In this document: piece by piece, positions 1 to 46,111 of the stretch
How the letters are laid out: every line of letters begins with the position of its first letter
Position numbering within the stretch: the first letter of the stretch is position 1
NCBI GenBank assembly: GCA_012517065.1
Contig: JAAYVR010000163.1
Span: forward strand, 1 to 46,111
From: Verrucomicrobiota bacterium
GTDB taxonomy: Bacteria > Verrucomicrobiota > Verrucomicrobiia > Limisphaerales > J093
Reading direction: 5' to 3'
Length of the DNA stretch: 46,111 nt
Made by a program: the position numbers and the translations under genes
The notes under the pieces: model-generated
The model's database searches: none
Seen by the model: the letters and a program-made list of their open reading frames with translations, nothing else
What the model was told of the DNA's origin: nothing

Positions 1-75
1 GCAGCGCGTGAAAAACCATCGGGATCAGCGGCGCAAGGCAACGGGGCCACATGGGGACAGACACGTGGTTTGTGA
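1..75 (-). repeat. Partial copy of a long intergenic repeat block (L block)
   Basis: Read on the minus strand this matches the segments near 13277-13427 and 15305-15416: a GCTGATCCCGATGG stretch, then sequence resembling the CGTGCCTGTCCCCAT stretch of the 13.4 kb copy. The block is cut by the left window edge. It has no open frame of its own. Confidence 0.6.
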
Positions 76-126
76 TGTGCGCGGAATGTCCGCCTGCTTC
101 GTGCAAGGTTACATCTACCTGACCGT

Positions 127-259
127 GAGCACTGTTCGGTGAACTGCCTGTGTTCCGCGTAAACGCGGGACTCTGAGCAGCGGCGGGTTGGTCCACGCCT
201 TGCGCGATGCCATGCTCGCGGCGGTTCAGAGTCCCGCCTTTAGGCGGAACAGTTTCGTG
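127..259 (+). repeat. Paired-hairpin (REP/BIME-like) repeat, copy 1
   Basis: A 133 bp unit. Its left hairpin is TTCCGCG-TAAA-CGCGGGA and its right hairpin TCCCGCC-TTTA-GGCGGAA, in opposed orientation. The spacer is bounded by GACTCTGA and TCAGAGTC, which can also pair. Copy 2 (271-403) follows with a period of 144 bp and only a few differences. Further copies lie at 12.9 kb and, inverted, at 14.8-15.2 kb. Confidence 0.8.
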
Positions 260-270
260 GAACCAAACAT

Positions 271-403
271 GAGCACTGTTCGGTGAACTGCCTATGTTCC
301 GCGTAAACGCGGAACTCTGAGCAGCAGCGGGTTGGTCCACGCCTTGCGCGATGCTATGCTCGCGGCGGTTCAGAGTCCCGCCTTTAGGCGGAACAGTTTC
401 GTG
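271..403 (+). repeat. Paired-hairpin (REP/BIME-like) repeat, copy 2
   Basis: Same length and nearly the same sequence as 127-259. It keeps both opposed hairpins, and the left one here is the fuller TTCCGCG-TAAA-CGCGGAA form. The spacer between the hairpins has no coding character. Confidence 0.8.
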
Positions 404-404
404 T

Positions 405-598
405 GTTTGTGAGTTACTCTGGCAGCGCTGTGTCCAGTGCGGGCTTGATCAGAGCACTCTTTACGGCGACAGAGATGCAGCAGATATTTCGCAGCGCGGG
501 CATGGCCGAGAGCCCTCGTCAGGGAGCGGAGGAGCCGGGAGAGTACTCGTTGGGCGACTTTGGTTCGGGCTGCGCCGGGCTGTGAAACGTGCGGGCTG
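405..598 (+). repeat. Two further repeat modules (T block and S block)
   Basis: Positions 405-475 share the AGTTACTCTGGCAGCGCTG...GGGCTTGATCAG module with 13199-13275 and, inverted, 14720-14803. Positions about 490-597 share a CATGGCC...GAGCCGGG...CTTTGGTTC-GGCT-CGCC module with 13655-13745. The second module has inverted ends and runs into the 3' end of the protease gene, supplying its stop codon. Confidence 0.6.
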
Positions 599-1385
599 AT
601 CGCCCCTCAAAATCGACCCAGGCAGCGTCGTTCATGTAAGCCTGAGCGTAAGCGTACGGCATCATGCCGTCTTGTCCGGTCCCTGCAGTGTTGCGGAAAA
701 TGAACACCCCGCCTCCTGGCTGGTCTGCATCGTCGCGGTATCCGATCAGCAGAACGCTATGCCCGTCCCGAACCGCATTCGGTGAGCACATTTGCAGCAC
801 GCCGTCAACCCATCGCTCTTGTTTCGGCCAGCGAAGTCCCGCGCAGACTGGCCAACCGTCAGCAAGCGTCCGCTTGATAGCAAGATGGTGGCCAGCTGTG
901 AGGCCGGTGGTAACATCCCATTCTTTTATCCAATGCAGGCGCAGGCCAAGGGACAACCTTGTTCTGGCATCAGCCAGTGCTGCCAGTGGCGGCGATAGAT
1001 TCGGATTCAATGCAGGGCTGTAAGGCATCTCTTTCTCGGCGCAGACGCCGTAGGCTTCGAATCCTTTCCAGAGATCCGAAAAGAAAGCGCCATCGTCGTT
1101 GCTGCCACAAATCTTGTTCGCGGCCCAGTTCAGGAATTCTACACTCAGGCGTGGTGTCTGCCCCTGACGTTTGGCGACGGCAAACTCGATTGCGCCCACC
1201 ACGGTGAACACTGAGCATGTCGGGCGCGATCCTTGCTGCCGCGGTGCGAGGCAGAACCGATCGAGATCAGGCCGCAAGTCAATGGACTTGGGAAGTTCCT
1301 TTTCGAGACCTTCGGGTGCGCCGATGGTCTGGAGCCAAAACAGCCCGCCCAAGACCGCGCAAACACTCAGTCGCAGCAATTGCAT
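519..1385 (-). CDS. Exported papain-like (C1 family) cysteine protease
   Basis: A 288-residue protein with an N-terminal hydrophobic signal segment (residues about 4-22), so it is probably exported. The papain-type residues are visible: the oxyanion Gln and catalytic Cys in RQQGSRPTCSVFT (Gln51, Cys57), the catalytic His in DGHSVLLIGYRDD (His209) and the Asn in FRNTAGTGQDG (Asn232). Papain-like enzymes cut peptide bonds; the substrate here is unknown. The ATG at 1385 is preferred to a TTG two codons upstream. The gene starts 35 bp after the sialidase-like gene ends on the same strand, so the two may share a transcript. The last 25 or so codons (rich in Pro, Ser and Glu) lie in a repeat module found elsewhere in the window, so the tail is probably not part of the ancestral fold. 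Confidence 0.85.
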   Translation of the reverse strand: MQLLRLSVCAVLGGLFWLQTIGAPEGLEKELPKSIDLRPDLDRFCLAPRQQGSRPTCSVFTVVGAIEFAVAKRQGQTPRLSVEFLNWAANKICGSNDDGAFFSDLWKGFEAYGVCAEKEMPYSPALNPNLSPPLAALADARTRLSLGLRLHWIKEWDVTTGLTAGHHLAIKRTLADGWPVCAGLRWPKQERWVDGVLQMCSPNAVRDGHSVLLIGYRDDADQPGGGVFIFRNTAGTGQDGMMPYAYAQAYMNDAAWVDFEGRSARTFHSPAQPEPKSPNEYSPGSSAP

Positions 1386-1419
1386 ACGCAATAACAGTCA
1401 GTGTTAGTGTGGTTCAAGT

Positions 1420-2640
1420 TCAGCTCGCGGGTTTCAAATCCTCTTTGATCCATGCTTCGTTGAAACACGCGTGTTTCATGCTCTTTCCTCCCTGGACAAA
1501 ATAGCTGTAAACGACGTGGATGTTGCCGTCACGAGTTTGGATCACTGCCGGATAATGGTATTGGCCGGTGTCGTGCCGCTCCAGATGCCGTGTCCATTTC
1601 CATGACCGTCCCTCATCATCGGACAATGACACAGCGAGGCTGTTCCGGCCGCGTGTGGTGTCGTTGTACACCAATAGCCAGTGTCCATTGGCAAGTCGAA
1701 TGCCGTCAATGCCGGCATCTGGATTCGGCAATGAGGTTGTACCAACGTCCCCCCACGTGATGCCGTCGTCGCGCGATTCTGCCACACGAATGCATTTGTA
1801 CGGACCAGACTCGCGCATGTACGCAACCAGCGTTCCATCGTTGCGACGAAGCACAGTTGGCTGGATGCTGCCGAAGCCTGCCAAGGGCTGGCTGGCATAC
1901 CATGTTTGGCCCTGATCATCACTTACCGCCATGATGCCCACCGAGTAAGTGTCCGAATACAGCGGCAACAAGATTCTCCCTGACGGCAGTACGGTCGGCT
2001 TGCAGCGCGGCTGCCATCCAAGCCGGCTCGAGAGTTTATCGCGAATGAGGCCTTTGAATTTCTCGACTCGCTCAGGGATGTTGGCTTCATCGGGCAAACG
2101 TGTGTCGGGCGATTTGAGGCGCGCATCGAGAGCCGAAAGCATCCGTTCTTCAAAGTCACGCGGTTTCAGCAAGATGATGCCCTGCCACGACCATTTGGGC
2201 GGCCCGTCCTGTTGGTAATCTGTCGAGATTCGGTAGTTCGTAAGGCACGAATCCCACGTATTCGCGATTATAACGGGCCAGAAAAGCCACAATCGGCCTT
2301 GCGCGTCGATATGCATTGTCGTGTTGCAATCCGGGAACCCGGGTGTATCTGCCATGAGAAACGAATCGCTCCATGCGTCAGCACCTTTGCGCAGACGCGC
2401 ACCATAAACGGCCACGTCGTCGGCGGTCCGCTCGCCCGAGCCGCGGTACCACGACACGAGCAAATCACCGTTTGGACACTCAACAATGCCCGGGGCATGA
2501 TTATGTTTTGGGTGCAGGGGAAAAATCAGTTCCGCCTTGTACAAGACTCCCGCATCGCCGGCATGGACAGAATTCATGACGCATTGCATCGGCAACGACA
2601 ATGCAAAGAGAATCAACGCAAGGTGATGGTTCGCTTTCAT
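1420..2640 (-). CDS. Exported BNR-repeat sialidase-family protein
   Basis: A 406-residue protein with a signal peptide (MKANHHLALILFALSLP, then a likely cleavage near Val-His-Ala). It carries three Asp-box-like BNR motifs (SDDQGQTW, SRDDGITW, SDDEGRSW) typical of the six-bladed propeller of exo-sialidases and related hydrolases. The classical FRIP motif is not seen, so sialic acid is not assured as substrate; other sialidase-like hydrolases fit too. A start at 2688 would overlap the symporter gene by 17 bp but would put 16 extra residues before the signal peptide, so 2640 is chosen. The symporter directly upstream on the same strand suggests that the released sugar is imported. Confidence 0.85.
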   Translation of the reverse strand: MKANHHLALILFALSLPMQCVMNSVHAGDAGVLYKAELIFPLHPKHNHAPGIVECPNGDLLVSWYRGSGERTADDVAVYGARLRKGADAWSDSFLMADTPGFPDCNTTMHIDAQGRLWLFWPVIIANTWDSCLTNYRISTDYQQDGPPKWSWQGIILLKPRDFEERMLSALDARLKSPDTRLPDEANIPERVEKFKGLIRDKLSSRLGWQPRCKPTVLPSGRILLPLYSDTYSVGIMAVSDDQGQTWYASQPLAGFGSIQPTVLRRNDGTLVAYMRESGPYKCIRVAESRDDGITWGDVGTTSLPNPDAGIDGIRLANGHWLLVYNDTTRGRNSLAVSLSDDEGRSWKWTRHLERHDTGQYHYPAVIQTRDGNIHVVYSYFVQGGKSMKHACFNEAWIKEDLKPAS

Positions 2641-2671
2641 CGGTTGAGGATCGGTTTGAACAAACAGCGTT

Positions 2672-4210
2672 TCACTGACCGCAATCATAACCGGTTTTGT
2701 CTCGCCGTGTCCACCATGTCAATCTGGCCAGCTTTTCGCCAGAGATTGGCGGAAACAAGTAACTGGCCAGATAACCCCCAAACAATGCGACAACATTGCC
2801 AATCGCGCCGATCAGAAACGGATGAAGCGGCGGACACAACCGGGCCGGCAGGGCATTGACTGCGCCGAGGGCAAGCCATAACACAATTACGACGCCCATC
2901 GCCACGCCGATTGCAGCGCCCTTGCTGTTTGCGCGCGTTGACAACAGGCCAAGATAAACCAGCCCGCCCAAACCGCCTGCCGTAACAGCCTCGATTACGA
3001 ACCACACGTCCAGCACCGTTTGCTGACTGAGATTAACAGCGGTGAGCGTGAGTGCCATGGTGATCATCAAAATGCCCATCACAACGCTCGCACCGCGCGC
3101 AAAACGAACGTAGTGCGCGTCGCCGCGCCCAGGAACAAGATGCCGCCGATAGATGTCGGATGTGAGCACCGTTGCACTGCCGTTCATGTTAGAGGCGATT
3201 GCGAATGCGGCCGAAAACAGCGCTGCAATGACAATACCACCCAAGCCCGGCGGCAGTTCTTTCAAGATAAAATATGGCAGAATCTTGTCGTTCTCGATCA
3301 TGCCGGGCAAATGCGCAGGAAAAGCATTGTAATAGACGAACAGGCACGTCCCAACGAGCATGAACAGCGACCAGACCGGTATGCAACCAAGTCCGCCAAT
3401 CCACACCGCCATCCGCGCCGCGTGAAGCGATTTGGCAGCACAGTAACGCTGGATGCGGGTCTGGTCCGTGGCGAACCCGTGCAACTGGAGCGCGACGCCG
3501 TTGATCACCAGAACAAGAAACGTGTCACGGGCAAGGCTCCAATCGAATGACACCGTCAGATCAAATTTGCCGGCAGCTTGAGCCACGGAAAACACTTCAG
3601 ACGCGCCACCCGGCACACGAAACACTACAACTGCTATCGTCAGAATTCCTCCGGCCAACAGCATGACGGACCGCAAAACGTCAACCGACATCACCCCTTG
3701 GATGCCACCCGTGGCCGTGTACAGAGTCACCACCGAGCCCGCAACAAGGATCGTCGCAACAGGACTCCAGCCGGTCATTATCTGCAGCGGCAAACAAAGA
3801 AGGAACAGCACAACACCCATTCTTGCCGCTGACGCAATCGCGAACGTGACGCACCCGAAAACGCGACCCCACGGGCCAAACCGGCGTTCCAAGTATTCGT
3901 ATGCGCTCACAAGATTGCATGACCGGTAAAAAGGAACCAACAGGCACACAGCAATCACGGCGCCGATGGGCAGCATCAAACCAGGAACAAGCCTGCTCCA
4001 ATTGCCCGCATACGCCGATCCGGGATAGGTAATGAAAGTGATCGAACTGATCGTGCTCGCCATCATCGAAAGCCCCGTCACCCAGCCCGGGAACGACCGG
4101 TTCGCTACGAAATATGCCTCGGTAGATGCTGATTTGCGGGACCACCACGCGCCCACGCCCACGAAGACAGCGAAGCAGACCGTAACAGCTATGACATCAG
4201 CCCAATGCAT
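2672..4210 (-). CDS. Sodium:solute symporter (SSS family)
   Basis: About 512 residues with many hydrophobic segments, in keeping with the 12-14 helices of the SSS/SLC5 family. The N-terminal region reads WADVIAVTVCFAVFVGVGAW, followed by SMMASTISSITFITYPGSAY, the family's first helices with the small and hydroxyl residues that line the sodium site. These proteins drive uptake of sugars, sialic acid, amino acids or organic acids with Na+. The substrate cannot be read here, but the adjacent sialidase-like gene points to a sugar or sugar acid. The first Met close to the first helix is at 4210; upstream in-frame starts at 4276 (ATG) and 4300 (GTG) would add a non-membrane leader. Confidence 0.9.
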   Translation of the reverse strand: MHWADVIAVTVCFAVFVGVGAWWSRKSASTEAYFVANRSFPGWVTGLSMMASTISSITFITYPGSAYAGNWSRLVPGLMLPIGAVIAVCLLVPFYRSCNLVSAYEYLERRFGPWGRVFGCVTFAIASAARMGVVLFLLCLPLQIMTGWSPVATILVAGSVVTLYTATGGIQGVMSVDVLRSVMLLAGGILTIAVVVFRVPGGASEVFSVAQAAGKFDLTVSFDWSLARDTFLVLVINGVALQLHGFATDQTRIQRYCAAKSLHAARMAVWIGGLGCIPVWSLFMLVGTCLFVYYNAFPAHLPGMIENDKILPYFILKELPPGLGGIVIAALFSAAFAIASNMNGSATVLTSDIYRRHLVPGRGDAHYVRFARGASVVMGILMITMALTLTAVNLSQQTVLDVWFVIEAVTAGGLGGLVYLGLLSTRANSKGAAIGVAMGVVIVLWLALGAVNALPARLCPPLHPFLIGAIGNVVALFGGYLASYLFPPISGEKLARLTWWTRRDKTGYDCGQ

Positions 4211-4476
4211 CCAGATTACATTTTGGACCGGTTCTGGCCAAGCCACCACACCCTTAACAACCACTCGCAGCCGCATCAAAAACCGCGCAGTTGTCCCCAC
4301 ATGATATCAATCCAGAAAGTGCATGCCCCTAAGTTCGATGTGGCCGACCGCATCCTCTTCCAGCCCCGTGCGCGTGTCAACATGCCAACATCGGAAATCC
4401 GCATCACGCCCGTCGAGTTCCAAGGCTCGAAAGTGCTGATATTTGACATCCAGATTCATGTGTGTTCTGTAGCCAC

Positions 4477-4707
4477 ATGAAGACAGCCAAAATCTTCAGG
4501 ACCGGCGGGTCGTAGGCTGTCCGACTTCCAAGAGAGTTTCGATCTGACACGGATGAAGTGTGCATTCGGCGCGAAAACCGGGCGGTCATTCTCGAGCCGA
4601 AAGAGAAACGCCGTTGGCCACGAGCTTTCTTTCAGTCCACCCGTCTCGCCGACAGCCGCTTTCAGCGGCTGCCGCAAGGCAATCTTCCACCCGTGCGCGC
4701 ATTGTAA
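4477..4707 (+). pseudogene. vapB: vapB-type antitoxin, broken by an in-frame amber codon
   Basis: Translation from the ATG at 4477 gives MKTAKIFRTGGS, then a TAG stop at 4513-4515, then AVRLPREFRSDTDEVCIRRE and on to the natural TAA at 4705-4707. The intact family reads MKTAKIFRTGGSQAVRLP, so the stop most simply replaces a CAG glutamine codon. This is the AbrB/MazE-like DNA-binding fold of VapB antitoxins, which bind their own promoter and neutralise VapC. The reading frame is otherwise open for 76 codons, so the damage may be recent. The vapC remnant starts 6-12 bp downstream, the usual antitoxin-toxin order. No one-piece antitoxin is expected unless the stop is suppressed. Confidence 0.8.
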
Positions 4708-4719
4708 GGGGTTATGTCC

Positions 4720-4914
4720 ATGAAGTACTTGCTGGATACGGACACATGCATTGCTGTGCTGCGTGGTGTGCCTTCGGCCGTCGAGGATTTGCAGCGCCGC
4801 AGCCCTGACGACTGTGTTGTCATATCAGTCACGGCGTTCGCGTTATTTGCTGGTGTGGAGAAGGCTCGCGTTATGCCGATCCAGCAAAGGCTGCGTGTTC
4901 GGTCCTTGCAATGA
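4720..4914 (+). pseudogene. vapC: Truncated vapC (PIN-domain toxin) remnant
   Basis: The frame begins MKYLLDTDTCIAVLRG, the PIN-domain start with its first catalytic Asp, and continues PDDCVVISVTAFALFAGVEKA. In VapC this last motif normally carries a conserved Glu (ELFAG or similar); here it is Ala. Similarity ends near residue 50, and the last codons run antisense into the end of the glycyl radical enzyme gene. A full VapC is about 130 residues, so roughly 60% is missing along with the later acidic residues. A Shine-Dalgarno-like AAGGGG precedes the start (an alternative ATG is at 4714). With the stop inside vapB, the whole module looks dead. Confidence 0.8.
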
Positions 4915-7288
4915 TTTCCTCCTGCAACTCGAGAGGCAGATCACAAAAATAGTCGCTGTATCCGGCCACACGGACGATCAGATCGCGATACTCATCGGGG
5001 CTCGCCTGTGCTGCCCTCAATGTTTCTGCGCGGACCACATTGAACTGGACGTGGTGCCCGTCCGTTCTGAAGTACGTACGGATCAGCGCAGCCCATTTGT
5101 CAAGGCCGTCGTCCGTTTCAACCAATGCAGGCGTGAGTTTCATGTTGAGAAGCGTGCCGCCCGCTTTGATGTGATCCAGCTTTGCTGCGCTCCTGATCAC
5201 GGCTGTTGGCCCGCGTCGATCTGCGCCTTGAACCGGGCTGATCCCCTCGCTCAATGGACGGTGCGCCAAACGGCCGTCAGGGAGTGCGCCAGTCACACTG
5301 CCAAAATAAACATGGCAGGTTGTGGGCAGCATTTCGACCCGATAAACGCCGCCCTTGGTGTCGGGTCGGCCATCCAATGCCTCGAAACACGTGTTAAACA
5401 CGCGCACTGCAAGGCTGTCGGCCCGGTCATCGTCGTTGCCGTATTTTGGAACCCGATTGAGGACATACTGGCGCAATTGGTCTTGGCCATGGAAGTCGCT
5501 GTCGAGCACCCGGACAAACTCAGGCAGCGAAAGTTTCTTTTCGAGATTCGTGAGCGGCTCGCGGCCAGAGCTATTTGTATGTCTCGAGTCGAAACACACC
5601 TCCCGCAGCGCACTGAGCGAATCGGTTAGACTGCCCAATCCGACAAATTGCACGTAAGTATTGTTGTATCTGGCGCCGCCGGCGTTGTAGTCGCGGCCCT
5701 TGGCGATGCAGTCGTCAATCAGCACGCTCAGAAACGGCGCAGGCATGAGCGTGGCGTACATCCGTTGGATGATTTGATTGCCACGCAGTTTGACCTCGAG
5801 GAAATGGCGGAATTGGGCGCGCCACGCTTCGAACACCTGATCGAAGGACGTGAACGAGGCCGGATCGCCGGTGCGCGGGCCGAGCTGTTGGCCGGTCATG
5901 GGATCGACGCCATTGTGCAACGCCAGTTCAAGGCACTTGGGCATGTTGAAGTAGCCAGTCAGAATGTACGCTTCCTTCCCGAAAGCGCCGACCTCGACGC
6001 ATCCGCTACACCCACCGGCACGCGCGTCCTCCAATGTTTTCCCCTGTCGCAACTGTTCCTGAACCACAGCGTCGGCGTTGAAAATGGACGGGAAACCGTA
6101 CCCGTGTCGGATGACGCGCAGCGCATGCTTGAGCAGATGGTCCGGTGTCTTACGCGAGAGCTGGATGTTGGTGCTGGGTTGAAGCAGGTGCATTTCCTCG
6201 ACGATGTCGAGAAGCATGTGCGAGAGTTCATTCGAGCCGTCAGTGCCATCCCGGAGCAAGCCACCGATATTGATGTTTGCAAAATCGGTGTAAGTGGCGC
6301 TTTCCGCCGCGGTGACTCCGACCTTTGGCGGCGCGGGATGGTTGTTGAACTTGACGAAGAAACACTCGAGAAGTTCGCGCGCGGACTCCTTTGTGAGCGT
6401 TCCTTCGGACAGACCGCGCTCATAGAAAGGCAGCAGATGCTGATCAAGGTGGCCGGGGTTGAACGAATCCCAGCCGTTAAGTTCCGTGATCACGCCCAAA
6501 TGGCAGAACCAATAGTATTGCAGGGCTTCGTGGAAATCCCGCGGAGCGTGAGCGGGGACGTGCGAACACACATCGGCGATCTTGAGCAGTTCTGCGCGCC
6601 TGCGCGGGTCTGACTCGCGTTGTGCGAGTTGGCGGGCGAGCGCGGCATGCCGTTCTGCGAATACGATGAGCGCGTCGCAGGCGATGTCGAATGATTTGAG
6701 CGCCTGAAGTTTCTCGTAAGCATCTGCATCATTCACGAAATCAAGACGAGCCATCGCCGTCGCGATGTCGCGTTTGAAATCGAGCATGCCCTTCGAGTAA
6801 ATCTTGTCATCGAGCACGGTGTGGCCGGGGGCGCGTTGTTCCATGAACTCGGTGAACAAGCCCGCCGAGTAAGCCCTGTGCCATTCCGGGTCGAGTTCGG
6901 AAAAGATTCTGTCCCGTAGTGACCGCCCGCGCCAATAAGGGATGATCTCCTCTTTGTATATCCGAAAGCATTCATCATCGACCTGATAACTGACTTTCGG
7001 GCGTGTGTTGAGGATTTCCAGGTCCTCGAGACTGTGGCATGTGAGTTCGGGAAACGTTGGAACGGCTTTGGGCCGTGGACCGCGTTCGCCGACGATGAGC
7101 TCGCCTTCGCCGATGTAGATTGTCTTGGATTTGCAAAGCTCGAGGAAACACATGGCGCGCATCACGGGAACCGAGTAGCGGCCGTTGTTCTCCTTGTAAA
7201 AACGAGTGACCAGTTGAGCGCGTTCGGGTGAGATCGACGCTCGCGCATCAAGGCTTTCTCGGCGAAGTCTTGCTGTCCGTTCAGTCAT
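4871..7288 (-). CDS. Glycyl radical enzyme, dehydratase/PFL2-like class
   Basis: An 805-residue protein of normal glycyl radical enzyme length. The radical-site loop is at the C-terminus (RVAGYSDYF, Gly776). The active-site Cys is in GCSGCVE (Cys430, with Glu432 as the likely general base). The Cys-Val-Glu pattern is that of dehydratases and lyases such as glycerol, hydroxyproline and choline enzymes; pyruvate formate-lyase has two adjacent Cys instead. The substrate is not identifiable from motifs. The enzyme needs an SAM-radical activase, and none is encoded in this window. The start at 7288 (MTERTARLRRESLDAR) matches the family N-terminus; the longer frame upstream runs through the palindromic promoter region. 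Such enzymes are oxygen sensitive, implying anoxic conditions at least at times. Confidence 0.92.
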   Translation of the reverse strand: MTERTARLRRESLDARASISPERAQLVTRFYKENNGRYSVPVMRAMCFLELCKSKTIYIGEGELIVGERGPRPKAVPTFPELTCHSLEDLEILNTRPKVSYQVDDECFRIYKEEIIPYWRGRSLRDRIFSELDPEWHRAYSAGLFTEFMEQRAPGHTVLDDKIYSKGMLDFKRDIATAMARLDFVNDADAYEKLQALKSFDIACDALIVFAERHAALARQLAQRESDPRRRAELLKIADVCSHVPAHAPRDFHEALQYYWFCHLGVITELNGWDSFNPGHLDQHLLPFYERGLSEGTLTKESARELLECFFVKFNNHPAPPKVGVTAAESATYTDFANINIGGLLRDGTDGSNELSHMLLDIVEEMHLLQPSTNIQLSRKTPDHLLKHALRVIRHGYGFPSIFNADAVVQEQLRQGKTLEDARAGGCSGCVEVGAFGKEAYILTGYFNMPKCLELALHNGVDPMTGQQLGPRTGDPASFTSFDQVFEAWRAQFRHFLEVKLRGNQIIQRMYATLMPAPFLSVLIDDCIAKGRDYNAGGARYNNTYVQFVGLGSLTDSLSALREVCFDSRHTNSSGREPLTNLEKKLSLPEFVRVLDSDFHGQDQLRQYVLNRVPKYGNDDDRADSLAVRVFNTCFEALDGRPDTKGGVYRVEMLPTTCHVYFGSVTGALPDGRLAHRPLSEGISPVQGADRRGPTAVIRSAAKLDHIKAGGTLLNMKLTPALVETDDGLDKWAALIRTYFRTDGHHVQFNVVRAETLRAAQASPDEYRDLIVRVAGYSDYFCDLPLELQEEIIARTEHAAFAGSA

Positions 7289-7401
7289 GGCCAAATCATA
7301 GCGTGGAATCCCGCTGAACGCCAACATCAAGAACAGCCGCTCAAGGCCCGCTTGTCTCGATGTCCTGGCAGAAAACCTCCACAGCGCTGAGTTGGGATGC
7401 G

Positions 7402-7447
7402 TTTCTGTTCTCCCGCCAAGGCTGAGGCCTTGGTGGGAGAACAGAAA
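7402..7447. promoter_or_regulatory. Long near-perfect hairpin in a divergent promoter region
   Basis: A stem of about 21 bp (TTTCTGTTCTCCC-CCAAGGC paired with its complement around 7427-7447) with a single G/T position and a TGAG loop. It sits between the start of the glycyl radical enzyme gene (7288, minus) and the start of the TIM-barrel gene (7523, plus). It could be an operator, an attenuator in the plus-strand leader, or a mobile palindrome; it has no T tract. Confidence 0.6.
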
Positions 7448-7522
7448 GACATTGCGCGTGCATTTGCGCAAAGGAATTATTACTATGAAGTCTGTCGTGT
7501 GGATTTGTTGAGGGAACCATCT

Positions 7523-8509
7523 ATGACAACAAAACTTAATCGCAGGAGCTTTATCGGGCTGTCGGCTGCTGCAACAACGCTGGCGGGGTTTGCGCCCGGC
7601 TTTTCAACCACGCGGGTGCAAGCCGCTGAATCTCAGTTCAAAACCAAGCTCAAGAAGGCAATGATCATCGATAAACCGACCGAAGCCGACTTCAGAAAGC
7701 TCAAAGACGCCGGGTTCGACGGTGTCGAGGCATACCCGCAGCCGCAGGCAGATGCGGAAAAGTGCCGAGCCACAGCGGAGAAACTCGGGATGCGGGTTCA
7801 TTCAGTATTGCGCGGTTGGGCCGAGTTCAACAGCCGCGACAGCGCGAAAGCAGAAGCGAGTTACAAGGTCACAGAAGACGCTCTTCGGGCGGCACAAGCT
7901 TACGGCGCAGACGCGGTTCTGCTGGTGCCATGCCGGATCGGCGGAATGAGAATGCCGCGGCCGTGGGAGTTCCAAATCGAGTTCGACGAGAAAACAGGTC
8001 ATCTAACGCGCGTGGTTTACGGAGACAACACGCCTTATCGCGATTACATCGAAGCGCACAATCACGCAACTGACACCTCGCGCGAAGCGGTGAACAGGCT
8101 GATACCTCTGGCTGAGAAGTGCGGCGTTGTTATTGCTTTGGAGAACGTGTGGAACAACCTCTGGGTTCGGCCGGCCATTTTCAGGCATTTTGTGGCATCG
8201 TTCAAGAGCCCGTGGGTCAAGGCTTACTTTGACATTGGCAACCACGTGAAATACCAAAGGTCTGAGGAATGGATACTTTGTTTGGGTGACTTGCTGGCCA
8301 AATGCCACGTAAAAGATTTCAAGTTGAATCAATCGGACCCAAAAGGCGAAGGCGAATTTGTCAATATCCGGGATGGAAGCGTGCGATGGCCAGTGGTCAG
8401 GGCTGCGCTCGAGGCTGTTGAATACAACGGTTGGATGACGATCGAGGGCGGCAACTTGAGCCTCGAGGAGCACAGCCGGCGATTGGATGCCATCATAGCT
8501 GGCACGTGA
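7523..8509 (+). CDS. Tat-exported sugar phosphate isomerase/epimerase-like TIM barrel
   Basis: A 328-residue protein starting with a twin-arginine signal (NRRSFIGLSAAATTLAGF), so it is probably exported folded with its metal. The remainder is an AP endonuclease 2/xylose isomerase-like TIM barrel. The expected metal ligands are in place: Glu207 (IALENVW), Asp237 (YFDIGNH), His262 (CHVKDF) and Glu308 (TIEGG). Members isomerise or epimerise sugars and cyclitols; the precise substrate is unknown. The start at 7523 has a GAGGGA ribosome site 8 bp upstream, and the Arg-Arg motif directly follows it. It is transcribed away from the glycyl radical enzyme gene. The FAH-family gene 136 bp downstream may belong to the same sugar-acid route. 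Confidence 0.88.
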   Translation: MTTKLNRRSFIGLSAAATTLAGFAPGFSTTRVQAAESQFKTKLKKAMIIDKPTEADFRKLKDAGFDGVEAYPQPQADAEKCRATAEKLGMRVHSVLRGWAEFNSRDSAKAEASYKVTEDALRAAQAYGADAVLLVPCRIGGMRMPRPWEFQIEFDEKTGHLTRVVYGDNTPYRDYIEAHNHATDTSREAVNRLIPLAEKCGVVIALENVWNNLWVRPAIFRHFVASFKSPWVKAYFDIGNHVKYQRSEEWILCLGDLLAKCHVKDFKLNQSDPKGEGEFVNIRDGSVRWPVVRAALEAVEYNGWMTIEGGNLSLEEHSRRLDAIIAGT

Positions 8510-8645
8510 TTGGTTTGGGGCCGAAAGTCAAAAGAAACAGCCTGTCAACCGGCTTGATCATGGGTGCGCACTTGCGCCTTGAAGGCATGGAAGAGTGACT
8601 TTTTATATTTGTCGAGGGAACAGATAGTTGTGTTGAATTACGAGC

Positions 8646-9518
8646 ATGCTATTGCGTTTGTGTCGGTTTAAACTGGGAACGGGCGGAGTGCACGTCGGTC
8701 TATTGCACGACGACGGGTCTGTTCTTGACCTTAGCAATTGCGGTGTCACGTCCCTGACATCCGTGTTGGAGATGGACGAAGCCGAGCCGTGGTTGCGGGC
8801 GCTCATTGGTGGAGCAAAGCCCGAACAGAGACAGCCGGGTTTTTTCCGCCTCTTGTGTCCGGTCGAGCGGCAAGAGGTCTGGGCCGCCGGCGTAACTTAC
8901 CAGCTCAGTCGAGTGGCAAGGATGGAGGAGTCGCCCGCCAGTGCCAGTTGCTACGATCGGGTTTACAAGGCGGACCGACCGGAGCTGTTCTTCAAGTCAG
9001 TTGCCGAGAAGGTCGTCGGACATCAGGGCAGCATCGGTATCAGGGCTGATTCGCGCTGGAGCGTGCCGGAACCGGAACTGGCCATCGTGTGCCATTCAAG
9101 AGGACGGATTGTCGGCTACACGATCGGCAACGACGTCAGCGCAAGAGACATTGAAGGCCAGAATCCACTCTATCTGCCACAGGCGAAAATATACGACAAA
9201 TCCTGCGCCATAGGCCCTGGTATCTTGGTCGGGGCTGACGAGGCCACCGTCCGGACATGGCGAGTTGAAATGACGGTTCGCCGGGGTGAATCTGTGGTTT
9301 TCAGCGGGTCGGTTGAGATTGGGCGGATGCAACGCCGGTTCGATGACCTCATAAAACACCTTTTCAGATGCCAGAAGTTCCCCAACGGCGTCGTGCTTTT
9401 GACCGGCACGGGCATTGTTCCACCCCCGGAGTTCACGTTGCAGCCCGGCGACACCGTCAGAATAGGTATCGGGCCACTCGGCCTACTCGAGAACACAGTC
9501 GAACGGATCGAACAGTAG
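8646..9518 (+). CDS. FAH-family enzyme, 2-dehydro-3-deoxy-D-arabinonate dehydratase-like
   Basis: A 290-residue cytosolic protein. The C-terminal two thirds form the fumarylacetoacetate hydrolase fold: PEPELAIV supplies the acidic metal ligands (Glu142, Glu144), followed by GYTIGNDVSARDIEG and NPLYLPQAKIYDKSCAIGP. This last stretch is the one I associate with the 2-keto-3-deoxy-arabinonate/xylonate dehydratase subgroup rather than with fumarylacetoacetase itself. The likely reaction is dehydration of a 2-keto-3-deoxy sugar acid to a semialdehyde, but a hydrolase or isomerase of the same fold is possible. The ribosome site is weak; no better start was found. With the upstream isomerase it may serve sugar-acid breakdown. 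Confidence 0.82.
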   Translation: MLLRLCRFKLGTGGVHVGLLHDDGSVLDLSNCGVTSLTSVLEMDEAEPWLRALIGGAKPEQRQPGFFRLLCPVERQEVWAAGVTYQLSRVARMEESPASASCYDRVYKADRPELFFKSVAEKVVGHQGSIGIRADSRWSVPEPELAIVCHSRGRIVGYTIGNDVSARDIEGQNPLYLPQAKIYDKSCAIGPGILVGADEATVRTWRVEMTVRRGESVVFSGSVEIGRMQRRFDDLIKHLFRCQKFPNGVVLLTGTGIVPPPEFTLQPGDTVRIGIGPLGLLENTVERIEQ

Positions 9519-9561
9519 CCGGAAAAACACCAGATTAGACGCAGCAAGGGCATCAGGAATC

Positions 9562-11442
9562 ATGGACCTTGAGAAAGCTGACAAGTGGTTGGAACGGGCA
9601 ATAGTCGGATTGGTGATTGGTGCGGTGTCTTTCGGGGCACTGGCAATGGGAGCGGTCCGGCTGCAAGACTTTGCAGTGGTACAGGCCCTGGTTGTTCTTG
9701 CAGTGGTGTTGTGGCTGGTGCGGCTGTGGGTGAACCGCGGGCACAGGCTGCAATGGGTCCCTGCGAGTTGGGCAGTTCTCGCATTCGTCGTTTACGCAAT
9801 AGTGCGGTGCATGATGGCCGACGTTGAGTACGTCGCCCGGAACGAGTTGATGCGGATTCTTGTGTATGCGGCGGCGTTTTTCGTGGTCTTGAACAATCTG
9901 CACAGACAAAGGGCGACGCGACTTGCGTTGTTGGCTCTGCTAATCCTCGGGGCTCTCATTAGCGCTTACGCGGTTTACCAGTTCATTACGGATTCCGAAT
10001 GGGTATGGCATTTCCCGAAACCGCGTCAGTACATAGGGCGCGGTTCAGGAACATTCATTTGTCCAAATCATCTTGCCGGTTTCCTCGAGATGCTGTTGCC
10101 GATCGCACTCGCAATTGTGCTGGTGAGCAGAGAGGGAGCATTGGTCCGGGTCGGTTATGCCTACCTCGCCCTTGTGATTTTGGCGGGCATCGGAGTGTCG
10201 GTCTCACGCGGGGGATGGTTGGCGTGCGGCATTTCACTTGCCCTGATGAGCGGGTTCCTGATTCGGTATCGGGAGTACCGCAAACGCGCGTTGGCTGCAT
10301 TGCTGGTAGTGTGTGTTGCAGTCGTAGTGTTCGTTTGGAAGTCGCCCCATCCGCAGAGACGCTTCGGCCTGATGTGGGTTGCCGGACAGCTCGAACACGC
10401 AGGAAGCAGACCGTTCTTGTGGAAGCCTGCATGGCGGATGTGGAAAGATCATCCGTGGTTTGGAGTCGGCCCAGCACATTTTGATGTCCGATTCCCGGCG
10501 TATCGGACCAAGGAAATGCAATCCCGGCCGTTGTGGGTGCATAACGATTATCTCAATGCCCTGGTTGACTGGGGTGTCGTTGGGACCGCCATAATCGGGG
10601 CGTTTCTGGTGGGCGTGGGATTGGGCGTCGCTCGCACATGGCGGTACGTGGGCCGGGGCGGAAATGACCTTGGCGGCAAGGGCAGCGACAGAGCCGCCCG
10701 CGTGTTGGGTATTTCCACCGGCATGATTGCGATTCTGGTCCACTCGATCGTCGATTTCAACATGCAGATACCTTCGAACGCGTTACTGGCGATCGTGCTG
10801 ATCGCAAACCTCACCAGTCACATGCGGTTTGCCACCGACCGATACTGGGTACCGATCATGAGCTGGCGCCGGTTGATTGTAATGGTTGCCGGCCTGGCAC
10901 TGATTGTCTATCTGGGAGGAAGCGTCGGGAGGCGTTACAGCGAAGGCGTTCTCTTGACACGTGCGGCCGCCGCACAAACATCGGTCGATGCTCTCCGTCT
11001 GCTCAGGCAGGCTTACCAAAAAGAACGCAACAACCCCGAGACAGTCGCCCAGATAGGGGAAATCATACGCCTGCAGAGTTGGGAAGGCGCACCCCAGTGG
11101 CGCGAACTCGCCGAGATCGCCATGGAATGGTTCAAGCTCGGGATGAAACTCAATCCGTTCGACGCGTACTGTTACCTGCGCTACGGAATGTGCCTCGACT
11201 GGCTGGGCAAACATGATGAAGCGACGGAATACTTCGATCGGGCGCTCAAGGTTGACCCGGTAAGTTATTATACGACCTTGATGCGTGGCTGGCACGAATT
11301 GCAGAAGGGCGATTATGCCTCTGCAAAGAAGTGGCTCGAAAAATCAATCGAGATCAATGATTGGAACAACGAGCTGGCATATTTGTATCTCGACAAGGTG
11401 AATCAGAGACTGGGCACGGCCAATCCAAGCCCCAAACCTTAG
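9562..11442 (+). CDS. O-antigen ligase/polymerase-like membrane protein with C-terminal TPRs
   Basis: A 626-residue protein. About ten hydrophobic segments span residues 10-430. The large periplasmic loop (near residues 270-330, with HPWFGVGPAHFDVRFP and HNDYLNALVDWGVVG) matches the Wzy_C/O-antigen ligase domain, where the conserved GxGP and His are found. These enzymes join or polymerise undecaprenyl-linked glycans in the inner membrane. Residues about 460-620 are soluble and contain tetratricopeptide-like helices (for example KLNPFDAYCYLRYGMCLDWLGKHDEATEYFDRALKVDP), a common extension in this family. An AGGA ribosome site lies just before the ATG. No glycosyltransferase cluster surrounds it, so it is an orphan ligase here. 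Confidence 0.88.
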   Translation: MDLEKADKWLERAIVGLVIGAVSFGALAMGAVRLQDFAVVQALVVLAVVLWLVRLWVNRGHRLQWVPASWAVLAFVVYAIVRCMMADVEYVARNELMRILVYAAAFFVVLNNLHRQRATRLALLALLILGALISAYAVYQFITDSEWVWHFPKPRQYIGRGSGTFICPNHLAGFLEMLLPIALAIVLVSREGALVRVGYAYLALVILAGIGVSVSRGGWLACGISLALMSGFLIRYREYRKRALAALLVVCVAVVVFVWKSPHPQRRFGLMWVAGQLEHAGSRPFLWKPAWRMWKDHPWFGVGPAHFDVRFPAYRTKEMQSRPLWVHNDYLNALVDWGVVGTAIIGAFLVGVGLGVARTWRYVGRGGNDLGGKGSDRAARVLGISTGMIAILVHSIVDFNMQIPSNALLAIVLIANLTSHMRFATDRYWVPIMSWRRLIVMVAGLALIVYLGGSVGRRYSEGVLLTRAAAAQTSVDALRLLRQAYQKERNNPETVAQIGEIIRLQSWEGAPQWRELAEIAMEWFKLGMKLNPFDAYCYLRYGMCLDWLGKHDEATEYFDRALKVDPVSYYTTLMRGWHELQKGDYASAKKWLEKSIEINDWNNELAYLYLDKVNQRLGTANPSPKP

Positions 11443-11456
11443 CCCGCATGTTCCCC

Positions 11457-11491
11457 AGCCCGGCGTGGTTGACAGCCCTCATCAGGAGGCC
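11457..11491 (+). repeat. Short copy of the S-block repeat
   Basis: CAGCCCGGCGTGG and the following ACAGCCCTCATCAGGAGG match the left half of the repeat at 13655-13690 and, less well, about 490-525. It lies in the 106 bp spacer between the O-antigen ligase gene and ubiE. Confidence 0.55.
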
Positions 11492-11548
11492 GTTGAGATT
11501 TTACAGGCTAAGATTGCAAATAAACAAGTCCTTGCTTAGCGGTTCGCT

Positions 11549-12340
11549 GTGACTTCAAACCCCTACTTCGTCCCGGGCCCGCAGCGCGCGGAAAAGGTCA
11601 AGTCCTTGTTCGACGCAGTTGCCAGCCGGTACGATTTGTTGAACGATCTGCTAAGCTTCGGGTTGCACCGGCTCTGGAAGAAACGCCTCGCGCGCATGGC
11701 AAACGTTGGCCCGTCCTGCCGCGCATTGGATTTGTGCTGCGGGACCGGCGATGTCACGTTCGCTCTGGCAATGGAAGGCGCTGAAGTCGTCGGACTCGAT
11801 TTCAGCGGAAAAATGCTCGAAGCCGCACGCACCCGAACCAAAAGACGAAAACAACAGCACCGTGCCACACCGCAAGGTCCAGTGGCGTATGTGCAAGGCG
11901 ATGCGCTCCGCTTGCCGTTTTGTGACGCAACTTTCGATGCGGTAACAATCAGCTACGGATTGCGCAATCTCGCGAGCGTCGAGAACGGGTTGCGCGAGAT
12001 GTTGCGCGTTGCCAAGCCGGGAGGAAGAATTCTGGTCCTCGATTTCGGAAAGCCGGACTCGAGTCTGTTGCGGCGGTGCTATGGCTTCATTCTCCGCCAA
12101 GTGGTACCCATTCTGGGCAAGCTCTCGAGAGGAGGCACCGAAGCTTACGCATACATCGCGACTTCACTGGATCACTACCCGGCGCAGCACGGCGTAGCTG
12201 AAACAATGAAAAGGCTGAAACTCGAGAACATTTCCGTGATCAACCTGCTGCTCGGAACCATGAGCATCCACTACGCCAAGAAACCCGTTACTGGCCCTGG
12301 CCATGGGACGGTTCAGACGTCGGCGCAGAAGGCAAGCTAG
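11549..12340 (+). CDS. ubiE: Demethylmenaquinone (ubiquinone) C-methyltransferase UbiE/MenG
   Basis: A 263-residue class I SAM methyltransferase. The UbiE-specific N-terminus is present (FDAVASRYDLLNDLLSFGLH, near residues 21-40), then the SAM-binding motif LDLCCGTGDVT (60-70), the acidic VVGLDFS strand end, and the family signatures ISYGLRNLASVENGLREM and GTEAYAYIATSL. It makes the last methylation of menaquinone (or ubiquinone) at the membrane surface, so the host respires with quinones. The start is GTG at 11549, giving the usual family N-terminus; the first in-frame Met comes too late. The 3' end overlaps the tail of a convergent gene by 53 bp. Confidence 0.93.
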   Translation: MTSNPYFVPGPQRAEKVKSLFDAVASRYDLLNDLLSFGLHRLWKKRLARMANVGPSCRALDLCCGTGDVTFALAMEGAEVVGLDFSGKMLEAARTRTKRRKQQHRATPQGPVAYVQGDALRLPFCDATFDAVTISYGLRNLASVENGLREMLRVAKPGGRILVLDFGKPDSSLLRRCYGFILRQVVPILGKLSRGGTEAYAYIATSLDHYPAQHGVAETMKRLKLENISVINLLLGTMSIHYAKKPVTGPGHGTVQTSAQKAS

Positions 12341-12686
12341 GACTCGGTGGCTGGGACGTGGGGGCCGGATTTGTCCGTGGTTGCGGGACAAAAGCCGGAG
12401 CCTGGGCGGGTCCGCCCGGAGGCGGTTGGGTGATAATGGCGATCGCCTGCTGAACGATCAGACGGCCAAGTTCAGTGCCACTTCGGTTCAAATTCGAAAG
12501 AAGCTCGAGGGTTGCCATGGCCGGACCGCTGAATTCCCACCGGCAATCTTCAAAACGGCAACTGTCGATCCTGAGATTTGAATAGCCACAAAAGATCAAA
12601 CGGCATCGTTTGAACGTGCAGTGTCTGAAATCGTGAAAGTCCATCAGGACCGGCTCGGCTTCAAATGTGTAACTCTTAATAACCAT
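12288..12686 (-). CDS. Small Cys-rich pentapeptide-like protein, function unknown
   Basis: A 132-residue protein. The first half has a repeat-like pattern (DFRHCTFKRCRLIF, LRIDSCRFEDCRWEFSGPA) with Cys every five to ten residues, similar to pentapeptide-type beta-solenoid strands. It is followed by a helix (ATLELLSNLNRSGTELGRLI) and a Pro-rich tail (residues about 90-132). I recall small hypothetical proteins of this F-x-N-C-x-F plus helix layout in several phyla, with no known role. The start at 12686 is chosen because the family-like part begins soon after; a GTG at 12743 is possible. The Pro-rich end overlaps ubiE antisense. No signal peptide is seen. Confidence 0.6.
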   Translation of the reverse strand: MVIKSYTFEAEPVLMDFHDFRHCTFKRCRLIFCGYSNLRIDSCRFEDCRWEFSGPAMATLELLSNLNRSGTELGRLIVQQAIAIITQPPPGGPAQAPAFVPQPRTNPAPTSQPPSPSLPSAPTSEPSHGQGQ

Positions 12687-12779
12687 AAGCAGCGCGACGC
12701 TACACTGAGCCTGCGCAGTATGCAAGGAATCGCCGTTCGCCACTTTCTATCAAGAAATCCATATCGGGACAGACATGAA

Positions 12780-12861
12780 GTCGCCTCGGGGCTCCGCACG
12801 CCGTCCCTTGGCGAAGGCGTAAAGCGCTTGGGCACCACAATCAGGACCAGAAAGCCTTCAG
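12780..12861 (-). repeat. F-block repeat module
   Basis: Read on the minus strand the right end (CTTTCTGGTCCTGATTGTG, then CGCCTTCGCC) resembles 15190-15242. The module abuts a paired-hairpin repeat in both places, so it behaves as part of the same composite. Confidence 0.45.
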
Positions 12862-12963
12862 TGTTCCGCGCAAACGCGGAACTCTAGCAGCGATCGGTTG
12901 CCCTGCACACCAGGCGTTGCCGCGCCCGTGGCTGTCAGAGTTCCGCCTTTAGGCGGCTTTGAA
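12862..12963 (+). repeat. Paired-hairpin repeat, copy 3
   Basis: The left hairpin GTTCCGCG-CAAA-CGCGGAAC is at 12862-12881 and the right one GTTCCGCC-TTTA-GGCGGC at 12940-12957, with a shorter spacer than copies 1 and 2. A degenerate right half recurs at about 13146-13171. Confidence 0.75.
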
Positions 12964-12992
12964 ACTAGCATTCATCGAGCAGTATCACCTCT

Positions 12993-13100
12993 GAACGTTG
13001 CACGTTGAGCGTTGCACGTTGAACGTTCTCGAGAAGACGACCAAGCCGATAAACCTATGAAAACTTTCAACGTACAACGTTCAACTTACAACGTTCAACT
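12993..13100. repeat. Inverted array of short AACGTTGA-type repeats
   Basis: The left arm (12993-13027) repeats CGTTGCACGTTGA-like units. The right arm (13066-13100) carries the reverse complement (CAACGTTCAACTTACAACG). About 38 bp of non-repetitive sequence separates the arms, so the region could fold into a long cruciform or be a small mobile palindrome. Confidence 0.7.
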
Positions 13101-13198
13101 GCGCCGCGGGTTTGCCAACCGAGTGGCGTTGTCCCCGCCGCCGTGCGACTCCTGCTTTTAGGCGGCTTTGTAACGTGCATTCAAAGAGTTGCATCTGG

Positions 13199-13745
13199 TT
13201 GGAAGTTACTCTGGCAGCGCTGCGTCCTGTGTGGGGCTTGATCAGGGCGTTCTTCCGGGCGCGGGAGTCGCAAGGAAGAGCGGGCTGATCCCAATGGCGT
13301 TTCACGCGCTGCAACGGATGCAGTGGGCGTTGGTAGGCGCGAAGCGCTTGGAGTGCGGCAGCTTGCTGCCGCTTTGTTTCTATGGCCAAACAACGTGCCT
13401 GTCCCCATATCGGCATCCGAGGGGTTCCTCCGCAGACTTGGCAGCCCCGCTTGGGACAAGGGACAATCTGCAGGACGTGCCGTAATCTGGGGGCAAAACC
13501 GAAACTCCGAGCCTGTCACCTTATCCAGCTCACTCCAAAAGGCCGTACCATTGTGACCGCCTTAATCGCAGTCAGAGAAGTAGATACAGAGAAATTGACC
13601 GAACGCGCACGCAGAAAACCGCGGAAACACGAATGATTCTTCAATGTTACAACGCAGCCCGGCATGGCCAACAGTCCTCAGGAGGGCACAGGAGCCGGGT
13701 CAGTGCCCGCCGGGTCACTTTGGTTCCGGCTACGCCAGGCCCGAT
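13199..13745 (+). repeat. Composite repeat locus II (T, L, M and S blocks)
   Basis: The order is T block 13199-13275, L block 13277-13427, M block 13505-13655 and S block 13655-13745. The L block shares a 62 bp stretch (13316-13377) with 15337-15398 that looks identical. The M block (GAGCCTGTCAC to GAATGATTCTTCAAT) aligns with 15417-15560. No convincing gene lies between 12687 and 13876. Confidence 0.75.
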
Positions 13746-13876
13746 ATGTGCTTGTCAACGCGATTCTGGTTGACGCTCATGCGCACTTGTGGGAGGAAAA
13801 GGACGCGCATGTTCGGCTTGAATCCGGCGTTGCGCCAAGCGTTGCAGTTCAACGAATCGAAAACTCCAGAAATAGC

Positions 13877-14629
13877 ATGCACAAGACGGCGATACGGGTG
13901 GTTGGGATGGCGGCACTGGCTTTTGCAAGTCTAACAGCTTTGCAGGCTGCCGAAGGACAGGAAAAGGTGAATGAGGTGCTTTCGCGTTACGTGAAAGCAT
14001 TGGGCGGAAAAGAAGCCATCGAGAAAGTCAAATCCCGCGTCATCAAGGGCACAGCGGAAGGAATGGGAATGCCAGCGGGGTTGCCCTGGGAATTCTATGC
14101 CGCCGCACCAAACAAACAGTTAAGCAAAGTCGAGGTGACCGGATTCGGCGCTGTGCTCGAGGGATTTGACGGGCAGGTGGCATGGTCGAAAAACCCGATC
14201 ACCGGCGTCCGCGTAAAAGAAGGCGATGAACTCGCCAAGGTAAAACGCGAAGCCGGCTTGGATCGCGAGCTCCGGTTCCTTTCGATTTATCCGGACCTGG
14301 CCTACAAGGGCACCGAAAAAATGGACAACGAAGAAGTTGTCGTGCTCGAGACGAAGCCAACACCCACCACGTCAGAACGTTTCTCTTTCAGCAACAAGAC
14401 CGGCCTTTTGGTTAGGCAAGAGTCACAGTTCCAGACCGCTCAAGGAGCCGTTAAAACAGAGGCGCGCATGAGCGATTACCGGGCTGTGGACGGCCTCCAG
14501 TTTCCGTTTCTCCTGAAGGTGAAAGCCGAAGCCCCAGGCCAGGACCCGGCGGAATTCACTATCAAAGTCAGTGAGGTGAAATACAACGTGCCGGTCTCAG
14601 ATTCGCTGTTTGCCAAGCCTGCAAACTAG
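13877..14629 (+). CDS. Exported lipoprotein-sorting-like (LolA-type) beta protein
   Basis: A 250-residue protein with a signal peptide (KTAIRVVGMAALAFASLTAL, likely cleavage after QAA). The mature part opens with VLSRYVKALGGKEAIEKVKS, the opening typical of exported outer-membrane lipoprotein-sorting-like proteins common in Acidobacteria and Verrucomicrobia. The remainder is beta-rich and reads like a LolA/LolB-type open barrel. Its partner or ligand is unknown. The frame stays open to 13664, but the extra 71 codons translate a repeat module (13655-13745), so the ATG just before the signal peptide (13877) is taken as the start. A terminator follows 15 bp after the stop, so it is probably monocistronic. 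Confidence 0.75.
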   Translation: MHKTAIRVVGMAALAFASLTALQAAEGQEKVNEVLSRYVKALGGKEAIEKVKSRVIKGTAEGMGMPAGLPWEFYAAAPNKQLSKVEVTGFGAVLEGFDGQVAWSKNPITGVRVKEGDELAKVKREAGLDRELRFLSIYPDLAYKGTEKMDNEEVVVLETKPTPTTSERFSFSNKTGLLVRQESQFQTAQGAVKTEARMSDYRAVDGLQFPFLLKVKAEAPGQDPAEFTIKVSEVKYNVPVSDSLFAKPAN

Positions 14630-14644
14630 ACCGACACCCGAGGC

Positions 14645-14680
14645 CCGGAAATCTCACCCGAACGAGACTTCCGGTGTTTT
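14645..14680 (+). terminator. Rho-independent terminator after the LolA-like gene
   Basis: The stem CCGGAA-A-TCTC pairs with GAGA-C-TTCCGG (one mismatch) around an 8-base loop, followed by TGTTTT. It lies 15 bp past the stop codon. Confidence 0.65.
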
Positions 14681-14719
14681 CTACTGGTTAGCCTTTCAGA
14701 TTTGCGAGTTGGCGCGGTT

Positions 14720-14803
14720 CCGACTCCGGTGCCGGGAATAGCCTCCTGATCAAGGCTCTACTGCACGCGGCGCTACCGGCGTAACTCCCGACCCCATGTA
14801 ACG
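14720..14803 (-). repeat. T-block repeat, inverted copy
   Basis: Read on the minus strand it gives GGAGTTACGCCGGTAGCGCC...GAGCCTTGATCAGGAGG, matching 13199-13275 and 405-475. Confidence 0.6.
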
Positions 14804-14925
14804 CTTCCGCCTGGAGCCGGGACTCTAACAGCCGTGGGCGTGGCATCGCCCAAGGTGCAGAGCAACCCATCGCCGCTAGAGTTCCGCGTTTACGCGGAAC
14901 ACAGGCAGTTCACTGAACAGTGCTT
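14803..14925 (-). repeat. Paired-hairpin repeat, copy 4 (inverted)
   Basis: It has a degenerate hairpin TTCCGCC-TGGA-GCCGGGA at the left and an intact GTTCCGCG-TTTA-CGCGGAAC at 14881-14900, then the usual ACAGGCAGTTCACTGAACAGTG flank. Confidence 0.75.
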
Positions 14926-14940
14926 CATGATCAGGCTCAT

Positions 14941-15067
14941 GAAACTGTTCCGCCTAAAGGCGGGACTCTAACGGCCGTGGGCGTGGCATCGCCCGATGCG
15001 CGGAACAACCCATCGCCGCTAGACTTCCGCGTTTACGCGGAACACAGGCAGTTCACTCAACAGTGCT
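14941..15067 (-). repeat. Paired-hairpin repeat, copy 5 (inverted)
   Basis: The hairpins TTCCGCC-TAAA-GGCGGGA (from about 14949) and TTCCGCG-TTTA-CGCGGAA (from about 15026) bound a spacer nearly the same as in copies 4 and 6. Copies 4-6 form a loose tandem run. Confidence 0.8.
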
Positions 15068-15075
15068 CATGCTCA

Positions 15076-15185
15076 GTTTCACGGAACTGTTCCGCCTAAA
15101 GGCGGGACTCTAACGGCCGTGGGCGCGACATCGTCCAATGTGCCCAATAACCAATCGCTGTTAGAGCTCCGCGTTTACGCGGGAA
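15076..15185 (-). repeat. Paired-hairpin repeat, copy 6 (inverted)
   Basis: It opens with GTTTCACGGAACTG, then TTCCGCC-TAAA-GGCGGGA, and ends at CTCCGCG-TTTA-CGCGGGA. The spacer shares CTAACGGCCGTGGGCG with copy 5. Confidence 0.8.
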
Positions 15186-15189
15186 ACTG

Positions 15190-15600
15190 AAACCTTTCTG
15201 GTCTTGATTGTGACCCGACCACTTCTCGCCTGCGCCAAGGGGCCACCTGTGGCGCCCCGAGCCAACTACGTGCCTGTCCCCATACGGGCCCACCCGATCT
15301 CGCCGCTGATCCCGATGGTTTCTCACCCGCTGCCGCGGATGCAGTGGGCGTTGGTAGGCGCGAAGCGCTTGGAGTGCGGCAGCTTGCTGCCGCTTTGTGT
15401 CTATGCACAAACAACGAGCCTGTCACTTTATCTAGCTCACCCCCAAAGACCGTGCTGTTTTGACGGCCTTAGTTGCTGGCAGAGAAGCAGACACAGAGGA
15501 ACTAACGGAACTCGCGGCGTAAAAATCTGCGCGAATATGAATGATTCTTCAATTTAGCAATGCAGCCCGGCGTAGCCGGAACCAAAGTGGCCGCGTGTTG
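15190..15600 (+). repeat. Composite repeat locus III (F, L, M and S blocks)
   Basis: The F block is at about 15190-15242, the L block at 15305-15416 (including the 62 bp stretch shared with 13316-13377), the M block at 15417-15560 and an S-block end at 15561-15600 (read inverted). The module order L-M-S is the same as at 13.3-13.7 kb. Confidence 0.7.
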
Positions 15601-15912
15601 CATCGAACACTGCCACCCCGGCGGCAGGCTCAGACTTCCTTATACCGCCGCACAGAGGTCCTCGAGCCAGAATTTGCGCTGATACCAATTCCCCAAAACT
15701 TTGCATTATTACCAACGGTTTATGTGCGGAAACATCGTCGTAGTGGGTCAGGAAAGGTTCAGCGCTTTTTCCGCGACGTCATGGGGTCTGAGGGTTGTAA
15801 ATGTCCTTGCCGGTCAATAGATTTCACCGCCTAACCAAGCCAAGACACCCGCAGCTTCATTCCCGTGAGATTTCTAGGTCAGGCGATTGTGCTGCTACAC
15901 ATTTTCCCAGTC
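15601..15912. other. Spacer with no recognised gene
   Basis: This is the spacer downstream of the defence operon. Frames are open in places but none has a recognisable product, ribosome site or consistent codon pattern. No terminator hairpin is evident for the operon that ends at 15913. Confidence 0.5.
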
Positions 15913-18900
15913 CTATCGCAATTCCAGCCCTTTTTTCACCTTTGCCAAGATGGCATTGATTGCCTTCAGCTTCGCCTCGCCGGCCTTGGGTTCCCCGCTC
16001 AACTCAATTCGCACGCGCAACTTCAACGTGTTGGGTACGGCCGCTTTCAGCAACTGACCCAGCGAGTCTGCCAAGTCCATAAGCTCCTGCGGTTCCATTT
16101 CATCCTCCAAGGTGAACGTACCTGGTCGGTTCACCGACGGCGGTGGTGTGACCGGCACGGGCACGTTCTTCGGGCGTTGAAGCTTGACCGCCGCGGCCCC
16201 GCTCAGCGGGCAGGGCCATGGCCCGGAATCCGCTGTCCGTTCGAGCAACCTCGCCCGGATAGCCCCGTCAATCGCATCTCGCACCACCGGCCACGGCAGT
16301 GCCTTTCCCTTCGCTACCGACAACTGGTTTGCCAAGCCGAGTGCCGTGGTTTCATTCCCGTTCCATGCCGCCGGTAGTTGTTCTGGCAACAGCCAGTTCA
16401 CGTCGATCGGTTCTGGCGGCGGAAACAACAAAGCTGCGTCGGCCAGGACACCCGTCGGGATCGGTTCACCGCAGATGCTCGCAACCCCTGACACCAGCCA
16501 CAGCTTCCCCGTTTCCACCGCGGCCTTCACCCCTGCGTACACCGCTTCGCGCTTGGCCGATGGGATCGGTGCCGTTTCGTCGTACAACGTGCCATCCGCT
16601 GCCGCACGCTTGGTTATGACGTACTTGTCACCCGCAAAGTAATTCACCACGTCGGCGACTGTGATCTGTCTGTGCGCCGGCCACAATTCCGGCAGCGCAT
16701 CAGGCGCAAGTAATGACGCCGGAATCTCCTCGAGTCGTGCTGATTCCGGAAGCACTACTTCCCAGGTTGGGTCTTTCTCGATGTCATCCACTGATACTTC
16801 CTGCCGCCAGATCGTCCGGAACGACTTATCCGGCCTCATTTGGCGCAGCACGAAAAACCCCTGCCGTGCACCATCCACCAAGGTTTCCAAAACCTCCCTG
16901 CGTCGCAGCATCTTGGGCAGCTTGGGCACCTGCGCAAAGGCCCCAACCAAGTCCTTGACTCGCCGTTCAGTCTCGCCCGGACGCCACAGATCATATGGCC
17001 CGCCCGGCAGCAGCGCATCAGCACTCACCGGAGTATCCTCAATCCGTGAACGAGGATCTTTCTTGATGGTCAGGAACAAAGGCTCGTCACTGGGCACAAT
17101 CTTGAACGCCTGGACATCGCCCGCCGCGCTTTGGGTCACCACGATGCAGTAGGCGTGCTTGATGGCTTCCATGATCTCCTCACGCGCCTTCTCCGTGTTC
17201 TGCTGCAAACGCACCCGGCGGACCTCATCGAGTTCCTGCCCTTTCAGCATGTCCCGAACTTCTTCCCATCCCAGGTAACTCCTCACCGCTGCCCGCGCCA
17301 CCTCCAAGCCATCCCGCGACGGCACCGCCAGCACCACCGCGTTCTTGTTTACCCGTGGGCGGTCTGGTCCGGTGGTCTCTTCGATGAACCGCTTCGCTTC
17401 CGCGCTCGGATTCCCTGACATCGATGCGCACTTGGGGCCCAGCACGGCGTAATGAAACTCGCCGTCGTCCTCGATGTCGCTCGGCTTCATCGGCAGGTTA
17501 TGAACTCTGGCCCCGGCGGCCGAGGCCCCAGCCGTCAGGTCCTTGGTCTTCCCGATCATTGTACTTAGCAGCGACTCGACTGTTTCCGTTTTCACGCGGT
17601 CCGCGCACGCCACGTCGTGCATCTGCTGCAGATTCGGGCGCGACCCCAGCCGCCACGTTTTCGGCAGCGCCTTGTCATCCTGCGGGAAGTTCGATTCGTC
17701 CAGGAACCACGACACATCCACCCACCGCCGCAACGCTTTCTCGAGCGTGATCCGGTCCGGGTTGGTCGCCCCCACCAGCACGAACAGTTCGTTCAGGTTC
17801 GCCGCCTTCCCGATCGGCTGCGAATGCACGAACGTGGCTATGACCGCTTGCTGGACTTCCCGTCCCTTGAGAGCGGCAAAACACTGTTCGATCTCCCTGG
17901 CCTTCGCCAGTTCTGTGTCCAAAATGAACGGCCAGTTGCTCTGGGCGCCCTCGTAGGTCTCCTTCCGAGCCACTTCTGCCAGTTCTCTTAGCCCTTCGGG
18001 AATCTTCGTTTCCCCCGGTTTGGGTAGAAAGACACTCGGTCCGATCAACGGCGACGGGTCCGACCCCGCCGCGTCCCGCAGCGCCAGGGCGAACGTGCGC
18101 AGGATGCCGCGCGTCCTCTGAAAGCCGGGCATCCCCGACCATTTCGCATAAAACACTTCTGTCAGTTCCGGATGAAACGGGTAGCTCAGCAAGTATTTTT
18201 GTTCGACGCCGATCCCGCCCCTGGACGTCGCCTCATCCAGCTTTCCGATCCCTTGAAGTGCAGCGATCACCTGCTGCCGGAATTTCTCCGCATCTTTGAT
18301 GGACTCCAAATCGAACAGCCGCCGTTTCAACACCTCTGCGGCTTCCTCTTTCGTCACTGGCTGGATTTCGTGTTCCCCCTCGCGTTGGAATATCTGGGAT
18401 AGCTCCGATTCAATCCTGCGTCCGGCCGAGTCGCTCTTTTCGACGTCCGAGGCAAGTAGGGACGCCACTACGCAGCAGCGGTCCGTTTTGGTCGCCGCCT
18501 GGGTCAGGTATTGGAAGAAGTTCTTCAATGTTTCCAGCCAGCCCGAATCTTGGCGCACCTTCTCGTGCGCGTACATCAGCACTTCATCCAACAACACCAG
18601 CAGCGCTCCGCATTCCTTCACCCCCAATTCGAGCAGCGACCGCATAAGGTTTTCCGCTGGGGCGGCCTCCCGTTCTTCCGATTTTCCGCTGGCGTGCAGC
18701 AGCTTGAGCCCGGCCTCGCCCGCAATTTGCCATGCCAGCAGACTCCAAGGCTGCTTCAGCCACCGCTTTTTCCCGGCGGGGCAGATCATCTCCATCCCCT
18801 TTTCCACGTCCAGCTTGTCGAAGGGCAACACCACGATCCGAGCCTTTGGAATCTGCAACCCACCCATTTCCGCGCGGAACTCTGCCACGGCGGGCACATT

Positions 18901-19227
18901 CGGCAGCTTCGCCGGGTCATTGTGAAGGTGATACTCGGTGATCAACGCGTGTGTCTTGCCGCCGCCGTAGGTCAGCGACAGTTGTCGCACTGCCTTGTCG
19001 CTCTTGCCTGCCAGTCGGTAGGCGACATCACGCGCCAGCACCCGGATGCCGCTGGCGGGAAACGTAAGCGTGAAAAATTCCTTCGGATCGCCATAGGCCG
19101 ACTTTGCCGTGCCCATCTTAACGTCGTAAAGATCGGCTGCGAACATCGCCAGCGTCAGCTCGCCAGACTTCACGTCCTCGCGCAGCTTCACCACTTCATG
19201 CCAGGGTTTGATTGTTCCGTTGCTCAT
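15913..19227 (-). CDS. DUF499 (COG1483) family ATPase of a defence operon
   Basis: A 1104-residue P-loop protein. The Walker A motif is LSLTYGGGKTHAL (GGGKT at residues 88-92). A Walker B-like strand ALLVLLDEVLMYAHEK follows near residue 210, in the DUF499 arrangement. The long middle part (residues about 270-700) and a C-terminal part with the low-complexity segment PVPVTPPPSVN have no motif I recognise. DUF499 proteins are large ATPases repeatedly found next to DUF1156 methyltransferases and SNF2-type helicases in defence loci; BrxC/PglY of BREX is a comparable large ATPase. The start at 19227 has an AGAGGC ribosome site and lies 8 bp after the previous stop. It is the last gene of the operon. 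Confidence 0.88.
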   Translation of the reverse strand: MSNGTIKPWHEVVKLREDVKSGELTLAMFAADLYDVKMGTAKSAYGDPKEFFTLTFPASGIRVLARDVAYRLAGKSDKAVRQLSLTYGGGKTHALITEYHLHNDPAKLPNVPAVAEFRAEMGGLQIPKARIVVLPFDKLDVEKGMEMICPAGKKRWLKQPWSLLAWQIAGEAGLKLLHASGKSEEREAAPAENLMRSLLELGVKECGALLVLLDEVLMYAHEKVRQDSGWLETLKNFFQYLTQAATKTDRCCVVASLLASDVEKSDSAGRRIESELSQIFQREGEHEIQPVTKEEAAEVLKRRLFDLESIKDAEKFRQQVIAALQGIGKLDEATSRGGIGVEQKYLLSYPFHPELTEVFYAKWSGMPGFQRTRGILRTFALALRDAAGSDPSPLIGPSVFLPKPGETKIPEGLRELAEVARKETYEGAQSNWPFILDTELAKAREIEQCFAALKGREVQQAVIATFVHSQPIGKAANLNELFVLVGATNPDRITLEKALRRWVDVSWFLDESNFPQDDKALPKTWRLGSRPNLQQMHDVACADRVKTETVESLLSTMIGKTKDLTAGASAAGARVHNLPMKPSDIEDDGEFHYAVLGPKCASMSGNPSAEAKRFIEETTGPDRPRVNKNAVVLAVPSRDGLEVARAAVRSYLGWEEVRDMLKGQELDEVRRVRLQQNTEKAREEIMEAIKHAYCIVVTQSAAGDVQAFKIVPSDEPLFLTIKKDPRSRIEDTPVSADALLPGGPYDLWRPGETERRVKDLVGAFAQVPKLPKMLRRREVLETLVDGARQGFFVLRQMRPDKSFRTIWRQEVSVDDIEKDPTWEVVLPESARLEEIPASLLAPDALPELWPAHRQITVADVVNYFAGDKYVITKRAAADGTLYDETAPIPSAKREAVYAGVKAAVETGKLWLVSGVASICGEPIPTGVLADAALLFPPPEPIDVNWLLPEQLPAAWNGNETTALGLANQLSVAKGKALPWPVVRDAIDGAIRARLLERTADSGPWPCPLSGAAAVKLQRPKNVPVPVTPPPSVNRPGTFTLEDEMEPQELMDLADSLGQLLKAAVPNTLKLRVRIELSGEPKAGEAKLKAINAILAKVKKGLELR

Positions 19228-19235
19228 AGAAGCCT

Positions 19236-19865
19236 CTATTGCTGTGAGAACCACTCTCGCAAGGTATTCTTCAATTTCACAAATGCCGCGTCCGTGCACC
19301 GTTCGAGGCTGACTTTCTCAGCCAGTTGTAGGTAAATCGACGACGATCTTGGACGGTGCGCTGTGCGCAGGGCCGCTTCCATTGCCTCCTTTGGAGCATG
19401 CGGCTTGGCCTCTCCTTCTCGCCAGTATCCCTCCTGCTTGAGCCTCAAGGGTAATTCGGAGGCAGGGGATTTCCATCCTAACACCTCCGGCACATGGGGT
19501 GAATCACTCCATATCCAGACCTCAAGCTCCGGGTTCAGCACAATCACCCGGGACCTGTCTTTCCATCCAGTCGCTGCGAGTTTGCCTTCAACCTCTGCCT
19601 CCAGCTCCTCTCGCGTTTTCTCCTCCGCCCCACAACCATCATGGTCAAATAGCACGATTGCCTTGCTGTATTCACTGAGCATGGAACGCAAAAAAGTATG
19701 CGATCTCAAATAGCATCCCGGGTCACGCTCGGAATGCGTAAAAATATCGGCTGTCACTGGCCTTATCCCCAGGGCGGGTCGCCGGGTCAAAATCCCACGG
19801 ACGGCGTACTCCATGTCCTTGTCCGCTACAAGCACCACCAAGTCTTTCTGCGGTGATGGGTTCAT
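19236..19865 (-). CDS. TOPRIM-like partner protein (RloB/DUF4276-like), putative nuclease
   Basis: A 209-residue protein. A first strand ends in VLVADKDMEYAV (Asp15, Asp17, Glu19), a second in KAIVLFDHDGCG (Asp74, Asp76), and NPELEVWIWSDSP follows near residue 111. The acidic strand, the DxD strand and a P-x-x-E-x-W motif are the pattern of TOPRIM-fold proteins such as RloB and DUF4276 members, which pair with ABC/AAA15-type ATPases in defence loci. Nuclease activity is inferred only. The ATG at 19865 overlaps the TGA of the ATPase gene (ATGA), so translation is probably coupled and the two proteins likely form a complex. A longer frame to 19916 exists but ignores this overlap. Confidence 0.7.
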   Translation of the reverse strand: MNPSPQKDLVVLVADKDMEYAVRGILTRRPALGIRPVTADIFTHSERDPGCYLRSHTFLRSMLSEYSKAIVLFDHDGCGAEEKTREELEAEVEGKLAATGWKDRSRVIVLNPELEVWIWSDSPHVPEVLGWKSPASELPLRLKQEGYWREGEAKPHAPKEAMEAALRTAHRPRSSSIYLQLAEKVSLERCTDAAFVKLKNTLREWFSQQ

Positions 19866-21133
19866 CCAAGCACCCCTCCAGCAAACAACACTCCAAGGTT
19901 GGTTTCCCCGCGCCAATCTTTCAACGCCGGGTGCTCATGTCCAGCGACGATGTCTGTCGCCCCATCACCGGTCTTCGCAAAACAGAGTACCTGTTTTGGC
20001 TCAACAATGCTCAGGATAACCGGTGAATGAGTGGCCAGCAGAACTTGGGCACCATAAGTGGACGACAACGATTGGAACACGGTTTCAACGGCCCTCGGAT
20101 GGATGCCATTTTCAGGCTCCTCAATCAGAAACACTCCCTGGAGATCCGGAAGGTAAGCCGGCAGCGTCAGGGCCAACAACCGCAACGTCCCGTCCGAAAC
20201 CATCCAGGACGGCACCTCCAACCCCCCGGCGTATTCGAGCACCAAGTATTTGTGTTTGTCGTCCTCTCGCTCATGAATGTCCACTCCCACTAGATCGGGC
20301 AAGGCCGTTTGAACATGTCGAATCCAGTCCTTGATCCGTTCAGGCGCCCGTTTCTTCAAATCATCTATCACCCACGGAAGATTTGAACCGTCGGGTCGGA
20401 ATCCCCTGCCCTGCCCTGGAGCGCTGGCTTTCCTGATGAGCAGACTGTTCAACACCAACGGCTGCACTCCTTGGCTGAGAAACGCCTTGAGCCAGGTGCA
20501 CACCGGAAACTTCGCCTCATCTTCAGGCAGATTTCCCAATGCGGATTTCTTCGGACCCAGTCTGATCGAAGGGAACCACCCCTTGCCAGAGGCTTCAGTC
20601 ACTTCCGAGTAGAAATTGTCGTTTCCGCCCTTTTTCTTCATCAACACAGACCGTTCCTGCCGGGAGGCTCTCTTGCTCATAATAGTGGCCGGCTCTTCAC
20701 GGGCGAATGGGAAAACCCTGTTTCGTTCTATGGTTGCGTTGCGGCGTCCGCTCTTGAGCAACGCTCGTTCATGGTTGATTCCATATTCATGGGTTTCAGC
20801 ATCAAACCCGATCTGCACCTCATACCGGATCGTATCAAATCCCCGACTTTTCCCGGCATTGACAATGGCAGATCGTTCTTCCGGAATCATTGCCTCAATG
20901 GCCAGCTCAAATCCGTTCCCCTGGCGCCCCCACATCAAATCCTCGAAATTCTGGGTGCGCTCTCTGATCGCTGCGTCCAAACCCTCCGCCACCATCTTTC
21001 CCAGGAAACTGACCACGTCCAGGAAGGTTGATTTTCCGCTGGCATTAGGGCCAACCAAAACGTGGAAGCCTCCAAGGTCCTGTCTGATGTATTTCAAGCA
21101 ACGGTAACGCCTTGCTTCAACGGCCGTTATCAT
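19862..21133 (-). CDS. AAA15-type (COG4637-like) ATPase of a defence operon
   Basis: A 423-residue ABC/SMC-like ATPase. Walker A is VGPNASGKSTF (residues 28-38). A long helical and variable middle follows, then a signature-like SDGTLRLLAL, Walker B GVFLIEEPENGIHP and the H-loop LLATHSPVIL. This is the single-polypeptide form with no membrane part that is frequent in OLD-, RloA- and retron-linked defence systems. It likely dimerises on ATP and controls the TOPRIM-like protein encoded by the overlapping next gene. The start at 21133 directly precedes the MITAVEARRYRCL strand expected of the family. The spacer to the methyltransferase gene is 88 bp, the second longest in the operon. Confidence 0.85.
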   Translation of the reverse strand: MITAVEARRYRCLKYIRQDLGGFHVLVGPNASGKSTFLDVVSFLGKMVAEGLDAAIRERTQNFEDLMWGRQGNGFELAIEAMIPEERSAIVNAGKSRGFDTIRYEVQIGFDAETHEYGINHERALLKSGRRNATIERNRVFPFAREEPATIMSKRASRQERSVLMKKKGGNDNFYSEVTEASGKGWFPSIRLGPKKSALGNLPEDEAKFPVCTWLKAFLSQGVQPLVLNSLLIRKASAPGQGRGFRPDGSNLPWVIDDLKKRAPERIKDWIRHVQTALPDLVGVDIHEREDDKHKYLVLEYAGGLEVPSWMVSDGTLRLLALTLPAYLPDLQGVFLIEEPENGIHPRAVETVFQSLSSTYGAQVLLATHSPVILSIVEPKQVLCFAKTGDGATDIVAGHEHPALKDWRGETNLGVLFAGGVLG

Positions 21134-21221
21134 AGTGGTGTTTTAGTATGCGGGTTCGTTTTCTCACAATTGACGTCCCAAGGCAGCCTTTTTTGTGTGT
21201 TCCATGCCTTTGTTGGTCCTC

Positions 21222-24200
21222 TCATTCGCGTTCCTTCGGGCTATTCACGGGCAGTTCTTGCTGGTAGGCCGCTCGCGCGCTCCTCCCCTGCACATGATTG
21301 CTCAGACTCTCCAGGATGGCTCGCTCTTCCGACCCAACGTCCGCCATCTCGATCAGCGCCTGCAGCACCGGCGGGAACAGCGCATTCGTCCGCAATCCGC
21401 GACTGTTCAGGTACTCGTCCACCTTCACGACATCCCCGGCCCGCCACAGATGCATAAGCCGGTGAATCTGGTCTATCAACGGAATAATTCGCGTTCGCGG
21501 CTTCTCCGCTGCCCCTTCTTCGAAGAGTTTCCCTTGCGCCGCATCCAGCCGCGCCTTGGGACTATCCACAACCGGGTCATAGCCCATGCCCGGCCGCTTC
21601 CGTTTGTTCCATGGCTTCAGCTTGAAGGTGCTGCTGGACCCTTCCACCATCTCTTCATCATCGTCCCCAGGCTCTTCATCTTGCTCATCGACATCACTGG
21701 TCCCGCCGCTCGGCACCAGCAGATCAAACGTGTCCACCAGGTCGCGGTCCGACAGGTTGCACGACACCGCGTACAGGATGCACGCGCCCGCTGGGGCCTC
21801 CTCCATCTTGAAATCGTTTCGATGGAGCAAGTAGTACGTCGTCACGTCATCCAGTTCATTGCCCACGAAAGGCACGGAAGGACACGAAAGGTCTTCTGCC
21901 CTCCCCTGTGTGCTGCTCTTTTCGTCTCTTTCGTGTGTTTCGTGGGGAAAACTCAGCAGCCGGCCCACCACAAAATCCAGCACCATCCGCCGCACATGCC
22001 GCAGAAACTCCGACACGCTCATCAGTTCGTTCGGCTTGTTCGCCTTCTTCACCACCGGGTATTGGCTGTACGCCTCCAGCGCCGGCCCCGTCGCCGCCCA
22101 CACAAAGTCCGGCCCCCGAATCCCCGCATCCCAAAAGTCCCGCAACCGCCCTGTAATCTTCTCCCGCATCTGCTGCAGCACCACATTGTCCCACCCAGGC
22201 CGCGCTGCCGGATTCCGCTTCTTGCACACAAGCCACACGGAAGAAGCCAGAGCGGCAGATGATTTCGCGCGCATACGCGTGCTCATCTCTGTCTGAATAG
22301 GCCAGCTCCCATCCACAACGAATCCAGATCTAACAAGGGCGGAGACCAGGGTCTCCCAAGCATCCGGTTGCTTGTTTGCGAATACGACGACCATCTTGCC
22401 CAAAGGCTTGAGCGCTTGGGCGCACCTTTGAAATACACGGGCCATGCCGTCCTCATAAACCGCCTTGGATTTCTCCTTGTCTCCATTATGGCGTCCTGAA
22501 TCATCAATCAGCTCGCCGTCATTATTCTTATGATCCCATTTAGGTGATAGTTCTTCCTTGAATGCCTCATCCAGTTCCGGGGCCAGGCTACGTAATGACC
22601 TCTTAAGCCAAAGATAAAAGAAATCCATCAAGTCTGAATAGGGTATTGCGTCGTAGTAAGGTGGATCCGTAACCACCGCATCGAAATCACTTTTATCAAG
22701 TTGAATCGCTGATTGCTGTTGCACCGTCGGCATCTCCGCGCCTCTGGCAGCAACAAGCGCGTGCTCAATAAAACGCGCCAGCCAGTCTAATTGGGCCTCG
22801 TAGGCGCCACCGACGTTATTTGTCAAAGCCAACTCCACAAAATCCCAAGTAATCGGTAGCGCAAATCGCGTGAAAGTATGGCCGATTAGTTCACGTGAAA
22901 GGTGCCAGACACAGATTTGCGAATTGTAGTCGGCAATCTTGTCAACCTGTAGTACCAAGTAGGATACCACAGCTTCTTTCCATTGTTGCGGGTATCCAAG
23001 CTCCCCGAGCATTTCAGCCGTCTGCCTAGTTTTTGCCACAAACATCCCCAGCGCCAGCAATTGTCTCGGCGTGAAAAGTTTGTGCCACTGGTCGAAACCA
23101 TAAAGGGGTACCCGGAATCCAAGCGCTTCCTTGTTCGGTAGCGGCTCGGTTGGTACCCCGAATGGAATATTCGCAAACACCTGCGGGATGCGCGCCTGCG
23201 CTTCGGTTGCCTTTTGCAGCTCCAGTTCGGTCGGCAGACGGTATTCCTTGCCAAGTTGTCCGTCCACAACCACGGCGGTCATGCACGCCCCCAGCCGGCC
23301 TGCTTGCCCTTCCAATCGAATGTCCTCCATGGTCATTATGTTGCCGTGGACCGGGCATTTGGCCCCGGACCGAGACATGGTCCCAGCACCAATCTTTCTG
23401 TCATGCTCCCTTCGTTGGGCTGTGTTCCCACCAACTTTCGGCACGTCCTCCTGAATGCCGAACTCGACACCAGTCCCATCCGCCTTCGGCGTCATCGTCA
23501 GCAACACCCGCTTGTCGTCTTTCTTGCACAGCCAGCGTGTCTTGAGCAGTGGTATGATCGTTTCGGGGTGGTGCTTGTTCTTGACCGTCCGTGCCCACAG
23601 ATAGGCCACCGTCGGCTTGGGCACCCAGCGCGGATTCGTCGGCTCCGCCAAATAATCCGCCGTGAACTCCTCGTTGAGCATCTTTTCATCCACCTCGCCC
23701 TCCGGCGTGAGCGGGCACAGCCGCAATCCCTTGGCCTCGATTTCCGCCGCGTGCTCCTTCTTCCACTGGGCCAGCCAGCTCTTGGGCACCTTGCGCTTCT
23801 CGGTTTCCAGCACCGGCTCCCACGTGGCATACGTCGGATAGAACTCGGCCAGTTCCTTGCGCGCTTGCTTTAGCACCCACCGCCCCCACGCCCGCACATG
23901 CCACGCCAAATCCGCCTCATATTTGTGGTCCACCGAAGGCACGAAATCAGACGAAATGTCCTTCAATTCACCTTGCTGGATTTCTCTTTTCCTTCCCGTG
24001 TCTTTGGTGTGTTTCGTGGGCAACGGCAATTTGTGGGCTTTGCAGAAGGCCTCCATGAACTCCCGGTCTTCCAGGATGAACTCCGGCAGCGGCAGTTTCT
24101 TGCCCGCCAGTTTCTGCGGGTATTCCAAGGTACATTTCAGGATGAACCACGCCACTGGGTTGATGTCTATGGCCGTGGCCTCGCATCCCAGCCGCATCGC

Positions 24201-24632
24201 CTCGAGCGGAATCGCCCCGCCCCCCGCAAATGGATCCAGCACCCGGGGAGCGCGGCCGCCGTAGGCCTCGCGAATTTTTTGCCGGAACCATTCCAGGTCT
24301 GGCCCGTTTTCCCGGCCCCAATGCAGGATGCCCCCGACGGTTTCCTCGGCCTGGATTTCCTCAATCTTGCCGTTGGGCATCTTCTTTTTCTTGACCGTTT
24401 TGCGCACCCGCCCACCGAGCTTCTCGAGGATTTTGGCGCGTTCCTCCGGGTCGCCGGGATCGGGCAGCAGGGTGGCGATGAGCGCCGCCCGGCACGCGGC
24501 CAGCGGTCGCCGCGCCGGCCAGATGTGCAGTGTCGAGATGTGCCCGTGGCGCACGTTCTTCTCATGCACTGAATCCAGTGACGCCTGCTTGAGCGGAAAC
24601 GCCACTTCAATCAATCGCGGTTTGTCATTCAT
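21222..24632 (-). CDS. DUF1156 (COG1743) DNA adenine methyltransferase
   Basis: A protein of about 1136 residues. The DUF1156 N-terminus is clear (FPLKQASLDSVHEKNVRHGH, then IWPARRPLAACRAAL). SAM motif I follows (RVLDPFAGGGAIPLEAMRLG, near residue 130) with the acidic TAIDINP strand, and catalytic motif IV DPPYYD lies near residue 655. The DPPY motif indicates N6-adenine (or N4-cytosine) methylation. In a defence setting it would mark self DNA. Two stretches, residues about 203-235 (THTK-like and KREIQQ) and 896-924 (HETHERDEK), are encoded by palindromic elements that look inserted in frame. The start at 24632 (MNDKPRLIEVAFP) matches the family; alternatives are 24647 and a TTG at 24659. Confidence 0.9.
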   Translation of the reverse strand: MNDKPRLIEVAFPLKQASLDSVHEKNVRHGHISTLHIWPARRPLAACRAALIATLLPDPGDPEERAKILEKLGGRVRKTVKKKKMPNGKIEEIQAEETVGGILHWGRENGPDLEWFRQKIREAYGGRAPRVLDPFAGGGAIPLEAMRLGCEATAIDINPVAWFILKCTLEYPQKLAGKKLPLPEFILEDREFMEAFCKAHKLPLPTKHTKDTGRKREIQQGELKDISSDFVPSVDHKYEADLAWHVRAWGRWVLKQARKELAEFYPTYATWEPVLETEKRKVPKSWLAQWKKEHAAEIEAKGLRLCPLTPEGEVDEKMLNEEFTADYLAEPTNPRWVPKPTVAYLWARTVKNKHHPETIIPLLKTRWLCKKDDKRVLLTMTPKADGTGVEFGIQEDVPKVGGNTAQRREHDRKIGAGTMSRSGAKCPVHGNIMTMEDIRLEGQAGRLGACMTAVVVDGQLGKEYRLPTELELQKATEAQARIPQVFANIPFGVPTEPLPNKEALGFRVPLYGFDQWHKLFTPRQLLALGMFVAKTRQTAEMLGELGYPQQWKEAVVSYLVLQVDKIADYNSQICVWHLSRELIGHTFTRFALPITWDFVELALTNNVGGAYEAQLDWLARFIEHALVAARGAEMPTVQQQSAIQLDKSDFDAVVTDPPYYDAIPYSDLMDFFYLWLKRSLRSLAPELDEAFKEELSPKWDHKNNDGELIDDSGRHNGDKEKSKAVYEDGMARVFQRCAQALKPLGKMVVVFANKQPDAWETLVSALVRSGFVVDGSWPIQTEMSTRMRAKSSAALASSVWLVCKKRNPAARPGWDNVVLQQMREKITGRLRDFWDAGIRGPDFVWAATGPALEAYSQYPVVKKANKPNELMSVSEFLRHVRRMVLDFVVGRLLSFPHETHERDEKSSTQGRAEDLSCPSVPFVGNELDDVTTYYLLHRNDFKMEEAPAGACILYAVSCNLSDRDLVDTFDLLVPSGGTSDVDEQDEEPGDDDEEMVEGSSSTFKLKPWNKRKRPGMGYDPVVDSPKARLDAAQGKLFEEGAAEKPRTRIIPLIDQIHRLMHLWRAGDVVKVDEYLNSRGLRTNALFPPVLQALIEMADVGSEERAILESLSNHVQGRSARAAYQQELPVNSPKERE
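21862..21946. repeat. Palindromic element A inside the methyltransferase gene
   Basis: The left arm is CCCACGAAAGGCACGGAAGG and on to CACGAAAGG. The right arm, CTTTCGTGTGTTTCGTGGGG, is close to its reverse complement. The 85 bp stay open in the coding frame and encode roughly FPHETHERDEKSSTQGR and the residues after it, between GRLLS and GNELDDVTTYYLLHR, which would be nearly adjacent in relatives as I recall the family. Confidence 0.7.
23931..24021. repeat. Palindromic element B inside the methyltransferase gene
   Basis: The left part is CACCGAAGGCACGAAATCAG and the right part GTGTCTTTGGTGTGTTTCGTGG, arms of the same ACGAAA type as element A. It encodes about 30 residues (KHTKDTGRKREIQQ and so on) just before ADLAWHVRAWGRWVL, a conserved family stretch. 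The reading frame is preserved. Confidence 0.65.
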
Positions 24633-24787
24633 ATACGGAGAGCCCATGAAACACACCAAAATCCAGAGAGAGGAACACGCACTTCTGAGTTTGAAATTGC
24701 CCGAGGATTGGCGGGCTATGGTCTATGTGTTCACCTTTAGCGTACATTCGCGTCGTTCGCGGGCATCCCTTCTGCGCTTTTTGCATG

Positions 24788-24829
24788 TTTCGCGGTATCT
24801 TCATTTCGTGCATTTCGTGTGTTTCGTGG
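24788..24829. repeat. Partial palindromic element C in the operon gap
   Basis: TTTCGCGG, CATTTCGTGCATTTCGTG and TGTTTCGTGG match the right arms of elements A and B. It lies in the 199 bp gap between the helicase stop and the methyltransferase start, the longest gap in the operon. No clear left arm is seen. Confidence 0.6.
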
Positions 24830-24831
24830 TC

Positions 24832-27800
24832 TCACCTCTCCGCGGCCTGCAACACGCTCGCCGCGTCCAGCACGATGCCGCCCTTCGCCCGAGCAATCAG
24901 TTTCCCGAACGGATCCTGGATGCGATGCAACTCCGGGTGTGACCCCGCGCAGTTGAACACCACGTAAAGCCAATACCGATCCCGCAGGTTGCATGCCTTC
25001 GCCCACTCGTTGTCCGACACCTCGATTTCCCCCACGCCGGCCCGGCCCTTCACCTCGATTGCCCGGGGCGCATCAGTTCCGTTGCGCGAAAGTAAATCAA
25101 ACCCCGGCCACGCTTCCAGCCCTTGCAGGACCGCCTTCTCCGGCGCAGACACATCCACCACCTGTCGCCCATGCTCTTCTTCGAAACCAATCGCCTTGAG
25201 CATGGCGATCTTTTCCACTTCCCGGTCATGGCGCTTGCGCTCTTCCGGGTCCGTCGAGGGCACAACCAGCGCGTGAGCGATGAACTCCGGGGCCTCCGCC
25301 CGCACCAAGTCCGGTTCCATCATCAACTCGGCTATCGCCCGTTCCCGCTGGGCTGCCAAGTTCCGCTGGCGCTCCTTCACCCGTTCCAACAGGTGCCGTG
25401 CCCGTGGGTCCCCCCCACGCGCCTTCTCCGCGCGGCGCGATCGCTCGATGGCCAGTTCCGCTTCATGATAGGCAAAGCCCCGTTGCAAGAACTCGAGCCG
25501 CTGCGGCAGGGTGGCTCTCAGTTCCTTCCGGCGTGCCTCCACCTGCGGTTCGAGCAGTTCCGTCATCAGCCACTTCTTGGCTCGCTCCACGGCCAAAAGC
25601 CCTTGCTGTCGAGCAAAATCGAACGTCACAGGTCCGGACTCGACGCCACGCAACAGCAGGAGTTGTTCGAGGGCCATTTCCCGGCATTCACCCGCCAGCG
25701 ATTGCCGCACCGCGACCAGCCGGCAATCCAGCGGAGTAAAGTGTGACGCTCGTGCCTCGGCTGCACCACCACCGCCAAGAGCCAGGGTCGGGCTGGGATC
25801 ATTGCGTCCCACCTTTACCCTCGCCACGTGCACAAAGTAGGGCGCTTCCGCCCACGGGTCGGTGAACACGCTCCCCGCCAGGGCTAGTGGCCCGAACCTT
25901 GATTGCACCAGCGAGCACAGCCGGTCGAACACGCGTTCGCCAGGGTGCAGGAACACCGCCGCCTCGCCCTCTTTCGGCTTCAGCACTGTGAACTGCCCCC
26001 GTGCCTCTTCAGGGTAGCTTTCCAACAAGGGCAGCATCCAGTCCGCCGCCCCCCGTTGTTCGGCCACGATTTGAAATCGGCCGTCTAGATCGCCTTCCAG
26101 CCGCAGACCCAACAACGGACAGGCTTTTTCCAGGAACCGCCTGACATAGCCCGGCAGAAGCCTCCGCAAGTCTTCTTTCTCTAGTTGCAGGCGGTGCTCG
26201 GCAAGGTGGGTGGCCACATCACCCGTGCGCGGATACCGCTGTTCGACCCGGCGCAACGTTTCCAGTGCTTTCTCTTTGGTCAGTCTGTGGTCAATCTCAT
26301 CAGCCAGTTCATCCGCGTTGTCTTCCACCACCGCCCGGATCATCAGGTCCCGCAGCGATATCCCCTCGAATTGGGCCCCGATCACATCGAACACCTTGTC
26401 CGAGGTCAGCGCCTTGCGAATGGCTTCCAGCTTCTCCAGCAGGCGCTTCAGCACCTTGCCCTCACGTGTCTTGCTCGCTACCAAGTTGAACAACACCACG
26501 CGATCAGCTTTCTGCCCATACCGGTGAATGCGCCCGAAGCGCTGTTCGATGCGCGCCGGGTTCCACGGAATGTCGTAGTTGATCATCAACCGACAGAACT
26601 GCATGTTCAGGCCTTCTCCAGCAGCATCCGTGCAAACCATGTAGCGCGCCCCGCCTTCGGTCGTCTTCCGGCGGAAGAAATCAACCTGCTGTTCCCGCTC
26701 CCGGTAGTCCATCCCGCCGTGAATGCTCGCTACTTGATCCTGGTAGCCCAAGCCTTTCAACCGGGTCACGATGTATTCAACCGTGTCCCGGTGTTCGCTA
26801 AAGATCAGGAATTTTTCGTCTGCGAACTGTGGATCGCGAAATGCTTCCAGCATCCGGTTAAACTTTGATTCCTCGCCCGACTCGTAAAGCGCCTCTGCCG
26901 CCCGACGCAGTTTCTCCACCTGGGCCCGTTCTTCTTCCAGTTCCGCCAGCGATGTGGCCACTACCCCCGCGAGCAACGTGTCTTCAGCCCGCTCGTTCTG
27001 TTCGACGCCGTTTTCGGCTTCTTCTTCGTCCGCCGTTTCCGATTCGAACACGTCCCTGAAACCACGGCTCGACTCGAGCTTCCGCTGCTGGTTGGCCAGT
27101 TCTTCTGCCGAGAGTTCACCTGACTCGATTTGCCGGATAAGTTCATCCAACTTTTGAATGCGCCGCTCAAACGACCGCATGAGTGCATACGACGAACTCG
27201 CCAGCCGCCGCTGAAACACGCTCATCGCTAGTCGCGCCGCCGATCGGTTCAGAATCCTGGCCCTATTGTAAACGGTCCGCATGTACTCAGTCGTGGCCTT
27301 ATAGACATCCTCTTCCGCCGGGCTCAAATCGAACGTCCACGTGTGCGATTCACGCACCGGGTAAAGCGGCCGCCCCTCGAAGTTCACCATCTCTTCCTTG
27401 GTTCGCCGAATGAAGTGCCCACGCTTGGCTTCGTCCGGGTAACTCTCAAACGCTTCGGGCGTAGCCAAAACATTCGGTTCCAGTAACCGCCACAGAGCGA
27501 AATACGGGTAGTCCACCCCCATGTGGGGCGTCGCTGTCAATAGCAAGACATGCCGCGCCTGCCACGGTAAAGCCAGGGAATCATCGCTCGCCGCCCCGCA
27601 CAGCGCCTCAGCCAACCGGTAGCGATCGGTCTTGGTTATGGTGCCATCGGGGTTCCGTCGTGCGGCCAGCTTGTGGGCCTCGTCGAAAATCACCAAGTCG
27701 TATGGAACCACTTCCGGCGCGCCTATCTTCGACAGCATCTTTTCTCCGGTCAGTGTGTCCACGCTCACGATCACCAAGTCCGCGTCCTCGCCCACGAACG

Positions 27801-28452
27801 GATTCCCAGCACGCACATCTCCGCCTACGACCAGCCGGAACGCCAGATTGAACAGCCGCCGCATTTCCCGGAGCCAGCTGCCGACCAGACCGGCAGGCGA
27901 CACCACCAGCACCCGCCGAATCAGTCGCCGCGCCAGCATTTCACGGATGTATAGCCCCGCCATGATCGTCTTTCCCGCGCCGGCGTCATCCGCCAGCAGA
28001 AATCTTAGCCGGGGCTGCTTCAGCATGACGTCATAAACCGCCATCCGCTGGTGGGGCAATGGATCAATAAGGGAAAGCTCGGCGGCAAATCCTGGGTTGG
28101 CCAAATGACCGAACCCCAACCGCTCCGCCTCAACCACCGACGCTACCACATCCGCCTTGCACGCAAAACTCGGCGCTTCGGCCGCAGTGCCGTCTTCGCG
28201 GAACGTCGGCAACAACTCCTGGCTGGTGGGACCAGTAACGCCGTAGGCTTCTTCCTCGAGCTTCAAGACTTGCTTCCATAGCGAAAACCCGGGCTTGGCC
28301 TTTCCCTTCTCCCACCGGCAGACAGAAATATGCGATACGCCAAGGCGTTCAGCAAAGCTCACTTGGGTCAGCCCCAGCTTTCCACGGACTTCCAGAATCC
28401 GCTTCGAGAAATCGGGAGGAACTTGCCTGCTTGTCAAATCCTTGCTGGGCAT
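24832..28452 (-). CDS. SNF2-type helicase with N-terminal XRE domain and C-terminal DUF3883
   Basis: A 1206-residue protein. Residues about 15-70 form an XRE helix-turn-helix (LGLTQVSFAERLGVSHISVCRWEKGKAKP). The superfamily 2 core follows: Walker A LLADDAGAGKT (residues 152-162), DEAH (257-260), motif III LLTATPHMG and the C-terminal lobe motif EQRFGRIHRYGQ. A coiled, charged region lies near residues 440-520. The last 120 residues (IEVKGRAGVGEIEVSDNEWAKA, YWLYVVFNC) are a DUF3883/NOV-C domain related to restriction-type nuclease folds. It is the first gene of the defence operon and has the strongest ribosome site seen there (AAGGAGG before the ATG). The fused XRE domain could let the helicase repress its own operon or bind DNA site-specifically. 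Confidence 0.9.
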   Translation of the reverse strand: MPSKDLTSRQVPPDFSKRILEVRGKLGLTQVSFAERLGVSHISVCRWEKGKAKPGFSLWKQVLKLEEEAYGVTGPTSQELLPTFREDGTAAEAPSFACKADVVASVVEAERLGFGHLANPGFAAELSLIDPLPHQRMAVYDVMLKQPRLRFLLADDAGAGKTIMAGLYIREMLARRLIRRVLVVSPAGLVGSWLREMRRLFNLAFRLVVGGDVRAGNPFVGEDADLVIVSVDTLTGEKMLSKIGAPEVVPYDLVIFDEAHKLAARRNPDGTITKTDRYRLAEALCGAASDDSLALPWQARHVLLLTATPHMGVDYPYFALWRLLEPNVLATPEAFESYPDEAKRGHFIRRTKEEMVNFEGRPLYPVRESHTWTFDLSPAEEDVYKATTEYMRTVYNRARILNRSAARLAMSVFQRRLASSSYALMRSFERRIQKLDELIRQIESGELSAEELANQQRKLESSRGFRDVFESETADEEEAENGVEQNERAEDTLLAGVVATSLAELEEERAQVEKLRRAAEALYESGEESKFNRMLEAFRDPQFADEKFLIFSEHRDTVEYIVTRLKGLGYQDQVASIHGGMDYREREQQVDFFRRKTTEGGARYMVCTDAAGEGLNMQFCRLMINYDIPWNPARIEQRFGRIHRYGQKADRVVLFNLVASKTREGKVLKRLLEKLEAIRKALTSDKVFDVIGAQFEGISLRDLMIRAVVEDNADELADEIDHRLTKEKALETLRRVEQRYPRTGDVATHLAEHRLQLEKEDLRRLLPGYVRRFLEKACPLLGLRLEGDLDGRFQIVAEQRGAADWMLPLLESYPEEARGQFTVLKPKEGEAAVFLHPGERVFDRLCSLVQSRFGPLALAGSVFTDPWAEAPYFVHVARVKVGRNDPSPTLALGGGGAAEARASHFTPLDCRLVAVRQSLAGECREMALEQLLLLRGVESGPVTFDFARQQGLLAVERAKKWLMTELLEPQVEARRKELRATLPQRLEFLQRGFAYHEAELAIERSRRAEKARGGDPRARHLLERVKERQRNLAAQRERAIAELMMEPDLVRAEAPEFIAHALVVPSTDPEERKRHDREVEKIAMLKAIGFEEEHGRQVVDVSAPEKAVLQGLEAWPGFDLLSRNGTDAPRAIEVKGRAGVGEIEVSDNEWAKACNLRDRYWLYVVFNCAGSHPELHRIQDPFGKLIARAKGGIVLDAASVLQAAER

Positions 28453-28588
28453 GATTCCTCCTTAGCACGCCAATGGGTAGTAGCCGGATATCGCATTCTT
28501 TCTCTTCGCTTCCCTGCAAGAACGGAATGACAGTCGGTTCCAAATCACAAGAACCAGAATAATCCATCGAGTGAATGTGGTCAATGGG

Positions 28589-28843
28589 TTATCTGATGCT
28601 AATTTTCAGATGTACCTCCTGCCACCGGTCTCCTTGATTCTCTCGCGCAAACCCGAAACCTCGGGTGTCCCCCGCTGAATCAGACCGACACCCGATCTTG
28701 CGACCTCCTACAATCGCGCAAATCTGGCGCCCATACTCTGCCAGGTTGCGGGGCAGCTCGAATCGTTCACCCTGTCGAGAGAAAACACCCCAATCAGCAG
28801 AAAGCGGAATCGCCCGGCCAGTATCGTGCACGCATGAATGCAA
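28589..28843 (-). CDS. Possible small ORF upstream of the helicase, not recognised
   Basis: An 84-codon frame from a TTG (a GTG five codons later also works), lying between the lactate permease gene and the helicase gene on the same strand. The product would be basic with no domain I recognise (WGVFSRQGERFELPRNLAEY, ICAIVGGRKIGCRSDSAG). No good ribosome site is seen. It could be a real small protein, a gene remnant, or chance. The rest of the 412 bp spacer (28453-28588 and 28844-28864) holds the helicase ribosome site and presumably its promoter. Confidence 0.25.
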   Translation of the reverse strand: MHSCVHDTGRAIPLSADWGVFSRQGERFELPRNLAEYGRQICAIVGGRKIGCRSDSAGDTRGFGFARENQGDRWQEVHLKISIR

Positions 28844-28864
28844 CCAGTTCGTTGGGCTGTCAAT

Positions 28865-30559
28865 TCATCGGACGACCATTGACGCGAACGGCTCGACACG
28901 CGCCTGGAGATAAACAAGCACTCCGACAAGACAAGCCAAGGCAATGCTGTGGAAAAACACGTATCTCAAAATCGCGCCTTCGCCGCCGAAATAGTTGGTT
29001 GCTGTGCTCGCAACAACGATGCTCTGGGCATCGATCATTTTGCCCATGACACCCCCCGAGCTGTTTGCCGAGCACATCAACACCGGACTGATCTGGGTCT
29101 GTTCAGCGGTGATTTTCTGAAGCCCGCCAAACAGAACGTTCGATGCAGTGTCAGAACCGGTGAGGGCGACTCCGAGCCAGCCAAGCAGCGTCCCAAAAAA
29201 TGGGTACCACCCACCGGTCCGCGCCAGTGCAAGTCCCAGCGTCGCATCCGTGCCCGAGTATTTTGTGACATAGCCAATCGCCAACATGCCCATGATGGTC
29301 AGAAGGCTGAACCTGACCCGAACAATTGTCCTCCAATAAATGGCTGCCATCTGATTTGGCCTTAGCCCCATCAGACATCCAGACAAAAGAGCTGCGAAGA
29401 GAATGCCGGTTCCAGATGCCGAAAGCCAGTTGAACGAGTAAACGGCCTTTTCCGGAGGCGCGCCAACAGGCGCAACCGGCGGCGTGCGCTGCACCATAAG
29501 GTGCAATCGCGGAACCGACACATCAATCCTTGTCATGGCGTATTCAGTCCGCGTCTGTCCGCCAGCGGCGATAACAGTTCGCTCGCCGTTCAGGAAGGTT
29601 TTCACTCCCGGCAGTCCCCAGAAAAACAGAAAAGTGCTTAGAACGATCCAAGGCATCCACGCCCGGATAACGTCGCTGCCTTTCGGCCTCGCGGGAAGTT
29701 TCGGGGGATCAGCTTGAGGCCCGTTCGAACCATGTCGGCCCGCGGTCGCGGGTTTCCAATGCAGAAGCAGCAACGCCACCGCGCCCATTGAACAGACTGA
29801 GGCAATCACGTCCACCAACCACGGCCCGTGAAAATTCGACACGAGAAACTGAGGGATGGCGAACGCGACACCGGCTGTCAATGCGGCGGGCCAAACATCT
29901 CGCACACCACGCAACCCGGACATCGCAGCCACAACCCAGAACGGAACGATCATCGAAAAAAACGGTAGTTGTCGCCCAACCATTGCCGACAGCTTGTGCA
30001 GATCGATCCCGGTTACCGCGTTCAACGCAATAATGGGCGTGCCAAGCGACCCGTAAGCCACCGGCGCCGTATTCGCGATCAGCGAAAGCGCCGAAGCTTC
30101 GAGTGGTTTGAAACCAAGGCCCATCAGAATCGCCGCAGTGACAGCCACGGGCGTGCCGAACCCAGCAGCCCCCTCGAAAAATGCCCCGAAACAAAACGCG
30201 ATCACTATGACCTGAATTCGCGGGTCCGGCGCCAGCGTCGCCAGACTCGCCCGCAGCACCTCGAAACGACCCGATTCCACCGTTAACTGATACAAGAAGA
30301 TCAGGTTAAGGATTATCCACCCGATTGGGAACAGGCCGTATGCTGCCCCGTAAGCCGCCGATGCACAGGCTAGCTGCACTGGCATTCGATAGGCAAACAG
30401 CGCCACAGCCAAAGCCACAGCCAGTCCCAAAACCGCGGCCAGATGAATTCGTATGCGGAACACAGCGATTGCGCTCAGCAGGACAACAACGGGAAGAGCG
30501 GCAACCGAAGTGGAAAACCAGACATTATTCAGCGGATCATAATGCTGCAACCATGTCAT
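28865..30559 (-). CDS. L-lactate permease family transporter (LctP)
   Basis: A 564-residue integral membrane protein with about 12-14 helices. The LctP family stretch GAFFEGAAGFGTPVAVTAAI is present near residue 130, then SLIANTAPVAYGSLGTPI, the conserved helix-breaking segments, and CSANSSGGVMGKMIDAQSIV towards the C-terminus. Family members import lactate or glycolate with protons. The start at 30559 (MTWLQHYDPLNN) is the typical LctP N-terminus; a longer frame to 30580 adds only seven residues. A soluble stretch around residues 270-330 is more variable. No lactate dehydrogenase gene is adjacent, so the substrate rests on family resemblance alone. Confidence 0.9.
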   Translation of the reverse strand: MTWLQHYDPLNNVWFSTSVAALPVVVLLSAIAVFRIRIHLAAVLGLAVALAVALFAYRMPVQLACASAAYGAAYGLFPIGWIILNLIFLYQLTVESGRFEVLRASLATLAPDPRIQVIVIAFCFGAFFEGAAGFGTPVAVTAAILMGLGFKPLEASALSLIANTAPVAYGSLGTPIIALNAVTGIDLHKLSAMVGRQLPFFSMIVPFWVVAAMSGLRGVRDVWPAALTAGVAFAIPQFLVSNFHGPWLVDVIASVCSMGAVALLLLHWKPATAGRHGSNGPQADPPKLPARPKGSDVIRAWMPWIVLSTFLFFWGLPGVKTFLNGERTVIAAGGQTRTEYAMTRIDVSVPRLHLMVQRTPPVAPVGAPPEKAVYSFNWLSASGTGILFAALLSGCLMGLRPNQMAAIYWRTIVRVRFSLLTIMGMLAIGYVTKYSGTDATLGLALARTGGWYPFFGTLLGWLGVALTGSDTASNVLFGGLQKITAEQTQISPVLMCSANSSGGVMGKMIDAQSIVVASTATNYFGGEGAILRYVFFHSIALACLVGVLVYLQARVEPFASMVVR

Positions 30560-30696
30560 GGCTCGAGTGCCCAAATCCAACCACTACTCGAGCTCGAAGT
30601 CCAGTGCAGAAGCACACCCGAGACTTGCGCGTCGAGCGTGCTTGCCTTCCTTGGGAGTGCTGCCCTGCTACAACGGTGCGCCTAGACTTCAACTCG

Positions 30697-31923
30697 TTAC
30701 TCGTAACGGAGCGCTTCGATCGGGTCCAACTGTGACGCCTTCCACGCCGGATACAATCCGAACAGGATTCCAACCGCGGCGCTGACGCAAAAAGCAAGAA
30801 CGATCGAATCCGGCGATGTCAGCGCCGGCCATGTCGTTGTTTCCGACAACGCATTCAGCACGTCCGGAGTGTAAACGCCAAGCAACACACCAATAACACC
30901 GCCAGTCAGGCTCAACGTAATGGCTTCCGTTAAGAACTGCAGCATGATGTCACGTCCGCGCGCGCCAACCGCCATCCGCACGCCAATCTCGCGCGTGCGC
31001 TCGGTCACACTCACAAGCATGATGTTCATCACTCCAATACCGCCAACCAGCAGAGAAATGCCGGCCACCGCAGCAAGAAGCTGCCGCATGGTGCGCGACG
31101 TGGAAGTTGCCATGTCGGTAATCTCCTGTTGCGAGCGCACCAGAAAATCGTCGTCCCGTCCCGGTTGGATGCGATGCCGCAAACGCAGTAGTTCCGTAAT
31201 CTGATTCTGGACTTCGGGAACCACAGCGGCACTTGATGCCTGCACTGTCAGAGACCTGAATGTCGTCGCTCCGGTAAGCCGCCGCATCGCGCTCGTGTAC
31301 GGCACCAGCACAACATCGTCCTGGTCGCTCCCCATCATTGACATTCCTTTTGAAGAAAGCGCACCAATGACGGTAAACGGCGCGCTCTTGATGCGGATTA
31401 TTTGGCCGACGGGGTCCATGTCGCCAAACAAGGTTTGTGCTGTTGTCTTGCCGATGAGAGCCACCTTGTTCGCGCTCCTAATATCCTGTTCCGTAAAATT
31501 GACGCCGCTGGCTAACGGCCATGCGCGAATCGTGATGTAATCAGTCCCAACGCCAAGCACTTGAGTATTGATGTTCTGGTTGCCAGCGGCGATCTGAGCA
31601 AAACCGCGCACCTCGGGGCTAACCCCCGCAATCCCGGGTATTTCGCGCCTTAGAGCTTCGTAATCTTCCTTTGTGAGAGTTCCCGCACTGCCAAACCCCA
31701 TGCCAAACCCGCCGCGCGTCACATTGCCGGAGAGAACCAGCAGCACGTTTTGACCGAGGGTCGCAATCTGCGCTTCGACCTGTGCTTTGGCACCATTGCC
31801 GATGCTTACCATTGCGATGACTGCACCGACACCGATTATGATGCCAAGCATGGTCAAAAGCGTGCGAAGTGGATTGCGCCGTAGAGCGCGAACAGCAACT
31901 CTGAATGTTGCAAGGAACATCAT
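30697..31923 (-). CDS. macB: MacB-type ABC transporter permease
   Basis: A 408-residue permease with the MacB layout. The first helix follows RRNPLRTLLTMLGIIIGVGAV, then comes a large periplasmic domain (residues about 45-280, including LGQNVLLVLSGNVTRG). Three further helices at the C-terminus surround the FtsX signature GIGVMNIMLVSVTERTREIG and KASQLDPIEALRYE. MacB couples ATP hydrolysis to mechanical export of toxins, peptides or lipoproteins through an outer membrane channel. Here ATPase and permease are separate genes, with a 5 bp gap. The start at 31923 has AAGG upstream; the longer frame overlaps the ATPase gene and is rejected. It is the last gene of the sigma-to-efflux operon. No outer membrane TolC gene follows. 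Confidence 0.92.
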   Translation of the reverse strand: MMFLATFRVAVRALRRNPLRTLLTMLGIIIGVGAVIAMVSIGNGAKAQVEAQIATLGQNVLLVLSGNVTRGGFGMGFGSAGTLTKEDYEALRREIPGIAGVSPEVRGFAQIAAGNQNINTQVLGVGTDYITIRAWPLASGVNFTEQDIRSANKVALIGKTTAQTLFGDMDPVGQIIRIKSAPFTVIGALSSKGMSMMGSDQDDVVLVPYTSAMRRLTGATTFRSLTVQASSAAVVPEVQNQITELLRLRHRIQPGRDDDFLVRSQQEITDMATSTSRTMRQLLAAVAGISLLVGGIGVMNIMLVSVTERTREIGVRMAVGARGRDIMLQFLTEAITLSLTGGVIGVLLGVYTPDVLNALSETTTWPALTSPDSIVLAFCVSAAVGILFGLYPAWKASQLDPIEALRYE

Positions 31924-31928
31924 ATGCC

Positions 31929-32687
31929 TTAACTGAGATTGATCGCTCGATGCTCCTGCTTGAGCAGTTCGAGTTGGACCGCCGCATCCAGTTGGTCCGT
32001 TACAGGCTGATCGCTGATGACGTGCCCATCGCGCATAACAAGCGTCCGCCGACAATACCGCGCGATGTCCAGCTCATGAGTGACCATGACAACGGTCATA
32101 CCGCGCTTGTTGAGCTGCTGAAAAATGCCCATGATCTCGACGCTCGTTACGCTGTCCAAATTCCCCGTGGGCTCGTCCGCCAAAAGAAGCGTGGGCCGAT
32201 TGACCAGCGCCCGCGCTATCGCAACACGCTGTTGTTGGCCCCCAGATAACTGGCTCGGTTGATGATCCGCTCGGTCCGCCAAACCCACCATCTCGAGCGC
32301 TTGCAACGCGCGTTCACGTTGCTCGCGGGTGCGCACTGGCGGGCGATTGTAGAGCAGCGGCAGCTCAACATTCTCGATTGCCGACGTGCGCGCCAGAAGA
32401 TTGAACCCCTGAAACACGAAGCCGATTTTCCGGTTTCGGATTTCCGCCAGTTCGTCTCTGTCCAGCTCGCTCACGTCGATGCCATCAAGCAGGTACCGGC
32501 CCGAAGTCGGCCGATCCAGACAGCCGAGGGTGTTCATCAAGGTCGATTTGCCAGAGCCGCTTGCGCCCATGATTGCAACGAATTCGCCGGGCGCGATTGA
32601 CAGCGTGACCCCGCGCACGGCATGGACCTCGACTTCGCCCGTGCGGTAGGTTTTTACAAAGTTTTCAAGTTTGACAACGGTCTCCAT
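31929..32687 (-). CDS. MacB/LolD-type ABC transporter ATPase
   Basis: A 252-residue ATPase. Walker A is [11 protein letters not shown] (41-48 for the core), the Q-loop [12 protein letters not shown], the signature [16 protein letters not shown], Walker [13 protein letters not shown] and the H-loop VMVTHEL. The DEPTGNLD ending and the domain order are those of the LolD/MacB/FtsE group. It powers the permease encoded 5 bp downstream. The start at 32687 ([14 protein letters not shown]) is preferred to a Met seven codons earlier because it matches the family start. The C-terminal tail (residues about 225-252) is slightly longer than usual. Confidence 0.93.
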
Positions 32688-32738
32688 GTCACACTCGAGA
32701 ATCAGCAAATCAGCCCTGCTTTGCGCAATAAACCATCC

Positions 32739-34262
32739 TCATCGCGGCCCACGCATCGGCGGCATCGGCGGACCAAACAGTCCGCCCGGGCGCATCCCGG
32801 TGGCCATGGTCGATGTTGTCGCGTTCAGCCCGAGAACAACTATGTCGCCCTCATTCAGACCTTCAATCACCTCGGTGTAAGAGCCATCGTTTATGCCGGT
32901 CAGAACCTTCACCGGCCGCGGCGTCCCAGCGGGCTTGCCATCAGGCCCCTTGTCCAAAACGTAAACCGTTCGGGAAACCGGCCCCTCATCAGGCTGCTGA
33001 CCCGGTCCAGTTCTTCCCGACCCAAATCCCCCCTGAGCTCCCATGCCCTGTCCTCGGCGCATGCCCATGCCGCCCCCTGCCCCGCCCATCTGTTCTCGCA
33101 TCCGAGCGCGGGCGGCTTCGCGCTGTTCAGGCGTGAGAGTGTCCATCCACCTGCGGACCTCTTCGAAACCATTGGGTGGACGGCCTTCGGCAACCCACGG
33201 GGGCGTGGGCGCAGCATTGTCAGATGAAGCCGGTCGAGGAACTTGGTTGGTTGAAGCGCTGTTGGTTCGAGCTTGTGCTGCGGCCAGCGGCATGGATGCA
33301 AGATTCGTTCGAACAGTCGAACCAGGTGTCTCCTTTGGGCGGAACAGGAATGCCGACGTCGGTACGCGCAACACTCCGTCGCGCCTTGCGGTGATGATCG
33401 AAGCATTGGCAGTCATGCCGGGCCTGAGCTTCAAATCAGGGTTTTCAACATCAACAACGGTCACATAGTTTACGACGTTTTGGTTCGTGATCGGGGCATA
33501 GCGCACCTGTTTGACAAATCCCTCGAACTTGCGCGTTGGAAAAGCATCAACGGTAAACTCGACGCGCTGGCCCTCCTCGACACCACCCACGTCAGCTTCG
33601 GACACCATCGCTTCGATTTGCATTTTCGCAAGGTCATTCGCTATCAGGAACAACGTCGGCGTGTTGAAGCTGGCTGCAACTGTCTGGCCAACATCAACGT
33701 TGCGGCTGATCACAATCCCGTTCACCGGAGCGGTGATCGTCGTTCGCGAAAGCTCGACCCGCGCCCTTTCGACGGCGGCCTCGCGCATCTTCTTTGCAGC
33801 CTCGGCCTGATGCAGATCAACGATCGTCTTGTCGTAGTCGGCTTGCGTAATGAGCTGGTTGCTGTGCAGCTCTTTGGCGCGCCTGTGGTTCAGTTGTGCC
33901 AGTTCAAGCGCCGCCTCGGCATTGGACAATTCGGCTTCCGCCTGCGTGAGGTTTTGCTTGAAAGTCGAGGGATCAATCTGCGCAATCACCTGGCCATTGG
34001 TGACCGGAGAATTGTAATCAACGTAAATCGATTGAATAATGCCTGAGACCTGGCTGCCGACCTGCACGCTCTTCACCGGGCTTATCTGACCATTCGCAGT
34101 CACAGCCTGAACAACGCTGCCGCGCGTAACCACGGCCGTCCGGTATTCCTGGGCAGGATCGCTCGCGGGTTTCCCGCGCTTGTACCATGCGTAACCCGCA
34201 CCAGCCAAACCAATCACTACCACGGCCCATACCGGCCACCTTGATCTTGATCTTGCACCCAT
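32739..34262 (-). CDS. macA: MacA/HlyD-type periplasmic efflux adaptor with a Gly/Met-rich insert
   Basis: A 507-residue protein with one N-terminal membrane anchor (VWAVVVIGLAGAGYAW). Lipoyl half-motifs (GQISPVKSVQVGSQVSG and ITAPVNGIVISRNVDVGQ) flank a helical hairpin of about 85 residues, and beta-barrel and membrane-proximal domains follow. This is the MacA fold that links MacB to an outer membrane channel. It is longer than the usual 370-400 residues because of an insert at about 335-445: a TLTPEQREAARARMREQ helix and then a Gly/Met/Arg-rich run. The LTPEQ motif resembles the LTxxQ motif of Spy/CpxP proteins, like the sensor encoded upstream. The start at 34262 lies directly before the anchor. 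Confidence 0.92.
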   Translation of the reverse strand: MGARSRSRWPVWAVVVIGLAGAGYAWYKRGKPASDPAQEYRTAVVTRGSVVQAVTANGQISPVKSVQVGSQVSGIIQSIYVDYNSPVTNGQVIAQIDPSTFKQNLTQAEAELSNAEAALELAQLNHRRAKELHSNQLITQADYDKTIVDLHQAEAAKKMREAAVERARVELSRTTITAPVNGIVISRNVDVGQTVAASFNTPTLFLIANDLAKMQIEAMVSEADVGGVEEGQRVEFTVDAFPTRKFEGFVKQVRYAPITNQNVVNYVTVVDVENPDLKLRPGMTANASIITARRDGVLRVPTSAFLFRPKETPGSTVRTNLASMPLAAAQARTNSASTNQVPRPASSDNAAPTPPWVAEGRPPNGFEEVRRWMDTLTPEQREAARARMREQMGGAGGGMGMRRGQGMGAQGGFGSGRTGPGQQPDEGPVSRTVYVLDKGPDGKPAGTPRPVKVLTGINDGSYTEVIEGLNEGDIVVLGLNATTSTMATGMRPGGLFGPPMPPMRGPR

Positions 34263-34438
34263 ATGTCAATTCCACTCAATCGCCAAAGTCCAAACTGTCC
34301 AGCCACCGTTCCAAACTTCCCTTCGCAGTACCTAACGAATCCGCTCGCACTCAGCTCGGCGCGACAACGCGCAATCCACCCACCCAAAGCATTTTCTCTC
34401 AAGCGCAGCATCCGGTTCCACCTGCGATGCACTGAAAA

Positions 34439-34945
34439 TCAACGCGGTTCGCCCGGCGGTGATCCCCCACCCTGAGGTCCGCCACCCCGCGGCCCCGGAG
34501 GAAATGGACCAGGCATTCCCCCCGGTGGACCATGAGGTGGACCTTCACCCGGCGGTCCCGGGGGTGGACCACCGGGTCTGTTGCGGTCCCGTCTCTTGTG
34601 CATTTCTTCGAGCAGTTTCTTTTGCTCGGCGGTGAGAAACTTGGACAGTTCTTTGTCAGTGCTCTGGATGACTTCCTTGACCTCGTTAAATGCGCGTTGG
34701 TTCGCCTCGTGGATGCGTTTGGCTGCATTCTCGATCAACGGCGTGACTTGGGCAACCTGTTCCTGGGTCAGTTGGAGTTCCTTTGTCAGATCAGACAAAA
34801 TGTGCCTCGCCATTTCGTTTTTTGTTGGCGGACGGAAGAATGTTTTGTGCGCAAGGCCATACCCAACAGCGCCTCCGGCTATCACGCCCGTCAGGAACAC
34901 CGCGCACAGGTAAATGAGCGTCTTGTAACGAAAAAGAGCATTCAT
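34439..34945 (-). CDS. Membrane-anchored Spy/CpxP-like stress sensor with a Pro/Gly tail
   Basis: A 168-residue protein. An N-terminal membrane helix (TLIYLCAVFLTGVIAGGAVGYGLA) is followed by a helical periplasmic domain with LTQEQ and LTAEQKK motifs, the LTxxQ pattern of the Spy/CpxP/CnrX (heavy-metal resistance) family. The last 45 or so residues are almost all Pro, Gly and charged residues (PGGPPPGPPGEGPP), probably disordered. Such proteins sense misfolded protein or metals in the periplasm and pass the signal to an ECF sigma factor. The ATG at 34945 overlaps the TGA of the preceding gene (ATGA), supporting a sensor, anti-sigma and sigma unit. Confidence 0.8.
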   Translation of the reverse strand: MNALFRYKTLIYLCAVFLTGVIAGGAVGYGLAHKTFFRPPTKNEMARHILSDLTKELQLTQEQVAQVTPLIENAAKRIHEANQRAFNEVKEVIQSTDKELSKFLTAEQKKLLEEMHKRRDRNRPGGPPPGPPGEGPPHGPPGGMPGPFPPGPRGGGPQGGGSPPGEPR

Positions 34946-35235
34946 TGGACGGATGCAGACCACACAACAGCATTTGGCATTGACCAGAGGTCTCTCGAAA
35001 CCCGGTTCACCTCAAAATACGTTGCTGCCACAGCCAACACCATCAGCATCGACGTCAACGCCAGCCCACCGCGCAGCATCCGAAACACCAGAGCAATGTC
35101 CAACTCCTCTCTGGATGCCCGCCAGCCAGCCAGAACACGCGCTTCGAACCCCAGCGGCAGTGAAACCTCGCGCGGCCGCTGTGCACCCGCAGCCGCACGC
35201 AACAGCCGAGCCAGTTGTCGATCAAGTCTGCTCAT
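34942..35235 (-). CDS. Small membrane protein, likely anti-sigma factor
   Basis: A 97-residue protein with a basic cytoplasmic N-terminus (MSRLDRQLARLLRAAAG), one membrane helix (residues about 55-75, GGLALTSMLMVLAVAATYF) and a short outer tail. It overlaps the sigma factor gene by 14 bp and the sensor gene by an ATGA, the tight coupling usual for sigma/anti-sigma pairs. It lacks the zinc-binding H-x3-C-x2-C motif of ZAS anti-sigma factors, so the assignment rests on position and topology. It may hold the sigma factor at the membrane until the Spy-like sensor is triggered. Confidence 0.65.
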   Translation of the reverse strand: MSRLDRQLARLLRAAAGAQRPREVSLPLGFEARVLAGWRASREELDIALVFRMLRGGLALTSMLMVLAVAATYFEVNRVSRDLWSMPNAVVWSASVQ

Positions 35236-35818
35236 GTTTGGACTCCTGTAAAAGCGTGGCCAGATGCTTTTTCATTCGTTGTCTGGCCCTGAATGCCCGC
35301 ACCTTGATCCGGGTGGTGTTCCACCCCGTAATCTGGCGCAATTCATCAAGACTGCGTCCCTCCAAGTGCAACAGCGTGATTAGCATCCGGTCCCTTGGTT
35401 CAAGACGTTCAAGCAGCTTTTCAACCAATTCTCTCGCGGCAATCTGATGCGAAGCCGGGAGTTCTTCTTCCGACCCAGCCAACTGCCGTACCACCTGCTC
35501 CTGCTCCTCGGTCAGGTCCGCCCACCGCAGCTCAGGCCGAATTCGTTCGTGGTGCAGCGCATTAATACAGGTGTTAACCGCCACCCGCGACACCCAATGT
35601 TCAAGCGGCACCGCACCCGAATACTGGTCCAGTTTTGCGAACACTTTCATCAAGATGGTCTGCAGCAGGTCTTCCTCGCTTGTCCGCTGTGGCAAATGAG
35701 CGCGCACGATCTTGAGCACCAATGGAGTCAGCCGCTCGACAAGCAGTCGAGCCGCCGTTTCATCCCCATGGCGCGCACGTTCCACGCAGGCGTGCGCGTC
35801 GAAGCCTGCGGACAGCAT
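35222..35818 (-). CDS. ECF-type RNA polymerase sigma factor
   Basis: A 198-residue sigma-70 family protein with region 2 (SEEDLLQTILMKVFAKLDQ, then PLEHWVSRVAVNTCINALHHER) and region 4 (LEPRDRMLITLLHLEGRSLDELRQITGWNTTRIKVRAFRARQRMK), lacking regions 1 and 3 as ECF factors do. It heads a minus-strand run that continues through the anti-sigma-like gene, the sensor, MacA, the ATPase and the permease, so it probably controls the efflux system and itself. The ATG at 35818 is chosen; a TTG at 35854 would add 12 residues. The spacer to the cupin regulator's stop is 52 bp. Confidence 0.9.
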   Translation of the reverse strand: MLSAGFDAHACVERARHGDETAARLLVERLTPLVLKIVRAHLPQRTSEEDLLQTILMKVFAKLDQYSGAVPLEHWVSRVAVNTCINALHHERIRPELRWADLTEEQEQVVRQLAGSEEELPASHQIAARELVEKLLERLEPRDRMLITLLHLEGRSLDELRQITGWNTTRIKVRAFRARQRMKKHLATLLQESKHEQT

Positions 35819-35870
35819 ATCGTCGTTGCATGACGCTCTGCCTAATGATGACAAGCAACAGTATCTCCGG

Positions 35871-36503
35871 TTACACGCCGCTCACAGGGCTCTGGCAGTA
35901 AATATCCACCAAAAACAGCAGCGCCTGGCCATGCCCAACATTGACAAGCGCATGCGGAACATCCGCCCGGTAACTCGCCGAGTCACCAGTATGCAAGATT
36001 TCTGAATCCCCCCCCGACTCGACCCTCACACGCCCGCGCTGAACCGTTACGAACTCGCGCGTTCCCGCAAAGTGCGGCGCGCTGCGCAGCGCCCCGCCCG
36101 GCGGCAATTGAACCTCGTAAAACTCAACGTCCTTCTCCAGGTTCAATGGCGATAGTGTCCGAATTCGGGCGTTTCTGTCCGAGCGATAATGGTAAGTCCG
36201 ATCGTCCGCCCGAATAACAACAAGGCGCGAGGCCGAGCCGGGCGACTCGAGCAGCTCGCCAAGGGTCATCCCAAACGCCCGCGCAATCCGTAGCGTCACC
36301 GCCAGCGTCGGATTCGCCCGCTCGCGTTCGATCTGGCTCAGCATCGAGCGGCTCACACCGCTGATCCGTGCAAGGGTTTCAAGCGACCAATCGCGAGCAG
36401 ATCGCAAATGTCGAACCCGGCGCCCGAGATGCCTCGTGAGCGTCTCCGGCGGTTGCCCCGCTCCATCCGCCGAGTGACCTGCCATTGTTTCGTCTTCGTT
36501 CAT
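35871..36503 (-). CDS. XRE-family regulator with C-terminal cupin domain
   Basis: A 210-residue protein. An XRE helix-turn-helix occupies residues about 25-85 (RDWSLETLARISGVSRSMLSQIERE, then NPTLAVTLRIARAFGMTLGELL). A cupin follows at about 95-205, ending HTGDSASYRADVPHALVNVGHG. Such regulators bind a small ligand in the cupin and repress or activate an adjacent catabolic gene. It is divergent from tdh with 78 bp between the starts, so it most likely senses threonine or a breakdown product and controls tdh-kbl and itself. The start at 36503 is the first Met; a second Met at residue 7 is also possible. Confidence 0.88.
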   Translation of the reverse strand: MNEDETMAGHSADGAGQPPETLTRHLGRRVRHLRSARDWSLETLARISGVSRSMLSQIERERANPTLAVTLRIARAFGMTLGELLESPGSASRLVVIRADDRTYHYRSDRNARIRTLSPLNLEKDVEFYEVQLPPGGALRSAPHFAGTREFVTVQRGRVRVESGGDSEILHTGDSASYRADVPHALVNVGHGQALLFLVDIYCQSPVSGV

Positions 36504-36504
36504 T

Positions 36505-36568
36505 ATATTGGAAAAAAGTCTTGCATATTGGAGCCAATCCTGTACTCTGACATCGTTCGTTGAACGAT
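36505..36568 (+). promoter_or_regulatory. Divergent promoter/operator region between the regulator and tdh
   Basis: A possible plus-strand promoter is TTGCAT (36521-36526), a 16 bp spacer, then TACTCT (36543-36548). ATATTGGA occurs twice 20 bp apart. A palindrome ATTGG-AG-CCAAT (36527-36538) sits in the promoter spacer, and a perfect ATCGTTC-GTT-GAACGAT (36552-36568) lies just downstream. Both are candidate operators. Confidence 0.5.
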
Positions 36569-36581
36569 ATACAGTCGAACC

Positions 36582-37703
36582 ATGAAAGAAAAACCGTCAT
36601 CCGGCAAGCAACAAAGCGCCAGTACCAAGCGCGCCAGCGGCACCGTATCACACGCAAATCAGCCCATCCCCGGCACGATGAAAGCCCTCGTCAAGAAGGA
36701 AGCCAAACCAGGTCTCTGGCTCGAAGAAGTGCCAGTGCCGTCGATCGGCATAAATGATGTGCTGATCAAGGTCGATCGCACCGGGATATGCGGAACCGAC
36801 CTGCACATTTACAAGTGGGATGCATGGGCACAAAAAACAATCCCAGTTCCCATGGTCGTTGGACACGAATTCGTCGGAGAGGTCGTCGCCGTCGGGGAGA
36901 ACGTTGCTGATTTTTTCCCGGGAGACGTTGTGAGCGCCGAGGGGCATGTTGTCTGCGGCCGGTGCAGAAACTGCCTTGCTGGGCGGCGGCACCTGTGCAA
37001 AGACACAACCGGGATCGGGGTGAACCGCCCCGGCGCATTTGCAGAGTACATTTCGGTGCCAATGACCAACGTGTGGCATCACCGGGAAGGAATCGACCGC
37101 GACATTGCGGCAATATTCGACCCGTTTGGCAACGCGGTCCACACGGCACTGTCATTCCCCGTCCTGGGTGAAGACGTCCTCATCACAGGCGCAGGACCGA
37201 TCGGAATCATGGCGGCTGCCGTCGCGAGACACGCCGGTGCGCGTTACGTGGTAATCACCGACATGAACGATTACAGATTGGAACTGGCAAAGCGGGTCGG
37301 AGTAACCCTTGCCGTGGACGTCCGCAAAATGAAACTGCGCGATGTCCAGGCCAAGCTCGGAATGAAAGAAGGGTTCGACGTCGGACTGGAAATGTCCGGT
37401 AGTCCCGCGGCATTTCGGGACATGCTCGACAATCTGTGCCACGGAGCAAAAATAGCAATGCTGGGCATCCCTCCGGAATCCATGGCCATCGATTGGAATC
37501 GCGTCATTTTCAATTCCCTCACCATAAAGGGCATCTACGGCAGGGAAATGTACGAGACGTGGTACAAAATGACCGTCATGCTCGAAAGCGGCCTCGACAT
37601 TCGCCCGGTGATAACCCACCGTTTCCCATTCTCCGACTACGAAAAGGGGTTCGAGGCGATGTTGTCAGGGCAATCCGGCAAGGTCATTCTTTACTGGCAG
37701 TAG
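36582..37703 (+). CDS. tdh: L-threonine 3-dehydrogenase
   Basis: A 373-residue zinc alcohol dehydrogenase-family protein that oxidises L-threonine to 2-amino-3-ketobutyrate with NAD+. The catalytic zinc region is [17 protein letters not shown], then GHEFVGEV. The structural zinc site has four Cys ([18 protein letters not shown]), and the NAD site is [19 protein letters not shown]. Counting from the internal Met at 36678 puts the catalytic Cys at position 38, as in the E. coli enzyme, so the first 32 residues (Lys/Ser-rich) are extra. Either start is possible; 36582 is the first ATG after the putative promoter. kbl follows 80 bp later, completing the threonine-to-glycine pathway. Confidence 0.95.
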
Positions 37704-37783
37704 CATCTTCCAAAGCGAACCCGGAAACCCCGCCAATCGACGCTTGGTGACAATTCATGAGCATACTGTAAAATCGCGATATT

Positions 37784-38968
37784 ATGACTGGGAAATTCAG
37801 AGAACATCTGTTGCAACAGCTTGATGCGATAAAACAGGCTGGCACGTGGAAAAGTGAACGAATTATCGCCTCGCCGCAAAGCACGCGCATCAAGCTTGCC
37901 GATGGACGAGAAGTGCTAAACCTCTGCGCGAACAATTACCTCGGACTGGCCCAGCACCCAGAAGTAATCGCCGCTGCAAAAAAGGCCCTGGACGATTGGG
38001 GTTACGGGTTGGCGTCGGTTCGGTTCATCTGTGGAACCCAGGCCGTTCACAAGCAGTTGGAACAGCGGCTAACGGAGTTCCTCGGAACCGAAGACACGAT
38101 TCTTTATTCGTCTTGCTGGGACGCAAACGGCGGCGTGTTTGAAACCTTGCTCGGTCCCGAAGACGCCGTGATTTCCGATGAACTCAACCATGCCAGCATC
38201 ATCGATGGGATTCGACTCTGCAAAGCACAGCGGTTTCGGTACAAGAACAACGACCTAAACGATCTCGCCGCGCGGTTGCAAGACGCCCGTGCCGCCAGGT
38301 TCAGGCTGATAGTCACCGACGGCGTGTTTTCAATGGATGGCAGCATCGCCCGCCTTGACGGCATTTGCGACCTTGCCGATCGCAATGATGCCCTTGTCAT
38401 GATCGACGATTCACACGCCGTCGGATTCATGGGTAAACGCGGCCGCGGCACACACGAGCATCTCGGAGTCATGGGACGAATCGACGTCATAACCGGCACG
38501 CTCGGCAAAGCTTTGGGAGGAGCCAGTGGCGGCTACGCCAGCGGACGCAAGCAGATAATCGAGCTGCTCCGACAAAGGTCCCGACCATATCTGTTTTCCA
38601 ACACACTCGCGCCCCCAATCGCTGCCGCATCAATCAAGGTGCTCGACCTGCTTTCCAGCTCGACAGAACTCCGCGACCGGCTCGAATCCAATACGCGGTT
38701 TTTCCGGGAAGGACTGGAGCGTCTCGGCTTCAATGTTCTGCCAGGTACGCACCCAATTACACCGATCATGCTCGGGGACGCAGCCCTGGCAACGCGCTTT
38801 GCCGACGCAATGCTCGACGAAGGAGTGTACGTGATCGGGTTTTCGTATCCGGTCGTTCCACAGGGCAAGGCGCGGATCAGGACACAGATCTCGGCACTTC
38901 ACACCAGAGAGGATTTGGAGTTCGCCCTGAACGCTTTTGCAAAGGCAAAGAAGAAACTGGCCATCTGA
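37784..38968 (+). CDS. kbl: 2-amino-3-ketobutyrate CoA ligase (glycine C-acetyltransferase)
   Basis: A 394-residue PLP enzyme of the alpha-oxoamine synthase family, the same length as its characterised relatives. It converts 2-amino-3-ketobutyrate and CoA to glycine and acetyl-CoA. The PLP Lys is Lys242 in [18 protein letters not shown]. The Asp/His that hold the cofactor are in [19 protein letters not shown], and the N-terminal signature [11 protein letters not shown] and [14 protein letters not shown] are intact. It forms an operon with tdh, as in E. coli, and ends at a clear terminator. Its product feeds acetyl-CoA and one-carbon metabolism. Confidence 0.96.
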
Positions 38969-38994
38969 CAAACTCGCAAAGCAAGGAATACCGT

Positions 38995-39024
38995 GGCAGA
39001 AGCATTCTTCTGCCCTACATTTTT
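38995..39024 (+). terminator. Rho-independent terminator after kbl
   Basis: A perfect 8 bp stem GGCAGAAG/CTTCTGCC with a CATT loop is followed by CTACATTTTT, 26 bp past the kbl stop. Confidence 0.8.
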
Positions 39025-39243
39025 CTGCCGCTTGGTGATTCTGTCGCTCATTCTTCCTGCGTCGGCCCGGCATACATCGGTGTTGTCGGGAGCGCCGTGG
39101 ACCCGACGATCAAAAATTCAAAATTTTTGTGGAACTTTTGTTTTTCTTTGCTAAATTCTCTGGCTCCCGTGGTTACCTTGCACACGGCTGTGCCACGGGA
39201 TGCATCGTTGTACAAGAAACGCAGACAAACCTTGATCAGCGCC

Positions 39244-39903
39244 GTGACAAAGAAAAAACTGAAGACAAAAGCAAAAGGAACAGCGTCCGCGCCGGCCAAA
39301 AAGCCGGCCGATGCAAAGACCCATTCTGCCCGCAGCACTCCTGCGGCCGAGTCTTCCGCTGCCAGATCCAAAAACACCGTTCTGGCAACGACCGAAACAA
39401 TCCTCGGCCGGCCTTCATCACGGAAAGCAACTGACGCATCTCCCAATATCAAGCCCCAGTGGGTAAAGTATTATAAACGCCTTCTTGATCTGCGCGAACG
39501 CCTTCTCCAGCAAATGCAGGGCCGCGCCAAAGAATCTGCCGAGGAAATCAACAATTTCAGTCTCCACATGGCAGACGCAGGTACCGACAATTTCGACCGC
39601 GATTTTGCGCTCAGTTTGTTGTCCTCGGATCAGGATGCTCTATACGAAATCGACGAGGCACTCAAGCGCATCGAAAGAGGCACTTACGGAGTCTGTGAAA
39701 TAACAGGGAAACCAATCCCAAAAGCGCGACTCGACGCCATCCCATGGGCTCGGTTCACGGTCGAAGCCCAAACACAGCTTGAACGCGACGGCGCCCTGCG
39801 CCACAAACGGCTCGCAAACCTTGGCACAGTTGATGCCGTCAGTACCCTCGAGGTAGAAGAGGAAGTCGAAGAGGAAGAGAAACCAGCTAAAGATAAGGAG
39901 TAA
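39244..39903 (+). CDS. TraR/DksA-family protein with a reduced zinc finger
   Basis: A protein of about 219 residues. A Lys/Ala-rich, probably disordered N-terminus is followed by a coiled-coil ([16 protein letters not shown], then [20 protein letters not shown]) and the DksA tail [20 protein letters not shown]. DksA binds in the RNA polymerase secondary channel with ppGpp. Only one of the four zinc-binding Cys remains, so the finger is metal-free. The acidic C-terminus ([11 protein letters not shown]) is unusual. The start is uncertain: a frame runs back to a GTG at 39097, but an AT-rich, promoter-like segment with a TAAATT box (39152-39157) lies inside it, so the GTG at 39244 ([11 protein letters not shown]) is preferred. 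rpmG follows after 4 bp. Confidence 0.85.
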
Positions 39904-39907
39904 TCAC

Positions 39908-40075
39908 ATGCCACGCGAGATGGTCATTCTCGAATGCACCGAAGCCAGAAAAGAGGGTAAACCACCCTCCCGTTACATCACTTCTCGTAACAAAAAAACT
40001 CAGACCGAAAAGGTCGAACTGATGAAATACAACCGGTTTCTGCGCCGGCACACGCTTCATAAAGAAGTCAAGTGA
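39908..40075 (+). CDS. rpmG: 50S ribosomal protein L33
   Basis: A 55-residue protein, [20 protein letters not shown], then [20 protein letters not shown] and [15 protein letters not shown], which is L33 over its whole length. It has a single Cys, so it is the zinc-free form of L33. A strong AAGGAG ribosome site lies 7 bp before the ATG, overlapping the last codons of the DksA-like gene, so the two are co-transcribed and probably coupled. rpsR follows after 23 bp. Confidence 0.95.
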
Positions 40076-40098
40076 GCAATTGATCCTCGTAGGTTGTT

Positions 40099-40350
40099 AT
40101 GCCAAGAAAAACTCATCCGGATCGCCCAACCAGAACATCCTACTCCGGTGAAATCCGCACACCGCGGCCCAAGCCAAAAATCGATTTCACCGTCGATATG
40201 CTCGATTTCAAAAATACCGCCCTGCTCTCCCAATTCGTTACCGAAGCCGGGCGAATTCTGCCGCGTAAATACACCGGCTTGCCCGCGCACTATCAGCGGC
40301 GCCTTACAAAAGCAATAAAACGCGCGAGGCAGGCTTTGCTCATGAAATAG
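40099..40350 (+). CDS. rpsR: 30S ribosomal protein S18
   Basis: An 83-residue protein. The S18 core is plain: DFKNTALLSQFVTEAGRILP, then RKYTGLPAHYQRRLTKAIKR and ARQALLMK. The basic N-terminus is variable. It contains no Cys. S18 binds S6 and 16S rRNA on the platform of the small subunit. It is usually encoded with rpsF, which is not here; in this genome it sits with rpmG and a DksA-like gene. A hairpin follows 5 bp after the stop. Confidence 0.95.
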   Translation: MPRKTHPDRPTRTSYSGEIRTPRPKPKIDFTVDMLDFKNTALLSQFVTEAGRILPRKYTGLPAHYQRRLTKAIKRARQALLMK

Positions 40351-40354
40351 CCGG

Positions 40355-40380
40355 AACCGCTGCCAACCCAAATCGGCAGC
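40355..40380 (+). terminator. Hairpin after rpsR, possible terminator
   Basis: A perfect 8 bp stem CCGCTGCC/GGCAGCGG with a 10-base loop lies directly after the stop codon. There is no T tract, so termination would need other factors. The rest of the spacer to 40697 holds no recognised gene; a TAATAT box at 40673-40678 may be part of the sigma factor promoter. Confidence 0.45.
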
Positions 40381-40697
40381 GGATGTCGGCCAACGCTCAC
40401 CGCATGGCTCCCAACCGGCATAATCCAGCGCTGGTTGTGGTGACGTTGTTGCTTTTTCCTGACCGTGCCCTCCCCAGCCTACGGCCGTCGCTGAGCCACG
40501 CCCAACATGTGAGTTGCTACTTAAGCTTGACAATGCCTATCTGGGCCGGTTGCAAGTGCGACGCACTGTGCCGAGCTCCGTTTCATAGACAGAACACCCC
40601 CGCTCCTTCAGGTGCATCACCGAGTCCGCGTTTCCTGATCCGAAATGCACAAAAACCGCACCAACCGGTGTCTAATATGTGAAGTCGTCGCTGCTCT

Positions 40698-41264
40698 GTG
40701 AGCGAAACCGAAAACAGGTCACTATGGTGCGAGCGGCTCTACGAGAATCGAGCCGCCGCTATGATTCTCTACGGGTGCGCCCTTGGCCTCTCTCACCCAG
40801 AAGCCGAGGACGTACTGCATGACACTTTCGTCGCCCTGATGGGCCTCGAAACGCCCCCCGCAGACCCCGAACGGTTCGCAGTGCGCGCTTATAGGAATCG
40901 CGCAATCAATCACCGACGCGGTTTCTGGCGAAGGATCAAACGTGAGAACGCAGCGGTGCTCTGGTTCGACCAATCCGACAATCAGTCCGAACTCGAGCTC
41001 CTTGCAGTGAATGCTCTGGCTGCTCTGCCCCCAAACCAACGCGAGGTCGTCGTACTCAAAATCTGGCACGAGTTGACCTTCGAAGCCATCGCCACAATAA
41101 CCAATGCCTCCCCAAACACAGTGGCAGCCCGATATAGATACGGCATCGAAAAGATTCGAAAGGCAATCTCACCCTCAATTCAGGAGACAATCCATGAACA
41201 ACCACTCCCAATTGGAACAGTGGCTTCGTTCCTTGAAACCGCACGGCCCATCCCCGGAGCTTAA
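40698..41264 (+). CDS. ECF-type sigma factor, second copy in the window
   Basis: A 188-residue sigma-70 family protein. Region 2 is HPEAEDVLHDTFVALMGLE, then FAVRAYRNRAINHRRGFW. Region 4 is LAALPPNQREVVVLKIWHELTFEAIATITNASPNTVAARYRYGIEKIRK. It starts at GTG 40698, with no clear ribosome site. Its 3' part overlaps the next gene by 71 bp, a tight sigma/anti-sigma arrangement. It differs from the sigma factor at 35.2-35.8 kb. Targets may include the DUF2723 gene that follows. Confidence 0.85.
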   Translation: MSETENRSLWCERLYENRAAAMILYGCALGLSHPEAEDVLHDTFVALMGLETPPADPERFAVRAYRNRAINHRRGFWRRIKRENAAVLWFDQSDNQSELELLAVNALAALPPNQREVVVLKIWHELTFEAIATITNASPNTVAARYRYGIEKIRKAISPSIQETIHEQPLPIGTVASFLETARPIPGA

Positions 41265-41613
41265 ACGCCGTCTGTTCGATCAAGGACCCACCCACCCCAG
41301 AACTCTGCCGAAAAAGCCCGCAACCCAACCACAGCCCGCTTCGTGGATTGCCGCCGCAGCCGCGTGCGCACTCATCGTCACAGGATTGTCACGCTCGACA
41401 ACCTCAGAAGTCCTTTTCTGGAATCCTGCGGGGCACACGCACTCGCTCGCCACCGCCGCCTTCAGCAACCAGTTCTACGCGGCGTACCTCCCCGGCACTC
41501 ACAGCCTCTGGAACCCGTCGCTGCCCACAAAATTGAAGTGGACAAACAACGAAAGCCTGCCATCAAGTAAGTCGTTCGGTGTGCACAGCAAAACAAATTT
41601 CTCCCGCCAATAG
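41194..41613 (+). CDS. Small membrane protein, likely anti-sigma factor
   Basis: A 139-residue protein. A soluble N-terminal part (HSQLEQWLRSLKPHGPSPEL) is followed by a single membrane helix (ASWIAAAAACALIVTGL, near residues 53-70) and a short outer domain with no known motif. The ATG at 41194 has an AGGAG ribosome site 7 bp upstream, inside the sigma factor gene. A zinc-type anti-sigma motif is absent, so the role is inferred from position, size and topology. The DUF2723 gene starts 3 bp after its stop, so the three are likely one operon. Confidence 0.65.
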   Translation: MNNHSQLEQWLRSLKPHGPSPELKRRLFDQGPTHPRTLPKKPATQPQPASWIAAAAACALIVTGLSRSTTSEVLFWNPAGHTHSLATAAFSNQFYAAYLPGTHSLWNPSLPTKLKWTNNESLPSSKSFGVHSKTNFSRQ

Positions 41614-41616
41614 CAA

Positions 41617-44600
41617 ATGAGCACGGCAAAATCAACCGCTCCACCTGCACGGCGTCCTAGCGCCCCCAATCCAGCCGCAACAGCGCCCGCCAATACTAAG
41701 ACCGCCCTGTTCCGCGGGGTCGATTGGGCGGCGTTCTTGATCTCAACTGTTGTCACACTCGCAGCGTACCTTTACACGCTTGCGCCTGACCTCACCCTCG
41801 AAGACTGCGGCGAGCTGGCTGTTGCCTCCTACTACGCAGGAGTGCCCCATGCACCCGGATACCCGGTCTGGACGATCTATTCATGGCTGTTCACCGTTCT
41901 TTTGCCGTTTTCAAACATCGCATGGCGCGTGGCAGTCTCTTCAGCCGTCGCCGCCGCGTTGTCAAATGGCATCCTTGCCCTGATTGTGTCGCGCGGCAGC
42001 AGCATGATCCTCGACGGCATCGAGCAACTCAAAGGCCTCGATCCGCGCCGCGAAAACCAATTGTGCCTCGTCTCAGGCGTCGTTGCTGCGATGTTGATCG
42101 GCTTCAACGGGTTCATGTGGAGCCAGGCCATAATCGTCGAGGTTTACACTCTAAGCGTTCTGTCTTTGATGGGTGTGTTGGTTTGCCTTCTCCACTGGGT
42201 CTATTTTCCCGAAAAACGCCGGTATCTCTACATAGCCGGATTCTTGTTCGGTATTTGTTTCAACAATCATCAGACCCTGATCGTCGCCGCCATCGGCCTC
42301 GAAGTCGCAATCGCATTCGCAAAACCCGAGTTGGGCAGAGACGCTTTCCTCGTTAATACCCTCCTCTATCTCACGGCCCTTGTCATGAAATCCTCGCGGC
42401 TTCTGACTACTTTCGATCAGAACATGCCGCTTTTCGTGATCTTCAACATAGTCGGCCTCGGTTCCCTCGCAGCTCTCGTTTATCTCATCTACAAAACCGG
42501 CGGTCTCCTCTCGGAATGGAAAACTGTCCTCATCACGATGGTCGCATGGCTCGCCGGCGTCTCGTTCTACCTCTACATGCCAATTGCGTCAGCCACAAAC
42601 CCGCCAATGAATTGGGCATACCCGCGCACGTTCGACGGCTTCATCCACGCCTTCACCAGAGGCCAGTACGAAAGAACCAACCCAACTAACATCCTCGCCG
42701 ATCCACTCCGGTTCATACTCCAGCTCAAGATGTATTTCGAAGGCGCAATAGACGAGTTCCATTTCGCCTATCTCTTGCTCGCGCTGGTGCCATTCTTCTT
42801 CCTGCCAAAAATGCAAAAACGCGAACGCGCATGGATCATCGGCAACGCCGCCATATACGCTTGTCTGGCTTTCCTCCTGCTCATCCTACTTAACCCCAAC
42901 ACCGACCGCCAAAGCCGCGACCTGACAAAGGTGTTCTTCACCGCCTCCCACGTCACCATCGCCATGTTCGTCGGGTACGGCCTCGCGCTGGTGGGCGCCG
43001 CGCTGATCCTCTATTACCAGGAATCACGATATCTCGCACTCTATGGGTCGGCAGTCGCTGCCGCAGTGGCCCTCTACGCTCTGGCGGCAAAAATACAAAG
43101 CGTCTATGGCGACCCCGCATCCAACTTCTCCGGATTCCGTCTCTTCTACCACGGACTAACCACCGCCATCAAACAAGCCCACTTCTTCACCCCGCCGATC
43201 TATTCCATATACGCAGCGGTCTTCGTGCTTGCATGGGCGCTGCTGGCTCTACTGGCCATCCTCCTACTCAGACAACGGTTGCCGCCAATTCTCATCCTCG
43301 CGGCTTACGCTGTCATACCAATCTCACACTTCGGCGCACACTGGGCGGAAAATGAACAGCGCAACCACCGGTTCGGCTTCTGGTTCGGGCACGACATGTT
43401 CACCCCACCTTTCGGCATCTACCCGCAAATGACCTACAACGCCATATTGTTCGGCGGCACTGACCCGGGCCGTTTCTGCCCCACTTACATGATCTTCTGC
43501 GAGAGTTTCATCAAGCCCTCCCAACGCTTCGACCCGGCCTTCGACAGGCGTGACGTCTATATAATCACACAAAACGCACTCGCCGATGCCACTTACCTCA
43601 ATTACATCCGCGCACACTACAACCGCAGCACCCAAATAGACCCCCCGTTCTTCCGCGACTTCATCCTCTTCCTCCAAAACATTGCCATGGGCAAAAAAGA
43701 AGCGGAAAACCGAGCCAACGGCCGACTCTACCGAATGAATTCTCTCGCAAAAACCATCGGTAGCCTCACCAACGTCGTCGCACCACTCGATAACCTCATC
43801 ATGAGCTTCGGAAAACAAGTCGAAGATAGACGCCGCCGACAGGGCGTTTACCCGCCTAAAGAAATCGCCACGCCCACACCCGAAGATTCACAGCAGTGCT
43901 TCGGAGAGTACATCGCCGATGCACAGCGACGCCTCCTGCACGATACCCAGTTCCCAAATGAACCAAAACAAATCCGCCCAGGTGAAATCGTCAATTTCAC
44001 ACCCGACGGCCGCGTCCAGGTCGCCGGCCAGGTCGCCGTCATGGCAATCAACGGACTCCTCACCAAGGTCATCTTCGACAAGAACCCCACCAACGAGTTC
44101 TTTGTCGAGGAAAGTTTCCCCCTTGACTGGATGTATCCTTACCTCACGCCTTACGGCATCATAATGAAAATCAACCGCAATCCAGTCCCCGAAATCACAG
44201 AGGAAATGGTCAGAAAAGATCATGAGTTCTGGACCAAATACTCCGAGCGCCTCTGCGGGAATTGGATAACCTACGAAACACCGATCAAAGACGTCTGCGC
44301 TTTCGCAGATCGAGTATATCGCAAAGGCGATCTCACAGGTTACACAGGCGATCCAAAGTTCGTCCGCGATAACGACGCCCAAAAAGCCTTTTCAAAACTC
44401 CGCAACTCGATCGCCGGCCTCTATGCATGGCGAATCAATGCAGCCAAAACCCAGGAGGAACGCAACCGCCTCATACGCGAAGCCGACTTCGCATTCAAAC
44501 AGGCATTCGCATTCTGCCCCTACAGCCCCGAAACCGTCACCAGATATGCCACCCTCCTCGTCACTATAGGCCGCACTGAAGATGCATTGTTGATCGCCCA

Positions 44601-45183
44601 AACCTCCCAGCGCCTCGACGAGGAAAGCCCCATCGCCCAGAGCATCATCGACCAAATCCGCGCAATAAAGGATAATACGATCGCTCTCGCCCAGCTCAAA
44701 TCACAGCTCGCCGACCTCGAACGCCAATACCGCACTAACACAAATAATATCCAGGCCGCTTTCAACCTCGTAAGCGCTCACCTCCAACTCCAACAAACAA
44801 ATCAAGCATTCCAAATCCTCGACGAAATCATGCTCCGCCCTTCGGCCGACCCCGGCACGCTCCTGTCTGTCGCCAACGCATACGTCCAAATCGGCCAGTA
44901 CGCCCGCGCCGAACCCGCGTTGCTCCGACTCGCTGCCCTGGTCCCGGACAGCCCCGAAATCTGGTACGACCTCGCAGGTGCACAAACCGCTCTCCGAAAA
45001 ACCAACGATGCCATCCGTTCACTCAGCATGGCACTCGCACTCAATCAACGGCGACTCGCATCTGATCCAAAGGCCTCCAACCTCCAGATTCTCGCCGCTT
45101 CCGACCCGCGGTTCCTCCCCCTCCACCCGCTCCCGGAATTCCAAAATCTCGTCCGAGGTTCAAACGCGCCCATCCCGCCATAG
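41617..45183 (+). CDS. Very long DUF2723 membrane protein with C-terminal TPRs
   Basis: An 1188-residue protein. The DUF2723 domain is at the N-terminus (LYTLAPDLTLEDCGELAVAS and GVPHAPGYPVWTIYSWLF), with about 12-14 helices up to residue about 570. DUF2723 belongs to the GT-C glycosyltransferase-like group (TMEM260 in animals is an O-mannosyltransferase); the early acidic EDCGE is a candidate catalytic site. Residues about 570-900 are soluble with no motif I know. The last 250 or so residues contain tetratricopeptide-like repeats. It is plausibly a lipid-linked sugar transferase acting on exported proteins. The DNA is notably C-rich and G-poor on the coding strand. It starts 3 bp after the anti-sigma-like gene. 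Confidence 0.88.
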   Translation: MSTAKSTAPPARRPSAPNPAATAPANTKTALFRGVDWAAFLISTVVTLAAYLYTLAPDLTLEDCGELAVASYYAGVPHAPGYPVWTIYSWLFTVLLPFSNIAWRVAVSSAVAAALSNGILALIVSRGSSMILDGIEQLKGLDPRRENQLCLVSGVVAAMLIGFNGFMWSQAIIVEVYTLSVLSLMGVLVCLLHWVYFPEKRRYLYIAGFLFGICFNNHQTLIVAAIGLEVAIAFAKPELGRDAFLVNTLLYLTALVMKSSRLLTTFDQNMPLFVIFNIVGLGSLAALVYLIYKTGGLLSEWKTVLITMVAWLAGVSFYLYMPIASATNPPMNWAYPRTFDGFIHAFTRGQYERTNPTNILADPLRFILQLKMYFEGAIDEFHFAYLLLALVPFFFLPKMQKRERAWIIGNAAIYACLAFLLLILLNPNTDRQSRDLTKVFFTASHVTIAMFVGYGLALVGAALILYYQESRYLALYGSAVAAAVALYALAAKIQSVYGDPASNFSGFRLFYHGLTTAIKQAHFFTPPIYSIYAAVFVLAWALLALLAILLLRQRLPPILILAAYAVIPISHFGAHWAENEQRNHRFGFWFGHDMFTPPFGIYPQMTYNAILFGGTDPGRFCPTYMIFCESFIKPSQRFDPAFDRRDVYIITQNALADATYLNYIRAHYNRSTQIDPPFFRDFILFLQNIAMGKKEAENRANGRLYRMNSLAKTIGSLTNVVAPLDNLIMSFGKQVEDRRRRQGVYPPKEIATPTPEDSQQCFGEYIADAQRRLLHDTQFPNEPKQIRPGEIVNFTPDGRVQVAGQVAVMAINGLLTKVIFDKNPTNEFFVEESFPLDWMYPYLTPYGIIMKINRNPVPEITEEMVRKDHEFWTKYSERLCGNWITYETPIKDVCAFADRVYRKGDLTGYTGDPKFVRDNDAQKAFSKLRNSIAGLYAWRINAAKTQEERNRLIREADFAFKQAFAFCPYSPETVTRYATLLVTIGRTEDALLIAQTSQRLDEESPIAQSIIDQIRAIKDNTIALAQLKSQLADLERQYRTNTNNIQAAFNLVSAHLQLQQTNQAFQILDEIMLRPSADPGTLLSVANAYVQIGQYARAEPALLRLAALVPDSPEIWYDLAGAQTALRKTNDAIRSLSMALALNQRRLASDPKASNLQILAASDPRFLPLHPLPEFQNLVRGSNAPIPP

Positions 45184-45207
45184 ACCCAACCCGCGTTGAC
45201 AAAATCC

Positions 45208-45250
45208 AACGGCGAACTTCCGAAGTCCTGGAGTTCCGGCGTTCCGGAGT
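45208..45250. repeat. Short GAGTTCCGG direct/inverted repeat
   Basis: TGGAGTTCCGGCGTTCCGGAGTTTCG carries GAGTTCCGG and GTTCCGGAG side by side in partly inverted form. It lies just after the DUF2723 gene. Confidence 0.4.
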
Positions 45251-45500
45251 TTCGCAACCGTAGAGTCGCACAGCAGCGCCGCCCCTTGCAGTTTCCAGCC
45301 CCGCTGCTGTTCAACGCGATTTCTTCCTCAAAACAACAGCCCGCCCCTACACCCAAACTGCCTGGCCGCCGGCGTACCCGCTAGAATCACCACGTCTCGC
45401 GCCCTTCCGACCCACTGCCCTCGACGCGAACATGTAGAAAACCCGACAGCCTGAAATTGCTTCCTGTTCGGGCTACCGCTAGGATCGTCGGCACCCCCCA

Positions 45501-45596
45501 AAATATCGTGTCTGTCACTCTATTTGCTCCGCATGCCCCAAACCCCACCAACCCCTCACGACGATCCCCGGAAACCTCGCTCATGACGCCACAATG
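45501..45596 (+). repeat. Direct repeat, copy 1
   Basis: It begins ATATCGTGTCTGTCACTC and TATTTGCTCCGC, and ends CCCCGGAAACCTCGC...GACGCCACAAT. The second copy starts 127 bp later. Confidence 0.75.
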
Positions 45597-45627
45597 CCCG
45601 CCCCGCCCAGCCCAACCCGGCCGCCAC

Positions 45628-45722
45628 AATATCGTGTCTGTCACTCTATTTGTTCCGCCCCAGCAAAACCCCCGCTAACCCCTCACAACAGTCCCCGGAA
45701 ACTTCACCTTTGACGCGACAAT
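45628..45722 (+). repeat. Direct repeat, copy 2
   Basis: It begins ATATCGTGTCTGTCACTC and TATTTGTTCCGC, and ends CCCCGGAAACTTCAC...GACGCGACAAT. No gene was recognised in 45184-45915 outside these repeats. Confidence 0.75.
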
Positions 45723-45915
45723 CCCTATTCAGCCGGGATAAACACCCCTCCCACTGTGGATTTCACCGTGATCACCGAGCTGACCAAGCCGGCAATTACA
45801 ACATGCGAAAACAATCCCCCATCGCCGATCACCTTCACCAGGACTTCGGCATCCCACAACTCCGATCTCTGAAAACGCCCCTTGCCCCCTTTGCTCGGCT
45901 TACTCCTCCCAGCCC

Positions 45916-46111
45916 TTACTCGATCGCTCTCACCTTCAGATCACGCAACACATAGACCTCTCCCAACAACATCCCAGGTATCTTCCTCGCACCACTCTTC
46001 CGCTTCGGACCAAACAGCGGCCGATGCCTCATGAACACCTCCTCAACAAACGCCCTGCTCCCCAACGCCACTCCGTCTGTTATGTGCCTGATCTTCAACA
46101 TCAGTGCAGCC
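45916..46111 (-). CDS. C-terminal part of a REP-associated tyrosine transposase (partial)
   Basis: The frame is open through the right edge, and only the last 64 or so codons are in the window. They read RHITDGVALGSRAFVEEVF, then RPLFGPKRKSGARKI and LGEVYVLRDLKVRAIE. I associate a GS-x-F-V-E-E-V-F stretch, a basic RFGPKRKSGAR-type run and a final VLRDLR with the C-terminal region of TnpA_REP/Y1-type transposases of Verrucomicrobia and relatives. Their catalytic domain (HUH and Tyr) would be upstream of the edge and cannot be checked. Such enzymes process single-stranded palindromic repeats, which fits the many hairpin repeats in this window. Confidence 0.6.
   Translation of the reverse strand, partial: AALMLKIRHITDGVALGSRAFVEEVFMRHRPLFGPKRKSGARKIPGMLLGEVYVLRDLKVRAIE

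What the first reader, a model, noticed from the sequence alone, without database searches (positions are those of the whole stretch)
15913..28452. Five-gene defence-type operon: XRE-helicase-DUF3883, DUF1156 methyltransferase, AAA15 ATPase, TOPRIM-like protein, DUF499 ATPase
All five genes are on one strand with short gaps or overlaps. DUF1156 (COG1743), DUF499 (COG1483) and SNF2-type helicases are known from computational work to cluster in defence islands, sometimes with Argonaute. COG1743 and COG0553 proteins also occur in BREX type 3 as PglXI and BrxHII. Here PglZ, BrxA, Argonaute and the DISARM DUF1998 protein are all missing, and an ATPase/TOPRIM-like pair is built in instead. This may be a distinct system or an undescribed subtype.
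Basis: partly seen in the sequence, partly recalled or inferred. Interest (0 to 1): 0.82.

Follow-up and report, generated by a model that had tools for sequence, protein, structure and literature searches.

The report
Hma defence operon carrying MAD3–MAD4 cassette
A known kind of bacterial anti-phage system (a DNA helicase-nuclease, a DNA methylase and an ATPase, called Hma) carries, between two of its genes, a two-gene ATPase/nuclease-like unit that also occurs alone or inside several other methylation-based systems, which suggests a portable emergency module shared among them.

Summary
In detail: five intact genes on the minus strand at 15913–28452, in the order stated. The system is not nameless. 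The three large genes are HmaA, HmaB and HmaC of the Hma system (2021), re-described in 2026 as "DUF499-centred BREX-related" systems. They best fit its Type-1, because HmaA ends in an intact PD-(D/E)XK nuclease. The ATPase/TOPRIM-like pair passes NCBI's cut-offs for MAD3 and MAD4 of the MADS system. It is not PADLOC's Hma-embedded pair HEC-01.

The order is not unique. hmaB–MAD3–MAD4–hmaC recurs in at least eight other genomes of four phyla, always in the hmaB|hmaC gap. Close relatives carry other cargo there or none. Elsewhere the pair usually stands alone, or sits inside type III, type I, BREX or MADS loci. Some free-standing pairs lie beside truncated pieces of hmaC, hsdS or mod, which look like scars of such moves. 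Trees require repeated gain and loss.

In this lineage HmaA starts with an XRE domain. A conserved 14-bp dyad lies beside its promoter, suggesting autoregulation.

Verdict: a new variant of a known kind. Most likely a restriction-modification-like system with a PARIS-like backup effector; no activity was tested.

The parts
24832..28452 (-). hmaA: XRE helix-turn-helix + SNF2-type helicase + C-terminal NOV_C/DUF3883 PD-(D/E)XK nuclease (1206 aa)
   Evidence: PADLOC HmaA 540 bits; Pfam domains; GAGKT and DEAH motifs intact
28261..28395 (-). XRE-type HTH domain of HmaA (aa 20-64)
   Evidence: Pfam HTH_3 E 3e-6; present in eight of ten other HmaA homologues aligned, absent in L022 and L024
24922..25215 (-). 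NOV_C (DUF3883) nuclease domain of HmaA (aa 1080-1177)
   Evidence: Invariant E1091, D1119, E1133-x-K1135 in 11 homologues; model matches Hjc resolvases, Z 11.6 over 111 residues
24648..24831 (-). hmaA|hmaB gap (cargo slot 1): no gene here; other Hma loci carry cargo at this place
21222..24647 (-). hmaB: DUF1156 amino-methyltransferase (1141 aa), motif I DPFAGGG (~aa 137), DPPY at aa 661; aa ~450-750 variable (probable target-recognition region)
   Evidence: PADLOC HmaB 412 bits; motifs; identity profile
19862..21133 (-). MAD3-like OLD/ABC-type ATPase (423 aa)
   Evidence: NCBIfam NF047739 522 bits, cut-off 420; Walker A GPNASGKS
19236..19865 (-). MAD4-like TOPRIM-fold protein (209 aa), ATGA overlap with MAD3; conserved D15, D74-x-[D/E]76, E115, K159
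   Evidence: NCBIfam NF047734 243 bits, cut-off 160; alignment; model and fold search
15913..19227 (-). hmaC: DUF499 AAA+ ATPase (1104 aa), GGGKT Walker A near aa 88
   Evidence: PADLOC HmaC 262 bits; Pfam DUF499; motif
28589..28602 (-). 14-bp dyad TTAGCATCAGATAA, candidate operator for the XRE domain
   Evidence: Conserved upstream of hmaA in four relatives; exact palindrome TTAGCATATGCTAA in L021; only match in the window, 0.04 expected
28556..28584 (-). candidate promoter TTGACC-N17-TATTCT next to the dyad
   Evidence: Consensus match inside the conserved upstream block

Best explanation
This is an Hma system (Type-1 DUF499-centred BREX-related) with a MAD3-MAD4 cassette between hmaB and hmaC. 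HmaB marks host DNA by amino-methylation (probably N6-adenine) at a site set by its variable middle region. HmaC (AAA+) and HmaA (SNF2 translocase) scan DNA, and the C-terminal PD-(D/E)XK domain of HmaA cuts unmarked phage DNA. MAD3 holds MAD4 inactive, as AriA holds AriB in PARIS; when a phage disables the methylation system or makes a trigger protein, MAD4 is released and cuts nucleic acid, stopping infection at the cell's expense. HmaA's XRE domain binds the dyad at the promoter and limits expression. Shown here: gene content, families, intact motifs, predicted folds, conservation of the order, and repeated movement of the cassette. Inferred: every biochemical activity, the guard logic and the autoregulation.
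For: Family assignments. Catalytic motifs intact. dN/dS about 0.10-0.15 where dS is not saturated. PD-(D/E)XK fold with invariant E/D/ExK. MAD4 TOPRIM-type fold closest to OLD, also AriB. MAD3 profile matches PtuA, OLD, GajA and AriA structures. The pair is in hmaB|hmaC in every Hma locus that carries it. Free-standing, BREX, type I, type III and MADS contexts. Scars. Repeated gain and loss on the MAD3+MAD4 tree and on the HmaB and HmaC trees. Conserved dyad. Literature: Hma (PMC8565338); BR Type-1 nuclease helicase and OLD-ABC/TOPRIM backup effectors (PMC12839542); ABC+Toprim in MADS and the PARIS mechanism (PMC12409363).
Against: No activity data. MAD4 has Asp, not the usual TOPRIM Glu, after strand 1, so catalysis is not assured. 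Most pairs stand alone, so the pair may have its own trigger unrelated to methylation systems. The dyad is imperfect in the window itself and was seen only in four close relatives. Structure matches for MAD4 rest on one model and moderate Z values.
Confidence: 0.6

Rival explanations
1. MAD3-MAD4 is an independent defence system with its own trigger that merely sits inside Hma because two genes in a conserved operon gap are co-expressed and co-transferred (passenger in a defence hotspot).
For: Most of the 80 loci are free-standing among ordinary genes. Hma gaps take many unrelated cargos: DUF1016 nuclease, HEC-01, Schlafen-AlbA, ClpP-like + DUF3800.
Against: The cassette recurs inside methylation-based systems of several kinds, more than a random passenger would suggest, although no formal enrichment test was made.
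Confidence: 0.3
2. MAD3-MAD4 are working parts of the Hma restriction machinery itself (needed for cutting or for methylation), as mad genes are reported to be in MADS.
For: Immediate position, ATGA coupling and short gaps; MADS is reported to need most of its genes (from memory of Maestri et al. 2024; paper not held).
Against: Close Hma relatives lack the pair (L113, L114, L115, L023) and the label changes at least three times on each core tree; the own genome's second Hma lacks it too.
Confidence: 0.1
3. A new BREX- or DISARM-like system.
For: HmaA resembles BrxHII and DrmD, HmaB weakly resembles PglXI.
Against: Hma profiles win by a wide margin; DrmD scores 340 against a cut-off of 610; no PglZ or DUF1998 protein in the operon.
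Confidence: 0.03

Closest known systems
Hma (helicase-methylase-ATPase), Payne et al. 2021, PMC8565338
   Same: All three core proteins, best profile matches
   Different: Carries MAD3-MAD4 between hmaB and hmaC; XRE domain at the HmaA N-terminus; HmaB has DPPY, an amino-methyltransferase motif, whereas the 2021 paper calls it m5C
Type-1 DUF499-centred BREX-related (BR) systems, PMC12839542
   Same: ATPase, DUF1156 N6-MTase, Swi2/Snf2 helicase with C-terminal active REase; OLD-ABC/TOPRIM effectors within or near such loci
   Different: XRE HTH instead of the described N-terminal TUDOR; the main text does not mention MADS, so the MAD3/MAD4 identity is not stated there
MADS (methylation-associated defence system)
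   Same: MAD3 and MAD4 pass NCBIfam equivalog cut-offs
   Different: The other MAD genes are absent; the MADS-type pairs found here (L025, L032) are only 31-37% identical and branch far away
PARIS (AriA-AriB)
   Same: OLD-type ABC ATPase plus separate TOPRIM-fold partner; MAD4 model aligns to AriB
   Different: MAD4 has no AriB profile match; trigger and target unknown
HEC-01 (PADLOC candidate pair, by its name embedded in Hma)
   Same: ATPase + TOPRIM-like pair inside Hma
   Different: Different family: true HEC-01 pairs in L023 and L029 score 658/318 and 648/293 bits and sit in the hmaA|hmaB gap; the window pair scores 149/31

Membership tests
Hma | HmaA, HmaB and HmaC homologues in one operon | tested here: met
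   540, 412 and 262 bits, best PADLOC profiles for each
Type-1 BR (DUF499-centred) | Helicase with C-terminal active PD-(D/E)XK nuclease | tested here: met
   NOV_C with invariant E/D/ExK; Hjc-like fold; activity itself not tested
Type-1 BR (DUF499-centred) | N-terminal TUDOR domain on the helicase | tested here: inconclusive
   The N-terminus is an XRE HTH; aa 65-110 was not modelled
Type-2 BR | HKD nuclease on the helicase and a DUF3780 gene | tested here: not met
   No such Pfam match in the five proteins
MADS | MAD3 and MAD4 | tested here: met
   522/420 and 243/160 bits
MADS | The remaining MAD genes (type I-like N6 MTase, specificity subunit, kinase etc.) | tested here: not met
   None among the operon's five proteins; the methylase is HmaB. 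MADS gene list from memory plus the L025 locus
HEC-01 | HEC-01A/HEC-01B family pair | tested here: not met
   149/31 bits against 658/318 for true members
PARIS | AriB (DUF4435 TOPRIM) partner | tested here: not met
   No AriB profile match; fold similarity only
BREX | PglZ and BrxC | tested here: not met
   No match in the operon's proteins
DISARM | DrmD over cut-off, DUF1998 DrmB | tested here: not met
   DrmD 340 against cut-off 610; no DUF1998
Any of the above | Anti-phage activity | not testable with these tools
   Needs experiment

The most novel reading that the evidence does not exclude
MAD3-MAD4 is a general guard cassette of methylation-based immunity: one two-gene unit that plugs into Hma, BREX, MADS, type I and type III systems (usually next to the methylase gene), watches for their failure or inhibition, outlives them when they decay (leaving scars of hmaC, hsdS or mod), and re-enters new ones.
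Probability: 0.3. Interest if true: 0.7.

Novelty: new variant of a known kind. Interest (0 to 1): 0.45.

Why it matters
It ties together literatures that use different names (Hma, BR, MADS) and points to one portable ATPase/TOPRIM module common to several methylation-based defences. If the module is triggered by failure of its host system, it would help explain why restriction-type systems so often carry nested abortive modules, and the question becomes testable by moving one cassette between systems.

Tried and rejected
Rejected: BREX, DISARM, HEC-01, PARIS and full MADS membership (see table). Viral contigs and phage records: no relative of the pair; plasmids hold only two distant MAD3 matches. 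Rfam and tRNA scans of the window: nothing. Empty-site test in the congener G388: homology stops at window 14670 and 28813, but the two flanks lie on different contigs with other neighbours, so insertion and rearrangement cannot be told apart. Neighbour scan of free-standing pairs: mostly ordinary genes, no universal third gene. The preprint on embedded defences (10.1101/2024.01.29.577857, cited in PMC12255303), the MADS paper and the supplementary tables of PMC12839542 were not readable here, so prior mention of this exact combination cannot be excluded.

Full report
WHAT IS THERE. Its closest relatives with the same operon are Verrucomicrobiota. The five genes are intact, on the minus strand, 5' to 3': hmaA 28452-24832, hmaB 24647-21222, MAD3 21133-19862, MAD4 19865-19236, hmaC 19227-15913. 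Gaps are 184 bp between hmaA and hmaB and 88 bp between hmaB and MAD3; MAD3/MAD4 overlap as ATGA; MAD4 and hmaC are 8 bp apart.

WHAT THE CORE IS. The three large genes match the PADLOC profiles HmaA, HmaB and HmaC better than any other. Hma was named in 2021 as a helicase/methylase/ATPase operon found in 26 phyla and often beside Septu (PMC8565338). A 2026 survey describes the same systems as DUF499-centred BREX-related (BR), types 1-3, and says Type-1 helicases carry a C-terminal active REase (PMC12839542). Here HmaA's C-terminal NOV_C/DUF3883 has invariant E1091, D1119 and E1133-x-K1135 in 11 homologues. An AlphaFold model of it (mean pLDDT 83) matches Hjc resolvases, Z 11.6 over 111 residues. 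So HmaA is a helicase with an intact PD-(D/E)XK nuclease signature, which fits Type-1. HmaB has motif I and DPPY. Its identity to two relatives falls to 32-70% at aa ~450-750, with short dips near 201-250 and 901-950, against 66-94% elsewhere, as expected for a target-recognition region. DPPY points to an amino-methyltransferase, not m5C.

WHAT THE PAIR IS. NCBIfam assigns MAD3 (522 bits, cut-off 420) and MAD4 (243 bits, cut-off 160), proteins of the methylation-associated defence system. The MAD4 model (mean pLDDT 91) has a TOPRIM-type fold; its best match is the C-terminal domain of OLD nucleases (Z 10.8, 180 residues, rmsd 4.5), with PARIS AriB at Z 8.3. Conserved positions are D15, D74, D/E76, E115 and K159; the residue after strand 1 is Asp where TOPRIM usually has Glu (general knowledge). 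MAD3 matches PtuA, OLD, GajA and AriA ATPases. A paper on PARIS already lists MADS among ABC-ATPase/Toprim associations (PMC12409363). PADLOC's pair HEC-01 is another family: true members in L023 and L029 score 658/318 and 648/293 bits, the window pair 149/31. L029 carries both, HEC-01 in the hmaA|hmaB gap and MAD3-MAD4 in the hmaB|hmaC gap.

HOW GENERAL IT IS. hmaB-MAD3-MAD4-hmaC is found in L020/L034 (one genome seen twice), L033, L027, L029, L048, L064, L066 and L084, and MAD3-MAD4-hmaC at a contig start in L026: Verrucomicrobiota, Planctomycetota, Chloroflexota and Thermodesulfobacteriota. Other Hma loci of the same subfamily have a DUF1016 nuclease (L113), a Schlafen-type protein (L023), other genes (L115) or no gene (L114) there, and the more distant L116 has none. 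In 79 of 80 MAD4 loci from public genomes MAD3 lies directly upstream; the other is cut by a contig edge. Most of these pairs are free-standing among ordinary genes. Others sit in Hma; in BREX between BrxC and PglX (L079, with PglZ); in type III loci between mod and res (L044, L059, L080); in type I loci behind hsdS (L076, L095); next to a type IIG enzyme (L041); or in MADS-like loci (L025, L032). These counts are lower bounds, since many contigs are short and only a few query proteins were used. The 80 loci came from one peptide pattern and are the closest relatives only, so this is not an unbiased census.

SCARS AND TREES. Some free-standing pairs lie against truncated pieces of such systems: the first ~60-64 codons of hmaC right behind MAD4 in L103 (84% identical to L029) and L049; the end of hsdS before and the start of hsdR after the pair in L082; the start of mod before it in L060. 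On a MAD3+MAD4 tree the Hma label needs at least six changes. On the HmaC and HmaB trees presence of the pair needs at least three. For example L029 has it and its neighbour L115 does not; L027 has it and L113 does not. The cassette therefore moves in and out of Hma; direction is not resolved.

REGULATION. An XRE HTH begins HmaA in the window and in eight of the ten homologues aligned with it; it is absent in L022 and in the genome's own second Hma, L024. Upstream of hmaA, four relatives share a block holding a 14-bp dyad (TTAGCATATGCTAA in L021; TTAGCATCAGATAA at 28589-28602 here) beside a -35/-10 pair. The pattern occurs once in the window against 0.04 expected. Autoregulation by HmaA is the simplest reading; it is inferred.

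SELECTION. Against L033 and L020, dN/dS is about 0.10-0.15 for genes whose dS could be computed and is not saturated; the other comparisons have saturated dS with low dN. So the genes are kept, not decaying.

MECHANISM. Most likely a restriction-modification-like system with a backup suicide effector working like PARIS. That logic is established for PARIS (AriA sequesters AriB, a tRNase, until a trigger such as Ocr), and OLD-ABC/TOPRIM units have been proposed as backup effectors of BREX and BR systems. For this operon all activities are inferred.

NOVELTY. The core is known, and embedding in Hma is known ('Septu in Hma systems', 'guilt-by-embedding', PMC12255303). What I could not find named is the MAD3-MAD4 pair as Hma cargo and as a mostly free-standing, exchangeable cassette. 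The relevant preprint, the MADS paper and the supplementary tables could not be read.

Noticed in passing
window 14805-15182 and 126-403: A ~143-bp dispersed repeat with palindromic arms (TTCCGCGTAAACGCGGAA type); 54 matches in this genome and related repeat sequence abundant in the same-genus genome G388.
   Followed up: partly
L024 2545-14531 (contig C154 of the same genome): A second, distant Hma system (25-39% identical) without XRE domain or MAD3-MAD4; a UvrD-like helicase in gap 1, a small membrane-like protein in gap 2, Hsp70-like gene downstream; a perfect 16-bp palindrome TTGTTTACGTAAACAA lies 99 bp upstream of its hmaA.
   Followed up: partly
L020 7436-8599, L029 10959-12206, L113 7456-8631: A DUF1016/YhcG PD-(D/E)XK protein is a recurrent second cargo in Hma gaps.
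   Followed up: partly
L022 5038-7371: The hmaA|hmaB gap carries a ClpP-like SDH-type protease and a DUF3800 protein.
   Followed up: no
L020 15758-19068: hmaC of the relative G400 appears frameshifted near 16,830 (two overlapping tblastn pieces; pseudogene or assembly error).
   Followed up: no
L039 and L050: Two Moorella species share the MAD3-MAD4 site; in L050 MAD3 is split into two ORFs, and in L039 an Hma-like hmaC and hmaB lie next door on the opposite strand.
   Followed up: no
L076 11169-12908: A SIR2-associated Argonaute-system-type protein lies just downstream of MAD3-MAD4 in a type I RM locus.
   Followed up: no
L030 11707-16637, L031 16-4377: Free-standing MAD3-MAD4 between serine hydroxymethyltransferase and seryl-tRNA synthetase genes in two genomes.
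   Followed up: no
L023, about 315 bp upstream of 4447: A tRNA T-arm-like sequence (GGGGGTTCGAATCCCC) upstream of this Hma operon suggests integration next to a tRNA gene.
   Followed up: no
window 12992-13100: Short tandem repeats of TGAACGT / AACGTTCAACTTAC units between genes.
   Followed up: no
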